A stretch of 64,000 nucleotides of DNA from Woeseiaceae bacterium (GTDB taxonomy: Bacteria > Pseudomonadota > Gammaproteobacteria > Steroidobacterales > Woeseiaceae): assembly GCA_028822065.1 (NCBI GenBank), contig JAPKEL010000004.1:1-64000 (forward strand). The letters run 5' to 3'. Position 1 is the first letter of the stretch; the number at the start of each line of letters is the position of its first letter. The position numbers were made by a program, and so were the translations under genes. Shown here in pieces: positions 1 to 64,000 of this stretch. Below the pieces are notes generated by a model. That model was not told the DNA's origin and did not search any database. It worked only from the letters and a program-made list of their open reading frames with translations.

Positions 1-1
1 T

Positions 2-724
2 TTATTTAAGCGTCACCCAAATAAGATCAATTATAGTATCGCCAGTATTACCACTTTCGTGACCCACTTCGATAGGAATTTCTTCCATCCAGCCAACTGC
101 GCCAGTTCTTGTTATTTCGGTACCTGGGTATAAAACTCCCCCACGACGCTCTGACCACATTCCACCTTTAATATGAATATAAATTTGACCACCAGAATGA
201 CTATGAAGACCTTCCCATTCACTAGGCTTAACTTTTACTCGTTGCACAATAAGTCGTTCATTCTCCAATAGTAATTCCAAAGGGATATCTGGATATACCT
301 GAGGTAAGCGATCAACTCCTGGGAAAATCGGACTATCACCTTTTAAAGTCACATAAATTAACTCGATTGGTTCATCTCCGCTATTGCCTGATTCATGCCC
401 TGCTTCAATTGGTATGGCATCCATCCAGCCAACAGAACCATCTTCATCAAATTCCCTTTCGTATTCAATTTCTCCGTCCAACCTTCCAGACCAATAACCA
501 CCTTTTATATGAACATAAATCTGTTTGCCTGGATGACTATGAATGCCCTCCCACTCTCCAGGACCAACCACTAATTTTTGCAAGATTACGTGTTCATTCT
601 CGAATACAACTACCCCATCTTTGTCAGCTAAGTTCGGGTATATTAAAAGATATGGATTATTTATCTCTGACGGAGCACAAGCAGTCAAAGATAAAAATAG
701 AAGAATAACTAAAATATTATGCAT
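2..724 (-). CDS. Exported bicupin lipoprotein
   Basis: A 240-residue protein with a lipoprotein signal ending in a lipobox (LTAC, Cys16), so it is probably anchored in a periplasm-facing membrane. The mature part is two near-identical cupin-like halves, about residues 40-128 and 150-240. Each carries EWEGxHSHxGxQIYxHIKGG, then VGWM and GHESGN; the paired histidines of HSH and GHE are plausible metal ligands. The strong similarity of the halves points to an internal duplication. It lies 55 bases downstream of a TonB-dependent receptor gene on the same strand, so the two are probably co-transcribed. The substrate is unknown; a binding or small-molecule-modifying role is possible. The family assignment rests on the motif only. 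Confidence 0.75.
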   Translation of the reverse strand: MHNILVILLFLSLTACAPSEINNPYLLIYPNLADKDGVVVFENEHVILQKLVVGPGEWEGIHSHPGKQIYVHIKGGYWSGRLDGEIEYEREFDEDGSVGWMDAIPIEAGHESGNSGDEPIELIYVTLKGDSPIFPGVDRLPQVYPDIPLELLLENERLIVQRVKVKPSEWEGLHSHSGGQIYIHIKGGMWSERRGGVLYPGTEITRTGAVGWMEEIPIEVGHESGNTGDTIIDLIWVTLK

Positions 725-779
725 AAGCTTAAGTTATACCAAAAACCAATATATAACTAACTGTTATTTTTTTTATCCA

Positions 780-2762
780 CTAAAGAAGTCGCTCGAATCC
801 TATTTTATATTCTCGTCCACTATCAGGAAACCCAAGCTGAGGTAGAATTATAGCGTCATTAATATTGTTTAATGCGATATAAACCTTCCAGTTATCAATA
901 ATATTAATGAAAAAATTAACATCAATTCTATTCGAAGAGCCTAATTCAACTATTTTTCCATCAAGACCTTCATCTATAGCACCATCAATTTTTTGAATGC
1001 TTAATCGACTTGTGAGTTGCTCAGAAAAATCATAATCCACTACTAAATTTAGCTGCACCTCGGGTTGCATTAAAATAGGTGGTCTTAAATCATCTTTACC
1101 TATATCTGCCTCATTTGACTGTAGATTACCGTTTAATTGCATTTGAAGTTTATCTGAAAACAAATATGTAGCCTCAAAACTAAACCCTTTGCCTTTTGAG
1201 CCACTAATATTATATCTTTGATCATATCGATTGTTATTTTCAATAACCTGTCTCTTAGATATTGCATCACTTATTTTTGTTGTCCAGAATGTGGTGGTAA
1301 TTGATGCGGGAGATTCCTCCGGAAACCAACTGAAGGTGAGGTCCGCAAGTATTGCGGTTTCGGGCCTCAAGTTTGGATTAATAATAAATTTATCTAAGGC
1401 AACCCCATAAAGCTCTCTGAGCGTTGGAAAACGTGTGCGCTTACCAAGGCTAAATATGGCATAAAAACTACCCTCAGGCTTCCACTCAAAATTTATGTTA
1501 CTTGCCCAATCCGATAAATTAGGTTGAGGGTTTTTATCACCCGATATTGGTGTTTTAAAATGATCATAAGATGAGCCTAATGAAATCCTAAGTTTTTCCT
1601 TAATAGATATATCAAATTCAGCTCCAAGACTCATAAGTTCCTGCGCATACTTCTCATTTGGTAGTGTGACGAGTGGTTTATAATTTGTATCTTGCTGATA
1701 ATGACTTGTAGTTTGATAGTTTCCTATTAAACGACCACCAATGTTATCTCGGTTTAAATTTAATACTAATCTCAATCCTTTTGTTGTGTCTTTATCTTTT
1801 TTGGACTTCTCAATCGAAAGATAAGCCATATCATCATACTGATTAATGGTTTGTTCAAATTGTTGCAACCAACTCGTCAATTTTATGGAGGTAATATTAT
1901 TGAAGTCATGACTTACATTAAGCGTCGTTTGCTGTAGATCCCAATTTGGATATCTCCAATACCTTGGTTTCTTTATACTTGGATCAATATGACCTGCTGG
2001 TGGAACTCCTTTGTTAGCATCCACTGAGAGATGTGATATTTTCAATGAACTCTTTTCCAGCTTACGGTCAACGGAAAACCATAAGCTGGTTGACTCAGAA
2101 TCGGTATTTAATCTTTTACCTTCTTTTTTTGGTGCAAACTGAATAATATCCATTTTGGAATAAGAAAGATTACCTTTTCTCCGGTATGAACCTGAAAAAG
2201 CAAGGTTATAACCATTAATATTTTTTGCGTTTGTAAAGGTGTGATTTTGCAGACCATCTCCTCCCATCTCAGTCCTAAGGCTACACTTATCAAAATCACA
2301 ATCATTTATTGATAATATTTCAACTGCCCCCAGCATCGCGTTAGAGCCATATTCAATGGGAACCGCTCCTTTTGAAATAGTCAGTCGATCAATCATACCA
2401 ATTGGGAGTAAACCTATATCAATTCGACCATCCCAAGGGATAGATAAAGAGGCGCCATCTAGAAATATAGCAGCCTGCCTTTCATTTGATCCTCTTAATC
2501 GTAAAACCGTCTCTCCACGAGAATTGGATCTAACACTTACAATTGGTCGATTAAGAAAAATATCTGATAGAGAGGTAGGTGCACTTCTCGAAAGCTCTTC
2601 TTGATCAATCATAGTAACTAGTTGCATAGCTCTATTGCTTGATTTATTCGATATAACAGTAATTTCATCAAGCATCGCTTCATTTGCTAGCGATGTATTA
2701 ATAACGAGTATGACGCAGACAAAAATAAGGAAGTTTCTTTTTATTTTGAGATAGTCGATCAC
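780..2762 (-). CDS. TonB-dependent outer-membrane receptor
   Basis: A 660-residue outer-membrane receptor of the TonB-dependent family, which imports scarce ligands such as iron chelates, cobalamin or glycans using energy from TonB. An N-terminal signal peptide (to about residue 26) is followed by a TonB-box-like stretch DEITVIS. A plug domain follows, with typical phrases such as VLRLRGSNERQAAIFLDG and SKGAVPIEYGSNAMLGAVEI. The remainder is a long beta-barrel with aromatic-rich strands. The length fits the smaller receptors of the family. No ligand can be assigned from the sequence. The duplicated-cupin lipoprotein directly downstream is the only clue and may handle the same ligand. No Fur box or riboswitch was recognised upstream. 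Confidence 0.9.
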   Translation of the reverse strand: MIDYLKIKRNFLIFVCVILVINTSLANEAMLDEITVISNKSSNRAMQLVTMIDQEELSRSAPTSLSDIFLNRPIVSVRSNSRGETVLRLRGSNERQAAIFLDGASLSIPWDGRIDIGLLPIGMIDRLTISKGAVPIEYGSNAMLGAVEILSINDCDFDKCSLRTEMGGDGLQNHTFTNAKNINGYNLAFSGSYRRKGNLSYSKMDIIQFAPKKEGKRLNTDSESTSLWFSVDRKLEKSSLKISHLSVDANKGVPPAGHIDPSIKKPRYWRYPNWDLQQTTLNVSHDFNNITSIKLTSWLQQFEQTINQYDDMAYLSIEKSKKDKDTTKGLRLVLNLNRDNIGGRLIGNYQTTSHYQQDTNYKPLVTLPNEKYAQELMSLGAEFDISIKEKLRISLGSSYDHFKTPISGDKNPQPNLSDWASNINFEWKPEGSFYAIFSLGKRTRFPTLRELYGVALDKFIINPNLRPETAILADLTFSWFPEESPASITTTFWTTKISDAISKRQVIENNNRYDQRYNISGSKGKGFSFEATYLFSDKLQMQLNGNLQSNEADIGKDDLRPPILMQPEVQLNLVVDYDFSEQLTSRLSIQKIDGAIDEGLDGKIVELGSSNRIDVNFFINIIDNWKVYIALNNINDAIILPQLGFPDSGREYKIGFERLL

Positions 2763-2838
2763 TGAATGATTGTATGTAGATTTATCTAATTAGATTTATG
2801 CGGTCGAATTTAATTTCGAAATTAAATAAAAGTTTTCA

Positions 2839-3399
2839 CTATGACTCTTTCTGCATTGATGGCCATGCTGCTTCCAAATATTTAAACATCGACCATAATG
2901 TCATTCCAGCCGATAATAATAAAAAAGAAAATCCAATAGCATAAACATCAAAACCCAGAATCGTTTCCTTATAAACCATAAAACCAATGCCGCACATCTG
3001 CAAAGTAGTTTTCAGCTTTCCTGACCATGATACAGCTACTTTAGCTCTATCTCCGATAGTCGCCATCCATTCTCGTAAGGCAGATATAGTTATTTCACGA
3101 CCTATGATAATGACCGCAATAATATCCACATACCATCCTGGATCTGACTGCACTAACAATACTAGAACAATAGCCACCATCAACTTATCAGCAACCGGAT
3201 CAAGAAAAGCGCCAAAACGTGATATCTGCCCATATTTTCTGGCTACATAACCATCAAGTAAGTCCGTTATTGCTGCAAATCCAAATATTAACCCTGCGAT
3301 TGGTCTTGCATTTTCAGCTTGTAAATAAAAACAGATCACAACAACAGGAATTGCAGCTATCCGAAGTAAGGTTAAAAAATTGGCAAATGTTATTTTCAT
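2839..3399 (-). CDS. pgsA: CDP-diacylglycerol--glycerol-3-phosphate 3-phosphatidyltransferase
   Basis: This enzyme makes phosphatidylglycerolphosphate from CDP-diacylglycerol and glycerol-3-phosphate in the inner membrane, the committed step to phosphatidylglycerol. The CDP-alcohol phosphotransferase signature is complete: DLLDGYVARKYG followed by GAFLDPVADKL, giving the DGxxAR...GxxxDxxxD pattern. Several hydrophobic segments follow. The start chosen is the ATG at 3399 (MKITFANFLTLLR, 186 residues). The open frame extends further upstream into uvrC, but that extension does not resemble the family, and the internal methionine matches the usual start. It lies 16 bases downstream of uvrC, the uvrC-pgsA pairing common in Gammaproteobacteria. 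Confidence 0.93.
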   Translation of the reverse strand: MKITFANFLTLLRIAAIPVVVICFYLQAENARPIAGLIFGFAAITDLLDGYVARKYGQISRFGAFLDPVADKLMVAIVLVLLVQSDPGWYVDIIAVIIIGREITISALREWMATIGDRAKVAVSWSGKLKTTLQMCGIGFMVYKETILGFDVYAIGFSFLLLSAGMTLWSMFKYLEAAWPSMQKES

Positions 3400-3415
3400 A
3401 GGTCCATCATAAAGT

Positions 3416-5242
3416 TCAGTTGTGATTATGTAAATTATTAAAAATTCGAACTGACATTGCCTTACTAATACCATTGATTTTACTAAGATCCTCAACACCT
3501 GCCCTCATCACGCCATGAATACCACCAAATTGCTTCAACAACTCACGCCTTCTGATTGGACCCAACCCTTCAATGCCATCTAAACGAGACCGTTTGCGAT
3601 TTATATTTCTTCTTTGACGGTGGCCAGTAATAGCAAATCTATGCGCCTCATCCCTGATACGTTGAATTAAATGCAATACAGGTGAATCAGCCGCTAAATT
3701 CAAAGGTTCATTTTGTGTTGTCAAGAATAATTGCTCCATACCGGGTTTCCTGGATCTTCCTTTCGCTACGGCAATAACGATAATATCTTTTATATTCAGC
3801 TCCTGAAGAATACTCATGCATGATGATAATTGACCCTTACCGCCATCTAAAAATAATATATCAGGCATCAATTCTTCACCGCTTTTAATTCTTTTGTAAC
3901 GTCGACCTACAGCTTCAGAGAGAGCCGCATAATCATCGCCATAATCTGAAGATTTAATGTTAAAACGTCTGTAGTCACTTTTAAGTGGCCCTAATTCGTT
4001 GAAGACAACGCAAGAGGCTACTGTGGCTTCACCAGATATATGACTCACATCAAAGCACTCTATCCTCTTTGGTTGATCTCCGTTACAGAATAGTTTACCG
4101 AGTGATACAAGTTGCGAAGCCAAAGAGGCTTCACTTGAAATTTTGCATTGCAACTCATATGCTGCATTCTTATGCGCCATATCCAACCAACCGAGTCGAT
4201 TGCCACGGACATTATTGGTTAATCTAACTTTTCGTTGAGCTTTATCGGATAATAAATTCTCCAATACAGAATCTTTCGTAACAGACTCTGGGACAATGAT
4301 TTCTGAAGGTGATTTTATGCTCAAATAATATTGAGAAAGAAATTCTTGTTGGATTTTTACTCTACTAGTAGCACCTCTAATTTTAAAATAATAATTCTTA
4401 TTGCCTGTTACCGAACCATTTCTTATTGATAAAATAGCAACACAATGAGTTACCCCGTCTGAAGCAATTCCGAGAACATCTATATCTGTTCGTCTACTCG
4501 TGGAAACGAATTGTTTTGCTTGTATTTCTTTCAATCGACTAATTTGATTTCGATATTTCAATGCCTCTTCGTATTTTTTCTGTTCAGAGCATTGCTCCAT
4601 GCGTTTAACCAAGCCGTTTACGATGCTTTTATTTTTGCCGGCTAGAAATTGCATAGTAGAATTAACGTCATTGTCATATTCATTTTTTTCAATCAAGCCC
4701 ACACATGGCGCCGAGCATCTTTGGATTTGATACTGCAAACAAGCTCTTGATCTATTTTTAAAAAAACTGTCCTTACATTGACGAACTAAAAATACTTTCT
4801 GCAATTCAGTTAACGTTTCCCTTACTGCAGCTGCATTAGGATATGGCCCGAAATATTTGCCTTTATGAGATTTTGCGCGTCGTTGAAATTCAATCCTAGG
4901 AAATTGATGTTCAGTAGCTACATAGATATAAGGGTAACTTTTGTCATCTCTTAACACGACATTATAACGGGGTTTGTTTTTCTTAATTAAATTATATTCA
5001 AGGATTAAAGCTTCGGTTTCAGTGTTTGTAATAGTGAGTTTAATATCACAAACTTTGGTCATTAGTAGCGTTGTTTTTCGATCTCTCTGCTCTGATTGGA
5101 AGTAATTCGGAACGCGCTTTTTTAAATTCTTGGCCTTTCCTACATACAAAATACTACCGTTATTACCAAGCATGCAATACACGCCTGGTTTAGATGGTAA
5201 TTTACTTAAAAATTTACTTTTATTTTCAAACAACTCAGACAT
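3416..5242 (-). CDS. uvrC: Excinuclease ABC subunit C
   Basis: UvrC makes the dual incisions either side of a DNA lesion in nucleotide excision repair, acting with UvrA and UvrB. The 608-residue length is typical. The N-terminal GIY-YIG nuclease domain shows PGVYCMLG and ILYVGKAKNLKKRV, and a Cys-rich linker follows (CLQYQIQRCSAPCVGLI). A UVR-like segment sits near residues 205-240. The C-terminal RNase H-like nuclease half contains FDVSHISGEATVASCVVF and LFLDGGKGQL. Tandem helix-hairpin-helix motifs end the protein (LDGIEGLGPIRRRELLKQFG). It is followed closely by pgsA and preceded by the uracil-DNA glycosylase gene with a 3-base gap, suggesting a repair-linked operon. Confidence 0.97.
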   Translation of the reverse strand: MSELFENKSKFLSKLPSKPGVYCMLGNNGSILYVGKAKNLKKRVPNYFQSEQRDRKTTLLMTKVCDIKLTITNTETEALILEYNLIKKNKPRYNVVLRDDKSYPYIYVATEHQFPRIEFQRRAKSHKGKYFGPYPNAAAVRETLTELQKVFLVRQCKDSFFKNRSRACLQYQIQRCSAPCVGLIEKNEYDNDVNSTMQFLAGKNKSIVNGLVKRMEQCSEQKKYEEALKYRNQISRLKEIQAKQFVSTSRRTDIDVLGIASDGVTHCVAILSIRNGSVTGNKNYYFKIRGATSRVKIQQEFLSQYYLSIKSPSEIIVPESVTKDSVLENLLSDKAQRKVRLTNNVRGNRLGWLDMAHKNAAYELQCKISSEASLASQLVSLGKLFCNGDQPKRIECFDVSHISGEATVASCVVFNELGPLKSDYRRFNIKSSDYGDDYAALSEAVGRRYKRIKSGEELMPDILFLDGGKGQLSSCMSILQELNIKDIIVIAVAKGRSRKPGMEQLFLTTQNEPLNLAADSPVLHLIQRIRDEAHRFAITGHRQRRNINRKRSRLDGIEGLGPIRRRELLKQFGGIHGVMRAGVEDLSKINGISKAMSVRIFNNLHNHN

Positions 5243-5245
5243 AAA

Positions 5246-5878
5246 CTATTTTCTCAAAAGCATGCTTACTCGGTTAAATATCTCCTCAAACATCGGCAAC
5301 GTTAATCGTTTTGTATTCAGGTTATAACGACTGCAATGATATGAGTTGATGAGTTGAAAGCGATTAACTTTGTGCTCATTGCCATGCCCAAATTTATAAT
5401 CCGCTTGCTTTAAAAGCAAAGACTTAATTATCGCTCTATGCGCTATACCTCCTAAGGCCAAGATAATTGACCCCTTTTCTAGCATCAGGATTTCATTTCT
5501 TAGATAGCCATTACAATTGTTAATTTCACTGCCGTTAGGTTTATTTTGTGGTGGCAAACATTTTACAGCATTGGTAATTTTACAATTTATTAACTCTAAA
5601 TTATCACTGGATGAAATTGATTTATCACGATTGCTGAAACCATACTTATGTAAATTTTTATACAAAGAAACGCCCGCATAATCACCTGTAAATGGCCTAC
5701 CAGTGCGATTGGCACCATGCATTCCAGGTGCCAATCCAACCACCAACAAACGTGACTTGTTATGCCCAAATGCGGGTACAGGTTTACAAAAATAGGTTGC
5801 ATGCTGCTCCTTAACCTCCGCTAGGAAATTGGCAAGTCGATTACATTTCTGGCAATTAGGATCGTAAGTATCGGACAT
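5246..5878 (-). CDS. Uracil-DNA glycosylase, family 5 (UdgB-like)
   Basis: Probably removes uracil and possibly other deaminated bases from DNA to start base excision repair. Motif A reads GLAPGMHGANRTGRPFTGD, the pattern of family 5 enzymes, in which the usual polar catalytic residue of motif A is absent. The C-terminal motif reads SYHCSRYNLNTKRLT. Cysteines near the N-terminus (CQKC) and later (VKCLPP, NNCNGY) fit the iron-sulfur cluster of families 4 and 5. The ATG at 5878 (MSDTYD, 210 residues) is preferred; an in-frame TTG two codons upstream is possible. It lies 3 bases before uvrC on the same strand, putting two repair genes together. Confidence 0.82.
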   Translation of the reverse strand: MSDTYDPNCQKCNRLANFLAEVKEQHATYFCKPVPAFGHNKSRLLVVGLAPGMHGANRTGRPFTGDYAGVSLYKNLHKYGFSNRDKSISSSDNLELINCKITNAVKCLPPQNKPNGSEINNCNGYLRNEILMLEKGSIILALGGIAHRAIIKSLLLKQADYKFGHGNEHKVNRFQLINSYHCSRYNLNTKRLTLPMFEEIFNRVSMLLRK

Positions 5879-5955
5879 TCTCAATTATTTCTAAGTGTTT
5901 AAACGTTACTAGTATAATATGTATCCATTAACCTGACACCTAGAATACATAACAT

Positions 5956-6513
5956 ATGCCTTTTATCTTATTCAACAAACCTTATGGCATCATCAGTCAA
6001 TTTAGTGGTGAGGAAGACACCTTAGCAACTTTTATTAAGGATAATTCTGTCTACCCAGCTGGACGACTTGATAAAAAAAGCGAAGGATTGCTAGCACTCA
6101 CCAACGACGGTAAATTGCAAGCAAGGATATGTGAGCCAAAAAAAAAGCTTTTAAAATATTATGTAGTTCAAGTTGATGGTGAGGTCACTCAAAAACATTT
6201 AGATCATCTTATACATGGATTAATCCTTAAAGATGGCGCTGCTGCAGCACATAGTGCACGTATCATCGATCCTCCTGAAGGCATCTGGGAAAGAAAGCCT
6301 CCAGTCAGGTTCAGGAAAAATATACCCACTTCATGGCTAGAAATAACAATATTTGAAGGTCGAAAACATCAAATCAGAAGAATGGCAGCTGCCGTTAACC
6401 TCCCAGTCCTTAGGCTGGTACGCTGGCAAATCGGTCCGTGGTTAATAAATGACTTAGAGCTCGGCTGCACTCTAAAAATGTCCAACAAAGAAGCATGGTC
6501 AATGCTTAATTAA
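5956..6513 (+). CDS. rluE: 23S rRNA pseudouridine synthase (RluE type)
   Basis: A small RsuA/RluB/RluE-family pseudouridine synthase of 185 residues. The catalytic motif is PAGRLDKKSEGLLALTND, with the family's conserved Asp in GRLD. The N-terminal KPYGIISQFS and the C-terminal EGRKHQIRRMAAAVN are also diagnostic. It starts directly with the catalytic domain and has no S4 RNA-binding domain, which matches RluE (modifies U2457 of 23S rRNA in E. coli) better than RsuA or RluB. Assignment to RluE is by size and motif; the exact target is inferred. Its last 8 bases overlap the end of the convergent DAHP synthase gene. Confidence 0.88.
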   Translation: MPFILFNKPYGIISQFSGEEDTLATFIKDNSVYPAGRLDKKSEGLLALTNDGKLQARICEPKKKLLKYYVVQVDGEVTQKHLDHLIHGLILKDGAAAAHSARIIDPPEGIWERKPPVRFRKNIPTSWLEITIFEGRKHQIRRMAAAVNLPVLRLVRWQIGPWLINDLELGCTLKMSNKEAWSMLN

Positions 6514-7858
6514 CAATTGCTTTTGCTTGTAATTCAGGAATTCCAAGAGCAATTTCCATAGCTTGCTCATAATTTAACCTCGGATCAACCGGTGACTTAT
6601 AGGCAATAGATAGATCTTCATCGTCTAATCCTCTCGCTCCTCCAGTGCACTCAGTGACATTCTCTCCGGTCAACTCAAGATGAACGCCGCCCAAATATGT
6701 GCCCAGTTTTTCATGCACACGAAAGGCAGATTCCAATTCAGATGATATTTTCTCAAAGCGTCTCGTTTTTGTACCATTTGCAGTAGATTCCGTATTTCCA
6801 TGCATTGGGTCACAAACCCACAGAATGGGTGAACCAGTTTCATTAGCAGCTTCTATCAAAGACGGTAAGTTGGCCTCAATACTTTCGGCGCCAAATCTAT
6901 GAATAAGAGTAATTCTTCCTGGTAGTTTATTTGGGTTAAGGCATTCAATCAAGCCTTGCAACCACTCAGGCGTCATGCCATTTCCTATTTTTATGCCGAT
7001 TGGGTTTGCTACGCCACGAAAATACTCTACATGAGCACCATCAAGCTCAGCGGTTCGCATTCCTATCCAAGGAAAATGAGTTGTTAAATTATACCAATTA
7101 CCGGTTCTTTCAATATATCTTGTTTGTGCTTGCTCATAAGGCAAGTGCAACCCTTCATGTGCTGTGTATATTTCTGCTTTTTGCGAAAGAAATAATGGTC
7201 TCCCAGAAGTAGATTCAATAAAATCAATAGATTCTGTAATCGTTTTAATAATTTCATTATATCTATCAGCCATTTCAGAATGGCCCACCCAGTCTAAATC
7301 CCAATATTCAGGATGATGTAAATCTACAAAACCACCATCAATCAATGAGCGAACAAAATTCATAGTTAACGCAGCTCTTTCGTAGCCACGTAATATTAAT
7401 TCCGGATCAGGAATTCTGTCATCACTCGTAAAGGGGCTCCGATTAATAATATCACCACGATAACTGGGTAATTCTTGACCGTTTTTTGATTCTAAATCAG
7501 CGGATCTAGGTTTCGCATATTGGCCTGCCATTCTTCCAATCCGGACAACTGGCTTCTTCAGTCCATACTGCATCACCGTACTCATTTGCAGTAAAATTTT
7601 TAATTTAGCTACAATGCTTTCCGAGGAACAATCGCTGAAACTCTCGGCACAGTCACCGCCCTGCAAAACAAACACTTCTCCCCTTTGGGCTGCCGCGATA
7701 TGATCATTCAGTTTGTCAATTTCCCAAGACGTTACAATAGGTGGCAATTTTCCAAGCTCGGCAACAACTGTCGCTAAATGCTCTTTGCTTGGATAATTAG
7801 CTTGTTGCGCCGCGTTGAGAGCTTGCCAAGAAGTAGGTTTCCAATTACTTTGTTTCAT
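6506..7858 (-). CDS. 3-deoxy-7-phosphoheptulonate synthase, class II
   Basis: Condenses phosphoenolpyruvate with erythrose-4-phosphate, the first step of the shikimate pathway to aromatic amino acids. The 450-residue protein has the class II (plant and actinobacterial type) hallmarks: WKPTSWQALNAAQQ at the N-terminus, FVLQGGDCAESF, RIGRMAGQYAKPRS, and the metal and substrate region WVCDPMHGNT followed by VHLELTGENVTECTGGA. This class is unrelated in sequence to AroF/AroG/AroH of E. coli. It is transcribed alone and is convergent with rluE, sharing 8 bases at the stop ends. The cytoplasmic role is secure; feedback regulation cannot be read from the sequence. Confidence 0.95.
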   Translation of the reverse strand: MKQSNWKPTSWQALNAAQQANYPSKEHLATVVAELGKLPPIVTSWEIDKLNDHIAAAQRGEVFVLQGGDCAESFSDCSSESIVAKLKILLQMSTVMQYGLKKPVVRIGRMAGQYAKPRSADLESKNGQELPSYRGDIINRSPFTSDDRIPDPELILRGYERAALTMNFVRSLIDGGFVDLHHPEYWDLDWVGHSEMADRYNEIIKTITESIDFIESTSGRPLFLSQKAEIYTAHEGLHLPYEQAQTRYIERTGNWYNLTTHFPWIGMRTAELDGAHVEYFRGVANPIGIKIGNGMTPEWLQGLIECLNPNKLPGRITLIHRFGAESIEANLPSLIEAANETGSPILWVCDPMHGNTESTANGTKTRRFEKISSELESAFRVHEKLGTYLGGVHLELTGENVTECTGGARGLDDEDLSIAYKSPVDPRLNYEQAMEIALGIPELQAKAIVN

Positions 7859-8103
7859 TTTTTGTCCACTAAATTATCGTTCATACGTTAATGATTTGGG
7901 ATTGTGCATGCCAAAACTTATTATTGCAATCATAAGCTTACATGATAATTATAAAAGTCATTTTAAATTATAACTGTAAGTATCTATGCTTTCCATTACC
8001 CTTCATTAAAAACATCACTGGAAACAACGATAAAGGGCAGGCAAAATAAGGAGCTAATCTATCGTGTTATTACTTTTGGCACATATCTTTTTAGGGGTAA
8101 ATT
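7859..8103. other. Divergent intergenic region before the ALDH gene
   Basis: This 245-base AT-rich gap separates two divergently transcribed genes and should hold both promoters; no confident -35/-10 pair was picked. A good AAGGAG at 8048-8053 precedes a GTG at 8064 that opens an 18-codon frame ending at 8120, overlapping the ALDH start. Whether this tiny frame is translated is unknown. Confidence 0.4.
8093..8097 (+). promoter_or_regulatory. Shine-Dalgarno supporting a TTG start
   Basis: AGGGG lies 6 bases before the TTG at 8104. The next in-frame ATG falls far inside the conserved protein, so this site decides the TTG start of the aldehyde dehydrogenase gene. Confidence 0.65.
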
Positions 8104-9621
8104 TTGAAACACATACTTGAGAGTCTCAATTTAAATTCAATTAATGCTGGAAGCTGGTCCGGTGAAGTTTCGTTGCAATCTGAAGATGGGAGTTTAATCG
8201 AATCAATAAATCCATCAACCAATGAAGTCATTGCCTGTGTAAAAAATACCACTGCAGATGAATATGAGAAAATCATATCATCTGCACAAGAAGCTTTTCT
8301 TGAATGGCGGACAATACCTGCGCCAGTAAGAGGAGATGCCATAAGAAGAGTTGGTACGGCTTTAAGAGAAAACAAAGATGCGCTTGGCAGTTTAGTAAGC
8401 TTAGAAATGGGGAAAATCAAAGCTGAAGGTGATGGTGAAGTTCAAGAAATGATTGATATGGCTGATCTTGCCGTCGGTCAATCGAGAATGCTTTATGGCA
8501 TGACTACTCAATCAGAACGGCCAATGCATCGCATGTATGAGCAATGGCATCCATTAGGCCTTGTCGGCATCATATCAGCATTTAATTTCCCTGTAGCGGT
8601 TTGGTCCTGGAATGCATTTATTGCCACAATATGTGGCAATATTAGTGTCTGGAAGCCATCCCCAAAAGCACCATTATGTGGAATTGCGGTACAAAAAATA
8701 TGCAATCAAGCATTAAAAGATCAAGGCCTACCTAATATATTTCATTTAATAAATGATGAGTCGAATATACTTTCTCAAAAACTAATCGATGATCGCCGTA
8801 TTGACCTATTGTCATTTACTGGTTCCACCCAAATAGGTAAAAATGTTGGCCAAAAAGTTGCCTCAAGAATGGGTAAATACCTCCTTGAACTTGGTGGTAA
8901 TAATGCCATTATTGTCGATGAATCGGCTAATTTCGATATCACAGTTCCGGGCATTGTATTTGGCTCTGTTGGTACTGCTGGTCAAAGATGCACAACTACA
9001 AGGAGAGTACTTGTTCATGAGTCTCGAATGGATGAACTTAAAGAAAGACTTGTTCATGCCTACCAACAAATTCCAATTGGCGACCCTCTTGATACCAATA
9101 CACTGATGGGACCATTGATTGATGAAAAATCCTTACAAAATGTAGAAACTGCGGTAGAAAAAATAAAAGAGGCTGGTGGTGAGATATTATGTGGCGGTAA
9201 CAGAGTCGGTGACAAAGGCAATTTTATAGAGCCGATAATTGCTGTTGCTGAAAATGAATGGGATATTGTCCAGGACGAAACATTTGGACCATTATTGTAC
9301 TTAATTCCATGCACTTCCTTAGATGATGCAATTGCCAAACAAAATAATGTTAGACAAGGGCTTTCCTCAGCAATTTTTACCAATAATCTCCAAAATGCTG
9401 AAAAATTCCTCTCTAGTATCGGTTCTGATTGCGGTATTGCAAATGTCAATATTGGGACGTCAGGCGCTGAAATTGGGGGTGCTTTTGGTGGTGAGAAAGA
9501 GACTGGTGGAGGTCGTGAGGCTGGCTCAGATGCTTGGAAAGCTTATATGCGCCGACAAACAAATACGATAAACTGGGGTAGTGAGTTACCTTTGGCTCAA
9601 GGTGTTAATTTTGATGTTTAA
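8104..9621 (+). CDS. Aldehyde dehydrogenase, ALDH7 (aminoadipate-semialdehyde) type
   Basis: An NAD(P)-dependent aldehyde dehydrogenase of 505 residues. The catalytic cysteine sits in [16 protein letters not shown], and the general-base Glu lies in [10 protein letters not shown]. The coenzyme-binding region includes [16 protein letters not shown] and [13 protein letters not shown]. These phrases match the ALDH7/AmaB group, which oxidises alpha-aminoadipate semialdehyde (piperideine-6-carboxylate) in lysine catabolism. The group also acts on other aldehydes, so the substrate is an inference. Translation appears to start at a TTG preceded by AGGGG. It ends one base before the convergent mazG-like stop. 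No other lysine catabolism gene adjoins it. Confidence 0.9.
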
Positions 9622-10032
9622 TTAAAAATTTGGAGCTTTATTCTTTTGCTGTTGCCATAATAATTCAAACTCAGCACTGGACAAATCTGTTAGTTTTATA
9701 CCATCAGCCAAAGTCATTTTTTCCATTCCATTAAATCGAGAGATAAATTTTTCACAAGCCATGGATAGAGCTTGCTCTGGATCTACCCCTATACGCCTAG
9801 AAAAATTAACAAGGGTGAATAAAACATCACCCAGCTCCTCTTCCATGGCTTCAGGTGAAATTAACATAGCTTCTTCTAATTCATTTAATTCTTCGTAAAT
9901 TTTTTTTAACACCCCTTCATTATCGTTCCAATCAAAACCCACACTTGAAGCTCTTTTGCTAAGAGTTTTTGCCAAACTAAAAGCTGGCATAGCTCGTGGA
10001 AGATTGTTTAATATTGATTTTTCATTTTTCAT
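9622..10032 (-). CDS. Half-length MazG-type nucleotide pyrophosphohydrolase
   Basis: A 136-residue protein that aligns with only the C-terminal half of E. coli-type MazG (about 263 residues). It starts with LPRAMPAFSLAKTLSKRASSVGFDW, and the all-alpha NTP pyrophosphatase metal site is intact: YEELNELEEA and then EEELGDVLFTLVNFSRR (EExxE and ExxD). MazG hydrolyses (d)NTPs and has been linked to ppGpp control. The single domain should still dimerise to form the fold, since this half is the active one in E. coli. It overlaps the upstream nudL by 4 bases, so two nucleotide-cleaning enzymes are translationally coupled. The frame is clean, so a functional short form is more likely than a pseudogene. 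Confidence 0.82.
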   Translation of the reverse strand: MKNEKSILNNLPRAMPAFSLAKTLSKRASSVGFDWNDNEGVLKKIYEELNELEEAMLISPEAMEEELGDVLFTLVNFSRRIGVDPEQALSMACEKFISRFNGMEKMTLADGIKLTDLSSAEFELLWQQQKNKAPNF

Positions 10033-10649
10033 CTAATCTCTCCGACTAATCGATCACATAATAATGAAATAATCATTGCAGTAGCGCCCCATATCCTATT
10101 ATCTTTGTATTGATATTCAATCATCGGTAACTCGATATTATTGAATTTACGAATGCCTATTTTTTTATTTTCTTGGTTCATGAAAAATAATAACGGTGCT
10201 GTAAAATAACTCTCTACCTCAGATCGATCTATCGTGATAACTGGCGAACCCATTAAAACACCAATCACCGGATGAATAATATATCCGGTAAAAGTCGGTA
10301 CAGTGGATAAATTACCTATAATTTTAATATCTAATTGGTTTATACCTACTTCTTCCTTAGTTTCACGTATTGCTGTCATGGTAATATCATTATCACCTAC
10401 CTCCACACCCCCACCTGGAAAACAAATCTCCCCAGCATGTGCAGTTAAATTACTTGAACGTTTTGTTAGTAGTAATTCCAGATTACCTGCATTATCGAGG
10501 ATGGGTAACAGCACAGCTGCTGATTTCAATCCATCGGGAAATTTATACTTAAGCGCTAAATCGATGTCAGCATTTTGCAGTCTTCTATCAGCAGGTGAAG
10601 AAAAATCTAGACCAGAAAATACATCGATTAGTTTATTTAGGTTACTCAC
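10029..10649 (-). CDS. nudL: CoA pyrophosphatase, NUDIX hydrolase (NudL type)
   Basis: A 206-residue NUDIX hydrolase. The NudL/CoA-pyrophosphatase signature LLTKRSSNLTAHAGEICFPG runs directly into the NUDIX box, where the residues spaced as GGGVEVGD...AIRETKEEVGI give the GX5EX7REUXEEXGU pattern. The family cleaves CoA and its thioesters to phosphopantetheine and 3',5'-ADP. It overlaps the mazG-like gene by 4 bases (ATG inside the stop region), suggesting co-translation, and sits just downstream of fumC on the same strand. The family is clear; the preferred substrate is inferred from family membership. Confidence 0.88.
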   Translation of the reverse strand: MSNLNKLIDVFSGLDFSSPADRRLQNADIDLALKYKFPDGLKSAAVLLPILDNAGNLELLLTKRSSNLTAHAGEICFPGGGVEVGDNDITMTAIRETKEEVGINQLDIKIIGNLSTVPTFTGYIIHPVIGVLMGSPVITIDRSEVESYFTAPLLFFMNQENKKIGIRKFNNIELPMIEYQYKDNRIWGATAMIISLLCDRLVGEIR

Positions 10650-10662
10650 TCTTGTGGTACAT

Positions 10663-12051
10663 TTATTTTTTTATACCACCTTCCGTTAAATCCTTTGGGT
10701 TCAGGAGTCGGGTTAAATCGGCTTCGCTTAGATCCGTCATTTCAGCGGCAACTTCTTTTACTGCTCTACCTTCCTTGTAGGCTGTTTTTGCAATTTTTGC
10801 TCCCAACTCATAGCCTATAACCGCATTCAACGCAGTTACTAAAATTGGATTGCGATCCAAGGCATCTTTTATTTTTTCATGATCAACACTAAACCCTTTA
10901 ATAGCTTTGTCAGTCAAAACACATAGGGCATTTGCCAGTATTTCAATGCTTTGTAGCAAGTTGTGCGCCACAATAGGCAACATTACATTTAACTGGAAGT
11001 TCCCAGACTGGCCGGCAACAGTAATCGTCGTATCATTGCCTATAACCTGAGCACCAACCATAGCAACTGCTTCAGGAATAACGGGATTAACCTTGCCTGG
11101 CATAATACTTGAGCCTGGCTGTAATTCTGGCAATCTAATTTCACTGAGCCCACCCAATGGACCCGAGTTCATCCAGCGTAGATCATTTGATATTTTAATT
11201 ATACTTACAGCCAGAGTCTTCAATTGTCCTGACATTTCTACAGCAGCATCTTGAGTTGCTAATGACTCAAATAATGAAGCTGATGAAACGAACGAGGCAT
11301 TTGTTCTTTCAGACAATAAAATTGCAACATTTTTGCCAAATTCGGGGTGTGCATTAATTCCTGTACCTACTGCTGTTGCGCCTTGAGCAAGATGCGTTAA
11401 GCGTTTCATAGAATCACTAACTCGTTCGTGGGCATGTTGCATTTGAGATCGCCAAGCATCAATCTCTTGCCCAACAGTTATTGGCATTGCATCCATTAAA
11501 TGAGTGCGTCCCGTCTTGACAACATCTTTAAATTCAATAGATTTTTGCTCTAACGCATCATTTAATTTTTCAAGAGCAGGTAATAAATGCTCTTGCAAGC
11601 TAATTACTGCCGATACATGAATACAGGTAGGAATAACATCATTACTACTTTGACTCATATTAACATCATCATTAGGATGAATGTCAGCACCAAGTATAGA
11701 AGTCGCTAGTTTAGCGATTACTTCATTGGCATTCATATTCGAACTGGTACCAGATCCGGTCTGAAAAATATCGACGGGAAAATGTTCGTCAAAGTTACCT
11801 TCAATAATTTCTTCGCATGCTTCACAAATCGCTTTTGCTTTATTATCGGGCAATAACCCAAGGTTATTATTAACAGTGGCGGCAGCCCATTTTATCAGTC
11901 CTAATGCAGCAATAAATTGGCGTGGCACCCTAATACCACTGATCGGAAAATTATTCACAGCGCGTTGTGTTTGCGCTCCCCACATTGCATCTATTGGGAC
12001 CTTTAGTTCCCCCATACTGTCAATTTCATTTCTGTATTTTTCATTTACCAT
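10663..12051 (-). CDS. fumC: Fumarate hydratase, class II
   Basis: Iron-independent fumarase interconverting fumarate and malate in the TCA cycle. The fumarase/aspartase signature GSSIMPGKVNPVIPEAV is present, with TGSGTSSNMNANEVIA and GRTHLMDAMPITVGQE as further active-site segments. The ATG at 12051 (MVNEKYRNEIDSMGELKVP, 462 residues) is chosen because GAGGG sits 7 bases upstream and the family normally starts here; the open frame continues 15 codons upstream without similarity. It lies 13 bases upstream of nudL. Divergent purB begins about 110 bases away, so the promoter lies in that gap. It adds to acnA and sucAB-lpd in this window as a TCA enzyme. Confidence 0.96.
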   Translation of the reverse strand: MVNEKYRNEIDSMGELKVPIDAMWGAQTQRAVNNFPISGIRVPRQFIAALGLIKWAAATVNNNLGLLPDNKAKAICEACEEIIEGNFDEHFPVDIFQTGSGTSSNMNANEVIAKLATSILGADIHPNDDVNMSQSSNDVIPTCIHVSAVISLQEHLLPALEKLNDALEQKSIEFKDVVKTGRTHLMDAMPITVGQEIDAWRSQMQHAHERVSDSMKRLTHLAQGATAVGTGINAHPEFGKNVAILLSERTNASFVSSASLFESLATQDAAVEMSGQLKTLAVSIIKISNDLRWMNSGPLGGLSEIRLPELQPGSSIMPGKVNPVIPEAVAMVGAQVIGNDTTITVAGQSGNFQLNVMLPIVAHNLLQSIEILANALCVLTDKAIKGFSVDHEKIKDALDRNPILVTALNAVIGYELGAKIAKTAYKEGRAVKEVAAEMTDLSEADLTRLLNPKDLTEGGIKK

Positions 12052-12058
12052 AAATAAA

Positions 12059-12063
12059 CCCTC
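12059..12063 (-). promoter_or_regulatory. Shine-Dalgarno of fumC
   Basis: GAGGG on the minus strand, 7 bases before the ATG at 12051. It selects this start over the longer open frame reaching 12096. Confidence 0.6.
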
Positions 12064-12159
12064 AGCACTTAGATCAATGCAGTAATCATACAGCAAACCA
12101 TTATATTTTCGTCTTATTAGTGTATGATTCTTATTTTACAAAGCAAGCGACAAGAAGAT

Positions 12160-13518
12160 ATGGCACATGAGCAACTGACAGCAATTTCACCCTTAGATGG
12201 TCGCTATGCTGAAAAAACATCAGAATTAACCGAGATTTTCAGTGAATATGGCTTAATTCGTTTTAGAGTAGAAATAGAAATCCGCTGGCTTCAGATGCTG
12301 TCCAATAATCCGGATATAATAGAGCTTGATAGATTTGATAAAGATACCAACAATCAACTAAATGACATTATTGATAATTTTAATACTGATGATGCTAAAA
12401 GTGTTAAAGATATCGAAAGAACAACCAATCATGACGTTAAAGCTGTTGAGTATTTCATCTGCCAACAATTTAAAGACAATAAAAATATCAATGACTTTAT
12501 TCATTTTGGGTGTACTTCAGAAGATATAAATAATCTTGCCTATGCCATGATGCTTGATGAAGCCCGAAAAAATGTCCTCAACCCATTAATGGACTCTTTG
12601 CATCAAGAAATTCAAAACCTAGTCATGAAATATCACTCAATACCAATGCTTTCAAGAACTCACGGACAAACAGCCAGCCCAACAACTGTAGGCAAAGAAT
12701 TCGCCAATATACTTGCTAGGTTAAATCTAATCAGTAATGACTTTAATGCAATACATATATACGGAAAATTCAATGGCGCTGTTGGTAATTTTAACGCGCA
12801 TCATATTGCTTATCCAAATTGCGACTGGCCTGAAATTAGCTCATCTTTTATAAAATCACTTAACTTAGAACCGAATATTCTAACTACTCAAATAGAGCCA
12901 CATGACTGGATGGCAAAATATTGCCATAATCTTATTCGTTACAATACGGTTTTATTGGATATGAGTAGAGATATATGGGGTTACATATCTCTAGGATACT
13001 TCAAACAAAGGCTTGAAAAAAACGAAGTGGGTTCTTCTACCATGCCGCATAAAATCAACCCAATTGATTTCGAAAACGCAGAAGGTAACTTAGGTCTATC
13101 GAATAGTTTATTTGGCCATTTTGCAGAAAAACTCCCTATCTCCAGATTCCAAAGAGATCTAACTGATTCAACGGTTCAGAGGAATCTTGGAGTTGCTATT
13201 GGTTATGGAATTATCGCCATTAAATCACTACTTAAAGGCATCAGCAAACTAGAAATTGATACAGCAATAATCAATAAAGATATTGAAAATAGATGGGAAG
13301 TTCTTGGTGAGGCTATTCAAACGGTTATGCGACGTTACGGCATTTCTGAGCCTTATGAAAAACTTAAAACTCTTACCCGTGGTAATGAAATAAATAAATC
13401 TATTTTATCGGAATTTATTCAATCATTGGATATTCCCGATCATGCGAAAAAAGAATTGCTTGATTTAACTCCATCAACATATACGGGTCTTGCCTCTGAG
13501 CTATCTAAGCAGCTTTAA
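12160..13518 (+). CDS. purB: Adenylosuccinate lyase
   Basis: Catalyses two steps of purine synthesis: SAICAR to AICAR, and adenylosuccinate to AMP. The fumarase/aspartase superfamily signature reads GSSTMPHKINPIDFENAEGN, and the active-site regions TNHDVKAVEYF, FGCTSEDINN and SRTHGQTASPTTVGKE are intact. The start at 12160 (MAHEQLTAISPLDGRYAEKT, 452 residues) matches the E. coli-type enzyme; the open frame begins 12 codons earlier. mnmA follows after 36 bases, so they may be co-transcribed. In enterics the order is mnmA-hflD-purB; here hflD is absent and the order is reversed. Confidence 0.96.
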   Translation: MAHEQLTAISPLDGRYAEKTSELTEIFSEYGLIRFRVEIEIRWLQMLSNNPDIIELDRFDKDTNNQLNDIIDNFNTDDAKSVKDIERTTNHDVKAVEYFICQQFKDNKNINDFIHFGCTSEDINNLAYAMMLDEARKNVLNPLMDSLHQEIQNLVMKYHSIPMLSRTHGQTASPTTVGKEFANILARLNLISNDFNAIHIYGKFNGAVGNFNAHHIAYPNCDWPEISSSFIKSLNLEPNILTTQIEPHDWMAKYCHNLIRYNTVLLDMSRDIWGYISLGYFKQRLEKNEVGSSTMPHKINPIDFENAEGNLGLSNSLFGHFAEKLPISRFQRDLTDSTVQRNLGVAIGYGIIAIKSLLKGISKLEIDTAIINKDIENRWEVLGEAIQTVMRRYGISEPYEKLKTLTRGNEINKSILSEFIQSLDIPDHAKKELLDLTPSTYTGLASELSKQL

Positions 13519-13554
13519 ATACAGAATCGTAACTTATAGATTCGTTTTAATGAA

Positions 13555-14667
13555 ATGAATATTCCAAATGAAAATTTGATAAATAAACGGGTAATCGTAG
13601 GATTATCTGGTGGAGTAGATTCGGCTGTAGCGGCGCTTCTACTTAAGCAGCAAGGGGCGGATGTTCAAGCCCTTCATATGACCAACTGGAACGACGAAGA
13701 TGGTTATTGTAATGCCGCTGATGATCTACAAGATGCAAAAAAAGTTTGTAACAAATTATCTATACCATTACATCACGTTAATTTTTCTAAGGAATATGCC
13801 GAGCTGGTATTTAAAGATTTCCTTCATGAGTATGAAAATGGAAGAACTCCAAATCCAGATATATTGTGCAATCGAGAAATTAAGTTTGGTGTTTTCAAAA
13901 AATACGCCAAAAGACTTGGTGCTGAATTTATTGCCACCGGTCATTATGCGAAACTTAACAAAAATGCCCAGTCTACTGAATTAGTTAAACCCAAAGATAA
14001 GAACAAAGATCAAACCTATTTCTTGCATGCCGTTAACGAGGATGCGTTTAGGGATACCCTCTTCCCACTTTGTGATCTGACAAAACATGAAGTTAGGGAG
14101 ATGGCGAAAATAAATGGCTTATCAAATTATAATAAAAAAGACAGTACTGGTATTTGTTTCATAGGCGAACGTCCATTTCGGGAGTTTCTAGAAAAATATT
14201 TACCCGCACAACCAGGGCCAATGATTGACAATAATGACAATGTAATTGGTCAGCATCAAGGTTTAATGTATTACACAATAGGTCAAAGACAAGGCTTAAA
14301 TATTGGTGGTCGCAAAGAGAGTGATAACAAGCCTTGGTATGTATTAAATAAAGATCTTGCAAGTAATACTCTAATAGTGGTGCAAGGTGATCATGATGAT
14401 TTATACGCCCGATCGTTAATTGTTTCTGACTTTTCCTGGATTGGCACAGCAAAAGAATTAATTTTGAGTGCCAAGGTAATCCACTGTCATGGTAAAGTCA
14501 GATATCGACAACCAGATCAAGCATGCCAAGCTGAGTTAATTGAAGGAAATAAAATCAAAGTTATTTTTAATGAGCCACAACGTGCCATTACCGAGGGCCA
14601 AGCTGCAGTTCTATATATAGATGATCGATGCCTTGGTGGCGGATCAATTGATGAGGTTATAAAATAA
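13555..14667 (+). CDS. mnmA: tRNA-specific 2-thiouridylase
   Basis: MnmA installs sulfur at position 2 of the wobble uridine (U34) of tRNA-Lys, -Glu and -Gln, using sulfur relayed by IscS and the Tus proteins. The 370-residue protein starts with the ATP pyrophosphatase P-loop (VGLSGGVDSAVAALLL). It has both functional cysteines, in NPDILCNREIKFG and STGICFIGER, and a C-terminal tRNA-binding beta-barrel ending in the usual GGGSIDEV. Its substrate tRNA-Lys(TTT) is also encoded in this window at about 23.2 kb. It follows purB by 36 bases. Confidence 0.97.
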   Translation: MNIPNENLINKRVIVGLSGGVDSAVAALLLKQQGADVQALHMTNWNDEDGYCNAADDLQDAKKVCNKLSIPLHHVNFSKEYAELVFKDFLHEYENGRTPNPDILCNREIKFGVFKKYAKRLGAEFIATGHYAKLNKNAQSTELVKPKDKNKDQTYFLHAVNEDAFRDTLFPLCDLTKHEVREMAKINGLSNYNKKDSTGICFIGERPFREFLEKYLPAQPGPMIDNNDNVIGQHQGLMYYTIGQRQGLNIGGRKESDNKPWYVLNKDLASNTLIVVQGDHDDLYARSLIVSDFSWIGTAKELILSAKVIHCHGKVRYRQPDQACQAELIEGNKIKVIFNEPQRAITEGQAAVLYIDDRCLGGGSIDEVIK

Positions 14668-14709
14668 ATATTTATACACAGAATTCTCCAAATTCATGCA
14701 AACATCCGT

Positions 14710-14715
14710 TATAAT
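14710..14715 (+). promoter_or_regulatory. Possible -10 element upstream of acnA
   Basis: A perfect TATAAT, 54 bases before the acnA start, in the 102-base gap after mnmA. No good -35 hexamer lies at the right spacing, so this is only a candidate. Confidence 0.3.
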
Positions 14716-14769
14716 TCTGCGCCAACATGATTAAAAACCACTATTTATAAATATATTTGGAGACCCGCC

Positions 14770-17439
14770 ATGCAAAACAGCTTTGGCTCTCACTCGACCT
14801 TTGACCTAAACAACAAAGAATATGAATTTTTCAATTTAGAGGCCGTCACTGAAGGTGATGTCAAAAAACTCCCCTATTCTTTAAAAATACTTCTGGAAAA
14901 CTTATTACGTTTTGAAGATGGTAAAAATGTGACTCGTGATGACATCATTGCTATTGCAAATTGGAATCCTAAATCCAAGCCAGAACAAGAGATCTCATTC
15001 ACCCCTTCACGAGTAATTCTTCAAGACTTTACAGGGGTCCCTGCAATTGTTGATCTTGGTGCAATGCGAGATGCAGTGATCAAACTTGGTGGCGACGCGA
15101 GCAGCATCAACCCCTTATCACCCGCTGAGTTAGTTATAGACCATTCAGTTCAAGTTGATAATTACGCAAAAATTAACGCACTTTCCCTTAACAATAAAAT
15201 TGAATTCAATCGGAACAAAGAACGCTACTCATTTCTTAAATGGGGCCAAAATGCATTTAAAAATTTCAAAGTTGTGCCACCTAATACGGGTATCGTCCAT
15301 CAAGTCAACTTGGAGTACCTAAGTCGAGTCATTTTTGACCGAGATGATAATGGCAAGCATATTTTGTATCCCGATACAGTAGTTGGTACAGATTCACACA
15401 CCACCATGATCAATAGTCTAGGAATACTTGGTTGGGGTGTAGGTGGAATTGAAGCTGAAGCAGCCATGCTAGGCCAACCAATTACCATGCTTATTCCACA
15501 AGTCCTTGGTTTTAAATTAACCGGTAAGCTACGTGAAGGAACAACAGCAACCGATCTGGTGTTAACAGTAACTGAGATCTTACGCAAAAAAGGTGTGGTC
15601 GGTAAATTTGTTGAATTTTTTGGTGACGGCTTAAATGATATGCCGCTAGCTGATAGAGCAACTTTAGGGAACATGTCACCTGAATTTGGCAGCACTTGTG
15701 CTATTTTTCCAATAGACGGCGAAACTATACGTTATTTAAAGTTATCGGGCAGAGATGCGCAACACGTTCAACTTGTTGAGACTTACGCAAAAAAACAAGG
15801 TTTATGGCGTTATCCAGATCAAGAAGATGCTAATTACAGTGATCTCATTGAATTTGATATGAGTTCTGTAGAGCCTAGTATCGCTGGTCCAAAAAGACCT
15901 CAAGACAGAATTGCTCTAGATGCGGCTGAAATTACATTCAACAAACATCTCAAAAGTGCAACTGAAAATCGCAATAGCGGCGGATCTATCGATATCGAAA
16001 TCGATAACGAAAACGTCAAAATAGAAGATGGTGCATTACTAATTGCAGCAATAACCAGCTGCACCAACACATCAAATCCCGCTGTAATGATAGCCGCTGG
16101 ATTGCTAGCAAAAAATGCCGTTAATAAAGGACTTAAAACCAAACCTTGGGTAAAAACAAGTCTTGCACCCGGGTCTAAAGTAGTCACCGATTATTTGCAA
16201 AAAGCCAAACTCAATCAACCATTAGATCAATTGGGTTTTCAAACTGTTGGTTATGGATGCACCACATGCATTGGGAACTCAGGTCCACTCATGAGTGAAG
16301 TATCAAATGGTGTTCAGGATGCAAATATTATTGGTTGCAGCATTCTTTCTGGTAACCGTAATTTTGAAGGCAGGATTCACCCACAAGTGCAAATGAATTT
16401 TCTGGCATCGCCACCCTTGGTAGTGGCTTATGCAATAGCAGGAACGATGCAACATGATCTTGTTAAGGATTCTTTAGGTAAGGATTCTGAAGGCAATGAT
16501 GTCTACCTCAAAGATATTTGGCCAAGTCTAAAATCTGTAAGTGATGTAACCTCTTCCTCTATCGATTCAACTATGTTTGAATCAAGGTATAGCTCAGTAT
16601 TTAATGGTGATGAAAACTGGAATTCACTTAAAGTTTCAACCGGTGAATTATACGCATGGGATGAAAAATCAACCTATGTAAAACACCCGCCATATTTTGA
16701 AGGTATGACATTAGAACCTGCCTCCATAAATGAAATAAAAAACGCAAGAGTTTTGGCATTATTGGGAGACTCAGTGACAACCGATCATATTTCTCCTGCT
16801 GGTGGAATAGCAAAAGACAGTCCTGCAGCTGATTATCTTCGTGCACAAGGTGTTAAGGATAGTGATTTTAACTCTTATGGGTCTCGCCGAGGTAACCATG
16901 AGGTCATGATGCGAGGGACGTTTGCAAATATTCGCTTACGAAATAAATTGGCGCCTGGTACCGAGGGTGGCTGGACAAATCATCAACCAAACAACGAACA
17001 AATGACAATTTTTGATGCTGCAAATCAATATAAAAAAGATCAAATCCCATTAATTATTCTTGCTGGTAGTGAATACGGAACCGGCTCATCTCGTGACTGG
17101 GCAGCAAAAGGCACCTTACTATTGGGAGTAAAGGCGGTAATTGCAAAAAGTTATGAACGTATTCATCGATCAAATCTAATTGGTATGGGAATACTGCCAC
17201 TGCAATTCACTAAAGATGATGATGTAGAGTCGCTTAATTTAGATGGTACTGAGGAATATTCTATTTCAGGCCATATCGATCCCAATAACAGCACGACTTC
17301 AGTTATTGCAAAAAACTCATCTGGTGATCAGATAGAATTTGAAACTCAAATTCGTATCGATACACCAAAAGAGAGAGAGTATTTTGAACATGGCGGTATC
17401 TTGCATTACGTATTACGACAAATCATTAATGAGCAATAA
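14770..17439 (+). CDS. acnA: Aconitate hydratase A
   Basis: Converts citrate to isocitrate via cis-aconitate in the TCA cycle using a [4Fe-4S] cluster. The 889-residue length and sequence are of the AcnA/IRP1 type, not AcnB. Cluster cysteines lie in [13 protein letters not shown] and [12 protein letters not shown]. Other hallmarks are [20 protein letters not shown], the swivel-domain [15 protein letters not shown], and [21 protein letters not shown] lies 7 bases before the ATG. tatD follows after 20 bases. AcnA-type enzymes can act as RNA-binding regulators when the cluster is lost, but nothing in this sequence tests that. Confidence 0.97.
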
Positions 17440-17459
17440 AGTCTAATACTCGGTACCAA

Positions 17460-18260
17460 ATGAAAGATTATTTAATTGATATCGGCGCAAATTTAACGCA
17501 CAGCGATTACGCATTAGATATAGATGTTATTATTAAAGAAGCGCTGGAATCGAATATTCACCAGTTAATTGTTACTGGTTCAAATAATGATGAAAGTATC
17601 AAGGCGCACACCCTCACCAAAATATACCCAAATATATTATATTCAACAGCTGGCGTTCATCCGCACTATGCAAGTACCTATAATAAATCAGTAGAACAAT
17701 CCATACATAAGTTAAGTCAATATGATTCGGTGGTAGCAATTGGGGAGTGTGGATTGGATTATTACCGGAACCTTTCGCCAAAAAAAGATCAAATCAAAGC
17801 ATTCGAGAGTCAACTTGAAATTGCTAAAGACACTAATCTACCTGTGTTTCTTCACCAGCGAGAAGCGCATAATGATTTCGCCAACATTCTTCAAAGAAAT
17901 ATAAAAGATCTTAGTAATGCGGTAGCTCATTGCTTTACTGGCTCCGAGGAAATGCTATCTGCCTATCTTGATATGGGTTTGTATATCGGTATAACTGGTT
18001 GGGTATGCGATGAACGTCGAGGTAAAGATTTACAAAAAATAGTAAACAAAATACCGCTCAATCGTTTGATGATAGAGACTGACTGCCCTTACTTATTACC
18101 TCGCACTGTTAAACCTAAACCGAAATCACGTCGCAATGAACCAAAATATCTACACGAAATTGTAAAAACTATCGCTAAATATTCAACTTACAGCGAACAG
18201 GATATTGTGAGTTCTAGTACAGAAAATGCACAAAAATTCTTTAATATTTATTCAATATAA
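17460..18260 (+). CDS. tatD: TatD family 3'-5' exonuclease
   Basis: A 266-residue metal-dependent hydrolase of the TIM-barrel TatD family, an exonuclease implicated in DNA repair; it is not part of the Tat translocon. Metal-site motifs are visible: DIGANLTH, TAGVHPHYA, IGECGLDYYRN, HCFTG and IETDCPYLLPR. The stretch YIGITGWVCDERRG and the late KSRRNEP are nearly identical in E. coli TatD, which favours TatD over the YcfH/YjjV paralogues. In TatD the first metal motif normally lacks the HxH seen in paralogues, as here. It probably shares a transcript with acnA, and is convergent with thrC 21 bases beyond. Confidence 0.92.
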   Translation: MKDYLIDIGANLTHSDYALDIDVIIKEALESNIHQLIVTGSNNDESIKAHTLTKIYPNILYSTAGVHPHYASTYNKSVEQSIHKLSQYDSVVAIGECGLDYYRNLSPKKDQIKAFESQLEIAKDTNLPVFLHQREAHNDFANILQRNIKDLSNAVAHCFTGSEEMLSAYLDMGLYIGITGWVCDERRGKDLQKIVNKIPLNRLMIETDCPYLLPRTVKPKPKSRRNEPKYLHEIVKTIAKYSTYSEQDIVSSSTENAQKFFNIYSI

Positions 18261-18281
18261 TCAATAATTTATAATAATTAA

Positions 18282-19586
18282 TTAAATTGATTTATCTATA
18301 AGGATTTTTTCAAATTCCCTTATATTAGGATTAATAGAAAATACTTGGCTTGGCTTATCAAGTAATATCGCAAGCTCGTCTGGTACCGTAATTTCTTGAC
18401 CAATTAAAGGCTCAACGACTGTTTCAAATTTTGCAGGATGAGCGGTAGCTGCGATAATCCAGTCTTGTTGCATCTTTACATCATCAATAAATTGATTATA
18501 CGTATAGGAAGCTGTAGCAGTATGGGGACAGATTATGGTTTTTGTTTGCTTGAAGACCCGGGTTATTTCGTTGCTGATATTTTTATCAGAAACAGAAACC
18601 GCTCTAACCTTATTTTTTAACTCGCTTGCTTGACCAAAAAGACTGTTCAATCTCTCCATATTGCTTGGATTACCAACATCCATTGCATTAGCAAGTGTTT
18701 GAATGCTCATTTTTGGCAACCATTCAGCGCCATCCAGATAATCTGCAATTAATCGATTTGCATTCACTGATAGAATTATTTCACCGATAGGAAAACCCAT
18801 ACTTCTAGCTAATATACAAGCCAATCCATTACCTAAATTCCCAGTCGGTATAATAAAATTAGCTTTTTTACTCCTACTCCTAAAGTGTTTCAAGCTGCTA
18901 TGAGCATAATAAATGCTTTGTGGTAATAATCGTCCAAAATTTATACTGTTTGCCGATGAAAATCGATATTTTAATGATAAATTGGAATCAACGAAAATAC
19001 TTTTTACAAGCTTCTGGCAATCATCAAATGTACCATTTACGGTTAGAGAAAGTATATTATCTCCCCAACATGTCAATTGCTTTTCTTGCCTCTTAGAGAC
19101 CTTATCTTTTGGAAATAAAACAATTACCTTCACATTAGGTAGGCCATGAAAGGCGGCGGCAACGGCCCCACCAGTATCCCCTGACGTAGCTACCAGCACG
19201 ACTAAAGGTTTATCTTTAGCCTTATTTAAGCGGCTCATGCAAGATGCCAAAAATCCGGCACCTACATCTTTAAAAGCGGCAGTAGGTCCATGGAAAAGCT
19301 CTAGAAACCACAAATTTTGTTCTGAAGAGGTTTTTACAGCAGGAATCGGGAAAGATAACGACTCTCTTATGATTTGATTCAGGCTATCCCTAAGTATTGA
19401 CTCTCTAAAAAATGGCGCTAATAATACTTGAGCCGTATCAATTAATGTCATCGAGTTAGAAAGGTCTTCATGATTAATTTTTGGTAATACTTTAGGTATA
19501 AAAAGACCGCCATCATCAGCAATACCTTTAGCTAACACCTCATCGATACTATAAATTTGACTACCGCGAGTGCTTATAAAATTCAC
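18282..19586 (-). CDS. thrC: Threonine synthase
   Basis: A PLP enzyme converting O-phosphohomoserine to threonine, the last step of the pathway. The PLP lysine lies in FHGPTAAFKDVGAGFLAS. The glycine-rich phosphate loop region includes VATSGDTGGAVAAAF and NFIIPTGNLGNGLA. The start is taken at the GTG at 19586 (VNFISTRGSQIYS, 434 residues): GGAAAG lies 6 bases upstream, and the thrB stop ends just 2 bases before. The open frame continues upstream into thrB, but that part is not family-like. It is the last gene of thrABC. Confidence 0.95.
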   Translation of the reverse strand: MNFISTRGSQIYSIDEVLAKGIADDGGLFIPKVLPKINHEDLSNSMTLIDTAQVLLAPFFRESILRDSLNQIIRESLSFPIPAVKTSSEQNLWFLELFHGPTAAFKDVGAGFLASCMSRLNKAKDKPLVVLVATSGDTGGAVAAAFHGLPNVKVIVLFPKDKVSKRQEKQLTCWGDNILSLTVNGTFDDCQKLVKSIFVDSNLSLKYRFSSANSINFGRLLPQSIYYAHSSLKHFRSRSKKANFIIPTGNLGNGLACILARSMGFPIGEIILSVNANRLIADYLDGAEWLPKMSIQTLANAMDVGNPSNMERLNSLFGQASELKNKVRAVSVSDKNISNEITRVFKQTKTIICPHTATASYTYNQFIDDVKMQQDWIIAATAHPAKFETVVEPLIGQEITVPDELAILLDKPSQVFSINPNIREFEKILIDKSI

Positions 19587-19588
19587 AA

Positions 19589-20533
19589 TTAACTTTCCAC
19601 GTAAGCGCCAGATGAGTTTAATGGGCTTACCCACCCTTGAGAATTGATATTATTACTATTAAAAATATCCATCATCTTTGCTTTAACATCGGGTGCGATA
19701 TCATTCTCGCATAAAGCGAAGATACTTGGACCACTTCCAGAAAGAGAGCATCCCAGTGCCCCCATTTCCATTGCTGAAGTTTTGATGTCATCAAAACATA
19801 CCACTGAACCTACTCTTTGTGGCTCTATAATAACATCATGCATATTATTTTTTATAAGCGCTAAATCATTGTGCTGCAAGCCCAATAGAAATCCAGCCAA
19901 ATAACTTTGTTGCTCCAACCATTGACTCATTGAATAATTATTTGTCAGTCCATTTCTACTCTCTTCTGTGTTGACTATAAGATCTGGATGAACAAGAACA
20001 GAGCTAATATTTTTGGGTACGTCAATCGAAGTAATTTTAGGAAGATAAGACGGGGGGCAAAAGACCATACCACCAATAAGGCTTGGTGCAACATTATCAG
20101 CATGAATACCGCCACTGGCGAATTTCTCGCCCTCAAGAACGTAAGGCATTAACTCTGCAATCGGCAATGGACTATCCAATAAGGCATTAACCGCTACGGC
20201 ACCTGCAACTGCAGAAGCAGCTGAACTTCCCATACCAGATTGCAAGGGAATGCCTTTATAGATAAGCATCTCGATACCATCTTGTCCATTTTCAGCCTGC
20301 CATAGAGCTTGCGCTGCAATTGAAGCTGTATTTTCATTCGAGTTTTTTGAAAGACCTGCATGCGGGTTTCCGTTTAGGTCATATATCTCTTTGATTGAAA
20401 CCCCCTTTTCACTTACTTTTCTTACGGATACACGATCTCCAGCACCTTCAATAGCCAGTCCCAACATATCAAAACCCACCGCTAGATTACCAATAGAAGC
20501 TGGGGCGAACGCAGTTATGTATTTATTATCCAT
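19589..20533 (-). CDS. thrB: Homoserine kinase
   Basis: A GHMP-family kinase that phosphorylates homoserine to O-phosphohomoserine. The 314-residue protein shows the GHMP ATP-binding motif LQSGMGSSAASAVAGAVA, the N-terminal APASIGNLAVGFDMLG, and the C-terminal CSLSGSGPSIFAL. It begins 3 bases after the thrA stop and ends 2 bases before the thrC start, so all three genes should be made from one message in the pathway order thrA-thrB-thrC. Confidence 0.96.
   Translation of the reverse strand: MDNKYITAFAPASIGNLAVGFDMLGLAIEGAGDRVSVRKVSEKGVSIKEIYDLNGNPHAGLSKNSNENTASIAAQALWQAENGQDGIEMLIYKGIPLQSGMGSSAASAVAGAVAVNALLDSPLPIAELMPYVLEGEKFASGGIHADNVAPSLIGGMVFCPPSYLPKITSIDVPKNISSVLVHPDLIVNTEESRNGLTNNYSMSQWLEQQSYLAGFLLGLQHNDLALIKNNMHDVIIEPQRVGSVVCFDDIKTSAMEMGALGCSLSGSGPSIFALCENDIAPDVKAKMMDIFNSNNINSQGWVSPLNSSGAYVES
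19593..19598 (-). promoter_or_regulatory. Shine-Dalgarno of thrC inside the thrB end
   Basis: GGAAAG on the minus strand, 6 bases before the GTG at 19586 and within the last codons of thrB. It supports a coupled GTG start. Confidence 0.6.
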
Positions 20534-20536
20534 ATT

Positions 20537-23023
20537 TTACTTTATGATTTTAATGAGATTTATGATATCTGCAAATATACCTGCAGCCGTAACGCCAGCA
20601 CCTGCACCGGGGCCCTGAATGATTAATGGGTTATTTGCGTATCTGTCAGAATGAATTTTAATAATATTATCAGTCAGCTGAATATTACTAAAAGGGTGAT
20701 CAAGAGGAAATTCTTTAAGACCTATAAAGATATTATTATCTTGGCCTATTGAAGCAACATATCTAAGCGTTAAACCGTTATCTCTTGCGCTCAAATAACG
20801 TGCTTGTATTTCAGAATCATAATCTTTTAATTTTTCCAGAAATTGATCAATACTTAAATCAATCAAAGCATCAGGGACTAAACTTTCAATAGAAAGATCT
20901 GAAAGTTCAATATCTCTTCCTGACTCACGGGCTAGTATTGTTAGTTTTCTCGCCACATCCATACCACCAAGATCATCTCTTGGGTCGGGCTCTGTATATC
21001 CGCTCTCCTTGGCCTCAATGACAATTTTAGAAAACGGCTTAGAACCGTCAAATACATTAAATAGATATGCTAAAGTACCAGAAAAAATACCCTCAATAGA
21101 ATGAATTCTATCTCCAGTTTCCACTAAACTTTGAATCGTGTTTATTACTGGCAATCCAGCGGCAACAGTTGTTTCATAGAAACAATAAGATTTATTTTTT
21201 AGTGCAACTTTCTTTATATCTTTATAATAGTTTAAATCACCACTTAAACCCTTTTTATTAGGTGTAATGACGTTAATTTTTTGCTGTAGCCAGTCTGTAT
21301 ATTTTTTAGCTATTGCATCATTAGCGGTGCAATCTATTATCAAAATTTGATCGTTATTAGAGTAGTTCTTTAAATGAGACTCAAAAATGTCAAGATCAAA
21401 AGTAACGGCTTCTTTGTTTATTTTTTCACGCCAGTTATCCAGATCGATAAAATCTTTATCGAGCAACATATATTTAGATTTAGCAATAGCTTTGACATGG
21501 ATATTTAAACCAAATTCACGAGCATTTACCAATATATGAGTATTTATTTGATCCAGCAATTCTCCGCCAACCAAGCCGGGTCCGATCAAACCAACAGTTA
21601 AAGATGGCTGATTATCGAAAAATACAGCATGGACTTTTTTAAGAGCTTGCAGCGCGTCTTTCGAATCAATAACAGCAGAAATATTTCGTTCCGATGATCC
21701 TTGGGCTATTGCTCTGACATTTATATCAGATTGACCTAATGTACCAAAGAATTGACCAGCGATGCCCGCTTGTCCGGCCATTTTATCACCGACAACAGCA
21801 ATGATACTTTGACTTTTTGTTATCTCGATTTTTGTAATTAATCCGGCTTCCAATTCGCCTTTAAATGCGTTCTCGATAACGTCTTTAGCCTTATCGGAAA
21901 CGACCTCATTTACAGCTATACAAATCGAATGCTCTGAGCTGGCCTGAGAAATTAACGTTACAGAAATATTCTCATTTTTAAGCGAAACAAAAAGCTTATC
22001 CGCAGTGCCTGGAACACCAATCATCCCCGTCCCTTCAAGATTAATTAATGCCATGGAATCAATAACAGTTATACCTTTGATATTTTCATCAATCGACATC
22101 TCTGCTGAAATCTTGCTTCCGTTGGCATCAGGATTGAATGTATTGCGAATAAACATTGATATTTTTTGCTTCATCAATGGACTTAGTGTTTTCGGGTGTA
22201 TCACTTTGGCGCCAAAATAAGCCAATTCCATCGCTTCGTTATAGGATAAATTTTTAACTACTTTAGCGCCATCAACTTTACGTGGATCTGCACTCATAAC
22301 ACCATCTACGTCAGTCCAAATTGTTAATTCTTTCGCCGCAAATAAAGAAGCAAATATAGCTGCAGAGTAATCACTTCCATTACGACCTAAATTTGTTGGG
22401 AATCCCAATTCATTAGAGGCTATAAATCCCGTTATAACCAATAAATTAGATTTTGTTGATTTAATTAATTCATTATAACAATCATTCGATTTTTGCCAAT
22501 CAACTACATCGCCAAGCTCACTTGAATGAAGATGGATAATTTTACGACTATCAATAAAATCAACTTCATTTTTATTATCAAGTAATTTACCAATATATAA
22601 TGACAAGATCTTTGCCGACCAAAGTTCGCCGAATCCAACGATGATTTTATCTGCGTTATAATCACTCTGCTCAGAAAGAGAATCGGAATCAAGTAATTTA
22701 CCAATCGCAGCGAAATCATTTGATAATTCTGCCAAAAACTCTTCAGCTACCGACTGATCAAGCAAATCACCAACTAGATCAGATATACGTTGATTGATAG
22801 ATTGATATTCTTTTGAGGCATATAAATTGCTTGCATTGGAATTTTTAGCGATATTAGTCAATAAATCGGTGACGCCGCCTAGTGCGGATACCACTATAGC
22901 GTGGCGTGAGGCTGGGCTCTTGTAATAACAATCCAATATTATTTTAGATACCCGAACGAAACATTGGGTATCTGCAAGACTGGTGCCGCCAAATTTAAAG
23001 ACTTTCCAATTTCTATCGTTCAT
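20537..23023 (-). CDS. thrA: Bifunctional aspartokinase / homoserine dehydrogenase
   Basis: An 828-residue fusion enzyme. The N-terminal aspartokinase (VFKFGGTSLADTQCF, FPTNLGRNGSDYSAAIFA) is followed by tandem ACT regulatory domains (around ENISVTLISQASSEHSICIA and SDINVRAIAQGSSERNISA). The C-terminal homoserine dehydrogenase begins near VGLIGPGLVGGELLD and includes GIFSGTLAYLFN and GYTEPDPRDDLGGMDVARK. It catalyses the first and third steps from aspartate to threonine. The ACT domains imply feedback by an end product; threonine is usual for the ThrA type. No thrL-like leader peptide with runs of Thr or Ile codons is visible in the 110 bases between the gene and tRNA-Lys. Confidence 0.96.
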   Translation of the reverse strand: MNDRNWKVFKFGGTSLADTQCFVRVSKIILDCYYKSPASRHAIVVSALGGVTDLLTNIAKNSNASNLYASKEYQSINQRISDLVGDLLDQSVAEEFLAELSNDFAAIGKLLDSDSLSEQSDYNADKIIVGFGELWSAKILSLYIGKLLDNKNEVDFIDSRKIIHLHSSELGDVVDWQKSNDCYNELIKSTKSNLLVITGFIASNELGFPTNLGRNGSDYSAAIFASLFAAKELTIWTDVDGVMSADPRKVDGAKVVKNLSYNEAMELAYFGAKVIHPKTLSPLMKQKISMFIRNTFNPDANGSKISAEMSIDENIKGITVIDSMALINLEGTGMIGVPGTADKLFVSLKNENISVTLISQASSEHSICIAVNEVVSDKAKDVIENAFKGELEAGLITKIEITKSQSIIAVVGDKMAGQAGIAGQFFGTLGQSDINVRAIAQGSSERNISAVIDSKDALQALKKVHAVFFDNQPSLTVGLIGPGLVGGELLDQINTHILVNAREFGLNIHVKAIAKSKYMLLDKDFIDLDNWREKINKEAVTFDLDIFESHLKNYSNNDQILIIDCTANDAIAKKYTDWLQQKINVITPNKKGLSGDLNYYKDIKKVALKNKSYCFYETTVAAGLPVINTIQSLVETGDRIHSIEGIFSGTLAYLFNVFDGSKPFSKIVIEAKESGYTEPDPRDDLGGMDVARKLTILARESGRDIELSDLSIESLVPDALIDLSIDQFLEKLKDYDSEIQARYLSARDNGLTLRYVASIGQDNNIFIGLKEFPLDHPFSNIQLTDNIIKIHSDRYANNPLIIQGPGAGAGVTAAGIFADIINLIKIIK

Positions 23024-23134
23024 CTTAATGTCTCAAAGTAATACTTATTAAATGTATTTTAATTACAATTACACTCAACTAATAGTTAATTTAATTACTT
23101 TTTTCGCACAATTGATTATTGACGAAGAATTAAA

Positions 23135-23209
23135 TGGTGGGGCGTGTAGGGATTGAACCTACGACCGGTCGGTTAAAAGCCGAATGCTCTACCGCTGAGC
23201 TAACGCCCC
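23135..23209 (-). tRNA. tRNA-Lys (anticodon TTT)
   Basis: A 75-base tRNA gene on the minus strand with encoded 3' CCA. The acceptor stem GGGGCGT pairs with ACGCCCC, the discriminator is A, the D arm begins GCTCAGCGGTAGAGC, the anticodon loop is CTTTTAA, and the T arm is GTAGG-TTCAATC-CCTAC. The anticodon TTT reads lysine codons AAA and AAG. The outermost pair of the anticodon stem is mismatched (T-C). It lies about 140 bases downstream of cpoB, a common gammaproteobacterial arrangement, and just upstream of thrA, so readthrough between these units is possible. Confidence 0.95.
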
Positions 23210-23348
23210 TTTTATCATTTAATCCTAATATGCGTTTTTTTCATTTTATTTGGCGAGGATGATACCGTACCCCACGTAAATCTCAAGAGAATATCAATAT
23301 ATATTACCTAGAAATTAAAATACTTCCCATGAAATGACTGGAACTTAA

Positions 23349-24098
23349 TTACAAACCTCTGTCATTCATAACTTTTAATCGTTGCTCTGCTAATTTCGCA
23401 ACAGTTGATTGAGGGTATTCATTTTGAATTTTAGTTAAAATCAACCGCGCCTGATCCCAATTGCCCAGTTCAAAATTACAATAACCAACTTTTAATAAAG
23501 CATCAGGTATTTTTCTTGAACGTGGATACTCATTAATAACTTTAGAGAATTGAGCCAATGCTTGTTCAAACTGATTTGATGCATAATAAGATTCAGAGAG
23601 CCAATACTGTGCATTATCAATCAAGCTACTACCTGGATAGGCAGCCAAAAAACGAATAAATGAAAGTGAAGCTAACTCATAGTTTTGCTCTTTCAGGAGC
23701 TCAAATGCTGCCTGATAATTTTCTTCGTCAGTCCCACCGGGTATGGGTAATTCTCCAAATATGATTTCTTCTTCATTAACAACATTCATCGAATTTAGAG
23801 CACTAATTGATCTTTCAAGATCTTGCAAGCGATCATCTAAATCAACATAAAGGGCTCTTTGCCTGTCTTGTGTTGCTTGCGACTGGTAAATCAAGTCTTC
23901 TGTTTGCCCTTGGATCTGACTAACTTGCCCCTGAATATCATCTAACTGGCGAGCGATCTCAATCAAACTTTGATCATTTGACCTTTGCGTAACATTAGAA
24001 TTTGAATTGAGCGTACCTTGGTAAGTATTATTCACTGGTATATCAGCGCATCCAACAAGAGCTGAAATACCAATAAAAATGTAAGCACACTTTGACAT
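23349..24098 (-). CDS. cpoB: Tol-Pal system protein CpoB (YbgF), lipoprotein-like
   Basis: A 249-residue periplasmic protein that in E. coli couples Tol-Pal with peptidoglycan synthesis at the division site. The N-terminus has a signal with a lipobox (LVGC, Cys17), unlike the soluble E. coli protein. A coiled-coil, Gln-rich segment follows (about residues 40-95, trimerisation region). The C-terminal half contains TPR-type repeats, such as NYQAAFELLKEQNYELA and NAQYWLSESYYASNQFEQA. It follows pal by 26 bases and ends the tolQRAB-pal-cpoB operon. Membrane anchoring by lipidation is inferred from the lipobox only. Confidence 0.9.
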   Translation of the reverse strand: MSKCAYIFIGISALVGCADIPVNNTYQGTLNSNSNVTQRSNDQSLIEIARQLDDIQGQVSQIQGQTEDLIYQSQATQDRQRALYVDLDDRLQDLERSISALNSMNVVNEEEIIFGELPIPGGTDEENYQAAFELLKEQNYELASLSFIRFLAAYPGSSLIDNAQYWLSESYYASNQFEQALAQFSKVINEYPRSRKIPDALLKVGYCNFELGNWDQARLILTKIQNEYPQSTVAKLAEQRLKVMNDRGL

Positions 24099-24124
24099 AT
24101 CAAATAATTTATTACTTAATGTGC

Positions 24125-24655
24125 CTAATTAATTACAAGCTCTACCCTTCGATTTTGAGTGTATGAACTCTCATCACTTCCATATGAATTAGGTCTTTCT
24201 TCACCAAAACTAACGGTAGTTATCTGTGCTGGCGCTACGCCATTAAGAAGCAACATACGTCTAACAGCTTGGGCTCTTCGCTCTCCCAATCCAATATTAT
24301 ATTCACGAGATCCTCTTTCATCTGCATGACCCTCTAACCTCACAGTTAATAATGTATTGGCATTCATATTGAAGGCATGAGCACTTATCAAGGCGTCGTA
24401 TTCAGGTCGTAAATCAGAGCGATCAAAGTCAAAATATATAATGGTTTCAAGATCTTGTGACATACTATCATCTGACATTGCCTCAAGATTGTTATTACTG
24501 TCCATGCCTACCCCATATGTCGCAGCAGTATCACTGACAACCGAACTATCCATAGAGGAGTTATTACCTACATTGCCTGATTTACTACTCGGTGTTGCGC
24601 AACCCGAAAGAACCAATACCAATAATCCAATTAAACCAAACTTAAAACGCTCCAT
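24125..24655 (-). CDS. pal: Peptidoglycan-associated lipoprotein Pal
   Basis: An outer-membrane lipoprotein (lipobox LSGC, Cys19) with a Ser/Asn-rich linker and a C-terminal OmpA-like peptidoglycan-binding domain. The signature includes IIYFDFDRSDL and VRLEGHADERGSREYNIGLG, then ERRAQAVRRML. It anchors the outer membrane to the cell wall and binds TolB. Its position between tolB and cpoB is the standard operon order. The 176-residue length is normal. Confidence 0.96.
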   Translation of the reverse strand: MERFKFGLIGLLVLVLSGCATPSSKSGNVGNNSSMDSSVVSDTAATYGVGMDSNNNLEAMSDDSMSQDLETIIYFDFDRSDLRPEYDALISAHAFNMNANTLLTVRLEGHADERGSREYNIGLGERRAQAVRRMLLLNGVAPAQITTVSFGEERPNSYGSDESSYTQNRRVELVIN

Positions 24656-24727
24656 TTCAACTACTCCTAAGTTTCAATTATTCAAAATTTTAAAAAAATT
24701 AACTATAAATCGTAAAGTAACACATTA

Positions 24728-26029
24728 CTATAATTTTAAAAATGGTGACCATACCGGCTCTCTTATATCGCCAAGTTTGGAGGCGATTCTTTGACGGACT
24801 AGGCCATCTGCTGTTACGGTTTCCAAGACACCATTGCCTTTCATTTTTGTAGCATAGATAAGTGTATCACTATTAGGCGCAAAACTTGGAGATTCATCTT
24901 GCATTCCTGAAGATAATACCAATAAGTCTTTTTTAGCGATGTCGTGAATTGCAATGCGGTAATCACCCCTATAAAGATGCACCATTGCCAATTTTTTGCC
25001 GTCGGGTGATAGGCGAGGCCTAGCATTGTAATTACCTTGAAATGTCACTCTCTCAGCTTTATCGCTATTTAAGGCAATTTTATATACTTGTGGAGCACCA
25101 CCTCGATCAGAGGTGAAATAAATTTCATCACCATTTGGAGACCACGTAGCTTCAGTATCGATCGCTCTATTGTAAGTCATTCTTTTTAAAGATCTGGTTG
25201 CTATATCAAGGATATAAATATCTAAATTACCATTCACGCCACCCAATGTAAGAACTAATTTTCTACCGTCTGGTGAAAAAGCAGGCGAACCATTGATTCC
25301 TGGGTGATCTGAAATTTTCCGTCGATTGCCAGTTCTTAAGGTTTGAAGAAATATTGAAGAGGCATCTCCCTCAAAAGATACATAAGCTATCTGCCTACTA
25401 TCTGGAGACCATGCTGGAGACATAATAGGGTCATTTGAAGTAACGACAATTTGCTCATTCCCCCCATCAGAGTCGGCCACAATTAATGAGTAATTTGTTT
25501 CATTGCGCGATACATTAGTTTTGACATAGGCGACTTTTGTATCAAACACACCTCTAATTCCGGTTAACTCTTTGTAGATCATGTCAGCAATACGATGAGC
25601 TGATCTTCTCAAAGTTCCCTCTTTGGCTGGCATCCTATAACCTACAATTTGCTCTCCTTTGAAAATATCAAACAATTGGAATTGGATATTAAATGAACCC
25701 GTTTTCATTTTGATGATACGGCCCACAACAACCGCTTCGACCCCTAAAATAGACCAGTCATCAAAATCAATCTCGGCTCCCGTGGTTGGTTTCTGAAGCA
25801 TATTCTCTATCGGAGTTGCTGAGAAGCGCCCGCTCCGTTTTAAATCATTAGTTATTACATCGGCAATACTCACAGCGAATTTAGGTACGTTTCTGCCCAA
25901 CCCAAATGGCACAATTGCGACCGGAGTTTGTTTGCCAACACCTTGTGTAATTCTTATTGTCAGCTCTGCGTAGAGAGCGTCATGAAACAACAAGCAAAAT
26001 AATAAGAATATTTTTTTCTTAAGCTGCAT
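24728..26029 (-). CDS. tolB: Tol-Pal system beta-propeller protein TolB
   Basis: A periplasmic protein of 433 residues with a cleavable signal, an N-terminal alpha/beta domain (LTIRITQGVGKQTPVAIVPF) and a six-bladed beta-propeller. Repeated WSPDSRQIAYVS, FSPDGRKLVLT, WSPNGDEIYFTS and LSPDGKKLAMVH motifs mark the blades. TolB binds Pal and TolA and helps constrict the outer membrane during division. It lies between tolA and pal in the usual order. Confidence 0.97.
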   Translation of the reverse strand: MQLKKKIFLLFCLLFHDALYAELTIRITQGVGKQTPVAIVPFGLGRNVPKFAVSIADVITNDLKRSGRFSATPIENMLQKPTTGAEIDFDDWSILGVEAVVVGRIIKMKTGSFNIQFQLFDIFKGEQIVGYRMPAKEGTLRRSAHRIADMIYKELTGIRGVFDTKVAYVKTNVSRNETNYSLIVADSDGGNEQIVVTSNDPIMSPAWSPDSRQIAYVSFEGDASSIFLQTLRTGNRRKISDHPGINGSPAFSPDGRKLVLTLGGVNGNLDIYILDIATRSLKRMTYNRAIDTEATWSPNGDEIYFTSDRGGAPQVYKIALNSDKAERVTFQGNYNARPRLSPDGKKLAMVHLYRGDYRIAIHDIAKKDLLVLSSGMQDESPSFAPNSDTLIYATKMKGNGVLETVTADGLVRQRIASKLGDIREPVWSPFLKL

Positions 26030-26050
26030 CTATACCTCGTAACCACTTAG

Positions 26051-26863
26051 TTATTGATAAGGTTCAAATATGAATCGTAAATTTCTTTCGAATAAACTCG
26101 GATCTTCCGGGTCAGGCAAAGGTGAAGCTTTATAAACAGCCGCCTCCACAGAGCGACGAACGGATTCATCACCATTGCAAGTCTCTACTGCTACACTGAT
26201 AACTTCACCACCAGGTAACTGCCGAACATTAACAACGCAGCTGATACCTTTGTCGGCAGATGCTGGTTGTATCCAGTTATTTTCGATCTTTCTCCCTAGT
26301 GCAAAAGTATATCTTGTAAGGGCTCCCGAGCGAAGGGCTTCAAGACGATTTTGCTCAATTGAAAGCTCACGATCTAATTGTGCTTTTCTTTCGGCCTCTT
26401 CCAGCTCATTGCGTTTCTTTTCATTTTCTGCACGCTGTCTATTGATATCATTAAGGCGTTCCTGCTCTGCATCAACACGCCTTTGCTCAAGCTCTTCTTC
26501 TTTTCTTTGCTTAGCTAATGCCTCTTTCTTTTCAAACTCTTCTTTTTGTTTGCGTTCTTCTATTTTTTTTAATTTTACTTGTTTCTTTTTCTCAACTTCT
26601 GCTTCTTTCTTTTTCTTCACTCGTATCTTTTCAGCTTGAACATCTGCTTCACGTTTTTTTTGTTCAGCTTCTTTTTTTTCCTGCGCAATCTTTTTTTGTG
26701 GGGTTAGTAGATTATCTTCTTTAATTAATGCTGCTTTTATCACAAGGGGCCTAGAGGGAATATTGGCATCCGATCTATCGAACGCCAATATCATGGTTGT
26801 GAAAAGGATAAGATGCAATCCACAAGCAAATGTGAGTGGAATAATATTGTATTTATCTCGCAT
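26051..26863 (-). CDS. tolA: Cell envelope integrity protein TolA
   Basis: A 270-residue protein with one N-terminal membrane anchor (about residues 12-30). A long highly charged Lys/Glu/Arg-rich helix spans about residues 52-178. A C-terminal globular domain (about 180-270) contains NNWIQPA and GISCVVNVRQLPGGEV, the TolA C-terminal pattern. TolA spans the periplasm and connects the TolQR motor to TolB/Pal. Its low-complexity A-rich DNA is normal for tolA. It follows tolR by about 20 bases. Confidence 0.94.
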   Translation of the reverse strand: MRDKYNIIPLTFACGLHLILFTTMILAFDRSDANIPSRPLVIKAALIKEDNLLTPQKKIAQEKKEAEQKKREADVQAEKIRVKKKKEAEVEKKKQVKLKKIEERKQKEEFEKKEALAKQRKEEELEQRRVDAEQERLNDINRQRAENEKKRNELEEAERKAQLDRELSIEQNRLEALRSGALTRYTFALGRKIENNWIQPASADKGISCVVNVRQLPGGEVISVAVETCNGDESVRRSVEAAVYKASPLPDPEDPSLFERNLRFIFEPYQ

Positions 26864-26882
26864 TGAATTATTCGCTATTGCG

Positions 26883-27317
26883 TCATTCCGGCACTGGATA
26901 GGACTCTAACGCATCCGTCACAAAGCCTATATTTTCTGCGCCACCTTGTTGTAAAAGAACCATTGCTCCAACAACGTTGCCGTAAGGCACTCTACGATCC
27001 GCTTTAATTAAAACCATTGTAGTAGGTTGACTGGCCAAAACTGCTCTGGTCCTCGATACTATTGACTCGGCATCTTTTGGCTTATTCTCCTCATCACCAA
27101 CATTAATAAATAATTCGCCTGTTGCGTTTACGCTTAATATTAATGGAGCCAGGCTTGAGGTATCTGAAATTGGTTCTGCCCCTGCCTTCGGTAATTCAAC
27201 TTTTATCCCTTGGGTCAATAATGGCGCTGTCACCATAAAAATAATCAACAACACAAGCATCACATCAATATAAGGGACTACATTGATCTCACTGATGACT
27301 TTTCTCTTTTTTAACAC
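26883..27317 (-). CDS. tolR: Tol-Pal proton-motive protein TolR
   Basis: A 144-residue ExbD/TolR-family protein with one transmembrane helix carrying the functional aspartate (Asp18 in NVVPYIDVMLVLLIIFM) and a periplasmic domain. Together with TolQ it forms the proton-driven stator that energises TolA. The VEVPKA-like stretch (VELPKAGAEP) and the late VPYGNVVGAMVLLQQGG are typical. It starts 8 bases after tolQ. Confidence 0.95.
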   Translation of the reverse strand: MLKKRKVISEINVVPYIDVMLVLLIIFMVTAPLLTQGIKVELPKAGAEPISDTSSLAPLILSVNATGELFINVGDEENKPKDAESIVSRTRAVLASQPTTMVLIKADRRVPYGNVVGAMVLLQQGGAENIGFVTDALESYPVPE

Positions 27318-27325
27318 TTCAGCTT

Positions 27326-28009
27326 TTAATCGCGTTTATATAATTCATGACGTTGCAAGATGCTCACAAACTCTTCAGAAAAACTGTCATAACGTATCTC
27401 TAATCGAGTGACTTTATCTACAAACCTATTGTATGCAACAACAGCGGGAATTGCGGCAAATAAACCCATTGCAGTGGCAATCAATGCCTCTGCGATTCCA
27501 GGAGCAACCATTGCTAATGTGGCAGACTGGACTCCAGCCAGAGCTCGGAAAGAATTCATGATACCAATTACTGTTCCAAATAGGCCTACATATGGACTGA
27601 TTGAACCAATTGTAGCGAGTGTAGCAAGGCTTTGTTCTAATTTATCGACCTCTCTCATTTGAGCAACTCTCATTGCGCGTGAGCACTCCTCTACCATTTT
27701 ATCTTTTGCAATTGATGACTTGGTAGACAAACGGGTAAACGTTTGAAATCCAGCTTTGAAAATACTTGGCATGCCCAAATCATCATGATCGCTTTTAATT
27801 GATTTTTGATACAGAGTATTTAGATCGCCACCCGCCCAAAAATTGGATTCAAATTTATCCGAAGCTATCTTTATTTTTTTTATCAGCTTTTGCTTTGTAA
27901 AAATAATACTCCAAGAGCCAACCGACGCTACCAACAAAGACAACATCACCAACTGAACAACAATACTCGCGTTCAATATAAGATTTATTAACGACATATT
28001 TGTTGTCAT
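27326..28009 (-). CDS. tolQ: Tol-Pal motor protein TolQ
   Basis: A 227-residue MotA/TolQ/ExbB-family inner-membrane protein with three transmembrane helices. The conserved core is LATLATIGSISPYVGLFGTV followed by GIAEALIATAMGLFAAIPAV. It forms the proton channel with TolR. AAGGAA lies 7 bases before the ATG at 28009. In most Gammaproteobacteria the thioesterase gene ybgC lies between ruvB and tolQ; here only 34 bases separate them. Confidence 0.96.
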   Translation of the reverse strand: MTTNMSLINLILNASIVVQLVMLSLLVASVGSWSIIFTKQKLIKKIKIASDKFESNFWAGGDLNTLYQKSIKSDHDDLGMPSIFKAGFQTFTRLSTKSSIAKDKMVEECSRAMRVAQMREVDKLEQSLATLATIGSISPYVGLFGTVIGIMNSFRALAGVQSATLAMVAPGIAEALIATAMGLFAAIPAVVAYNRFVDKVTRLEIRYDSFSEEFVSILQRHELYKRD

Positions 28010-28043
28010 ATTATGAATTCCTTAAAAAACTAATCATAAGTAA

Positions 28044-29087
28044 CTATCCCAATAAATCCCGATTAACACTTTGATCTTGGTTACTCGGGTTCAATCCAAA
28101 ATGTAGATATGCATTCTTTGTTGCGACACGCCCTCGTGAAGTTCGCATCATAAAGCCCTGTTGTATCAAATAAGGCTCTATCACATCTTCTATTGTTCCA
28201 CGCTCTTCGCCAACTGCCGCGGCAAGACTTTCTATCCCAACGGGACCGCCATCAAATTTTTCTATTACGGCTAATAGGAGCCTTCTATCCATGCTGTCAA
28301 ATCCATTTGGATCTACTTCCAGCATATCTAATGCATCATTTGCAACTTTTTCTGTCACTTTACCATCAGCCTTAACCTCAGCATAATCTCGAACCCTTCT
28401 TAGTAGTCGATTAACTATTCGTGGTGTACCTCTAGCTCTTTTTGATAATTGATCACTACCACCTTCATCTAGTTCTAAATTAAGTATATTTGCAGAACGA
28501 TTTGCGATTTGAGCTAATTCTTCAACTTCATAGAAATTCAATCTTTGCACAATACCAAATCTATCTCTCAACGGCGAAGTCAATAAACCAGCCCTAGTTG
28601 TTGCCCCAACTAATGTAAATGGCGGTAAATCCAATTTTATTGAACGTGCCGCAGGCCCTTCACCAATCATTATGTCTAACTGAAAACCTTCCATAGCAGG
28701 ATATAAAATTTCTTCTACCACGGCATTCAAACGATGAATCTCATCGATAAATAAGACGTCATTTGGCTCTAAATTTGTAAGCAATGCAGCTAAGTCACCC
28801 GGTCTTTCCAATACAGGACCAGATGTTTGTTTTAATTTAACGCCCATTTCATGAGCAATAATGTGCGCCAAAGTTGTTTTTCCTAGACCAGGAGGGCCAA
28901 ATATCAATACATGATCTAATGATTCAGAGCGTTTACAGGCGGCCTCTATAAATATCTCCATCTGCTCTCGCATATTATTTTGACCAACATACTCTGCTAA
29001 TGTTTTTGGTCTAATAGCGCGATCAAAGATTTTGTCATCACTGACTTCATCCCCACTAATTAAGCGATCATGCTCAATATTATCCAT
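28044..29087 (-). CDS. ruvB: Holliday junction DNA helicase RuvB
   Basis: An AAA+ motor of 347 residues that drives branch migration with RuvA. Walker A is [10 protein letters not shown] (from about residue 64) and Walker B lies in [10 protein letters not shown]. The sensor region [19 protein letters not shown] and the C-terminal winged helix ([18 protein letters not shown]) are intact. The start codon directly follows the ruvA stop (TAAATG), so translation is coupled. It is the last gene of ruvCAB. Confidence 0.98.
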
Positions 29088-29678
29088 TTAGTCAGTAACC
29101 TTTTTTAGAGCCCGTCGTATTATATCACTCGCCGTTGAATCATCGTTTTGAATTGACGCCATTAATTTTTTAATCTCAGAAGCTTTATAACCTAAGGCTA
29201 ATAATGCGTCAAAGGCTTCCTCTCTAGCATTATTAGCTCCAATTTCTTGGTGACTCAATGAAGAATTATCGATAATGTCAGTCAATCGATCGCGCATTTC
29301 TATAACTAATCTTTCTGCGGTTTTTTTTCCAACACCAGGGATCTTGACAAGTGAATTACTATCTTCAGTTCGCACACAACGTTCGAAGTCACTAACGCTC
29401 ATTGCAGATAATATTGCTAATGCCAACTTAGCCCCCACACCGCTAATTTTCAAGAGCATTCTAAATAAATGACGATCATTGAGACTTGAAAAACCAAATA
29501 AAGTATGGGCATCTTCTCTGACTTGAAGGTGAGTATAAAGAAAAATCTCTTCGCCTATTCCTGGCATCTCAATGAAGGTATTTAACGGAACCTCTATTTC
29601 ATAACCAATTCCATAGGTTTCAACAAGCACTTGCGGCACATGTTTAATTAAAATCTTTCCTTTTAGCGATCCAATCAT
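29088..29678 (-). CDS. ruvA: Holliday junction DNA helicase subunit RuvA
   Basis: A 196-residue protein that binds four-way junctions as a tetramer and loads RuvB. The N-terminal OB-fold begins MIGSLKGKIL. Two helix-hairpin-helix motifs follow (LLKISGVGAKLALAILSAM and LVKIPGVGKKTAERLVIEM). A C-terminal RuvB-contact domain carries ALLALGYKASEIKKLM. It abuts ruvB and lies 11 bases after ruvC. Confidence 0.97.
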   Translation of the reverse strand: MIGSLKGKILIKHVPQVLVETYGIGYEIEVPLNTFIEMPGIGEEIFLYTHLQVREDAHTLFGFSSLNDRHLFRMLLKISGVGAKLALAILSAMSVSDFERCVRTEDSNSLVKIPGVGKKTAERLVIEMRDRLTDIIDNSSLSHQEIGANNAREEAFDALLALGYKASEIKKLMASIQNDDSTASDIIRRALKKVTD

Positions 29679-29689
29679 TTATTCCACCA

Positions 29690-30193
29690 TTAACTCATAG
29701 CTTTCAGTGAATCATACATTGCTCTTTGATTGCTGTAACAAAGAGCAGCTGCAATTGCATCTGCAGCATCCTCAGCTGGCGTTCCATCGAGATTAAGTAA
29801 AGACACCACCATGTGTTGAACCTGCTCCTTTGAGGCTGCTCCGGTACCAACTACGGCTTTTTTTATCTCTCTTGGCGAATACTCAAAAACACTGACATCA
29901 AAATCAAATGTTGCGCATAACGCGGCAGCTCTTGCGTGACCTAGTTTTAATGCGCTAGATGGATTTTTATGCACAAAGACACTTTCGATGACCATAATAT
30001 CAGGATTATATTCTTTTATGAGCTTATACACAGACTTATGTATTACTTTTAGACGTTCCGTAAAGTCACCCTTAGTACTTTTAATAACTCCACTTGATAT
30101 GTATTTGACCTGACTGCCAATTAGATCAATCAGTCCAAACCCTGTCGCTCTCGAGCCAGGATCAATACCTAATATTCGTTGATCATTTTTCAA
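29690..30193 (-). CDS. ruvC: Crossover junction endodeoxyribonuclease RuvC
   Basis: Resolves Holliday junctions by paired nicks. The RNase H-like active site is complete: Asp in ILGIDPGSRATGFG, Glu in MVIESVFVHKNPSSALKLG, and the acidic pair in PAEDAADAIAAALC. The 167-residue length is usual. It is the first of ruvCAB and lies 9 bases downstream of yebC, the typical yebC-ruvC-ruvA-ruvB order. Confidence 0.97.
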   Translation of the reverse strand: MKNDQRILGIDPGSRATGFGLIDLIGSQVKYISSGVIKSTKGDFTERLKVIHKSVYKLIKEYNPDIMVIESVFVHKNPSSALKLGHARAAALCATFDFDVSVFEYSPREIKKAVVGTGAASKEQVQHMVVSLLNLDGTPAEDAADAIAAALCYSNQRAMYDSLKAMS

Positions 30194-30202
30194 TAAAAAA
30201 CC

Positions 30203-30946
30203 TCATAATTTCGCTAATATTTCATCCGTAATTTCTGCATTACTGTAGACAGTCTGAACGTCATCAAGATCTTCTAGTGTTGAAGTTAATTTTATCATTG
30301 TTGATGCTTCATTTTCATTCAAATTGGTAATGGTTGAGCAGCGCCATGTCATCTCTTTAGTCACTGGGTTATAACCCTTTTCTGACATAACTTTACACAG
30401 CTCATCATAGTTATTAGGATCAACAATAACTTCAATAGAGCCATCATCCTCTGTAATAATATCATCGGCGCCAGCATCTATAGCTGTTTCCATTAGAGAA
30501 TTCTCATCATCATGCTTGTTGTATGACAAAACACCTAACGAGCTAAACATATAAGCAACAGATCCATCAGCGCCCAAGTTACCCCCATATTTACTGAAAG
30601 CATGCCTGACATCTGCAACTGTTCTATTTTTGTTATCAGTCAAGCAGTCAACAATAACTGCGGCACCTCCTGGCCCATAACCTTCGTAGCGGATCTCAAG
30701 ATAATCAATCCCCTCCAACTCGCCTGCACCACGCTTAATGGCTTTTGAAATATTGTCTTTTGGCATACTTTGAGATTTTCCTTTCTCAACGGCCAGTCTT
30801 AATCTTGGGTTAGAATTTAAATCTGAACCGCCCAATTTAGCAGCAATAGTTATTTCGCGTATCAACTTGGTAAATAACTTACCTCTTTTCTTGTCTTGAG
30901 CTCCCTTTCTGTGCTGAATGTTTGCCCATTTACTATGACCCGCCAT
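30203..30946 (-). CDS. yebC: YebC/PmpR family translation or transcription factor
   Basis: A 247-residue YebC-family protein beginning with the diagnostic MAGHSKWANIQHRKGAQDKK. It also has MPKDNISKAIKRGAGE, YEGYGPGGAAVIVDCLTDN and NRTVADVRHAFSKYGG. Family members have been described as DNA-binding regulators, and more recently as helping ribosomes at difficult motifs such as proline runs; which applies here is not visible. GGAAA lies 6 bases before the ATG. Directly upstream is a run of five 8-base repeats. Confidence 0.94.
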   Translation of the reverse strand: MAGHSKWANIQHRKGAQDKKRGKLFTKLIREITIAAKLGGSDLNSNPRLRLAVEKGKSQSMPKDNISKAIKRGAGELEGIDYLEIRYEGYGPGGAAVIVDCLTDNKNRTVADVRHAFSKYGGNLGADGSVAYMFSSLGVLSYNKHDDENSLMETAIDAGADDIITEDDGSIEVIVDPNNYDELCKVMSEKGYNPVTKEMTWRCSTITNLNENEASTMIKLTSTLEDLDDVQTVYSNAEITDEILAKL

Positions 30947-30963
30947 AAATGATTTCCATTTTT

Positions 30964-31003
30964 TATTTAATTATTTAATTATTTAATTATTTAATTATTT
31001 AAT
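30964..31003. repeat. Tandem repeat, five copies of TATTTAAT
   Basis: Five perfect head-to-tail copies of the 8-base unit TATTTAAT (reverse complement ATTAAATA) fill the divergent promoter gap between yebC and relA. The run begins 18 bases upstream of the yebC start and ends 67 bases upstream of the relA start. Such short repeats can change copy number by slippage and alter promoter spacing. Confidence 0.97.
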
Positions 31004-31070
31004 TGCTATCATACCGATTAAATACAGAGTAAGCATCACCAATGAAATCTAATTAAAATTAACATAAATC

Positions 31071-33173
31071 ATGAAGATAGAAGCAAACAAAAATAATTTA
31101 ATATTGAAAAATACAAAATTGTTTCTTACTAAAATAAAAAATAACTCATTATCATTGACGTTTATAAGAGAGAGTAAACAGCTGGCCCAATTAATTGAAC
31201 CATTGGAGCTGGGTGATAGTTTCTTATCAATAGCAATTTTATATCCCATGTACCGTGAAAAACTTTTTGATTACGATGATCTTAAAAATAACAAACTAGA
31301 TGATTTACATTCAAATCTAGAGCATCTATCTCAATTAGATAAATTAGCACTGCCGTCTAACTGGTCAGCCGAGCAACAATTATCCAATAAAACTTCAAAA
31401 TCCTTAAAAAAAATGTTGCTGTCCATAAGCAACGACCCTAAGTTAATATTAATTAAGATTGCCATTCATCTGAATCACCTTCGACATGCCAAGAAATACG
31501 ACAAAGAAACACAAAAAAAATTAGCGCTATCAACAAATGAAATATATGCACCATTGGCAAATCGATTGGGAGTCTGGCAATTAAAGTGGGAATTAGAAGA
31601 TCTCTCATTTAGATTTTTAAATACAGATACTTACAAACATATTGCAAAATTAATAAAAGATAAAAGATCAGAAAGAGAAGTATTTATCGCTGAAGTGACA
31701 ACTGAAGTAAAAGAAGCATTAGAGAGAGAGCCTTTAAGTGCAGTGGTATCGGGTCGCCCAAAACATATATTTAGTATATGGAAGAAATTACAACGTAAAA
31801 ATATTTCCATTGAGAATATTTTTGATATTCATGCGATACGTATTTGTGTTGAAACTATACCGAACTGTTATCGCGCACTAGGAACAATACATAATTTATG
31901 GACTTGCTTGCCAGATAATTTTAAGGATTATATAGCGAATCCTAAAAAAAATAATTACCAATCTTTACATACCTCTATTATTGGTCCAAATGGTAAAACC
32001 ATTGAAGTGCAAATTAGAACACATGCTATGCAACATCATGCAGAATTAGGTATTGCGGCACATTGGCGCTATAAAGAGGGTACTAAAAATTACAAAAATG
32101 ATAAATATATTGAAGAGATTAGAAATTACTTAACCACGGATAATTATTATTCTGATGCGTTAGAAATATCGCAAAAAAATGAAGACCGAATTTTTGCCAT
32201 CAGCCCCAAGGGTGATGTAATTGAAATGATAGTGAATTCAACACCGCTAGATTTTGCCTATCATGTCCATACAAATATTGGCCACTCATGTATCGGCGCT
32301 AAGATTAACGGTAAAATTGCACCTTTAAATCGTAAAATACTAAATGGAGATTTAGTGCAAATCATAACTGGCGCTGAACCCAACCCCAGAAGAGATTGGC
32401 TTAACCCCCAACTTGGCTATATCGCATCGACAAAAACTCGTAGCAAAATTAATAACTGGTTTAGGGCCAAAAATAAAGTATTACACCTAAAAGATGGCAA
32501 GGAAATTTGCGATAATGAGCTAAAGAGATCAAATATCTCTAATATAGCCTTAGAAGTAATTTGCAAACAAATGAACTTAAAAAATGCTGATGCTCTTTAT
32601 ATTGGGCTAGGTAGTAATGCTATCAATTCAGCTGCTATCGCCATGGCGATACAGGTACTACAAAAAGAAACAACTCCAATTAAAATAAAGAAAACTGGAG
32701 CTAGTCAAGTAAATCAAACGACATTTAACAGAGTATCAATAGCGGGAATGGAAAGATTATTAAGTAGCTTCTCACAATGCTGCAAGCCCCTACCACCTGA
32801 ACAAATTCTGGGTTATATAACCGTTCAAAAAGGAATAAGCATTCACCGCTATGACTGCAAAAATGCATTAAATTTAGCAAAAAAATCTCCTGAGAGAATT
32901 ATTGATGTTAATTGGAATTTTCCTGCAAATCAGAATAGTTACCCTATCGATCTAGAAATAACAGCTTACGATCGAAGAGATCTTTTACGTGATATCAGCA
33001 ATATACTCTCTGAAGAGAAGATTACAGTAAGGGATATTAAAACCAGTAGAAATCAAAATTCGTTGGAAGTAGTTATGACCTTAAATATTTTAGCTGTCGA
33101 TTTACCATCTCTAAGTAGACTAATGATCCGTTTTGAGCAATTAAAAAATATAGCATCTGTAACAAGAAAGTAA
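31071..33173 (+). CDS. relA: RelA-type (p)ppGpp synthetase
   Basis: A 700-residue RelA/SpoT homologue that makes (p)ppGpp in the stringent response. The hydrolase-like region is degenerate: no intact HD motif, and KIAIHLNHLRHAKK replaces the SpoT-type KLADRLHN. The synthetase domain is intact (RPKHIFSIWKKLQRKN, IFDIHAIRICVE, YQSLHTSIIGPNGKTIEVQI, ELGIAAHWRYKEG). TGS (EMIVNSTPLDFAYHVHT), zinc-finger-like (SSFSQCCKPLPPEQILGYIT) and ACT domains follow. Residues 283-286 read NFKD where monofunctional RelA has EXDD and bifunctional Rel/SpoT have RXKD. No clear Shine-Dalgarno precedes the ATG. Confidence 0.93.
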   Translation: MKIEANKNNLILKNTKLFLTKIKNNSLSLTFIRESKQLAQLIEPLELGDSFLSIAILYPMYREKLFDYDDLKNNKLDDLHSNLEHLSQLDKLALPSNWSAEQQLSNKTSKSLKKMLLSISNDPKLILIKIAIHLNHLRHAKKYDKETQKKLALSTNEIYAPLANRLGVWQLKWELEDLSFRFLNTDTYKHIAKLIKDKRSEREVFIAEVTTEVKEALEREPLSAVVSGRPKHIFSIWKKLQRKNISIENIFDIHAIRICVETIPNCYRALGTIHNLWTCLPDNFKDYIANPKKNNYQSLHTSIIGPNGKTIEVQIRTHAMQHHAELGIAAHWRYKEGTKNYKNDKYIEEIRNYLTTDNYYSDALEISQKNEDRIFAISPKGDVIEMIVNSTPLDFAYHVHTNIGHSCIGAKINGKIAPLNRKILNGDLVQIITGAEPNPRRDWLNPQLGYIASTKTRSKINNWFRAKNKVLHLKDGKEICDNELKRSNISNIALEVICKQMNLKNADALYIGLGSNAINSAAIAMAIQVLQKETTPIKIKKTGASQVNQTTFNRVSIAGMERLLSSFSQCCKPLPPEQILGYITVQKGISIHRYDCKNALNLAKKSPERIIDVNWNFPANQNSYPIDLEITAYDRRDLLRDISNILSEEKITVRDIKTSRNQNSLEVVMTLNILAVDLPSLSRLMIRFEQLKNIASVTRK

Positions 33174-33175
33174 AT

Positions 33176-34606
33176 TTACTTTTTATTTGGAAAGTTTAAA
33201 GCTCGATTATCCGCAGCCAATGCCGCCTCATGAATTGCCTCGGATAGACTAGGATGGGCATGAATTGTTCTCTGCAAATCTTCTGTACTGGCTTCAAATT
33301 CCATTGCTAGAACAACTTCTCCAATCAATTCGCCCGCCATAGGACCTATAATATGAACACCTAATATTTGATCGTTTTCTTTAGAGGAAATTATTTTAAC
33401 CATTCCAGAGCTCTGATTCATTACCTTTGCACGGCCACTAGCAGCAAATGGAAACAATCCTATCTTGTAATCGACACTCGCTTCCTCCAATTCCATTTCA
33501 TTTTTACCAGTCCAAGCGATCTCTGGAGAGGTATAGATAACCGAAGGAATAATATCGTAATTTACCTCTGCGATATCTCCAGCAATTAATTCTGCAACCA
33601 TGACACCCTCTTCCGAGCCTTTATGAGCAAGCATTGGACCTCTAACACAATCACCAATAGCGTAAACCCTTGGAATGCTTGTTTGGCATTTATCATCAAC
33701 ATTTATACGTCCCGACTCATCCAGTGTTATACCGCTGTCAATTGAAAATAAATTATCGATATGTGGTTTCCTACCAACTGCTACAATTACCCGATCGAAT
33801 TCTTTTTCAGTTTCATTATCATCTTTTAAATAAGTCAAACATAAAGCTGAAGTATTGCTCTTAACTGCCGTCACTTTTGTATCAAGATGAATTTTTAGAC
33901 CCTGTTTTGTAAATTGATTTTTTGCCTCTTTTGCGATATCTCGGTCTGCCAAATTCAAAAAATCTGGTAAAGCCTCAAAAATCTCTACATTAGATCCAAG
34001 CCTGTTCCATACACTACCCAATTCCAGACCAATAACACCTGCACCTATTACAGCAAGCTTTTCTGGGACCTCAGTAAAATCTAGAGCACCCCAGGAATCA
34101 ACTACACGGTCACTATCAAATGGGATTGACTTTAATTCTATTGGTGATGAACCTGCTGCAAGAACAATATTTTTTCCTTGAAGAATACTGCTGCTTCCCT
34201 TTAAATCTGTGTATTCAACTTGATTTGATCCTAAAAACTTACCGTGACCAACCAATGTCTCTATTTTATTCGCCTTCAAAAGTCCTGATATACCACCAGT
34301 CAGTTGCTTCACAATATTATTCTTTCGTTCTTGCATAACATCAATATCAATTATTGGTGTATTAATATTTATGCCATGATCCAAAAACTCATGCGAAGCA
34401 CGATGAAATAGTTCTGACGATTCTAGTAATGCTTTGGATGGAATGCACCCAGCATTTAAACAGGTTCCACCGAATGAATTTGATCCATCACGATTTCTCC
34501 ACTCATCTATACAAGCTACGCTTAAACCATATTGACTGGCGCGAATAGCTGCAATATAACCTGCGGGCCCAGCACCAATAACAATTACGTCAAAATTCAT
34601 ATTCAT
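33176..34606 (-). CDS. lpdA: Dihydrolipoyl dehydrogenase
   Basis: The E3 flavoenzyme of 2-oxoacid dehydrogenase complexes, re-oxidising dihydrolipoamide with NAD+. FAD-binding GAGPAGYIAA, the redox disulfide GGTCLNAGCIPSKALL, the NAD-binding VIGAGVIGLELGSVW and the C-terminal HAHPSLSEAIHEAALA (catalytic His-Glu) are all present in 476 residues. It lies 9 bases after sucB and is convergent with relA, the stops being 2 bases apart. Its place in the operon assigns it to the 2-oxoglutarate complex, though it may also serve pyruvate dehydrogenase. Confidence 0.96.
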   Translation of the reverse strand: MNMNFDVIVIGAGPAGYIAAIRASQYGLSVACIDEWRNRDGSNSFGGTCLNAGCIPSKALLESSELFHRASHEFLDHGININTPIIDIDVMQERKNNIVKQLTGGISGLLKANKIETLVGHGKFLGSNQVEYTDLKGSSSILQGKNIVLAAGSSPIELKSIPFDSDRVVDSWGALDFTEVPEKLAVIGAGVIGLELGSVWNRLGSNVEIFEALPDFLNLADRDIAKEAKNQFTKQGLKIHLDTKVTAVKSNTSALCLTYLKDDNETEKEFDRVIVAVGRKPHIDNLFSIDSGITLDESGRINVDDKCQTSIPRVYAIGDCVRGPMLAHKGSEEGVMVAELIAGDIAEVNYDIIPSVIYTSPEIAWTGKNEMELEEASVDYKIGLFPFAASGRAKVMNQSSGMVKIISSKENDQILGVHIIGPMAGELIGEVVLAMEFEASTEDLQRTIHAHPSLSEAIHEAALAADNRALNFPNKK

Positions 34607-34615
34607 TATCGATAA

Positions 34616-35866
34616 TCAAATTTCAAACATTAAGCGTTCAGGATCTTCGAGTGATTCCTTAATACTAACCAAAAAGAGAACCGCCTCCCTGCCATCAATA
34701 ATACGATGATCATAAGTCAGGGCTACATACATCATTGGCCGAATAACAATTTCGCCATCAACAACAACAGGACGTTCCTTAATTCCATGCATACCAAGAA
34801 TTGCACTTTGAGGCGGATTGAGAATAGGGGTCGATATGAGTGAACCAAAAGTTCCTCCATTAGTAATTGTAAAAGTTCCACCACTTAAATCATCCATACT
34901 GATCGAGCCTTTCTTTACTTTAACTGCTAAATCCGCTATAGATCTCTCGATATCAGCGAAACTCAATGCATCTAGATTCCTTATTACCGGTACCATTAAG
35001 CCTCGTTCTGAGGATACTGCAATCCCAATATCATAACGATCATGATAGACAATATCTTGACCTTCTACAGACGCATTAATAATTGGAAATTTCTTCAAAG
35101 CCTCAACCGTGGCTTTACTAAAAAACGACATAAAACCGAGCTTTACTGAGTGTTCTTCGAGAAATGATTCTTTGTATTTTTTTCTAAGCTCAATCACTTC
35201 ATGTAAATCTATCTCATTAAAACTAGTGAGCATCGCTGAATTTGTTTGAGCCTCAACCATTCGTTCTGCAATTTTGGCTCTTAATCTTGACATTGGAACA
35301 CGCTGCTCGTTATTACCTTGCGATTCCTCTGTGAGAGTAGATGATTGCTGTATAGGCATATCAATGTCGTTTGCTCTAACGCTTTCCCCTTCATCATCCC
35401 TAAGGTATTCCAAAACATCAGTTTTTGTTATACGCCCATCTTTACCACTCCCATTAATCATGGATGCATCTAAATCATGCTCTTTAAGCAGTATTTTTAC
35501 CGAAGGGCTTATTTTTTTATCCCCAGTATTATCTTGTGCGACGCTAACATCTGAACCAATATTACTGGCTCGTTTATCAGAGTTTGAGCTGTCAGTTTGA
35601 TTGGAATCATTAGAGTTAATGACGCCGGATGATTCGGTCATGATTGCCAAAAGATCTCCCGCCTTAACAATCGCACCATCTTTTACTTTTATTTCGGTTA
35701 AGACTCCAGATTTAGGCGACGGGATCTCCAAAACAACTTTGTCCGTCTCAAGATCTACTAAATTTTCATCACGAGATATCTGATCACCGGTCTTTTTATG
35801 CCAATTGATCAAAGTGGCATCTGATACAGACTCTGGGAGTGGTGGGACTTTTATTTCAATTGTCAT
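34616..35866 (-). CDS. sucB: Dihydrolipoyllysine-residue succinyltransferase (E2)
   Basis: The E2 core of 2-oxoglutarate dehydrogenase. One lipoyl domain (lysine in [16 protein letters not shown]) is followed by a Ser/Asp/Asn-rich linker. A peripheral subunit-binding domain follows ([20 protein letters not shown]). The C-terminal catalytic domain holds the active-site [14 protein letters not shown]. The 416-residue length is normal. It is the middle gene of sucA-sucB-lpdA, with a 52-base gap from sucA. Confidence 0.97.
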
Positions 35867-35918
35867 TATTGTTTAAATCCTGTATTAATAAATACTAAAT
35901 TTTATATAATAGATTAAA

Positions 35919-38726
35919 TTATATACCTAAAGCACTGATAATTAATAAATTTTGCTCTTCATTATGTAATTTTAATAAACCAGAGGCTGGTGCAGCAGCG
36001 CCTTTCCTTCCCGAGTATATTAAATTCTCTTTTTCTATCGCATGCTGTAATTGATGGCGTATCTGATACCAGGCGCCTTGATTCTGAGGTTCCTCTTGGC
36101 ACCATACTACATCTTTAAGATTGGGGTATCTTTTAATAGTAGCGGCGTATTCATCTATAGGAAATGGATATAATTGCTCAATACGTATTATTGCCACATC
36201 ATCCAAGCCTTCATCCGCCCTAAGTCGGTCCAAATCAAAATAAACCTTTCCGCTGCATAAAACCAGTCGCTTCACTTTATTATCAGTCAAATCAGATTGA
36301 TCTTCGATGATTTGTTTAAAATGACCATTTGATAGCTCCTCGAGTTTTGAAATTGAAGCTTTATTTCTTAGTAAACTTTTTGGCGACATTACAATTAATG
36401 GTTTTTTATACCCGCCTACCATTTGTCTTCTGAGCATATGAAACATTTGTGCTGGCGTAGATGGGACGCATACTTGCATATTATATTCTGCGCATAATTG
36501 AAGAAAGCGCTCCAATCTAGCTGATGAGTGTTCCGGCCCCTGCCCTTCAAACCCATGCGGCAATAGTAAAGTAAGGCCACATAATCTGCCCCACTTAGTT
36601 TCACCAGAGCTAATAAATTGATCAATTATTACTTGCGCACCATTTGCAAAGTCGCCAAATTGAGCCTCCCAAACTACCAGTGTCTCAGGGTGAGTTATCG
36701 CATATCCATATTCAAAACCAAGAACTGCCTCTTCAGATAAGTATGAATCTATAATACGAAATGGAACAGGTCCTTTAAGACTATGCAAAGGCACATATTT
36801 ATCCTTATTTCGTTGATTATACAATACAGCGTGCCTATGAAAAAACGTACCGCGTGAGCTATCTTGACCTGTTATGCGGCAATTATAGCCTTCATCAATT
36901 AAACTCGCATAAGCCATGCTTTCCGCAAAACCCCAATCCATTGGCAATTTGTCTGCCGCCATCTCTACACGAAAATCCATTATTTTTTGAACTCTATTGT
37001 GTAATATCATATCTTTTGGCACAGCTGTGATCGCGACTGCAAGCTTAGATCTGGTTTTTTTTGAGATTTTTGTTTTAATCTTTTTGGTCAAATCTTTTTG
37101 TTGGAATTGACTCCAATCTGCCGTGAAATCATCACCAACCATTCCTAAAGATAGTTTTGGTACGGGTATCCCTTGATCTAGAAGATCTCGATACTCATCC
37201 TTCATTATTAAGGGCTTACCTTCATCAATAATGTTACCCATGATTAATTTATCGGCATAAATTTGTCTTGGCGTGTTATGTTGCTTTATCTTTGAATACA
37301 TCAAAGGTTGCGTGGCACTTGGTTCATCGGCCTCATTGTGGCCATGCCGCCGATAACAAACTAGATCAATAACTACATCTTTTTTAAATTTACGTCGATA
37401 ATCCATCGCCAAGCGTGCCACGAAAATAACCGCTTCTGGATCATCACCATTGACATGAAAAACTGGCGCTTCAATCATTTTTGCAATGTCACTGCAATAA
37501 GGAGTAGATCTTGCGTAAGAAGGTTTACTAGTAGTAAATCCAATTTGATTATTCACCACTATATGGAGCGTTCCACCAGTCCTAAAACCATCTACTTGAG
37601 ACATTTGAAATGTCTCGGTAACTACCCCTTGACCTGAAAACGCTGCATCGCCATGTATTAATATTGGGAGAACTTGATTGTGTTCTATATCACCGCGACG
37701 ATCTTGACGGGCTTTTACCGAGCCTTCTACCACAGGATTAACAATCTCAAGATGAGACGGATTGAATGCAAGCGAAACATGCACATTACCACCATCAGTT
37801 TTAATATCACCCGAAAACCCAAGATGATATTTAACATCACCAGAGCCGGTCATTTTCGGATCAATATTTTCCTCAAATTTATCGAATAATTCATCGGGTG
37901 ATTGACCGAGTACATTAACTAAAACGCTCAATCTTCCTCGATGCGCCATACCAATAACCACTTCCTTCACTTCATCTTCACCTGATCGCTGTATAGCATC
38001 AGAAAGCAAAGGTATGAGGCTATCACCACCTTCTAGTGAAAACCTTTTTTGCCCCACAAACCGAGTATGTAAATATCTTTCTATACCTTCAGCAGCTGTC
38101 AATTGTTCCAAAATGGTTATTTTTTCTAATTCTGAAAACTTAAAAGATACCGCTTCTTTTTCGTAACGTCTTCTTAGCCATATACGTTCTTTAGCTCTTG
38201 AAATATGAGCGAATTCGACGCCAATTTTTCCACAATATATTTTTTTCAGTAAAGCCAGCAATTCCTCGAGCTTCATTCTTGGACTGTTGGTGCCTGCAAA
38301 TCCACTGGTTGAAAACTCACTCTTTAGATCATCCTCGGTCAAACCTAAGTAGTCTAGTTTAAATACTCCAGGAGCTTTTCTTTCCATCATACCTAATGGA
38401 TCTATATCGGCGATTTGATGACCCCTAAGACTATAGACTTGAATTAATCTTGATACCGCAGCTTGTTTATCGGCAACAATCTCAGTTCGGCTTGATATTT
38501 TTCTGGATTTATTTTGTTTGAGACGTGATTTATCTCTTAAGTTTTGCTTCACAGAGGCATGAAGAACATCACCATCTTCTTGCTGATAAGAGGAAAAGTA
38601 TTTTTGCCATTCTGCTGAAACAGATTGCTTATCAGTTAGATATGCCTCATACATCGCCTCGATTGCTGATGCATTGACACCCGAAAGACCGCTTGTGCGA
38701 TTTAGCTCTTTTAAAGATTTACTCAT
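35919..38726 (-). CDS. sucA: 2-oxoglutarate dehydrogenase E1
   Basis: A thiamine diphosphate-dependent decarboxylase of 935 residues that feeds succinyl groups to SucB. Recognisable parts are the N-terminal SANQEWQKYF-like segment (SVSAEWQKYFSSYQ), IGMAHRGRLSVLVNVLG, HGDAAFSGQGVVTETFQMS, the ThDP-binding VNNQIGFTTS and CYRRHGHNEADEPSATQPLM, and the C-terminal VWCQEEPQNQGAWY. It begins the sucAB-lpdA operon. sdh and sucCD, often nearby, are not in this window. Confidence 0.98.
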   Translation of the reverse strand: MSKSLKELNRTSGLSGVNASAIEAMYEAYLTDKQSVSAEWQKYFSSYQQEDGDVLHASVKQNLRDKSRLKQNKSRKISSRTEIVADKQAAVSRLIQVYSLRGHQIADIDPLGMMERKAPGVFKLDYLGLTEDDLKSEFSTSGFAGTNSPRMKLEELLALLKKIYCGKIGVEFAHISRAKERIWLRRRYEKEAVSFKFSELEKITILEQLTAAEGIERYLHTRFVGQKRFSLEGGDSLIPLLSDAIQRSGEDEVKEVVIGMAHRGRLSVLVNVLGQSPDELFDKFEENIDPKMTGSGDVKYHLGFSGDIKTDGGNVHVSLAFNPSHLEIVNPVVEGSVKARQDRRGDIEHNQVLPILIHGDAAFSGQGVVTETFQMSQVDGFRTGGTLHIVVNNQIGFTTSKPSYARSTPYCSDIAKMIEAPVFHVNGDDPEAVIFVARLAMDYRRKFKKDVVIDLVCYRRHGHNEADEPSATQPLMYSKIKQHNTPRQIYADKLIMGNIIDEGKPLIMKDEYRDLLDQGIPVPKLSLGMVGDDFTADWSQFQQKDLTKKIKTKISKKTRSKLAVAITAVPKDMILHNRVQKIMDFRVEMAADKLPMDWGFAESMAYASLIDEGYNCRITGQDSSRGTFFHRHAVLYNQRNKDKYVPLHSLKGPVPFRIIDSYLSEEAVLGFEYGYAITHPETLVVWEAQFGDFANGAQVIIDQFISSGETKWGRLCGLTLLLPHGFEGQGPEHSSARLERFLQLCAEYNMQVCVPSTPAQMFHMLRRQMVGGYKKPLIVMSPKSLLRNKASISKLEELSNGHFKQIIEDQSDLTDNKVKRLVLCSGKVYFDLDRLRADEGLDDVAIIRIEQLYPFPIDEYAATIKRYPNLKDVVWCQEEPQNQGAWYQIRHQLQHAIEKENLIYSGRKGAAAPASGLLKLHNEEQNLLIISALGI

Positions 38727-38947
38727 TAGATGCTGTCGGTGACGCTCATGCTATGTAAATTTTTATTATCAACTGTGCTAAAAAACGCTAGTGTATCGCA
38801 TGATCAGTACATTAAAAAGAAAAATTATTAAAATATATTGTATATTATATCAAGCTCCTTTTGTGAGGCAAGATTGATATATAATTGTTCGATCGAGTAA
38901 TAAATATTTTCTAGTTTATCGGTGAAAAAACTTAAAAAGATGACTAA
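38727..38947. other. Divergent promoter region between sucA and alkB
   Basis: This 221-base, very AT-rich gap must hold the promoters of both units. TATAAT-like strings occur near 38880, but none has a convincing -35 partner. No conserved RNA or operator was recognised. Confidence 0.4.
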
Positions 38948-40153
38948 ATGAAAACATACCATGCTTACACAAAATCTGGTGCAGAGATATCTTACACTGA
39001 TAAAAAACGATGGTTTTGGCTATTGTCATCTTTCTTTCCCTTACAAGCGCTGATTGGAATATATTTTCACCATATTACTGACAATCAATTATGGTTACTT
39101 CTGCCGTTCATCATTATTTATATTCTAGCCCCATTAATTGATTACATTCTCAAGGAAGATGTGAGTAACCCGCCGGACGAAATCTCTTTAGCGCTTGATG
39201 CAGATAGATATTATCGAGCCTTAACCTATCTTGCCGTGCCTATACACACTCTATCACTGCTTGTGGTCGCTTGGTGGATAGGTACCCAAAATTTAGATTG
39301 GTGGGCATACCTTGGTCTTTCGATAATAGCTGGGATTGTCAGCGGCCTAGGAATCAACACCGGACATGAGCTGGGTCACAAAAGGACGAATTTAGAAAAG
39401 AATTTAGCAAAATTTGTTCTCGCTATCCCTTTTTATGGTCATTTCACGATCGATCATAATCAAGGTCATCACAGAGATGTCGCCACTCCTGATGATGCTT
39501 CTAGCTCTAGGATGGGTGAAAACTTCTATCAATTTTTATACCGAGAAATACCGTCCGCAGTTACTAGATCTTTTCAAATAGAAACGCAAAGACTGTCACG
39601 TAGAAATCAAAATTTCTTCTGCCTGAACAATCAAATTCTTCAATCCTATGCTATCTCAATTGCCCTGCAAGGCTCAATCGTAATAATATTTGGTTTAGAA
39701 ATGCTTCCGTTTTTGGTTATACATAATGCTTTTGCATGGTTTCAATTAAGCAGCGCTAATTATATTGAGCATTATGGCTTACTTCGCCTAAAAGAGAAGT
39801 CAGGACATTATGAGCGATGTAAGCCCCATCACTCATGGAATAGCAATCATATTTTTAGCAACTTAGTATTTTTTCATTTGCAGCGCCATTCAGACCATCA
39901 CACTCACCCAACGCGTCGTTATCAATCTTTAAAACATTATGAAGATCTACCCTCTTTACCAAATGGTTACCTAGGTTGCTATTTAATTGCCTATCTACCT
40001 TGGCTATGGTTTTATATTATGGACAAACGTCTACTGCAACTAAACCATATCAAAGGCGACCTTACGAAAATCAATATCCATCCGCAGAAAAAAATATTTC
40101 TACTAGATAAGTATCGTCATAACGAATACCAAGAGGCGCAAGAGTCATGTTGA
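38948..40153 (+). CDS. alkB: Alkane 1-monooxygenase AlkB
   Basis: An integral-membrane diiron hydroxylase that oxidises medium-chain alkanes to 1-alkanols. All histidine boxes are present: HELGH (140-144), HNQGHHRD (from 170), the AlkB-type EHYG (274-277) and HSDHH (314-318). The flanking HRDVATPDDASSSRMGE and THPTRRYQSL are specific to AlkB among the FA-desaturase-like family. Several hydrophobic segments precede the first box. The 401-residue length is normal. The rubredoxin gene overlaps its last 7 bases. No rubredoxin reductase or LuxR/AraC-type regulator is adjacent. Confidence 0.95.
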   Translation: MKTYHAYTKSGAEISYTDKKRWFWLLSSFFPLQALIGIYFHHITDNQLWLLLPFIIIYILAPLIDYILKEDVSNPPDEISLALDADRYYRALTYLAVPIHTLSLLVVAWWIGTQNLDWWAYLGLSIIAGIVSGLGINTGHELGHKRTNLEKNLAKFVLAIPFYGHFTIDHNQGHHRDVATPDDASSSRMGENFYQFLYREIPSAVTRSFQIETQRLSRRNQNFFCLNNQILQSYAISIALQGSIVIIFGLEMLPFLVIHNAFAWFQLSSANYIEHYGLLRLKEKSGHYERCKPHHSWNSNHIFSNLVFFHLQRHSDHHTHPTRRYQSLKHYEDLPSLPNGYLGCYLIAYLPWLWFYIMDKRLLQLNHIKGDLTKINIHPQKKIFLLDKYRHNEYQEAQESC

Positions 40154-40317
40154 AACACCAGTGTCCAGAATGCTCATACATTTATGATGCTAAAATTGGC
40201 GACCAATTTGAAGGATATCCTCCTGGTAGACTTTTTTCTGACTTACCGGATGATTTTACATGCCCAGATTGTGCTGTCCGCTTTAAGATCGACTTTATTG
40301 AGGTATCTTCAGCTTAA
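40147..40317 (+). CDS. Rubredoxin (AlkG1-like), coupled to alkB
   Basis: A 56-residue rubredoxin whose ATG lies inside the alkB end (overlap 40147-40153). Four iron-ligating cysteines form CPECSYIYD (Cys6, Cys9) and CPDCAVRFKIDF (Cys39, Cys42), with EGYPPGRLFSDLPDDFTC between. It should carry electrons between a rubredoxin reductase and a partner oxidase, and the overlap makes AlkB the obvious partner. However, the second motif has an Arg after CPDCAV, which is the mark of AlkG1-type rubredoxins; these were reported unable to replace AlkG2-type proteins in alkane hydroxylation. Glycine after each CxxC is replaced by Ser and Ala. Confidence 0.92.
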   Translation: MLKHQCPECSYIYDAKIGDQFEGYPPGRLFSDLPDDFTCPDCAVRFKIDFIEVSSA

Positions 40318-40323
40318 TTTTAT

Positions 40324-41697
40324 CTAACTGCGGTTTTCTCTAACAGCATCCTTGAAGCGATAAAATTGGATCATTCCCTGCAAATAATACCTACGTAAAG
40401 CGCTTAATGGGAATTTTGGTGATAAACCTTGGACTAAATTTGGTAGATTTCTAGGTATTTGATTATTGTTACCATATTTTCCGAGCCATTTTGCAAGTTG
40501 CAGACCCGTCCATGTAGAAGTGTTGACACCGTTACCATGATATCCAAAGCCAAAGAAAACACTTGGATCATCATCAAGGCGCCCTATAGATGGTGTCAAT
40601 CGTCTTGTGAAGCAAACAAAGCCATGCCATTTATGCTCGATTTCGACATTCGACCAATGCGGCCAGATACTTCGCATTACTTTGATAAGGTAATTATAAT
40701 TCTTTTCTGCACCGGCTTGATCGCCAGAAGATGAGCCTCGCCCACCAAATAAGAACCTATTATCAGGTAACAATCGATAGTAATTCACTAATTTTCTAGA
40801 ATTAATGACCGGGTTATCTGTTTGCCATTTATGGGCAGCCAATTCTTCGGTGGTTAAAACTCTTGTGGTAATAATTGAACTGATAATGGGTAAAGCTCGT
40901 GCCTTAAAATTTTCCAATAAATACTCAGGCATAAAGCCATTGGTTGCAAAAATAACGTACTTCGCTTTTAAAGTTCCTGACTTAGTTCTTAGATAATGAG
41001 AACCATTATTTTTTTCCCAATCGATAACCTCACTATCACTAAAGAGTTTCGCTCCATTCTTAATGGCCGCAATTGCTATGCCATTGGCATATCTCAATGG
41101 ATGCAATCCAAATGTAGGTTTTAAAGCAACTCCGCCCCATTGCTCATTTGCATCAAAATATGATTCTTTGAGATTTTCTTTTGAAATAACAGTTGCATTT
41201 AGGCCAAGATATTTCCTTTGAAAGTCTGCATGTTCCGTCATCTCTTCTAAATTTCTTTTTGATCTTGCTACTTGAATTTCAGCTGATCCCTGGATTTTAA
41301 TGTCCATTTGCTCATCTATGATGTTGCTTCTAACAAGCTCTATAGCTTCTACTTGAGATTGATAGTAACTTCGAACATCTTCAAGACTGTATTTTTTGAT
41401 TAGATTTTCCGAAGATTCAGCAACGCCACCAACCGAACAAAAACCACCATTTCGGCCTGAAGCTCCCCAGCCAATATGACCAGCTTCAAGTACAACTACA
41501 TCAATATCATAATCTTTTGCAAGGTGATAAGCGGCTGATAAGCCTGTGTAACCACCACCAATGATTGCTACATCACATGAATTTGAGTCTTCCATTTTCT
41601 TGGTATTTACAACGGCATCGCCTTGTGTTGACTCCCATAGAGAGTCTTCCGGGACATCGTATTTATACATATCTTGATTATAAAGGGATGACTTCAT
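40324..41697 (-). CDS. FAD-dependent amine/amino-acid oxidoreductase (DAO family)
   Basis: A 457-residue flavoprotein of the D-amino acid oxidase superfamily. The N-terminal dinucleotide fold reads VAIIGGGYTGLSAAYHLA, followed by VLEAGHIGWGASGRNGGFC. The C-terminal RLTPSIGRLDDDPSVFFGFG and YHGNGVNTSTWTGLQLAKWL resemble gamma-glutamylputrescine oxidase (PuuB) and related amine oxidases. The pre-FAD segment (YNQDMYKYDVPEDSLWEST) is also PuuB-like. No other Puu gene is adjacent, so the substrate is open. The MFS transporter just upstream on the same strand (32 bases) may import it. Convergent with the rubredoxin gene. Confidence 0.8.
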   Translation of the reverse strand: MKSSLYNQDMYKYDVPEDSLWESTQGDAVVNTKKMEDSNSCDVAIIGGGYTGLSAAYHLAKDYDIDVVVLEAGHIGWGASGRNGGFCSVGGVAESSENLIKKYSLEDVRSYYQSQVEAIELVRSNIIDEQMDIKIQGSAEIQVARSKRNLEEMTEHADFQRKYLGLNATVISKENLKESYFDANEQWGGVALKPTFGLHPLRYANGIAIAAIKNGAKLFSDSEVIDWEKNNGSHYLRTKSGTLKAKYVIFATNGFMPEYLLENFKARALPIISSIITTRVLTTEELAAHKWQTDNPVINSRKLVNYYRLLPDNRFLFGGRGSSSGDQAGAEKNYNYLIKVMRSIWPHWSNVEIEHKWHGFVCFTRRLTPSIGRLDDDPSVFFGFGYHGNGVNTSTWTGLQLAKWLGKYGNNNQIPRNLPNLVQGLSPKFPLSALRRYYLQGMIQFYRFKDAVRENRS

Positions 41698-41729
41698 AAA
41701 TTTACTTAACCGACAATTCTTTATTATTG

Positions 41730-42917
41730 TTATTGCTTGGTGGCAAACAACGCTTTCGTTTCATTATTAGTCATTCTTAATCCCACTGCAATCATGAGCA
41801 AAAAGGGTAATGGAATCAATACTAAGGTATACCATCCATAATGATACATAATGGTACCAGCCAACAATGAACCTAATGCTGACATTCCAAATACGCAAAA
41901 TTCATTAATACCTTGAGCTTTAAATCTTTCGCTGACGCGATAAGTGTAGGTGAGCATAGTAGTACTGCCTATATATAAGAAATTCCAACCAATACCCAGC
42001 ATCACCAGAGCTGTCCAGTAACTAAATATGGATTGACCAGCCAATCCGGCAAAGCATGCGAAAAGAAGACCAAAAACACCGAGCATCATTATTTTTGTAA
42101 GACCAAACCTTTCGATTAAAAACCCAGAAATTAAGGATGGAATATACATCGCTAAGACATGGCTCCTAATTACATTGGCCGTCGCTTCAATAGAGTACCC
42201 ATCAATAACATGCATGCTTAAGGGTGTTGCAGTCATGATGAAAGTCATTGAACCGTATGCAACAGTACCACCAAGCATAGCCATAATAAAAACTCGCTGA
42301 CCCATAATTAGAGATAGTGGACGACTAGTATCTCCAGCAGCTTGAACATCAGAGCTCCGAAAAGGTTCAAGTAACAACAATAAAATAGACTGCATTCCAA
42401 ATAAAACAGACAAAGAGATCAAGCTACCTGCATAAGGAATACCTTCAATCCAATTCTGACCTCTTGTCACCAATTCAGGTCCTAATATAGCACCACCAAT
42501 TGCACCCAATAAGATCATGGAGATTGCCCGGGGAACAAATTTTTGTTCAACACTTTCTGCTGCAGCATAACGATATTGCTGGGAAAAGGCAGTATTAATC
42601 CCAAACATAGCTGCTGCAAGAACAAACACATTGAAACTTTGTATCTGTAATGCATAAGCAGCGATCAAAACAGCGCTTGCTGCTGAAAGAGAAGCAATAC
42701 TTGAGCCCAGCTTACGTCCAATCTTCTTCATTAGCATCGTGGCAGGGATCGCTGCTAATGCCGTTACCACTACCATGAGTGATACAGGAAGTGTCGCAAT
42801 TGACTGATTATCAGTCAGCGATGAACCAATAATTCCACCAAGAGTAACGATCACAATTTGACCGGTAGCTGATATTAACTGACAAAAGAAAAGTATGAGT
42901 AAATTACGAGAATTCAT
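41730..42917 (-). CDS. MFS transporter
   Basis: A 395-residue major facilitator superfamily permease with about twelve hydrophobic segments. The loop 2-3 motif is recognisable as MLMKKIGRKLGSSIASLSA, and its counterpart in the second half reads LIERFGLTKIMMLGVFG. The substrate is unknown. It lies upstream of the FAD oxidoreductase gene on the same strand with a 32-base gap, suggesting that it brings in or exports the amine handled by that enzyme. That link is inference from position only. Confidence 0.85.
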   Translation of the reverse strand: MNSRNLLILFFCQLISATGQIVIVTLGGIIGSSLTDNQSIATLPVSLMVVVTALAAIPATMLMKKIGRKLGSSIASLSAASAVLIAAYALQIQSFNVFVLAAAMFGINTAFSQQYRYAAAESVEQKFVPRAISMILLGAIGGAILGPELVTRGQNWIEGIPYAGSLISLSVLFGMQSILLLLLEPFRSSDVQAAGDTSRPLSLIMGQRVFIMAMLGGTVAYGSMTFIMTATPLSMHVIDGYSIEATANVIRSHVLAMYIPSLISGFLIERFGLTKIMMLGVFGLLFACFAGLAGQSIFSYWTALVMLGIGWNFLYIGSTTMLTYTYRVSERFKAQGINEFCVFGMSALGSLLAGTIMYHYGWYTLVLIPLPFLLMIAVGLRMTNNETKALFATKQ

Positions 42918-43067
42918 TTTCCATCTTTATTAAAAATACGATATTTAGAAAACTAAAATGACAACGCATTCTACATAATTAACAAAATAATAACCGTAAA
43001 TTTTATAGCAATAAATTGATTCATCATTAAGATGTACAATCACGAGTAACTAAAATCGGATGCCTTA

Positions 43068-43883
43068 ATGATAAATAGAGAGAATTATTTTCAATATTTC
43101 AAGTACAGTATTTATATATTATTGACGATCAATTTCTATTTCTTTTTTACAGAAGATCTCGAAGCTTTCTCAATACGCTTCCCAAACGGGATCTCAATAG
43201 ACCAGGTTATCAATGCTTATGCCACTACTATCGATACGGTTGCATGGCTTGCGCTCCTTTGGATACTAGAGCTCGAAACATACGTGCTTGAAGATGAGCA
43301 AATTACGCCGCTGATGACACTGCTGTCGCTAATAATCAAAGCAATCTGTTACGGTTTTATTGTCTATGCATTTTTTGGTTATTGTGTAAGCCTACTCTTC
43401 TACTATAATACTAGCTCCCCCCAAGAGATGGATTTATGCTCCCTAGTTAATGAAAACTGGAGCTATTCGCAAATGATTAATGAATACACGTCTATATCTT
43501 CTGAAAATTGCTCATTACTAAGCGCAGCCAATGAATTTGTGAGATTCGGCGACACCTATGCCATCGTAGATGTTGCAGGTTCAAAGGATATTATCTGGCT
43601 CGGATGGGTTGATGTAATTAATTCAGGAGTTTGGATACTGGTGGTCTTTATCATTGAATTAAACATCAGGCTTCAAGAAAAAAATACTCATCAAAATATG
43701 TCACTAAAGCTTAGTAAATTCAATCAATATTTCCTGTACCCAATTCTTTTTATTAATGCATTTTATTGGGGTATAGAAGGAGACTTTGTAGATTTCTGGG
43801 ACGCCTTCTTATGGCTTGTTGCTTTCATTTTTATTGAATTAAATATCATCCAATGGCGAGATGAAAATACAGAACAACCATGA
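43068..43883 (+). CDS. Unrecognised multi-pass membrane protein
   Basis: A 271-residue protein with about six hydrophobic helices: around residues 12-28, 55-72, 80-115 (probably two), 185-205, and a C-terminal pair at about 222-262. Glutamates sit within or beside helices in a repeated pattern: WILELETYVL, FIIELNIRLQ, FIFIELNIIQW. This suggests a related helix used three times. Acidic loops and a Cys-containing central loop separate the two halves. No known family was recognised. It stands alone between the MFS gene (divergent) and the sugar dehydrogenase small-subunit gene 102 bases downstream. Confidence 0.75.
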   Translation: MINRENYFQYFKYSIYILLTINFYFFFTEDLEAFSIRFPNGISIDQVINAYATTIDTVAWLALLWILELETYVLEDEQITPLMTLLSLIIKAICYGFIVYAFFGYCVSLLFYYNTSSPQEMDLCSLVNENWSYSQMINEYTSISSENCSLLSAANEFVRFGDTYAIVDVAGSKDIIWLGWVDVINSGVWILVVFIIELNIRLQEKNTHQNMSLKLSKFNQYFLYPILFINAFYWGIEGDFVDFWDAFLWLVAFIFIELNIIQWRDENTEQP

Positions 43884-43985
43884 TGAAATATTACTTCAAT
43901 ATGGCTAGCATAATACTTGATCATAATACTCGCAGAGTTTACATTGAGTTAAAAACTCAATAAAAATATTAAATATAGGAATATA

Positions 43986-44546
43986 GTGGATCGTAGAACA
44001 GCTTTAAAAAATCTTGGGCTAATGTTTGGAACTTCGTTAATATCACCATTAAAAGCTGCTATTGATAATGATTTCGATCCAATCACCCTCACTGGTGCAG
44101 ATCTATTTACCTCCAACCAAAGGGCGGATATTGAAGCATTATCAGAAATTATCATTCCAGAAACTGACACGCCTGGTGCAAGTGAAGCTCAAGTATTAAA
44201 TTACATCGAAAGTATGCTTCAAGAATGGTATCCAATAGATCATAGAAAGACTTTTATGGATGGTTTCAAATATTTTCAAGATCAATGCTTTTTATTGCAT
44301 AAGAAGCATTTCAACGAATTAAGGAAGGAGCTGCAGCTTGATTTTGTAGATTCCCTTAATACAACGATAGATAGACCTAATTACAACGATTACGCTAATT
44401 TCTTTGAAGAGATGAGGCAGTTGACGATCACAGGGTATTATACCTCAGAAATAGGTATGACTATAGAAAGACATTATTTACCTATCCCCGGAAAATATGA
44501 TGGCGCTTATCCATATGACAAGGTTAAAACACTTTTTACTTCTTAG
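43986..44546 (+). CDS. Gluconate 2-dehydrogenase subunit 3 family protein (Tat)
   Basis: A 186-residue exported protein starting at a GTG with TAGGA 5 bases upstream. The N-terminus MDRRTALKNLGLMFGTSLIS is a twin-arginine signal. The mature part has the family pattern ALSEIIIPETDTPGASEA and later YYTSEIGM. Family members are small subunits of membrane or periplasmic GMC-type sugar dehydrogenases and can carry the signal-less large subunit through the Tat pore. The likely partner is the GMC oxidoreductase encoded convergently at 45314-46999. A DUF1080 protein gene follows after 9 bases. Function is by family and context. Confidence 0.85.
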   Translation: MDRRTALKNLGLMFGTSLISPLKAAIDNDFDPITLTGADLFTSNQRADIEALSEIIIPETDTPGASEAQVLNYIESMLQEWYPIDHRKTFMDGFKYFQDQCFLLHKKHFNELRKELQLDFVDSLNTTIDRPNYNDYANFFEEMRQLTITGYYTSEIGMTIERHYLPIPGKYDGAYPYDKVKTLFTS

Positions 44547-44555
44547 GGTTATAAA

Positions 44556-45305
44556 ATGAACAATAATATAATTATTAAGGTTAAGTTAATTATATTAATA
44601 CTTGTATTAAATACAAATTTAATTATATCAGCTCAAGAAATTACAAATCCAGAAGATACAGAAGTATGGGGGCCCACCCCATTACTAATAAATACACCCA
44701 GTCAATCATTACCATCTGATGCAATAATACTTTTTAATGAGAAATCATTAGATAATTGGAAGAAGCTCGACGGTAGTAAGGCCCTTTGGTCGGTCGCAAA
44801 AGATACCTTTACAATAAAACCTGGCACTGGCGACATCATTACCAACCAAGAATTTGCAGATGTACAGCTGCATATTGAGTGGCGAACTCCAATTGTAGAA
44901 AATGTCATGGGTCAAAATCGAGGTAATAGTGGTATATTTTTTCAACAACGTTATGAATTACAAATACTTGATTCATTCAAAAATAAAACGTATGTCAATG
45001 GCCAAGCAGGGAGTATTTACAAACAATTTAGCCCTTTGGTTAATGCCAGTAAAAAGTCTGGCATATGGCAAACTTATGACATTATCTTTATAGCGCCAAC
45101 TTTTAATATCGATAAAAGTGTCAAAACGAATGCAAGTATGACTGTTTTTCATAATGGTGTTCTAATTCAATATAATTCTACTCTAAAAGGATCAACTACT
45201 TATATTGGTCTGCCTGAGTATGAATTTCACGGAAAGGATTCAATCTTACTCCAAGATCACGGTAGCAAAGTCTCATTTAGGAATATCTGGGCACGAGAGC
45301 TATAA
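44556..45305 (+). CDS. DUF1080 (3-keto-disaccharide hydrolase) exported protein
   Basis: A 249-residue protein with a signal peptide (to about residue 27) and one DUF1080 domain of concanavalin-like beta-sandwich fold. The typical phrases are present: IILFNEKSLDNWKK, FADVQLHIEWRTP, GNSGIFFQQRYELQILDS and WQTYDIIFIAP, plus a late QDHGSKVSFRNIWAREL. The Pfam family is described as 3-keto-disaccharide hydrolase, cleaving glycosides after their sugar is oxidised at C3. The neighbouring GMC oxidoreductase and subunit 3-like protein would supply that oxidation. The sugar substrate is unknown. Confidence 0.85.
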   Translation: MNNNIIIKVKLIILILVLNTNLIISAQEITNPEDTEVWGPTPLLINTPSQSLPSDAIILFNEKSLDNWKKLDGSKALWSVAKDTFTIKPGTGDIITNQEFADVQLHIEWRTPIVENVMGQNRGNSGIFFQQRYELQILDSFKNKTYVNGQAGSIYKQFSPLVNASKKSGIWQTYDIIFIAPTFNIDKSVKTNASMTVFHNGVLIQYNSTLKGSTTYIGLPEYEFHGKDSILLQDHGSKVSFRNIWAREL

Positions 45306-45313
45306 TTCGGTAA

Positions 45314-46999
45314 TTATATTTTATTTGAACGTAACTGGTCTACTGCATAGTCAACAGCTCTTGCAGTGAGCGCCATATATGTAATAGATGGATTAACGCA
45401 AGAAGCTGACGTCATAATAGATCCATCTGTTATAAATACATTCTCTGCAACATGCATCTGATTCTGACGATTTACGATCGATTCTTTAGGGTCATTGCCC
45501 ATTCGAGCACCACCCATTTCATGAATGCCAGTTCCAGGAGCAGAAGGTGTGCTTCTGGTCTTTATGTTACTGCAACCAGCACTTTTTAGCATTTTTACAG
45601 CCTGATCAGTCGCATCTCTAATCATATTTAGCTCATTCTTACTCCATTCAAACTCAAATTTAACTTGAGGAATACCAAAACGGTCTACTTTATTACTGTC
45701 CAGCAGCATTCTATTTTTACTGCGAGGCAAAACTTCGCAAAATGCATGTAAAGGAAGTTGCCATGGCCCTGGAGTACGAAGGTTTTTCTTTAGTTGAGCG
45801 CCGTAACCGGTGATATTCTCAGGTGGCAAACGACCATCACCCCATGATTGAAAATTATACCCTCTGCTAAAATTGATGCTTTTATCTTGATTCTTTAAAT
45901 TTCTAAACCTTGGGACATACATTGCAGTTGGTCGGCGACCATATTCCACATATTCTTTGAAATAAGGTAATACGCCTGTTGCGCCGGTACCGAACGTATG
46001 GTCCATTAGGTATCGACCTAAATTATCATAGTTATTACCCAGCCCTTGAGGCATTGATTGAGATTTCGAATTTAATAGAATCTGATTTGATGCAACCGAT
46101 GAAGCACAAAGAAAGATAACTCGAGCAGATAATTTATAACACTGTCTCGTCTGTGTATCAATAACATTAATCGCAGTTATTCTTTTTCCGCTACTATCAT
46201 ATATTAATGAATCAACAAGTGTATTTGCCTTGATAGTTAGATTGCCCGTCTTTTGGGCGGCTGGAAGTGTTGAACTTTGGGTTGAAAAATAGGCACCAAA
46301 TGAACATCCACGATCGCATTGAGATCTATACATACATCGACTGCGTTTTTGATTAGGTAGTGTGGTAGTTAGATTTGCCGTCCTTCCAATAGTAACAACC
46401 CTGCCATCAAAATGATGAGCGACCGATTTTTTAAAATGCTTCTCTGCTATATTTAATGGCATAGCTGGCAGAAACTCGCCATCTGGTAACTGCATAAGAT
46501 TTAATTTTTCACCGGATACACCAACAAATTCTTCTACATATGAATACCATGGCGCTATATCTTTATACCTTATCGGCCAATCTATACCATAACCATCTTT
46601 TTTGTTAGCACCGAAATCAATATCACTCCATCGATAACATTGACGCCCCCAAAGTATTGATCTTCCTCCAAAAATATCGGACCGTATCCAATTGAAAGGT
46701 TTGTCTATATTATTTATATAAGGATTTTTTCGATCATCATTGAAGAAATGATAATTGGTTGGGCTCGTTACAGTAGCATTATGCGTAAAACGATCTTTAC
46801 TCTTCTCATTTGGTGGCCAGTGACCGCGGTAAGGCAAATCAAATGCACCTTTATTTTCTGTTGGATAATCATGTTGATGCCGAACTGGCCGTCCACGATC
46901 CAATAATAGAGTTTTTAATCCTTTTTCGGTAAGTTCTTTTGCCGCCCATCCACCTGAAATACCAGAACCAATTACAATAGCGTCGAAATCTGTAATCAT
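45314..46999 (-). CDS. GMC family oxidoreductase (sugar dehydrogenase large subunit)
   Basis: A 561-residue flavoprotein of the glucose-methanol-choline family. The FAD-binding motif is AIVIGSGISGGWAAKELTEK near the N-terminus. The C-terminal catalytic region contains GTGIHEMGGARMG (conserved His) and SCVNPSITYMALTARAV (conserved Asn). There is no signal peptide, so export would need a Tat partner, which the gluconate dehydrogenase subunit 3-like protein across the locus can provide. It resembles the large subunit of periplasmic sugar or glucoside 3-dehydrogenases. A cysteine cluster (SRCMYRSQCDRGCSFG) may hold an iron-sulfur centre. It is convergent with the DUF1080 gene. Confidence 0.87.
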   Translation of the reverse strand: MITDFDAIVIGSGISGGWAAKELTEKGLKTLLLDRGRPVRHQHDYPTENKGAFDLPYRGHWPPNEKSKDRFTHNATVTSPTNYHFFNDDRKNPYINNIDKPFNWIRSDIFGGRSILWGRQCYRWSDIDFGANKKDGYGIDWPIRYKDIAPWYSYVEEFVGVSGEKLNLMQLPDGEFLPAMPLNIAEKHFKKSVAHHFDGRVVTIGRTANLTTTLPNQKRSRCMYRSQCDRGCSFGAYFSTQSSTLPAAQKTGNLTIKANTLVDSLIYDSSGKRITAINVIDTQTRQCYKLSARVIFLCASSVASNQILLNSKSQSMPQGLGNNYDNLGRYLMDHTFGTGATGVLPYFKEYVEYGRRPTAMYVPRFRNLKNQDKSINFSRGYNFQSWGDGRLPPENITGYGAQLKKNLRTPGPWQLPLHAFCEVLPRSKNRMLLDSNKVDRFGIPQVKFEFEWSKNELNMIRDATDQAVKMLKSAGCSNIKTRSTPSAPGTGIHEMGGARMGNDPKESIVNRQNQMHVAENVFITDGSIMTSASCVNPSITYMALTARAVDYAVDQLRSNKI

Positions 47000-47009
47000 T
47001 ATTATTTGC

Positions 47010-47429
47010 TCAATTAATCATTTGAATCGATATTAAAGGGCTCTCAATTATCTCTGATGAGAATAAATAAGGATAATCCTGAACACTTAATCCAGTAAGG
47101 TGATGACTCTCATCTAAATTCATGAGCCAAGGGTGCCACTCATCAAGCTCATTACGCCGATAATAGCCAGATACTTGCCATTTTTTATTCTCCGGGGAAA
47201 TATAAGTTTTACCCACATCCTTATCGGCATTAACCGGATCAATCACTTCAATATCGGCGGGTAAACCAAGTTGTTCAATCAATAAAACATTCGCTTTTGT
47301 TACGATTTGCTCTTCAAGTTTTCGTTGCGCTTGATAAGGGGGTTTGATAGTTGATTGATAAACAAACCATGAAAGTACGAATCCGGTTGTTAACGCAAAG
47401 ATAATTTGTTTAATAGTATATTTCTTCAT
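47010..47429 (-). CDS. Unrecognised membrane-anchored protein coupled to queE
   Basis: A 139-residue protein of unknown family. One N-terminal hydrophobic helix (TIKQIIFALTTGFVLSWFVY) is followed by a soluble domain that should face the periplasm, with WQVSGYYRRNELDEWHPWL and a late GLSVQDYPYLFSS. The start is the ATG at 47429, which shares its A with the queE stop (TAATG); an upstream extension of the frame lies inside queE. The GMC oxidoreductase gene begins 10 bases after its stop. No link to queuosine synthesis is evident; it may belong functionally with the sugar dehydrogenase. Confidence 0.7.
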   Translation of the reverse strand: MKKYTIKQIIFALTTGFVLSWFVYQSTIKPPYQAQRKLEEQIVTKANVLLIEQLGLPADIEVIDPVNADKDVGKTYISPENKKWQVSGYYRRNELDEWHPWLMNLDESHHLTGLSVQDYPYLFSSEIIESPLISIQMIN

Positions 47430-48070
47430 TATGGTAACCCTAATATTTTGTGACTTTGAATACTCAATTTCCATTGTGGATTTTTTAGGCAATATTCTAT
47501 AGACGCCTTTGTATTTAATTTTAAATTATCATCATCCAGTGGCTGTAAGAAAAAATAATCAAAATCTAATTCCTGAAATAAATGTGGCGCTGCCGATTTT
47601 TCAATTTGTGGATAGACTAGTTTAATTTCATTTCCCGATGTCTGTTTCAAAATTGAGCTCGCTTTAGGACTCACGCATATCCAATCAATATTCTCTGGCG
47701 CTCGAATCGTTCCATTTGTCTCAATACCAATTTCGAATGATTTTCGATGAAATTCATCAATTAAGTCCTTGTCTAGTTGCAACAAAGGCTCTCCACCTGT
47801 ACAAATAACATATGGTGCTATATTACGTTTCGTTTTTGGCCAATTAAGAATAACCTTCTGAACCAAATCTTGAGCGGTTGAGTACTTCCCTCCACCGACA
47901 CCATTTACCCCTCTAAAGTCTGTGTCGCAGAAGCGACATATTGCTGTCTCACGATCCTTTTCTCTACCTGACCATAAATTACAACCTGAAAATCTAAGAA
48001 ACACAGCAGGTCTTCCCGTATGCTGACCTTCCCCTTGCAGGGTGTAATAGATTTCTTTAACGGAATACAT
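47429..48070 (-). CDS. queE: 7-carboxy-7-deazaguanine synthase
   Basis: A radical SAM enzyme that rearranges carboxytetrahydropterin to 7-carboxy-7-deazaguanine for queuosine synthesis. The cluster-binding cysteines form a CX14CX2C pattern (SGCNLWSGREKDRETAICRF then CDTDF) rather than the usual CX3CX2C; this variant is known from Burkholderia QueE. ICTGGEPLLQLD and the late WKLSIQSHKILGLP are typical. The 213-residue length is normal. It follows queC by 2 bases. queD and queF are not in this window. Confidence 0.94.
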   Translation of the reverse strand: MYSVKEIYYTLQGEGQHTGRPAVFLRFSGCNLWSGREKDRETAICRFCDTDFRGVNGVGGGKYSTAQDLVQKVILNWPKTKRNIAPYVICTGGEPLLQLDKDLIDEFHRKSFEIGIETNGTIRAPENIDWICVSPKASSILKQTSGNEIKLVYPQIEKSAAPHLFQELDFDYFFLQPLDDDNLKLNTKASIEYCLKNPQWKLSIQSHKILGLP

Positions 48071-48072
48071 AA

Positions 48073-48732
48073 CTAATTCACCAAGGGATCTATAATCCCT
48101 GCCTCTTTAAAACCTTTTGCTCTTAACTTACATGCCTCACAATCCATACATGGAGGTTGTTCTCCTCGATAACAAGTATGCGTTAATGCCATTGCATCTA
48201 TTGCATCAAGCTCCATGGCTAAGAAAACCGTTTCTTTTTTAGTTAAATGCATTAATGGAGCATGCACTTTAAAATAGTAATCCAAGCCAAGATTCAACGT
48301 TCTTTCCATGGCTTTAATCGTACTCTCTCGACAATCTGGATAGCCACTGTAATCAGTTTGCGCCGTACCAATTACCAAATGATTGATTTTTTTCTGCCAG
48401 GCTAAAGATGCAGCAAGCGTCAGAAAAATAAGATTTCTACCTGGCACAAAAGTTCTGGGTAACTCCCTATGATAACCAGCATCAAATTCTACCTTTTTAT
48501 CAGTTAAACTATTTTGGCCTAACATCTCAAATGAATTAATCGGGATAATATGATGCGGGATACTGTGCTGCTCGGCAATACGTTTGGCGCAAGTAATTTC
48601 TACTTTATGGCGCTGCCCATAATCGAACGTTACCGCCTCAATGTTCTCTGCATGAAAACGTTTCATTGCCCAATAAAGACACGTTGTGGAGTCTTGGCCT
48701 CCAGATAAGATAATCATTGCCCGCTCTTTCAT
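48073..48732 (-). CDS. queC: 7-cyano-7-deazaguanine synthase
   Basis: QueC converts 7-carboxy-7-deazaguanine to preQ0 with ATP and ammonia. The PP-loop reads MIILSGGQDSTTCLYWA, and the zinc-binding cysteines are THTCYRGEQPPCMDCEACKL. VPGRNLIFLTLAASLA is also characteristic. The 219-residue start at MKERAMI is used; an internal ATG five codons later is possible. It is the first gene of a minus-strand run continuing with queE, a membrane protein and the GMC oxidoreductase. Confidence 0.96.
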   Translation of the reverse strand: MKERAMIILSGGQDSTTCLYWAMKRFHAENIEAVTFDYGQRHKVEITCAKRIAEQHSIPHHIIPINSFEMLGQNSLTDKKVEFDAGYHRELPRTFVPGRNLIFLTLAASLAWQKKINHLVIGTAQTDYSGYPDCRESTIKAMERTLNLGLDYYFKVHAPLMHLTKKETVFLAMELDAIDAMALTHTCYRGEQPPCMDCEACKLRAKGFKEAGIIDPLVN

Positions 48733-48856
48733 AAACTTTCTCTTTCTCTGTCAATATTGATATTATGAATTTTAAGATTATACGTTCAATCCCCAATCAT
48801 GATGAATTATAGTGAACAACTGAACTAAATTTAAGTTTTACCTAGAAAGATTCTAT

Positions 48857-49570
48857 ATGAATTTCAAAATTACCAAATTCAAGGTCATCCTTTTATTATT
48901 TACTCTAATCATAAACGGGTGCTCATACCCTTTATTAAATAGTGAAATGATTGAAAAGAAATTTGGATCCTATGGTCTCGATGTAATTGAAAGCAACAAT
49001 GAAGACAGAATTTCATTTCTTTTCAGCAATGACGATTATTATATCGCTCTCAATAAAATAAATGCAGTAAAGAAAAGCTCTGGTTACAAAAAGAAATACC
49101 ACACATTGGCATTAGTGAGCTTTATGGATTCGGTTAAAATTAGCGAAGTACATAAAAAGATAATTGAGGGAAGCTCTATTGGTGCTACATTCAAAGATTA
49201 TGGCTGGAGTATTACCAAAGACAGTCTACTCGTCCTCGAGTTGTCTAAAGATATTCATCCAGTTATCCAAAAATGGTTGAAAAGCAATGCATACCAAAAC
49301 ATAGCGATTCATGTTTATACACTTACGGTTAAAAATAAGACTCAAACAATTAGATACGCAGAGATAATCGAGATACACCATCCAGATTATTTATCGCTTA
49401 CAAAGTTAAAAGATATATACGATATTAATTCGTCGAGAGAGAAGGATGCATTCGTGGTTAAAATAAAAAATATAATCATTGATAAATTATCAAATAATAA
49501 AACTAGTCAAATTATTCTTGGCTTATTAGACCATCAAGGTGAACATGATGTTAATCCCGTTACAGATTAG
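48857..49570 (+). CDS. Lipoprotein of unknown function
   Basis: A 237-residue protein with a lysine-rich start, a hydrophobic segment and a lipobox ending at NGCS (Cys22), so a lipoprotein. The mature domain contains FGSYGLDVIESNNEDRISFL, SIGATFKDYGWSITKDSL and IEIHHPDYLSLTKL, mixing beta and alpha segments. No family was recognised. It is transcribed alone between queC (divergent) and a small convergent reading frame whose stop it overlaps. Confidence 0.75.
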   Translation: MNFKITKFKVILLLFTLIINGCSYPLLNSEMIEKKFGSYGLDVIESNNEDRISFLFSNDDYYIALNKINAVKKSSGYKKKYHTLALVSFMDSVKISEVHKKIIEGSSIGATFKDYGWSITKDSLLVLELSKDIHPVIQKWLKSNAYQNIAIHVYTLTVKNKTQTIRYAEIIEIHHPDYLSLTKLKDIYDINSSREKDAFVVKIKNIIIDKLSNNKTSQIILGLLDHQGEHDVNPVTD

Positions 49571-49695
49571 CTTTTATCGTTATTTTTTTTATCCTTTTGA
49601 GTGCTTGGAATTATATGCCAAGCCAAATACATCAAACCAATTGAGGCACCGATCGCCAAAAAAATGATAATAATCATTAGTAGATTCATTCTCAT
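49567..49695 (-). CDS. Possible 42-residue membrane peptide
   Basis: A short frame starting MRMNLLMIIIIFLAIGASIG with one hydrophobic helix followed by a charged, lysine-rich tail (STQKDKKNNDKS). This is the layout of real small membrane proteins. No Shine-Dalgarno is visible upstream of either possible ATG (49695 or 49689). Its stop overlaps the convergent lipoprotein stop by 3 bases. No family was recognised, and it could be chance in AT-rich DNA. Confidence 0.35.
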   Translation of the reverse strand: MRMNLLMIIIIFLAIGASIGLMYLAWHIIPSTQKDKKNNDKS

Positions 49696-49770
49696 ACAAT
49701 AGTATAATTTTAGAAATTAATCATAATTTAAAAGAAAAATAAACACACAATAATCAACCAAGGCTTAACA

Positions 49771-51237
49771 ATGACCGATCAATCAAAACATGAACAGACA
49801 TTAGATCCTGAAAATTGGGATGAATTTCAAGACTTAGCTCATAAAGTAGTTGATGATTTGGTTGGTTACTTAAAAACTGTGGGTGACAGACCGGTCTGGA
49901 CGCCCCTACCAGAAGAAGCAAAAGAATTATTCGCGGAGCCACTCCCTTCAAAAGGATCCAAGGAATCAGAGGTTTATGAATCAGTAAAAAATCATATCCT
50001 ACCTTACCCAACTAATAACATTCACCCAAGATTCTGGAGCTGGGTTGGCGGTACCGGTACGCCAAGTCAATTAATTGCTGATATGGTTATCTCAGCGATG
50101 AACTCAGGTAGTCTAGGTTTGGATGAAACCGCATCAACATACGTTGAACTTCAACTTCTTTCTTGGTTAAAGACCCTCCTTAGTTACCCACAAGATGCTA
50201 ATGGTTTACTTGTTAGTGGGGGGTCTATGGCAAATTTAGTGGGTTTAGCGGTAGCAAGAACACATGCCGCAGGTTACGATATCAGAGACGAGGGAATTAA
50301 CCTTAATGACAATGCAAGATTGATGTTCTATACCTCAGTAGAGACTCATTCCTGCATCAGAAAAGCAATTGAACTCTTAGGGCTTGGATCGAAATCATTA
50401 AAATTGATACCGATCAATGATGACTATACTGTTAACCTAGACCTTCTCCAGAATGCCATAGATAAAGACCGAAAAAATGGTCGTATCCCAGCCTGTATTA
50501 TTGCTAATGTAGGGACTGTAAATACCGGCGCTATAGACCCTTTAATCAAATTGTCCGAAATAGCCAAGAAAGAGAATATCTGGCTCCATGCGGACGGGGC
50601 ATTTGGTGCGATTGCTAAATTTGCACAAAAATCTCATCATCTTGTTGACGGTCTAGAATTAGCTGATTCTATTGCCTTTGACCTCCATAAATGGATGTAT
50701 ATTCAATATGACTGTGGCTGCGTCCTAATTCGTGGCAACCACCCACATAAAGAGACATTTTCAGTAATACCGCCTTATATAAAGAACTTTGAGCGCGGCT
50801 TAGCATCAGGGCCGATTAATTTTTCTGAATATGGAGTGCAGCTCTCACGCTCTTTCAAAGCGCTTCGCGCCTGGATGGCATTAAAAATTGAAGGTTCTGA
50901 TAAATATAGTGCTCAGATTGAACAAAATATTGACCAGGCAAAATATCTTACTCAATTAGTTGAAGCCCATAATGATTTAGAGTTATTAGCGCCAACTTCA
51001 TTGAATATAGTTAATTTTAGATACACTAATCCATCAGTTAAGGATGAGCAATTAAATGACTTGAATACTGAGATACTGATGAGATTGCATGAAAGTGGAA
51101 ATTCAGCCCCCTCTTCAGCTTTATTAAATGGAAATTTCTCTCTTAGAGTGGCAATTTGCAACCATCGAAGTCAGCGCTCTGATTTTGATGAGCTAGTGAG
51201 AGATGTGACTATGATAGGCAATAATCTTTTAAATTAA
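49771..51237 (+). CDS. PLP-dependent group II decarboxylase (aromatic amino acid type)
   Basis: A 488-residue fold-type I decarboxylase resembling aromatic-L-amino-acid and tyrosine decarboxylases. The PLP lysine lies in SIAFDLHKWMYIQYDCG, the conserved Asp in IWLHADGAFGAIA, and the substrate loop region HPRFWSWVGGTGTPSQLIAD is present. VSGGSMANLVGLAVARTHAA is also family-like. It would release CO2 from an amino acid to give an amine; the substrate cannot be read from the sequence. It stands alone, with the convergent two-component remnant 30 bases downstream. Confidence 0.88.
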   Translation: MTDQSKHEQTLDPENWDEFQDLAHKVVDDLVGYLKTVGDRPVWTPLPEEAKELFAEPLPSKGSKESEVYESVKNHILPYPTNNIHPRFWSWVGGTGTPSQLIADMVISAMNSGSLGLDETASTYVELQLLSWLKTLLSYPQDANGLLVSGGSMANLVGLAVARTHAAGYDIRDEGINLNDNARLMFYTSVETHSCIRKAIELLGLGSKSLKLIPINDDYTVNLDLLQNAIDKDRKNGRIPACIIANVGTVNTGAIDPLIKLSEIAKKENIWLHADGAFGAIAKFAQKSHHLVDGLELADSIAFDLHKWMYIQYDCGCVLIRGNHPHKETFSVIPPYIKNFERGLASGPINFSEYGVQLSRSFKALRAWMALKIEGSDKYSAQIEQNIDQAKYLTQLVEAHNDLELLAPTSLNIVNFRYTNPSVKDEQLNDLNTEILMRLHESGNSAPSSALLNGNFSLRVAICNHRSQRSDFDELVRDVTMIGNNLLN

Positions 51238-51267
51238 TTATATTTATCAAATATTTATGAGATAAAT

Positions 51268-51528
51268 TTAAAATTTTGGTTCAAATGGTAATGTAACGAC
51301 CAAACAGGCGCCTTTCTTATAAGCAGTATCAAGATCTAAGTTACCGCCATGCGCCCTAGCAACCAGTTTTGCAATATAAAGGCCTAAGTCGGGATCAGAT
51401 AACTCGAATCTTTTTAAGCCTTTTTCGGCATCGCCAATGCAATCCAGCTTCATGCCGTATCGCGACAAATAATTTTTTAGAAGTTCTGAATGCCTAAAAT
51501 CATCATCAATTAATAAAACTTTTATCAT
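51268..51528 (-). pseudogene. Receiver/histidine-kinase fusion remnant
   Basis: An 86-residue frame made of two unrelated ends. Residues 1-48 are the first half of a response-regulator receiver (MIKVLLIDDDFRHSELLKNY, with the acidic DDD pocket), stopping at DPDL just before the expected phospho-Asp. Residues from about 48 are the last part of a histidine kinase ATPase: GLYIAKLVARAHGGNLDLD (G2 box and beyond) and GACLVVTLPFEP. An internal deletion running from a response-regulator gene into a downstream kinase gene would produce exactly this. Neither part should be active: no phosphorylation site, no HisKA, no N or G1 box. It is in frame, so a short protein could still be made. Confidence 0.8.
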
Positions 51529-51704
51529 CTTGTAATTATACTTTCTTTAGAAAATTCAACAAAATCAATATGATACTTGTTACGAATTGAAACAAAATTG
51601 CTTACCAAAGAAAAGCAGATTGTTTGTAATGATTATCCTTTAACTTTTACCTATACTAACATCTAAATTATCAAACAGCATAACCTTATAATTAGGAGCT
51701 ATAA

Positions 51705-52925
51705 ATGTATTTACTTCGTCATCTTACACTCATTCTTCTCCCTTCATTCTTAATGGCTTGCATGCCTTCAGCGGAATCTATCACGTCGTCCGAGTTAGCA
51801 AAAAACTCTATTATAATTGATGGTCATATTGATGTTCCATATCGTGTTCTCCGTGAATGGGAAGACGTTACGATGGCTACAGAAGGTGGCGATTACGATT
51901 ATCCCAGAGCTATTCAAGGTGGTTTAAATGCGCCTTTTATGTCGATATACACACCAGCCTCATTAGCGTCTGAGGGTAAATCAAAAGAACGTGCTGAAGA
52001 ATTAATTATCTTGGTGGAAAAAATTGTAGCAACTGCACCAGATAAATATGCAATTGCTACTTCACCATCACAAATTAGAGAGCAATTCGATCAAGGTTTG
52101 ATCTCTCTACCACTAGGCATGGAAAATGGATCACCGATCGAAGGTCAAATTGAAAATATTGAGTATTTTTTCGAAAAAGGAATTCGCTATATTACCCTAG
52201 CTCATTCTTTATCAAATCTAATCTCTGACTCATCTTATGACTCAAATAAAGTCCATGGTGGTCTAAGTGCTTTTGGTGAAGATGTTGTTAAAGAAATGAA
52301 CCGTCTTGGCATGATAATCGATATCAGTCATGTCTCTGATGGAGCATTTTGGGATGTCATGGCTATAACAAGCGTTCCAGTCATTGCTTCGCATTCTTCG
52401 GCTCGTCACTTCACTCCGGGATTCGAAAGAAATATGAATGATGAAATGATCATTCGTTTGGCTGAAAATGGCGGGGTTATTATGATTAATTATGGCTCCG
52501 CATTCCTTACAGAAGAAGCCAATCAATATAACTCAAAAAGAACTGTAGCTTGGGAAAAGTTATTGTCATCTGACGATGACACGCCATTAGATCTGTATGG
52601 AAGTGAAAACGGTAATGATCGTGATGCCTTCAACGATGAATATGCCAAATTAAATCCTTATCCATTTGCCACATTAGAGCAGACTCTAGATCATTTTGAT
52701 CACGTGGTTAAATTAACCGGTAGTGTTGATCATGTTGGGATTGGCTCTGATTATGACGGTGTAGGAAATACCCTACCGATTGGTCTTAAGGATGTTTCTA
52801 GCTACCCTAATCTTATTCAGGGACTAATGGATCGAGATTACAGCAATGAAGATATTAAAAAAATTCTTGGGGAAAATTTATTACGCGCATGGAGTGAAAT
52901 CGAACTTGGCGCCACATCGAACTAA
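51705..52925 (+). CDS. Membrane dipeptidase, peptidase M19 lipoprotein
   Basis: A 406-residue renal-dipeptidase-type metalloenzyme with a lipobox (LMAC, Cys19), so anchored outside the cytoplasm. Metal ligands are visible in IIDGHIDVPYRV (HxD), GMENGSPIEG (bridging Glu), SHVSDGAFWD and PVIASHSSARH, with VGIGSDYDGVG near the C-terminus. The family hydrolyses dipeptides, including ones with a D-residue at the C-terminal side. AGGAG lies 6 bases before the ATG. A D-aminoacylase-like gene and an M20 peptidase follow on the same strand. Confidence 0.92.
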   Translation: MYLLRHLTLILLPSFLMACMPSAESITSSELAKNSIIIDGHIDVPYRVLREWEDVTMATEGGDYDYPRAIQGGLNAPFMSIYTPASLASEGKSKERAEELIILVEKIVATAPDKYAIATSPSQIREQFDQGLISLPLGMENGSPIEGQIENIEYFFEKGIRYITLAHSLSNLISDSSYDSNKVHGGLSAFGEDVVKEMNRLGMIIDISHVSDGAFWDVMAITSVPVIASHSSARHFTPGFERNMNDEMIIRLAENGGVIMINYGSAFLTEEANQYNSKRTVAWEKLLSSDDDTPLDLYGSENGNDRDAFNDEYAKLNPYPFATLEQTLDHFDHVVKLTGSVDHVGIGSDYDGVGNTLPIGLKDVSSYPNLIQGLMDRDYSNEDIKKILGENLLRAWSEIELGATSN

Positions 52926-52944
52926 ACAATCAATAACAAGATTC

Positions 52945-54663
52945 ATGAAGATGAAATACTTACTCAAATACACATTCAGCTTTGTATTGCTGGGATTCCT
53001 AGTTGCATGTGATGAAGGCTCAAATAACTCCAAGGATTTTGATGTAATTATAAGCAATGGAACTCTTTATGATGGACTAGGCAATGATCCTGTCAATAGT
53101 GATATAGGTATAATTGGTGATTCAATTGCTCAAATAGGAGACCTTGGAGATTTCTCATCAAGTAAATATATAGATGCTACAGATATGGTGGTTGCTCCAG
53201 GATTCATTAATATGCTCTCCTGGGCTACTCAGCCTCTGCTTATAGATGGTCGGGCTCTTAGCGATATAAAGCAAGGTGTAACACTCGAAATAATGGGCGA
53301 AGGATCCTCAATGGGCCCATTGAATGACTCAATGAAGATTAGAATGAAAGAACAACAGAGTAATATTAAATATGATATTACATGGACTACGCTTAATGAA
53401 TATCTTGAACGCATTGTTAGTCAGGGTGTTTCTGTTAATGTTGCTTCATATATCGGTGCCAGTACAGTTCGAGTACATGAACTAGGCTATGAGAATCGCA
53501 AACCCACAGCCGCTGAACTCATCAGAATGCAAAATCTAGTTGAAGAGGCAATGCTTGATGGTGCGATGGGTGTTGGCTCATCTTTAATTTATACGCCAGG
53601 AACTTTCGCTGATACCGATGAATTAATTGCATTAGTAAGAATTGCAGCAAAGCATAATGGTGCATATATCTCACATTTAAGATCAGAGGCAAATCATCTC
53701 GAAGAAGCCGTCTTGGAGTTAATAAAGATTGCTAGTATTACGGGAGCACCCGCTGAGATATATCACTTGAAAGCAGCCGGTAAAAAAAATTGGCATAAAC
53801 TAGAAAATGTATTTGATTTAATTGAATCAGCAAGAAACTCAGGCTTAAGGATAAGCGCTGATATGTATACTTATCCAGCTGCAGCAACAGGACTGGATGC
53901 CACAATGCCACCATGGGTTCAAGAAGGTGGTCATGACGAATGGGTTAAGCAATTACAAGTACCATCAGTTAGAGAAAAAGTCTCACAAGAAATGCTAGAT
54001 GAAAATTCAGCCTGGGAGAATTTTTTCATGCAAGCTGGTCCAAAAGGAATATTATTAACTGGTTTTCGAAATTCCAAATTGAAGAAATATATAGGAATGA
54101 CACTACAAGAAGTGAGTGAAATCATAGGAATATCACCGCAATTGGCCGCAATGGACTTAGTTGTTGAAGACGATAGTCGGGTTGATGCAGTATTTTTCTT
54201 AATGTCAGAAGAGAACGTGACTAAGCAGATAAAAAAACCATGGATGAGCTTTGGTTCTGATGCTGGAGCCATCGCAAATGAAGGAGTGTTTCTCGAAAAA
54301 AGTCTTCACCCTAGGGCATATGGTAATTTTGCAAGAGTGATAGGTAAATATGTTAGAGATGAGCAAGCTATAACAATGAAAGAAGCTATTAGAAGATTAA
54401 CTTCATTGCCGGCGAAGAATATTGGAATACAAGATCGAGGCTCTATCCAGCTAAATAATTACGCAGATATTATTATCTTTGATCCAGAAGAAGTTAATGA
54501 CAAAGCAACATTTAAAAAACCGCACCAATATGCGGTTGGTATGAAGCATGTTTTTGTCAATGGCAAACAGGTTCTTAAAGATGGTGAACATACCGGTGCC
54601 ATGCCAGGACAAGTTGTTCGTGGCCCTGGTTGGCGCGGATGGAATGACCAATACAATCAATAA
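52945..54663 (+). CDS. N-acyl-D-amino-acid deacylase-like lipoprotein, HxH motif missing
   Basis: A 572-residue amidohydrolase-superfamily protein with lipobox LVAC (Cys22). It has the D-aminoacylase phrases GAYISHLRSEANHLEEAV and AEIYHLKAAGKKNWHK. The C-terminal NIGIQDRGSIQLNNYADIII and PHQYAVGMKHVFVNGKQVL also fit. The first metal motif, normally PGFID-HTH, reads APGFINMLSWATQPLL (from residue 84), so the HxH pair is absent. The usual GNCG is GEG (Glu119). It may bind a single metal or use an altered chemistry. The ATG at 52945 is chosen because the lipoprotein signal starts there; another ATG lies two codons on. Confidence 0.83.
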   Translation: MKMKYLLKYTFSFVLLGFLVACDEGSNNSKDFDVIISNGTLYDGLGNDPVNSDIGIIGDSIAQIGDLGDFSSSKYIDATDMVVAPGFINMLSWATQPLLIDGRALSDIKQGVTLEIMGEGSSMGPLNDSMKIRMKEQQSNIKYDITWTTLNEYLERIVSQGVSVNVASYIGASTVRVHELGYENRKPTAAELIRMQNLVEEAMLDGAMGVGSSLIYTPGTFADTDELIALVRIAAKHNGAYISHLRSEANHLEEAVLELIKIASITGAPAEIYHLKAAGKKNWHKLENVFDLIESARNSGLRISADMYTYPAAATGLDATMPPWVQEGGHDEWVKQLQVPSVREKVSQEMLDENSAWENFFMQAGPKGILLTGFRNSKLKKYIGMTLQEVSEIIGISPQLAAMDLVVEDDSRVDAVFFLMSEENVTKQIKKPWMSFGSDAGAIANEGVFLEKSLHPRAYGNFARVIGKYVRDEQAITMKEAIRRLTSLPAKNIGIQDRGSIQLNNYADIIIFDPEEVNDKATFKKPHQYAVGMKHVFVNGKQVLKDGEHTGAMPGQVVRGPGWRGWNDQYNQ

Positions 54664-54680
54664 TTAATACGGGTAATGCA

Positions 54681-56102
54681 ATGTCTAAGTATATTTTTAT
54701 AATTTCTCTCATTTTCTCCGCTTCCTCTCAAGCACAAATAGCAAGCAGTAAAAACTATACTGCCGATTATCAAACCAAGGCATTAAGTATCTACCGAGAT
54801 ACTATAGCCATGAGGACCGCAAAAGGTCACAACCAAGTAAAGGTCATGGCTCACTATCTTGCAGATCGCTTTAGAGATGGCGGCTTTGATGAGAATGATA
54901 TTAATGTTATACCCTTTATTTCTCCCAACGGTGAAGAAATTGCCTCACTGGTAGTACGTTATCAAGGTGATGACTCGTCTGGCAAAAAACCCATTCTATT
55001 TGCCGCCCACATGGATGTCGTTGAAGCCCTTAAAAAAGACTGGGAAAAAGATCCATTTACTCTTATAGAGGAGAATGGTTACTTCTTTGGCAGAGGTACT
55101 GGTGACGACAAATTTGGCACCACTTTGCTAACTGCAGCCTTCTTGAGGTTAAAAAGTGAAAACTATATGCCTAATCGTGACCTAATCATTGCTTTCAGTG
55201 GTGATGAAGAGACAGAAATGCTGACTATTGAAGACTTAGTAGATAATCACAGAAATTTAATTGATGCTGAATTCGCTATTAACGCAGATTCCGGTGGTGG
55301 CTCATTAAGTACAGAATTTGAACCAATCTCATACCAACTTCAAGCTGCTGAAAAAACATATGCTGACTTCACGATTAAAATCACTAATCCTGGTGGTCAT
55401 AGCTCCAGACCAACAAAGAAAAATGCAATTTATGACTTGGCGTTAGCTCTGAGTGAAATCGAAGCATACACCTTCCCTACGCAATCCAATGATATAACTT
55501 TGGAATATTTCAAAATGAGGGCGACGGCTGAGAAAAACGAGCTGGGAAGAGCCATGCAACAATTCTCTTTAAATCCAAAAAATATAGCTGCTGCCGAATT
55601 GATCTCTACTTATTCTGGTCAAGTTGGTATTATAAAAACAACTTGTATTGCCACAATGGTTAATGCTGGACATGCCGAAAATGCTTTACCACAAAGTGCA
55701 GAAGCAAATATCAATTGCCGTCTATTTCCAGGTGTCAAAGTCAATGAGATACACAGTAAATTACGTGAAATAGTCTCCAATAAAGATATCCTAATCGAAG
55801 TCTCCGGTAATCCAAAAAGTGCACCAGCCTCGCCATTACGTGAAGATGTCATGGCTGCAATAAAAAAAGCCGTTCACGCTCAATTCCCTGATTTACCGAT
55901 CATTCCTTATATGACAACTGGTGCAACAGATGGTCGCGCTCTAAGAGCTGGGGGCATTCCTACTTATGGCTCTACTGGTCAATTTGCCAGAGCTGAAGAT
56001 AGCTTTGCTCATGGTTTAAATGAACGAGTGTTGGTGAAGTCATTTTTTGATGCTTTAGAGCATTGGCAGATTGTTATCCACGAACTAAGTGAATCTAAAT
56101 AG
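54681..56102 (+). CDS. Exported M20 family metallopeptidase
   Basis: A 473-residue zinc peptidase with a cleavable signal (to about residue 19, ending SSQAQ). Active-site motifs are ILFAAHMDVVEAL (His-x-Asp), GRGTGDDKFGTTLL (bridging Asp) and AFSGDEETEM (catalytic Glu pair). The dimerisation-domain NPGGHSSRPTKKNAIYD and the late YMTTGATDGRALRAGGIPTYG are typical of the carboxypeptidase/aminoacylase branch. It follows the deacylase-like gene by 17 bases. Together with the dipeptidase it forms a three-gene set of exported hydrolases for peptides or acylated amino acids. Confidence 0.92.
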   Translation: MSKYIFIISLIFSASSQAQIASSKNYTADYQTKALSIYRDTIAMRTAKGHNQVKVMAHYLADRFRDGGFDENDINVIPFISPNGEEIASLVVRYQGDDSSGKKPILFAAHMDVVEALKKDWEKDPFTLIEENGYFFGRGTGDDKFGTTLLTAAFLRLKSENYMPNRDLIIAFSGDEETEMLTIEDLVDNHRNLIDAEFAINADSGGGSLSTEFEPISYQLQAAEKTYADFTIKITNPGGHSSRPTKKNAIYDLALALSEIEAYTFPTQSNDITLEYFKMRATAEKNELGRAMQQFSLNPKNIAAAELISTYSGQVGIIKTTCIATMVNAGHAENALPQSAEANINCRLFPGVKVNEIHSKLREIVSNKDILIEVSGNPKSAPASPLREDVMAAIKKAVHAQFPDLPIIPYMTTGATDGRALRAGGIPTYGSTGQFARAEDSFAHGLNERVLVKSFFDALEHWQIVIHELSESK

Positions 56103-56142
56103 TATTAGCAAGCAGCGGTTCAAGTAAAGAACACGATATTAT

Positions 56143-56478
56143 TTACACTTCAGTGCTGGGCCAATCTTTATCAAAAGGAAATGGTTTTTCTTCTGAAGAA
56201 TAAGTCAAAAAATCGGTAATCTCAGATACATATGATCCTACCGCATGACCAAATAATTGAAGCTTTTTATTTGCTTCCGATGTAAATAAAACAGAAAAGA
56301 ACTGCAGTAACGCTACACCAAAAATCACTATTCGACATAAACTAAATACCACGGCAAAAATAAGCATATACATCAATCGTTTCCATATCGGGATTGATTT
56401 TAAGTTCGCCTCATAGTTATAGCTTTTCTGCTCTTCACTATCATTAATCGTGTTTTCATTAGTTTCATCTTGCTGCAT
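56143..56478 (-). CDS. DUF4389 membrane protein
   Basis: A 111-residue protein with an acidic N-terminal tail and a hydrophobic block (about residues 33-65). The DUF4389 pattern is IPIWKRLMYMLIFAVVFSLC followed by LQFFSVLFTSEANKKLQLFG and a late YVSEITDFLTYSSEEKPFPF. Its function is unknown in the family. It is the last gene of the minus-strand run soxC-cytochrome c-hotdog-DUF4389; its ATG is 25 bases after the hotdog gene stop. A structural or assembly role for the membrane redox genes upstream is only a guess. Confidence 0.85.
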   Translation of the reverse strand: MQQDETNENTINDSEEQKSYNYEANLKSIPIWKRLMYMLIFAVVFSLCRIVIFGVALLQFFSVLFTSEANKKLQLFGHAVGSYVSEITDFLTYSSEEKPFPFDKDWPSTEV

Positions 56479-56502
56479 ATTTATATTTCCAGTTTACTTT
56501 TA

Positions 56503-56976
56503 TCAATTCACTTCTTTAGGTGTAAGATACATAATTATATCGGCTTGGACAACTTCAAGTCCATCAGCATCTAATACAGATACTGGCACTATAATATCAG
56601 CTATCTCTCCTTCTTCAATTATAGGCATAACTGCTTTAGCCATTAAATTAGAATTCGCTTTCTTCAGGTAATGTATATTCATACCTTTAGGTATCCAGCG
56701 CATAGAAGCCATCAACCCAGCCTCCATAAGTGTTCCAGCAGCAAGTTCACAAAGATTAGCGATAGAAATCACATGAATCGTACCCAGATGATTGGTGACG
56801 CTTCTTCGCTTCTTCATACCAACTACCACCTTGGTTTCAGTATAAGTAATGAATGTTGGCGAAATTGATGAAAAATAAGGAACTCGCCAACAAACAGCCC
56901 TAGCAAAGCACCAACGTCCAATCGCGTTGTGACCAATTTTATTCCAATACTTTAAAGGTAATGATTTAGTTTGCAT
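56503..56976 (-). CDS. DUF4442 hotdog-fold (thioesterase-like) protein
   Basis: A 157-residue single hotdog-domain protein of the DUF4442/YiiD C-terminal type. Recognisable parts are YFSSISPTFITYTETKVVVG, RRSVTNHLGTIHVISIANLC and ELAAGTLMEAGLMASMRW, resembling acyl-CoA thioesterases with a helix starting at NHLGTIH. The start is the ATG at 56976 (MQTKSLPLKYWN): GGAG lies 5 bases upstream and the cytochrome gene stop ends 2 bases before. An acyl-CoA or acyl-ACP substrate is likely, but a relation to the sulfite dehydrogenase-like genes upstream is not evident. Confidence 0.8.
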   Translation of the reverse strand: MQTKSLPLKYWNKIGHNAIGRWCFARAVCWRVPYFSSISPTFITYTETKVVVGMKKRRSVTNHLGTIHVISIANLCELAAGTLMEAGLMASMRWIPKGMNIHYLKKANSNLMAKAVMPIIEEGEIADIIVPVSVLDADGLEVVQADIIMYLTPKEVN

Positions 56977-56978
56977 CT

Positions 56979-57533
56979 TTACTCCGAAGCTGAGTACGCC
57001 CAAACAAAACCTTCGCTGTTGGGCATTATAATTCTAGGTAATGTCTCAGATGACATGATTTCTTTTTCAGTGACAATGTCATTAAGGTAAAGAATATAAG
57101 CGGTTAATGCGTATATCTCATCGTTGGTTAAAGTCCCTGGTGTTTGATAAGGCATTGCACGCCTAATATAATCAAATAAAATCGTAGCGTATGGCCAATA
57201 ACTGCCTACTGTTTTTTTAGGAAGCGGACCATTGATTGTGCCATGACCGCCAGCAAGATCTCCATTAATTCCACCTTTTGCCTCATTACCATGACAAGCA
57301 ATGCACTGAACATTGAATAATTCTTTTCCAGAGACGGCATTGCCAGAACCCTGAGGCAGACCGTCGCCATTAGGCATAACCACAAAATCAACCTGATCTA
57401 CATATTCAGCTGAGAGAACCTTTCCTAAGTTTGGGTTATTCACTCCAAATGAAACATCATCAGCAGCAACAATTTGAGTGATTATTATCAAGGTGCAGGT
57501 GCATATAGTTTTCATCAGTTTAGAGATAAACAT
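56979..57533 (-). CDS. Monoheme cytochrome c, SoxD-like
   Basis: A 184-residue exported c-type cytochrome with one heme motif CIACH (Cys77, Cys80, His81) in GKELFNVQCIACHGNEAKGG. A later methionine in YIRRAMPYQTPGTLTNDEIY is the likely axial ligand. It resembles the SoxD/SorB-type partners of molybdopterin sulfite dehydrogenases. Classical SoxD has two hemes and is about twice as long. The strong AGGGGAGGTGAG ahead of the ATG fixes the start and places a 14-base overlap with the soxC end. It would take electrons from the molybdoenzyme in the periplasm. Confidence 0.87.
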   Translation of the reverse strand: MFISKLMKTICTCTLIIITQIVAADDVSFGVNNPNLGKVLSAEYVDQVDFVVMPNGDGLPQGSGNAVSGKELFNVQCIACHGNEAKGGINGDLAGGHGTINGPLPKKTVGSYWPYATILFDYIRRAMPYQTPGTLTNDEIYALTAYILYLNDIVTEKEIMSSETLPRIIMPNSEGFVWAYSASE

Positions 57534-58788
57534 TACTCACCTCCCCTGCAGAATTAATAGCCCAAGTCTGGATTGCATTAAAATGATAAAATGTATTTTT
57601 TGCTCTACCAACAAACCAAGACTCTCTTGAAGGCTGAACGTTGCCTTTTTCGTCGATGGCTCGACTCATTATGGTTGCAGGAGTACCATCCCAATTCCAA
57701 GCAGATCGAAAACGTGTCAATGATTTAGAAAGGACATGCTGATCCAAAAGCGCTTCAGCCCAGGTATTTCCCCCATCGGCAGACAGCTCAACAGTTTTTA
57801 TTTTTCCTGAGCCAGACCAGGCAATACCTTTGACTTGATAAATACCTGCGCCAGCAAAATTCAATCCCACGGAAGGGCTAGTAATTACTGATTTCACACC
57901 CATCGGAAAAGTAAATAACTCGGCTATACCATCATCTCTTAAGTCTGAATACTTAGAGGTCTCATCTTTCGTCATCGAGGGACCAGAAGTTACTTTTATT
58001 GTTCTTAACCATTTAACACACGCATTACCTTCCCAGCCTGGTAAAAATAAACGCATGGGATAACCATTAGAAGGTCGCAATGGCTCTCCATTCTGATGAG
58101 TCGCGATTATGGCATCATCCATTATTTTTTCAATTGGCACACTGCGGCTCATCATAGCTGCATCTGAACCCGAAGCTACAATCCATTTACCTTCTGGCTT
58201 AACGCCCGCTTCTTCAAGTAAAACTTTAAGAGGAATTCCGCCCCATTCGCTGCAAGAAACTAAGCCATGCAAATCGCTAGCCTTTCGCTGTAAAGGTTGT
58301 GGTGCCATCATATTGCCACCACTATTGCCCGAGCATTCTAAAAACTGGATATTAGATGTGTGTTGATAACGAGCTAGACTCTCCAATGAAAAAGATAATG
58401 GGCGCTCAACAAGGCCATGAATAATCAAACGATGTTGGTCTGGATCAATTTCTGGTATTCCTGAATGATGACGCTCAAAATGCAGCCTACTTGGGGTAAT
58501 AATTCCATCGAGGTGTTCAATTGGTGTTCTCGAAGCTCCAGAGCCAGTCGTTCCTGGTTGAGTTCCGACACTATCTCTTTTTATATGACTCTCGAAATTA
58601 GATGGTCCAGATTCTCCCATGCCAGAACCTGGTTGCTTCATCCAAGGAAATCGATCCTTACCTTCTGAGCCAATGGCGGAAGCAGATAACAACCCGCCAC
58701 CAACACCGAGTCCGGCCTTTAAAAAAAATCTTCTGTCTAAAAGCCCATTTTTAGCTGTGAAATTCATATTTTCTGTTAATTTTTTCAT
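57520..58788 (-). CDS. soxC: SoxC-like molybdopterin sulfite dehydrogenase
   Basis: A 422-residue sulfite oxidase-family molybdoenzyme with a Tat signal (LLDRRFFLKAGLGVGGGLL, Arg19-Arg20), so folded with its cofactor and exported. The molybdenum-ligating cysteine is Cys152 in NIQFLECSGNSGGNM. GSGMGESGPSNFE, HLDGIITPSRLHFERHHSG and WSGSGKIKTVELSADGG are SoxC-type. The C-terminal dimerisation domain is complete. SoxCD acts as sulfur dehydrogenase on the SoxYZ carrier in thiosulfate oxidation, but no soxXYZAB gene is in the window. An independent sulfite or other oxidation is equally possible. Confidence 0.88.
   Translation of the reverse strand: MKKLTENMNFTAKNGLLDRRFFLKAGLGVGGGLLSASAIGSEGKDRFPWMKQPGSGMGESGPSNFESHIKRDSVGTQPGTTGSGASRTPIEHLDGIITPSRLHFERHHSGIPEIDPDQHRLIIHGLVERPLSFSLESLARYQHTSNIQFLECSGNSGGNMMAPQPLQRKASDLHGLVSCSEWGGIPLKVLLEEAGVKPEGKWIVASGSDAAMMSRSVPIEKIMDDAIIATHQNGEPLRPSNGYPMRLFLPGWEGNACVKWLRTIKVTSGPSMTKDETSKYSDLRDDGIAELFTFPMGVKSVITSPSVGLNFAGAGIYQVKGIAWSGSGKIKTVELSADGGNTWAEALLDQHVLSKSLTRFRSAWNWDGTPATIMSRAIDEKGNVQPSRESWFVGRAKNTFYHFNAIQTWAINSAGEVSNVYL
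57537..57544 (-). promoter_or_regulatory. Near-perfect Shine-Dalgarno of the cytochrome c gene
   Basis: GGAGGTGA on the minus strand, fully complementary to the 16S rRNA end and 3 bases before the ATG (6 from the GGAGG core). It lies within the last codons of soxC and decides the upstream start over the ATG at 57515. It is much stronger than most sites in this window. Confidence 0.75.
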
Positions 58789-58857
58789 AGTGATTTGGCC
58801 TTAATTGTAATATCATTAACTAAATTAAATAAACATTATAAATATATGTTATATATG

Positions 58858-60000
58858 TTATTTTTTAATAGATCTATCTAAATCATTTATCAAATCATCT
58901 GCAGATTCTATCCCAATTGATATCCTTATTAAATCTTTTGGTATAGGGCTCCCCTCTCCTTCTATCGAAAAACGGTGCTCGATCAAACTTTCAACTCCAC
59001 CAAGGGAAGTAGCTCGAATAAATATATTACAAGCTTTAACGATTTTTAAGGCTGATTCTTCGCCCCCTCGAATCCTTAAAGACAGCATTCCACTATATCC
59101 TAGTGCCATTTGCTTTTTTGCAATATTGTGTCCTGGATGACTGGATAATCCTGGATACAACACTTGATGTATTTCTTTATGGTTACTGAAATATTCCGCC
59201 ACTTTCAAAGCTGTTTCACTTGCTCTTATTACTCGCAAATGTAAAGTTCGCATCCCACGTTGCAATAACCAAGCTTCGAAAGATCCAATAATCGCCCCGC
59301 CCTGAACACGATTCTGTCTTATTTTTTCCCAAAATTTATCTTTTTTGGAGCAAACCAAGGCACCAGCCACAATATCGCCATGACCATTTAAGTATTTTGT
59401 TGCTGAATGCATAACTATATCAGCGCCATATTCCAATGGTCTAGTAAGAATTGGCGTAGCTACTGTGGAGTCAACAATCAATTTTGCATCGCATGATTTG
59501 GCTATCTGTGCAGCATTTTCTATATCAATAATATCCCATGTTGGATTGCATGGAGTCTCTATCCAAATAATTTTTGTTTGCCCCTGAATAATACTCTCAC
59601 TCAAAGCATCTGGATTCGCTACGTCATAGAAACTCAAATCCAGTCCCCATTTTTTTGTATAATCAATCAGCCATCCTCTCAGGCCCCAATACATGATTGC
59701 GGGAGCTACAATATGATCGCCAGGACTTAAGGCTTGAAAAACACTGACTGCTGCAGCCATCCCAGAACTGAATAACAATGCCTCTTCACCCCCTTCGAGC
59801 TTAGCCAGCATATTTTCAGGAACTATATTGGTAGGATTTTCGTCACGAGCATAACTAAACTGCTCTGCAATCAGTTGGTACTGCTCATCTCTTGCAAAAG
59901 TAGTTGAGGGATGAATAGAAGGCATGATTGCACCGGTTTCTGTATCATGATGACGGTACGCTTGGGCAATTTCTGTTTCACGGCTTCTTTTCACTGTCAT
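58858..60000 (-). CDS. Cys/Met metabolism PLP-dependent enzyme (cystathionine gamma-synthase family)
   Basis: A 380-residue fold-type I PLP enzyme. The PLP lysine lies in ADIVMHSATKYLNGHGDIVA. Typical segments are YARDENPTNIVPENMLAKLE, EALLFSSGMAAAVSVFQ and SLGGVESLIEHR near the end. Family members include cystathionine gamma-synthase, cystathionine lyases, methionine gamma-lyase and O-acetylhomoserine sulfhydrylase; the sequence does not decide among them. It lies upstream of soxC on the same strand with a 69-base gap and is not obviously in that operon. Confidence 0.88.
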   Translation of the reverse strand: MTVKRSRETEIAQAYRHHDTETGAIMPSIHPSTTFARDEQYQLIAEQFSYARDENPTNIVPENMLAKLEGGEEALLFSSGMAAAVSVFQALSPGDHIVAPAIMYWGLRGWLIDYTKKWGLDLSFYDVANPDALSESIIQGQTKIIWIETPCNPTWDIIDIENAAQIAKSCDAKLIVDSTVATPILTRPLEYGADIVMHSATKYLNGHGDIVAGALVCSKKDKFWEKIRQNRVQGGAIIGSFEAWLLQRGMRTLHLRVIRASETALKVAEYFSNHKEIHQVLYPGLSSHPGHNIAKKQMALGYSGMLSLRIRGGEESALKIVKACNIFIRATSLGGVESLIEHRFSIEGEGSPIPKDLIRISIGIESADDLINDLDRSIKK

Positions 60001-60094
60001 GCTTATTCCATTTTTATGAAGATTTACTGCGAAAAATAATTATAATCAGCAGACCAAATACTCAATAACATTCAAATACACTATACTAAATTTT

Positions 60095-60778
60095 ATGGCA
60101 TTTATATTACTTGGTTGCATAATTATAGCACTTGTTTTTATTCCTAGCGTCTGGGTAAAACGTGTGCTGGAGAAATATTCTCTCCCTGAAGATCGTTATG
60201 CTGGAACGGGCTCAGAATTAGCACGTTATTTACTAGATCAGCAATCATTGAGCCATGTAAAAATAGAAGAAACCGAAGAAGGTGATCATTATGATCCAGC
60301 CGAAAAGGTAGTAAGATTGACGAAAGAAAAATTTCATGGACATTCCCTGACCGCTATCACTGTCGCCGCTCATGAAGTCGGTCATGCCATTCAAGATGGT
60401 GAGAATTATGGACCGTTAAGACTTAGAACCAAGCTTGTCAAAATGTCTAGAGGAATTGAAAAAATTGGTGCTGGAGTACTGATGATCTCACCTTTTATTG
60501 GTATTATCACAAAGGTGCCCGGATTAAGCGCTATTGTCTTCATCTCTGGATTTTTAACGCTCCTCTCTTCAACATTAATTCATTTAGTTACTTTGCCCAC
60601 AGAATTAGATGCGAGCTTTAAACGAGCGTTACCGATCTTAAGAAAAGGCAACATCCTTAAATCTGGGGATCAAAAATATGCTTACAAAATACTCACCGCA
60701 GCCGCGCTAACCTATGTGTCAGCATCACTAATGAGTCTCTTAAATATAGCCAGATGGTGGGCTATATTAAGACGTTGA
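60095..60778 (+). CDS. Membrane zinc metallopeptidase (YugP type)
   Basis: A 227-residue inner-membrane protein of the Zn_peptidase_2/YugP family. The zinc motif is AAHEVGHAIQDGENY (HExxH). It begins with a membrane helix (FILLGCIIIALVFIPSVWV), has a soluble region containing DRYAGTGSELARYLLDQQ and DHYDPAEKVVRLT, and ends with two or three more hydrophobic stretches. The substrate of the family is not established. No clear Shine-Dalgarno precedes the ATG. Its last 12 bases overlap the convergent aminotransferase gene. Confidence 0.87.
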   Translation: MAFILLGCIIIALVFIPSVWVKRVLEKYSLPEDRYAGTGSELARYLLDQQSLSHVKIEETEEGDHYDPAEKVVRLTKEKFHGHSLTAITVAAHEVGHAIQDGENYGPLRLRTKLVKMSRGIEKIGAGVLMISPFIGIITKVPGLSAIVFISGFLTLLSSTLIHLVTLPTELDASFKRALPILRKGNILKSGDQKYAYKILTAAALTYVSASLMSLLNIARWWAILRR

Positions 60779-61912
60779 ATCCATAATACGATTACCGAAT
60801 AACTTCTTGAATGTCTGCACGTAATAACGCATGTGCTCTGGTTTATCCATACTAACTCTGGACCATTTTGTAAATGGTGGAAATGGCCTCCCTGAGGCAA
60901 TACCATGCTCCAATAGAGCTGTATTTATTTCTTGTACCGGAATTCCGGTCTCGAAAAAAGTAAAATTAGCGTTAGATTTAATATAGCGAACATTCAACTC
61001 ATCGAACATTTCTCCTACTATCCTTAACGATTCTTTATTTTTTCTTCTGCTAAAATCCTGGAATTCTTGATCTTGGTAACTTGCATAAGCTGCTTCGATT
61101 CCTAGGGTATTATTTTTACCAGTTCTTAATTCTCTGATTTTCTTAATTTGATCTGGGTGAGCGAAACCAAAGCCTACTGCCAAACCAGCCAATCCATGTA
61201 TTTTTGATGCAGTACGTGACACTATAATATTACGATGCCCTTCTGCTATTAAATCAATCATAGAGCCATAATTTGGGTCCTCCACAAATTCATAATACGC
61301 TTCATCGACGAACACCAGTCTTTTTTTCGAAACTTCAATAACAAAGTCTCTCAGAGCATTTTTATTGATGATATTTGGAATTGGATTATTGGGGTTCACA
61401 AGATAAACCATCTTAGTATCTGGTCTTATGGCTGCGGCAACCGCTTCTAAATCACAGGCTAAATTCTCATCAACTGGAACCCTAATAATTTCTGTACCTA
61501 CTCTTGACGCGTAACGCACTAAATCTTGATAGGTAGGATCAACGCAAACTACCGATCCTTTTTCCCAACTCGCTATCAAACCACCGGTTTTAAGTATCTC
61601 GCCCGACCCAGTGCCGATAGCAACATGATCTGATGTCACTCCGTTTTGCCTGGCCACCAATTCAACTAATTTTCGTCGACTGCCGCCGCCGTATTTGTTC
61701 ACCAGATCAATGCCTTCATTAATTGCCTGTAACGCCACTCTTGATGGGCCATAAGGGTTCTCATTTTTATCAGCTCTAACAAGCTCAAAGGGCCTAGGAA
61801 CAATATCTGCGGCAAACAATGGATTGGATAATGGATTTAGTCCTGTGATTGCATTTACACCTAAAAATGCGCCACCTGATAGTAAAATCCTACGTCTGCT
61901 GATATTTTCCAT
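60767..61912 (-). CDS. Tat-exported class I/II aminotransferase (HisC-like)
   Basis: A 381-residue PLP aminotransferase resembling histidinol-phosphate aminotransferase. It carries an N-terminal twin-arginine signal (MENISRRRILLSGGAFLGVN) running to about residue 35. PLP-site segments are intact: GTGSGEILKTGG, VYLVNPNNPIPNI, FVDEAYYEF and the lysine in SRTASKIHGLAGLAVGFG. Biosynthetic HisC has no signal, so this is probably a periplasmic or membrane-bound transaminase of unknown substrate; Tat export suits a protein that binds its cofactor before transport. It is transcribed alone, divergent from the EF-G gene. Confidence 0.87.
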   Translation of the reverse strand: MENISRRRILLSGGAFLGVNAITGLNPLSNPLFAADIVPRPFELVRADKNENPYGPSRVALQAINEGIDLVNKYGGGSRRKLVELVARQNGVTSDHVAIGTGSGEILKTGGLIASWEKGSVVCVDPTYQDLVRYASRVGTEIIRVPVDENLACDLEAVAAAIRPDTKMVYLVNPNNPIPNIINKNALRDFVIEVSKKRLVFVDEAYYEFVEDPNYGSMIDLIAEGHRNIIVSRTASKIHGLAGLAVGFGFAHPDQIKKIRELRTGKNNTLGIEAAYASYQDQEFQDFSRRKNKESLRIVGEMFDELNVRYIKSNANFTFFETGIPVQEINTALLEHGIASGRPFPPFTKWSRVSMDKPEHMRYYVQTFKKLFGNRIMDSTS

Positions 61913-62192
61913 ATTCTCCTGCCCTTATCTTAATAAAATTAATGATTATCTTAAAATTTAATTATATTTTAAAAGTTCCTTGATTGGTTGAATTTACTAC
62001 ATTAAACACAATTCTTTAAGCAGTTTTTACATATTGACATCAAAATAAAACACTCCTTGAGTTAGGTCTTATGTATTTTTTAGTATTTTTCAGTGGTTTA
62101 CCTCCCGCAACGCTGATAATATGCGCGCGCAATAAAGTTAATAATAAATAACATCAATACAATTAAAAAATAATAAAAAGCGAACAAAAGTC
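61913..62192. other. Divergent intergenic region before the EF-G gene
   Basis: At 280 bases this is the longest gap in the window. It should carry promoters for the aminotransferase and EF-G genes. A TTGACA-like string occurs at about 62034 and GATAAT at about 62112, but they are too far apart to pair. Nothing resembling a riboswitch or conserved RNA was recognised. Confidence 0.4.
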
Positions 62193-64000
62193 ATGAAAGA
62201 TCTAAACGCATATAGAAATATTGGTATTTTTGCTCATGTAGATGCAGGTAAGACGACGACGACTGAACGGATCCTAAAATTAACTGGCAAAATTCATAAA
62301 ATTGGTGAGGTCCATGATGGGGCAGCCACCACAGATTTTATGGATCAAGAGCAAGAGCGAGGTATTACCATTCAATCTGCTGCTACTAGTTGCGAGTGGG
62401 ACAATCATCGCTTAAATATTATTGACACTCCGGGCCACGTTGATTTCACAATTGAAGTCTACAGATCACTGAAAGTTTTAGATGGGGGTGTTGGGGTTTT
62501 TTGTGGCTCTGGCGGCGTAGAACCTCAGTCTGAAACTAATTGGCGTTATGCCAATGAATCTGAAGTCGCACGTATCATTCTGGTCAATAAACTTGATCGC
62601 GTTGGTGCTGACTTTCTTAGAGTAGTAAAACAAATTAAAGATATTTTAGGGGCGAATGCATTGGTAATGGTTCTTCCTATTGGTATCGAGGATGACTTTA
62701 AAGGAGTTGTCGATTTATTGACTAGAAAAGCTTGGATTTGGGAAGATTCTGATGATCCAACAAACTTTGAGATAGTCGATCCCCCAGAAGACATGGAAGT
62801 ATCAATTGAAGAATGGCGTGAAAAACTTGTCGAAACAGCGGTCGAACAAGATGATGACTTGCTAGAAAAATATCTAGATGGTGAAGAGCCTAGTATTGAA
62901 GATTTAAAGAAATGTATTCGCAAAGGGACAGTCAATCTTGACTTTTTCCCTACCTATTGTGGTTCAGCATTCAAAAACAAAGGTGTGCAAAACGTTCTTA
63001 ACGCAATTGTAGATTACTTACCGAGTCCCACCGAAGTAAAACCTCAGCCAGAAGTGGATCTTGAGGGGAATGAAACAGGCGAATATGCCGTCGTTGATCC
63101 TGCCAAACCATTGCGTGCCTTGGCTTTTAAAATTATGGATGATCGCTATGGTGCACTAACCTTTACTCGAATCTATTCTGGTATGCTCAAAAAAGGCGAT
63201 AATGTTCTTAATACCTTTACCGGAAAAACAGAAAGAATCGGCCGAATTGTCGAAATGCATGCTGATTCAAGAGAAGAGCTAGACTTTGCACAAGCTGGCG
63301 ATATTGTAGCGTTATTGGGTATGAAGAATACAAAAACAGGTCATACACTAGCTGATGAAAATAATCCTGCAACACTAGAGCCTATGGTTTTTCCTGATCC
63401 TGTTATTTCTATAGCCATAACACCACTAGACAAAGCAGGTACTGAGAAACTAGGGATTGCTTTAAATAAAATGATACAAGAAGACCCCTCTTTCCATGTT
63501 GCTACAGACGAAGATTCTGGAGAAACCATTATCAAAGGAATGGGAGAATTACATCTTGATATTAAAGTAGATATTCTTAGACGCACTCATAATGTGGACG
63601 TCGAAATGGGTAAACCTCAAGTTGCTTATCGTGAAACAATCACGGAAGCAGTTGAAGATACTTATATACACAAAAAACAAACCGGTGGTTCTGGGCAATT
63701 TGCAAAAATTGATTATCAGATAGAACCAGGCGAACAAAACAGTGGTTATACTTTTGAATCTCATGTTACCGGCGGCAATGTTCCTAGAGAATATTGGTCT
63801 GCCATAGAAAAGGCTTTTAAAACAAGCATGGATGAAGGGACGCTTGCAGGCTTTCCACTGCTGGACGTTACTTTTAAACTAATGGATGGTGGTTTCCACG
63901 CTGTTGACTCCTCTGCAATGGCATTCGAATTAGCCACTAAAGCTGCATATAGACAATCTATCCCAAAAGCAGGTCCTCAGCTTTTAGAACCAATCATGAA
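62193..64000 (+). CDS. fusA: Elongation factor G, second type (partial, runs off the edge)
   Basis: A translational GTPase gene starting at the ATG at 62193 with 602 codons visible and no stop before the window end. GTPase motifs are [15 protein letters not shown] (G1), [12 protein letters not shown] (switch I), [12 protein letters not shown] (G3) and [13 protein letters not shown] (G4). Domain II and III follow, including [16 protein letters not shown], and domain IV begins near [20 protein letters not shown]. The N-terminal [20 protein letters not shown] and [19 protein letters not shown] resemble the second EF-G found in some Gammaproteobacteria (FusB/EF-G2 of Pseudomonas). It lacks the str-operon neighbours rpsG and tuf upstream. 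About 100 residues are missing at the C-terminus. Confidence 0.9.

Follow-up and report, generated by a model that had tools for sequence, protein, structure and literature searches.

We analysed a window of 64,000 nucleotides from the draft genome (93.65% complete) of a marine Woeseiaceae bacterium with a small genome. On the minus strand, between the genes for a PLP-dependent decarboxylase (49771..51237, plus strand; PF00282) and an M19 dipeptidase (51705..52925, plus strand; PF01244), the list of open reading frames with their translations places a frame of 86 codons, which runs from an ATG to a TAA (51528..51268). Translation and a search in relatives identify this frame (51268..51528) as an in-frame fusion of a regulator start and a kinase end. 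Codons 1–48 (51385..51528, minus strand) belong to an OmpR-type response regulator with the acidic pocket DDD at residues 8–10 and are 88–92% identical to the start of the intact 231-residue regulator in three congeneric genomes, G002, G004 and G008 (44, 42 and 43 of 48 residues identical). The last 38 codons and the stop (51268..51384, minus strand) encode the end of the HATPase_c domain of a sensor kinase and are 63–74% identical to the kinase ends of relatives. Frame residues 4–48 match positions 1–45 of Response_reg (PF00072; E 1e-3), and residues 48–83 match the last 36 positions (75–110) of HATPase_c (PF02518; E 4e-4). As both scores are under the curated cut-offs, the Pfam matches alone are a lead only; a search of 60 related genomes located the equivalent of residues 49–86 about 2 kb from the regulator start in the three congeners.

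Two-sided alignment with G002 and G004 places the junction at a TTA codon that fits both parents (51385..51387, minus strand). The regulator match runs to DPDL48 (...GATCCCGACTTA) and the kinase match from GLYIAK onward (...TTAGGCCTTTATATTGC). An earlier note on this DNA had described a frame that opens as a receiver with its acidic pocket, stops at DPDL just before the phospho-accepting aspartate and continues as the G2 box and the end of a kinase ATPase domain. The receiver part of this description holds, with the phospho-acceptor of the relatives' regulator, D52, downstream of the junction, and so does the kinase end; the G2 box, GTGLGLYIA in relatives, is incomplete, as the fusion retains only its second half, (L)GLYIA.

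What is left amounts to the first fifth of the regulator gene and the last twelfth of its partner kinase gene. Exiting the receiver at residue 48, before D52, the frame does not encode a functional response regulator, and the phospho-acceptor Asp, the conserved Thr and Lys and the DNA-binding domain are all absent. Nor does it encode a functional sensor kinase, which needs the HisKA histidine and the N, G1 and G2 boxes: positions 75–110 of HATPase_c are present, while the sensor, the phospho-accepting His and most of the ATP site are missing. Deprived of phospho-acceptor, output, sensor, His and most of the ATP site, the fusion is unable to work as either parent. The structural model of the fusion reached a mean pLDDT of 50.4 (13-row alignment) compared to 83.5 for the intact receiver (6 rows), a comparison limited by the artificial alignment of the fusion, in which each row represents one half; the model is of low confidence and gives the peptide no confident fold.

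The intact gene pair in related genomes

Relatives were compared across the Woeseiaceae with one genome per species, G002, G004 and G008 being congeneric. G002 and G004 carry an intact regulator-kinase pair on the opposite strand between the PLP decarboxylase and the M19 dipeptidase genes, the very arrangement for which the earlier note had suggested comparing this locus in relatives. Both flanks are syntenic (87–89% identity to G002 and G004 for the decarboxylase, about 90% for the dipeptidase), and the window, G002 and G004 share the gene order queE, queC, lipoprotein-like, PLP decarboxylase, M19 dipeptidase, amidohydrolase-like and peptidase-like, in which names without a Pfam call are a reading of the sequence. 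The lipoprotein-like gene (48857..49570, plus strand; 237 aa) is 56–57% conserved, compared to about 77–90% for its neighbours. G008 bears the intact pair beside the decarboxylase gene on a short contig. Both parents of the fusion are hence found separate and intact at the same locus, as expected if the frame is a gene-loss scar.

The intact regulator of G002 and G004 (231 aa) is composed of a receiver and a Trans_reg_C domain, and the kinase (458 aa in both, about 450–460 aa among relatives) of HAMP, HisKA and HATPase_c. With this architecture and adjacent genes, the ancestral pair resembles an OmpR/PhoB-type regulator with a CpxA/RstB/EnvZ-like kinase, of which the fusion retains only the two outer ends. 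Unlike named systems, however, the pair stays well under the cut-off of every NCBIfam equivalog among those listed, with RpaB/OmpR and CpxA/RstB as the closest.

From the regulator ATG to the kinase stop, 2,079 bp are present in G002 and in G004 compared to 261 bp in the window. Exactly 1,818 bp, or 606 codons and thus a multiple of three, are missing at a single clean junction across which the reading frame is kept. This comparison supports what the earlier note had proposed, namely that the frame was made by one in-frame deletion starting in the regulator gene and ending in the kinase gene downstream of it. Microhomology at the junction comprises about 3–4 nt, an apparent value only, since the bases that this lineage deleted are no longer there to compare.

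A match at E <= 1e-6 was found in 64 of the 107 family genomes, with the two halves fused in the window alone. In other genera (e.g. G011, G012, G013, G021, G024, G027 and G029) the halves are separate and 1.8–2 kb apart, from which we conclude that the split state is ancestral. Relatives sharing the same 86-residue protein as a conserved family under purifying selection had been named in the earlier note as an observation that would speak against its reading; a sequence search in the 106 other family genomes returned neither the fusion nor an orthologue of its product, and hence no conserved family of micro-proteins. At the place of the pair, G003 (C18; L059:3851-5045) has two other genes between the decarboxylase and a distant M19 peptidase, the second of which looks like a HupE/UreJ-type membrane protein, so that the loss in the window is not the only one in the genus.

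No second intact copy of the pair exists elsewhere in the window assembly. A search of the genome for complete receivers found just one, in an NtrX-like protein with a sigma-54 domain that adjoins an NtrY-like kinase; apart from the fusion, no receiver or HisKA kinase besides these two was found. Congener genomes contain between one and four receivers each, indicating that two-component systems come and go in the genus.

Promoter and conserved box upstream of the fusion

Upstream comparison revealed a TATAAT -10 element 6 nt before the ATG (51535..51540, minus strand), the position of which matches within a base in G002, G004 and G008 and suggests a leaderless transcript. Farther upstream lies a conserved box, GTTTCAATTCGTAAC (51579..51593, minus strand), shared by nine genomes from five genera and without another exact match in the window genome. 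The corresponding pattern GTWTCNNTTYGTAAC precedes the ATG of the regulator by about 52–67 nt in the window genome, G002, G004, G008, G011, G012, G013, G027 and G029. A count over 14 genomes yielded 14 matches in total compared to 8 for the reversed control pattern; with so few matches, the position of the box is telling rather than its count. In G029 (L022), the pattern precedes both the regulator gene (8259-8273) and a CMAS methyltransferase operon (9832-9846), in G012 the box separates the regulator gene from a divergent methyltransferase gene, and in G013 (L078:1501-1515) the pattern adjoins a DUF4397-like gene. Judging from these sequences, the candidate box is probably the lost regulator's own operator, and the GTWTCNNTTYGTAAC sites may constitute a candidate regulon of the unnamed two-component system. 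Promoter and box both survive upstream of the fusion; a scan for promoters and terminators returned nothing beyond chance.

Loss of a methyltransferase/lipocalin operon

In the congeners G002 (C34:88942-94433) and G004 (C24:31544-37034), genes for a CMAS methyltransferase, a DUF2878 protein, a lipocalin, a flavin amine oxidoreductase, a DUF1365 protein and a further CMAS form a six-gene operon. Its first gene is preceded in both genomes by the box variant GTATGATGTTGTAAC, which has two mismatches to the pattern. The methyltransferase orthologue (E <= 1e-90) and the intact pair are both present or both absent in 95 of the 107 family genomes (58 with both, 37 with neither, 5 with the pair only and 7 with the methyltransferase only; Fisher p 2.6e-16, uncorrected for shared ancestry or genome incompleteness).

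CMAS has no match at all in the window genome. There, 454 bp separate the operon flanks (C72:78713 and 79167, L086) compared to 5.7 kb in congeners, and this site is located on the scar's own contig, 27 kb from the scar and outside the window. Between the flanks, two separate remnants were found, one of about 53 bp from the last methyltransferase (CMAS) gene (about C72:78780-78832) and the other, at about C72:78886-79103, covering the C-terminus of the lipocalin in frame up to the native stop codon. At least two deletions are needed at this site. Box, linkage and co-occurrence together suggest that the lost pair probably controlled this membrane-lipid operon.

Likened by gene set, the lost operon resembles ufaM-ufaD-ufaO, the genes for furan fatty acids, with CMAS-type methyltransferases, a protein of the flavin amine-oxidase fold and DUF1365 (PMC7380195). 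In Rhodobacter, the product of ufaM-ufaD-ufaO rises upon removal of chrR (PMC7380195), whereas the regulator of the lost operon would be a two-component system. In the congener G001, in which the pair was not found, a CMAS orthologue (C11:24770-25801) contains an internal TAA, perhaps reflecting decay of the same operon in another lineage.

Age and selection

The sequence of the remnant is almost undecayed, which implies either a recent deletion or selection on the frame. Since synonymous sites are saturated between the species compared, free codon-model fits on the remnant are uninformative, and branch lengths were therefore taken from the neighbouring decarboxylase gene. On this basis, omega on the window branch is about 0.02–0.07 and no higher than on other branches; for both parts together it is about 0.04 with an upper limit of about 0.1, which rises to about 0.24–0.27 when a length of 1.0 rather than 2.65 neutral substitutions per codon is assumed for the window branch. 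Modelled as a mixture of selected and unselected evolution, the unselected share of the window branch is at most about 2–4% (branch 2.65) to 20% (branch 1.0). In neutral simulation, 20% of frames were still open after 0.5 substitution per codon, with about 26 residues changed. The undecayed frame would fit a recent event, and selection on the fusion would fit as well.

Origin of the fusion

We consider it very probable that the frame is a gene-loss scar from a single deletion; the 86-residue leftover is most likely non-functional. In the ancestor, the gene of an OmpR-type regulator stood beside that of its sensor kinase on one strand and at the same spot. A deletion of 1,818 bp, presumably recent and by short-homology (illegitimate) recombination, then removed everything between codon 48 of the regulator and the final 38 codons of the kinase, joining the two genes in frame. 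The peptide is perhaps still transcribed from the intact promoter, yet would be degraded or inert. If the pair was the switch of the furan-fatty-acid-like operon, as box, linkage and co-occurrence point to, target and switch may have been discarded together, and the locus is best read as part of a membrane-lipid regulon that was recently lost piece by piece along with the two-component system controlling it.

A chimera from single-cell whole-genome amplification or a misassembly, with an intact pair in the real genome, could also produce such a junction, and two congeners bear single-cell-style names (AM-375-N10 and AG-313-J15). Amplification chimeras often join at 2–21 matching bases, but more than 85% of them are inverted (PMC1855051), while the junction in the window is direct. 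Collapse of the assembly at this point is unlikely, as no long repeat of the kind needed is present at the junction and the apparent homology of about 3–4 nt is too short for a k-mer collapse. Moreover, the intact pair is nowhere else in the assembly, and another locus of this contig, probably connected with the scar, has likewise disappeared piecemeal, which one artefact hardly explains. An artefact is thus very unlikely.

The earlier note had left open whether the frame is a scar or a micro-protein that interferes with another two-component system. But, could such a newborn protein, expressed from the promoter of its dead parents, act on the NtrYX-like pair, the sole other system found, or on another protein, or be kept for some other reason? 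Promoter and upstream box are intact, the frame is open, protein change on the window branch is no faster than elsewhere, and fused proteins made by deletion have been detected in another bacterium (PMC7671302). Against this stand its absence from the 106 other family genomes and its make-up of half a receiver plus a piece of an ATPase domain, with no phospho-acceptor, kinase dimerisation helices or DNA-binding domain. We regard the micro-protein as highly unlikely and found no positive evidence for it; the scar is favoured because the probable target operon is lost 27 kb away, as expected for a discarded regulon, and because the model of the fusion has low confidence, whereas the intact receiver folds. 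If true, removal of the central part of a signalling pair would have created a new gene. Least likely of all is an older fusion kept as a new gene, with a peptide selected for a purpose outside two-component signalling: deletion-born fusions are described across bacteria (PMC12803068) and the frame is preserved, but an unselected frame born in the last 2–20% of the branch accounts for the data just as well and no relative among the 106 family genomes shares it.

A gene-loss scar belongs to a known kind, the deletion-born fusion or pseudogene. Examples come from across the bacteria (Kaul et al. 2026 preprint, PMC12803068) and, as gene-fusion chimeras, from M. tuberculosis, in which fused proteins were detected (Gallant et al. 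2020, PMC7671302). As in these cases, a deletion brought together portions of two genes, the ancestral split state is seen in relatives, and the frame may stay while the functional motifs of the parents are lost. In contrast to them, the parents in the window were neighbouring genes for cognate partners in a single signalling system, and the fusion occurs in one genome. Searches of the main texts of both papers returned no two-component example, and literature searches on two-component fusion scars and on streamlined Woeseiaceae gave nothing relevant. While the scar by itself is ordinary gene loss, its context adds value: promoter and probable operator survive, and regulator and probable target operon are lost in one genome, offering a snapshot of a regulon dismantled during genome reduction, all parts of which related genomes still hold. 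The comparison further suggests a function for the unnamed two-component system, the control of an operon of the cyclopropane/furan-fatty-acid type. A second, independent truncated regulator was observed in G078, another family member with a 1.5-Mb genome, in which a similar receiver start breaks off after about 30 residues and gives way to an unrelated tail (C81; L079:4129-4302, minus strand).
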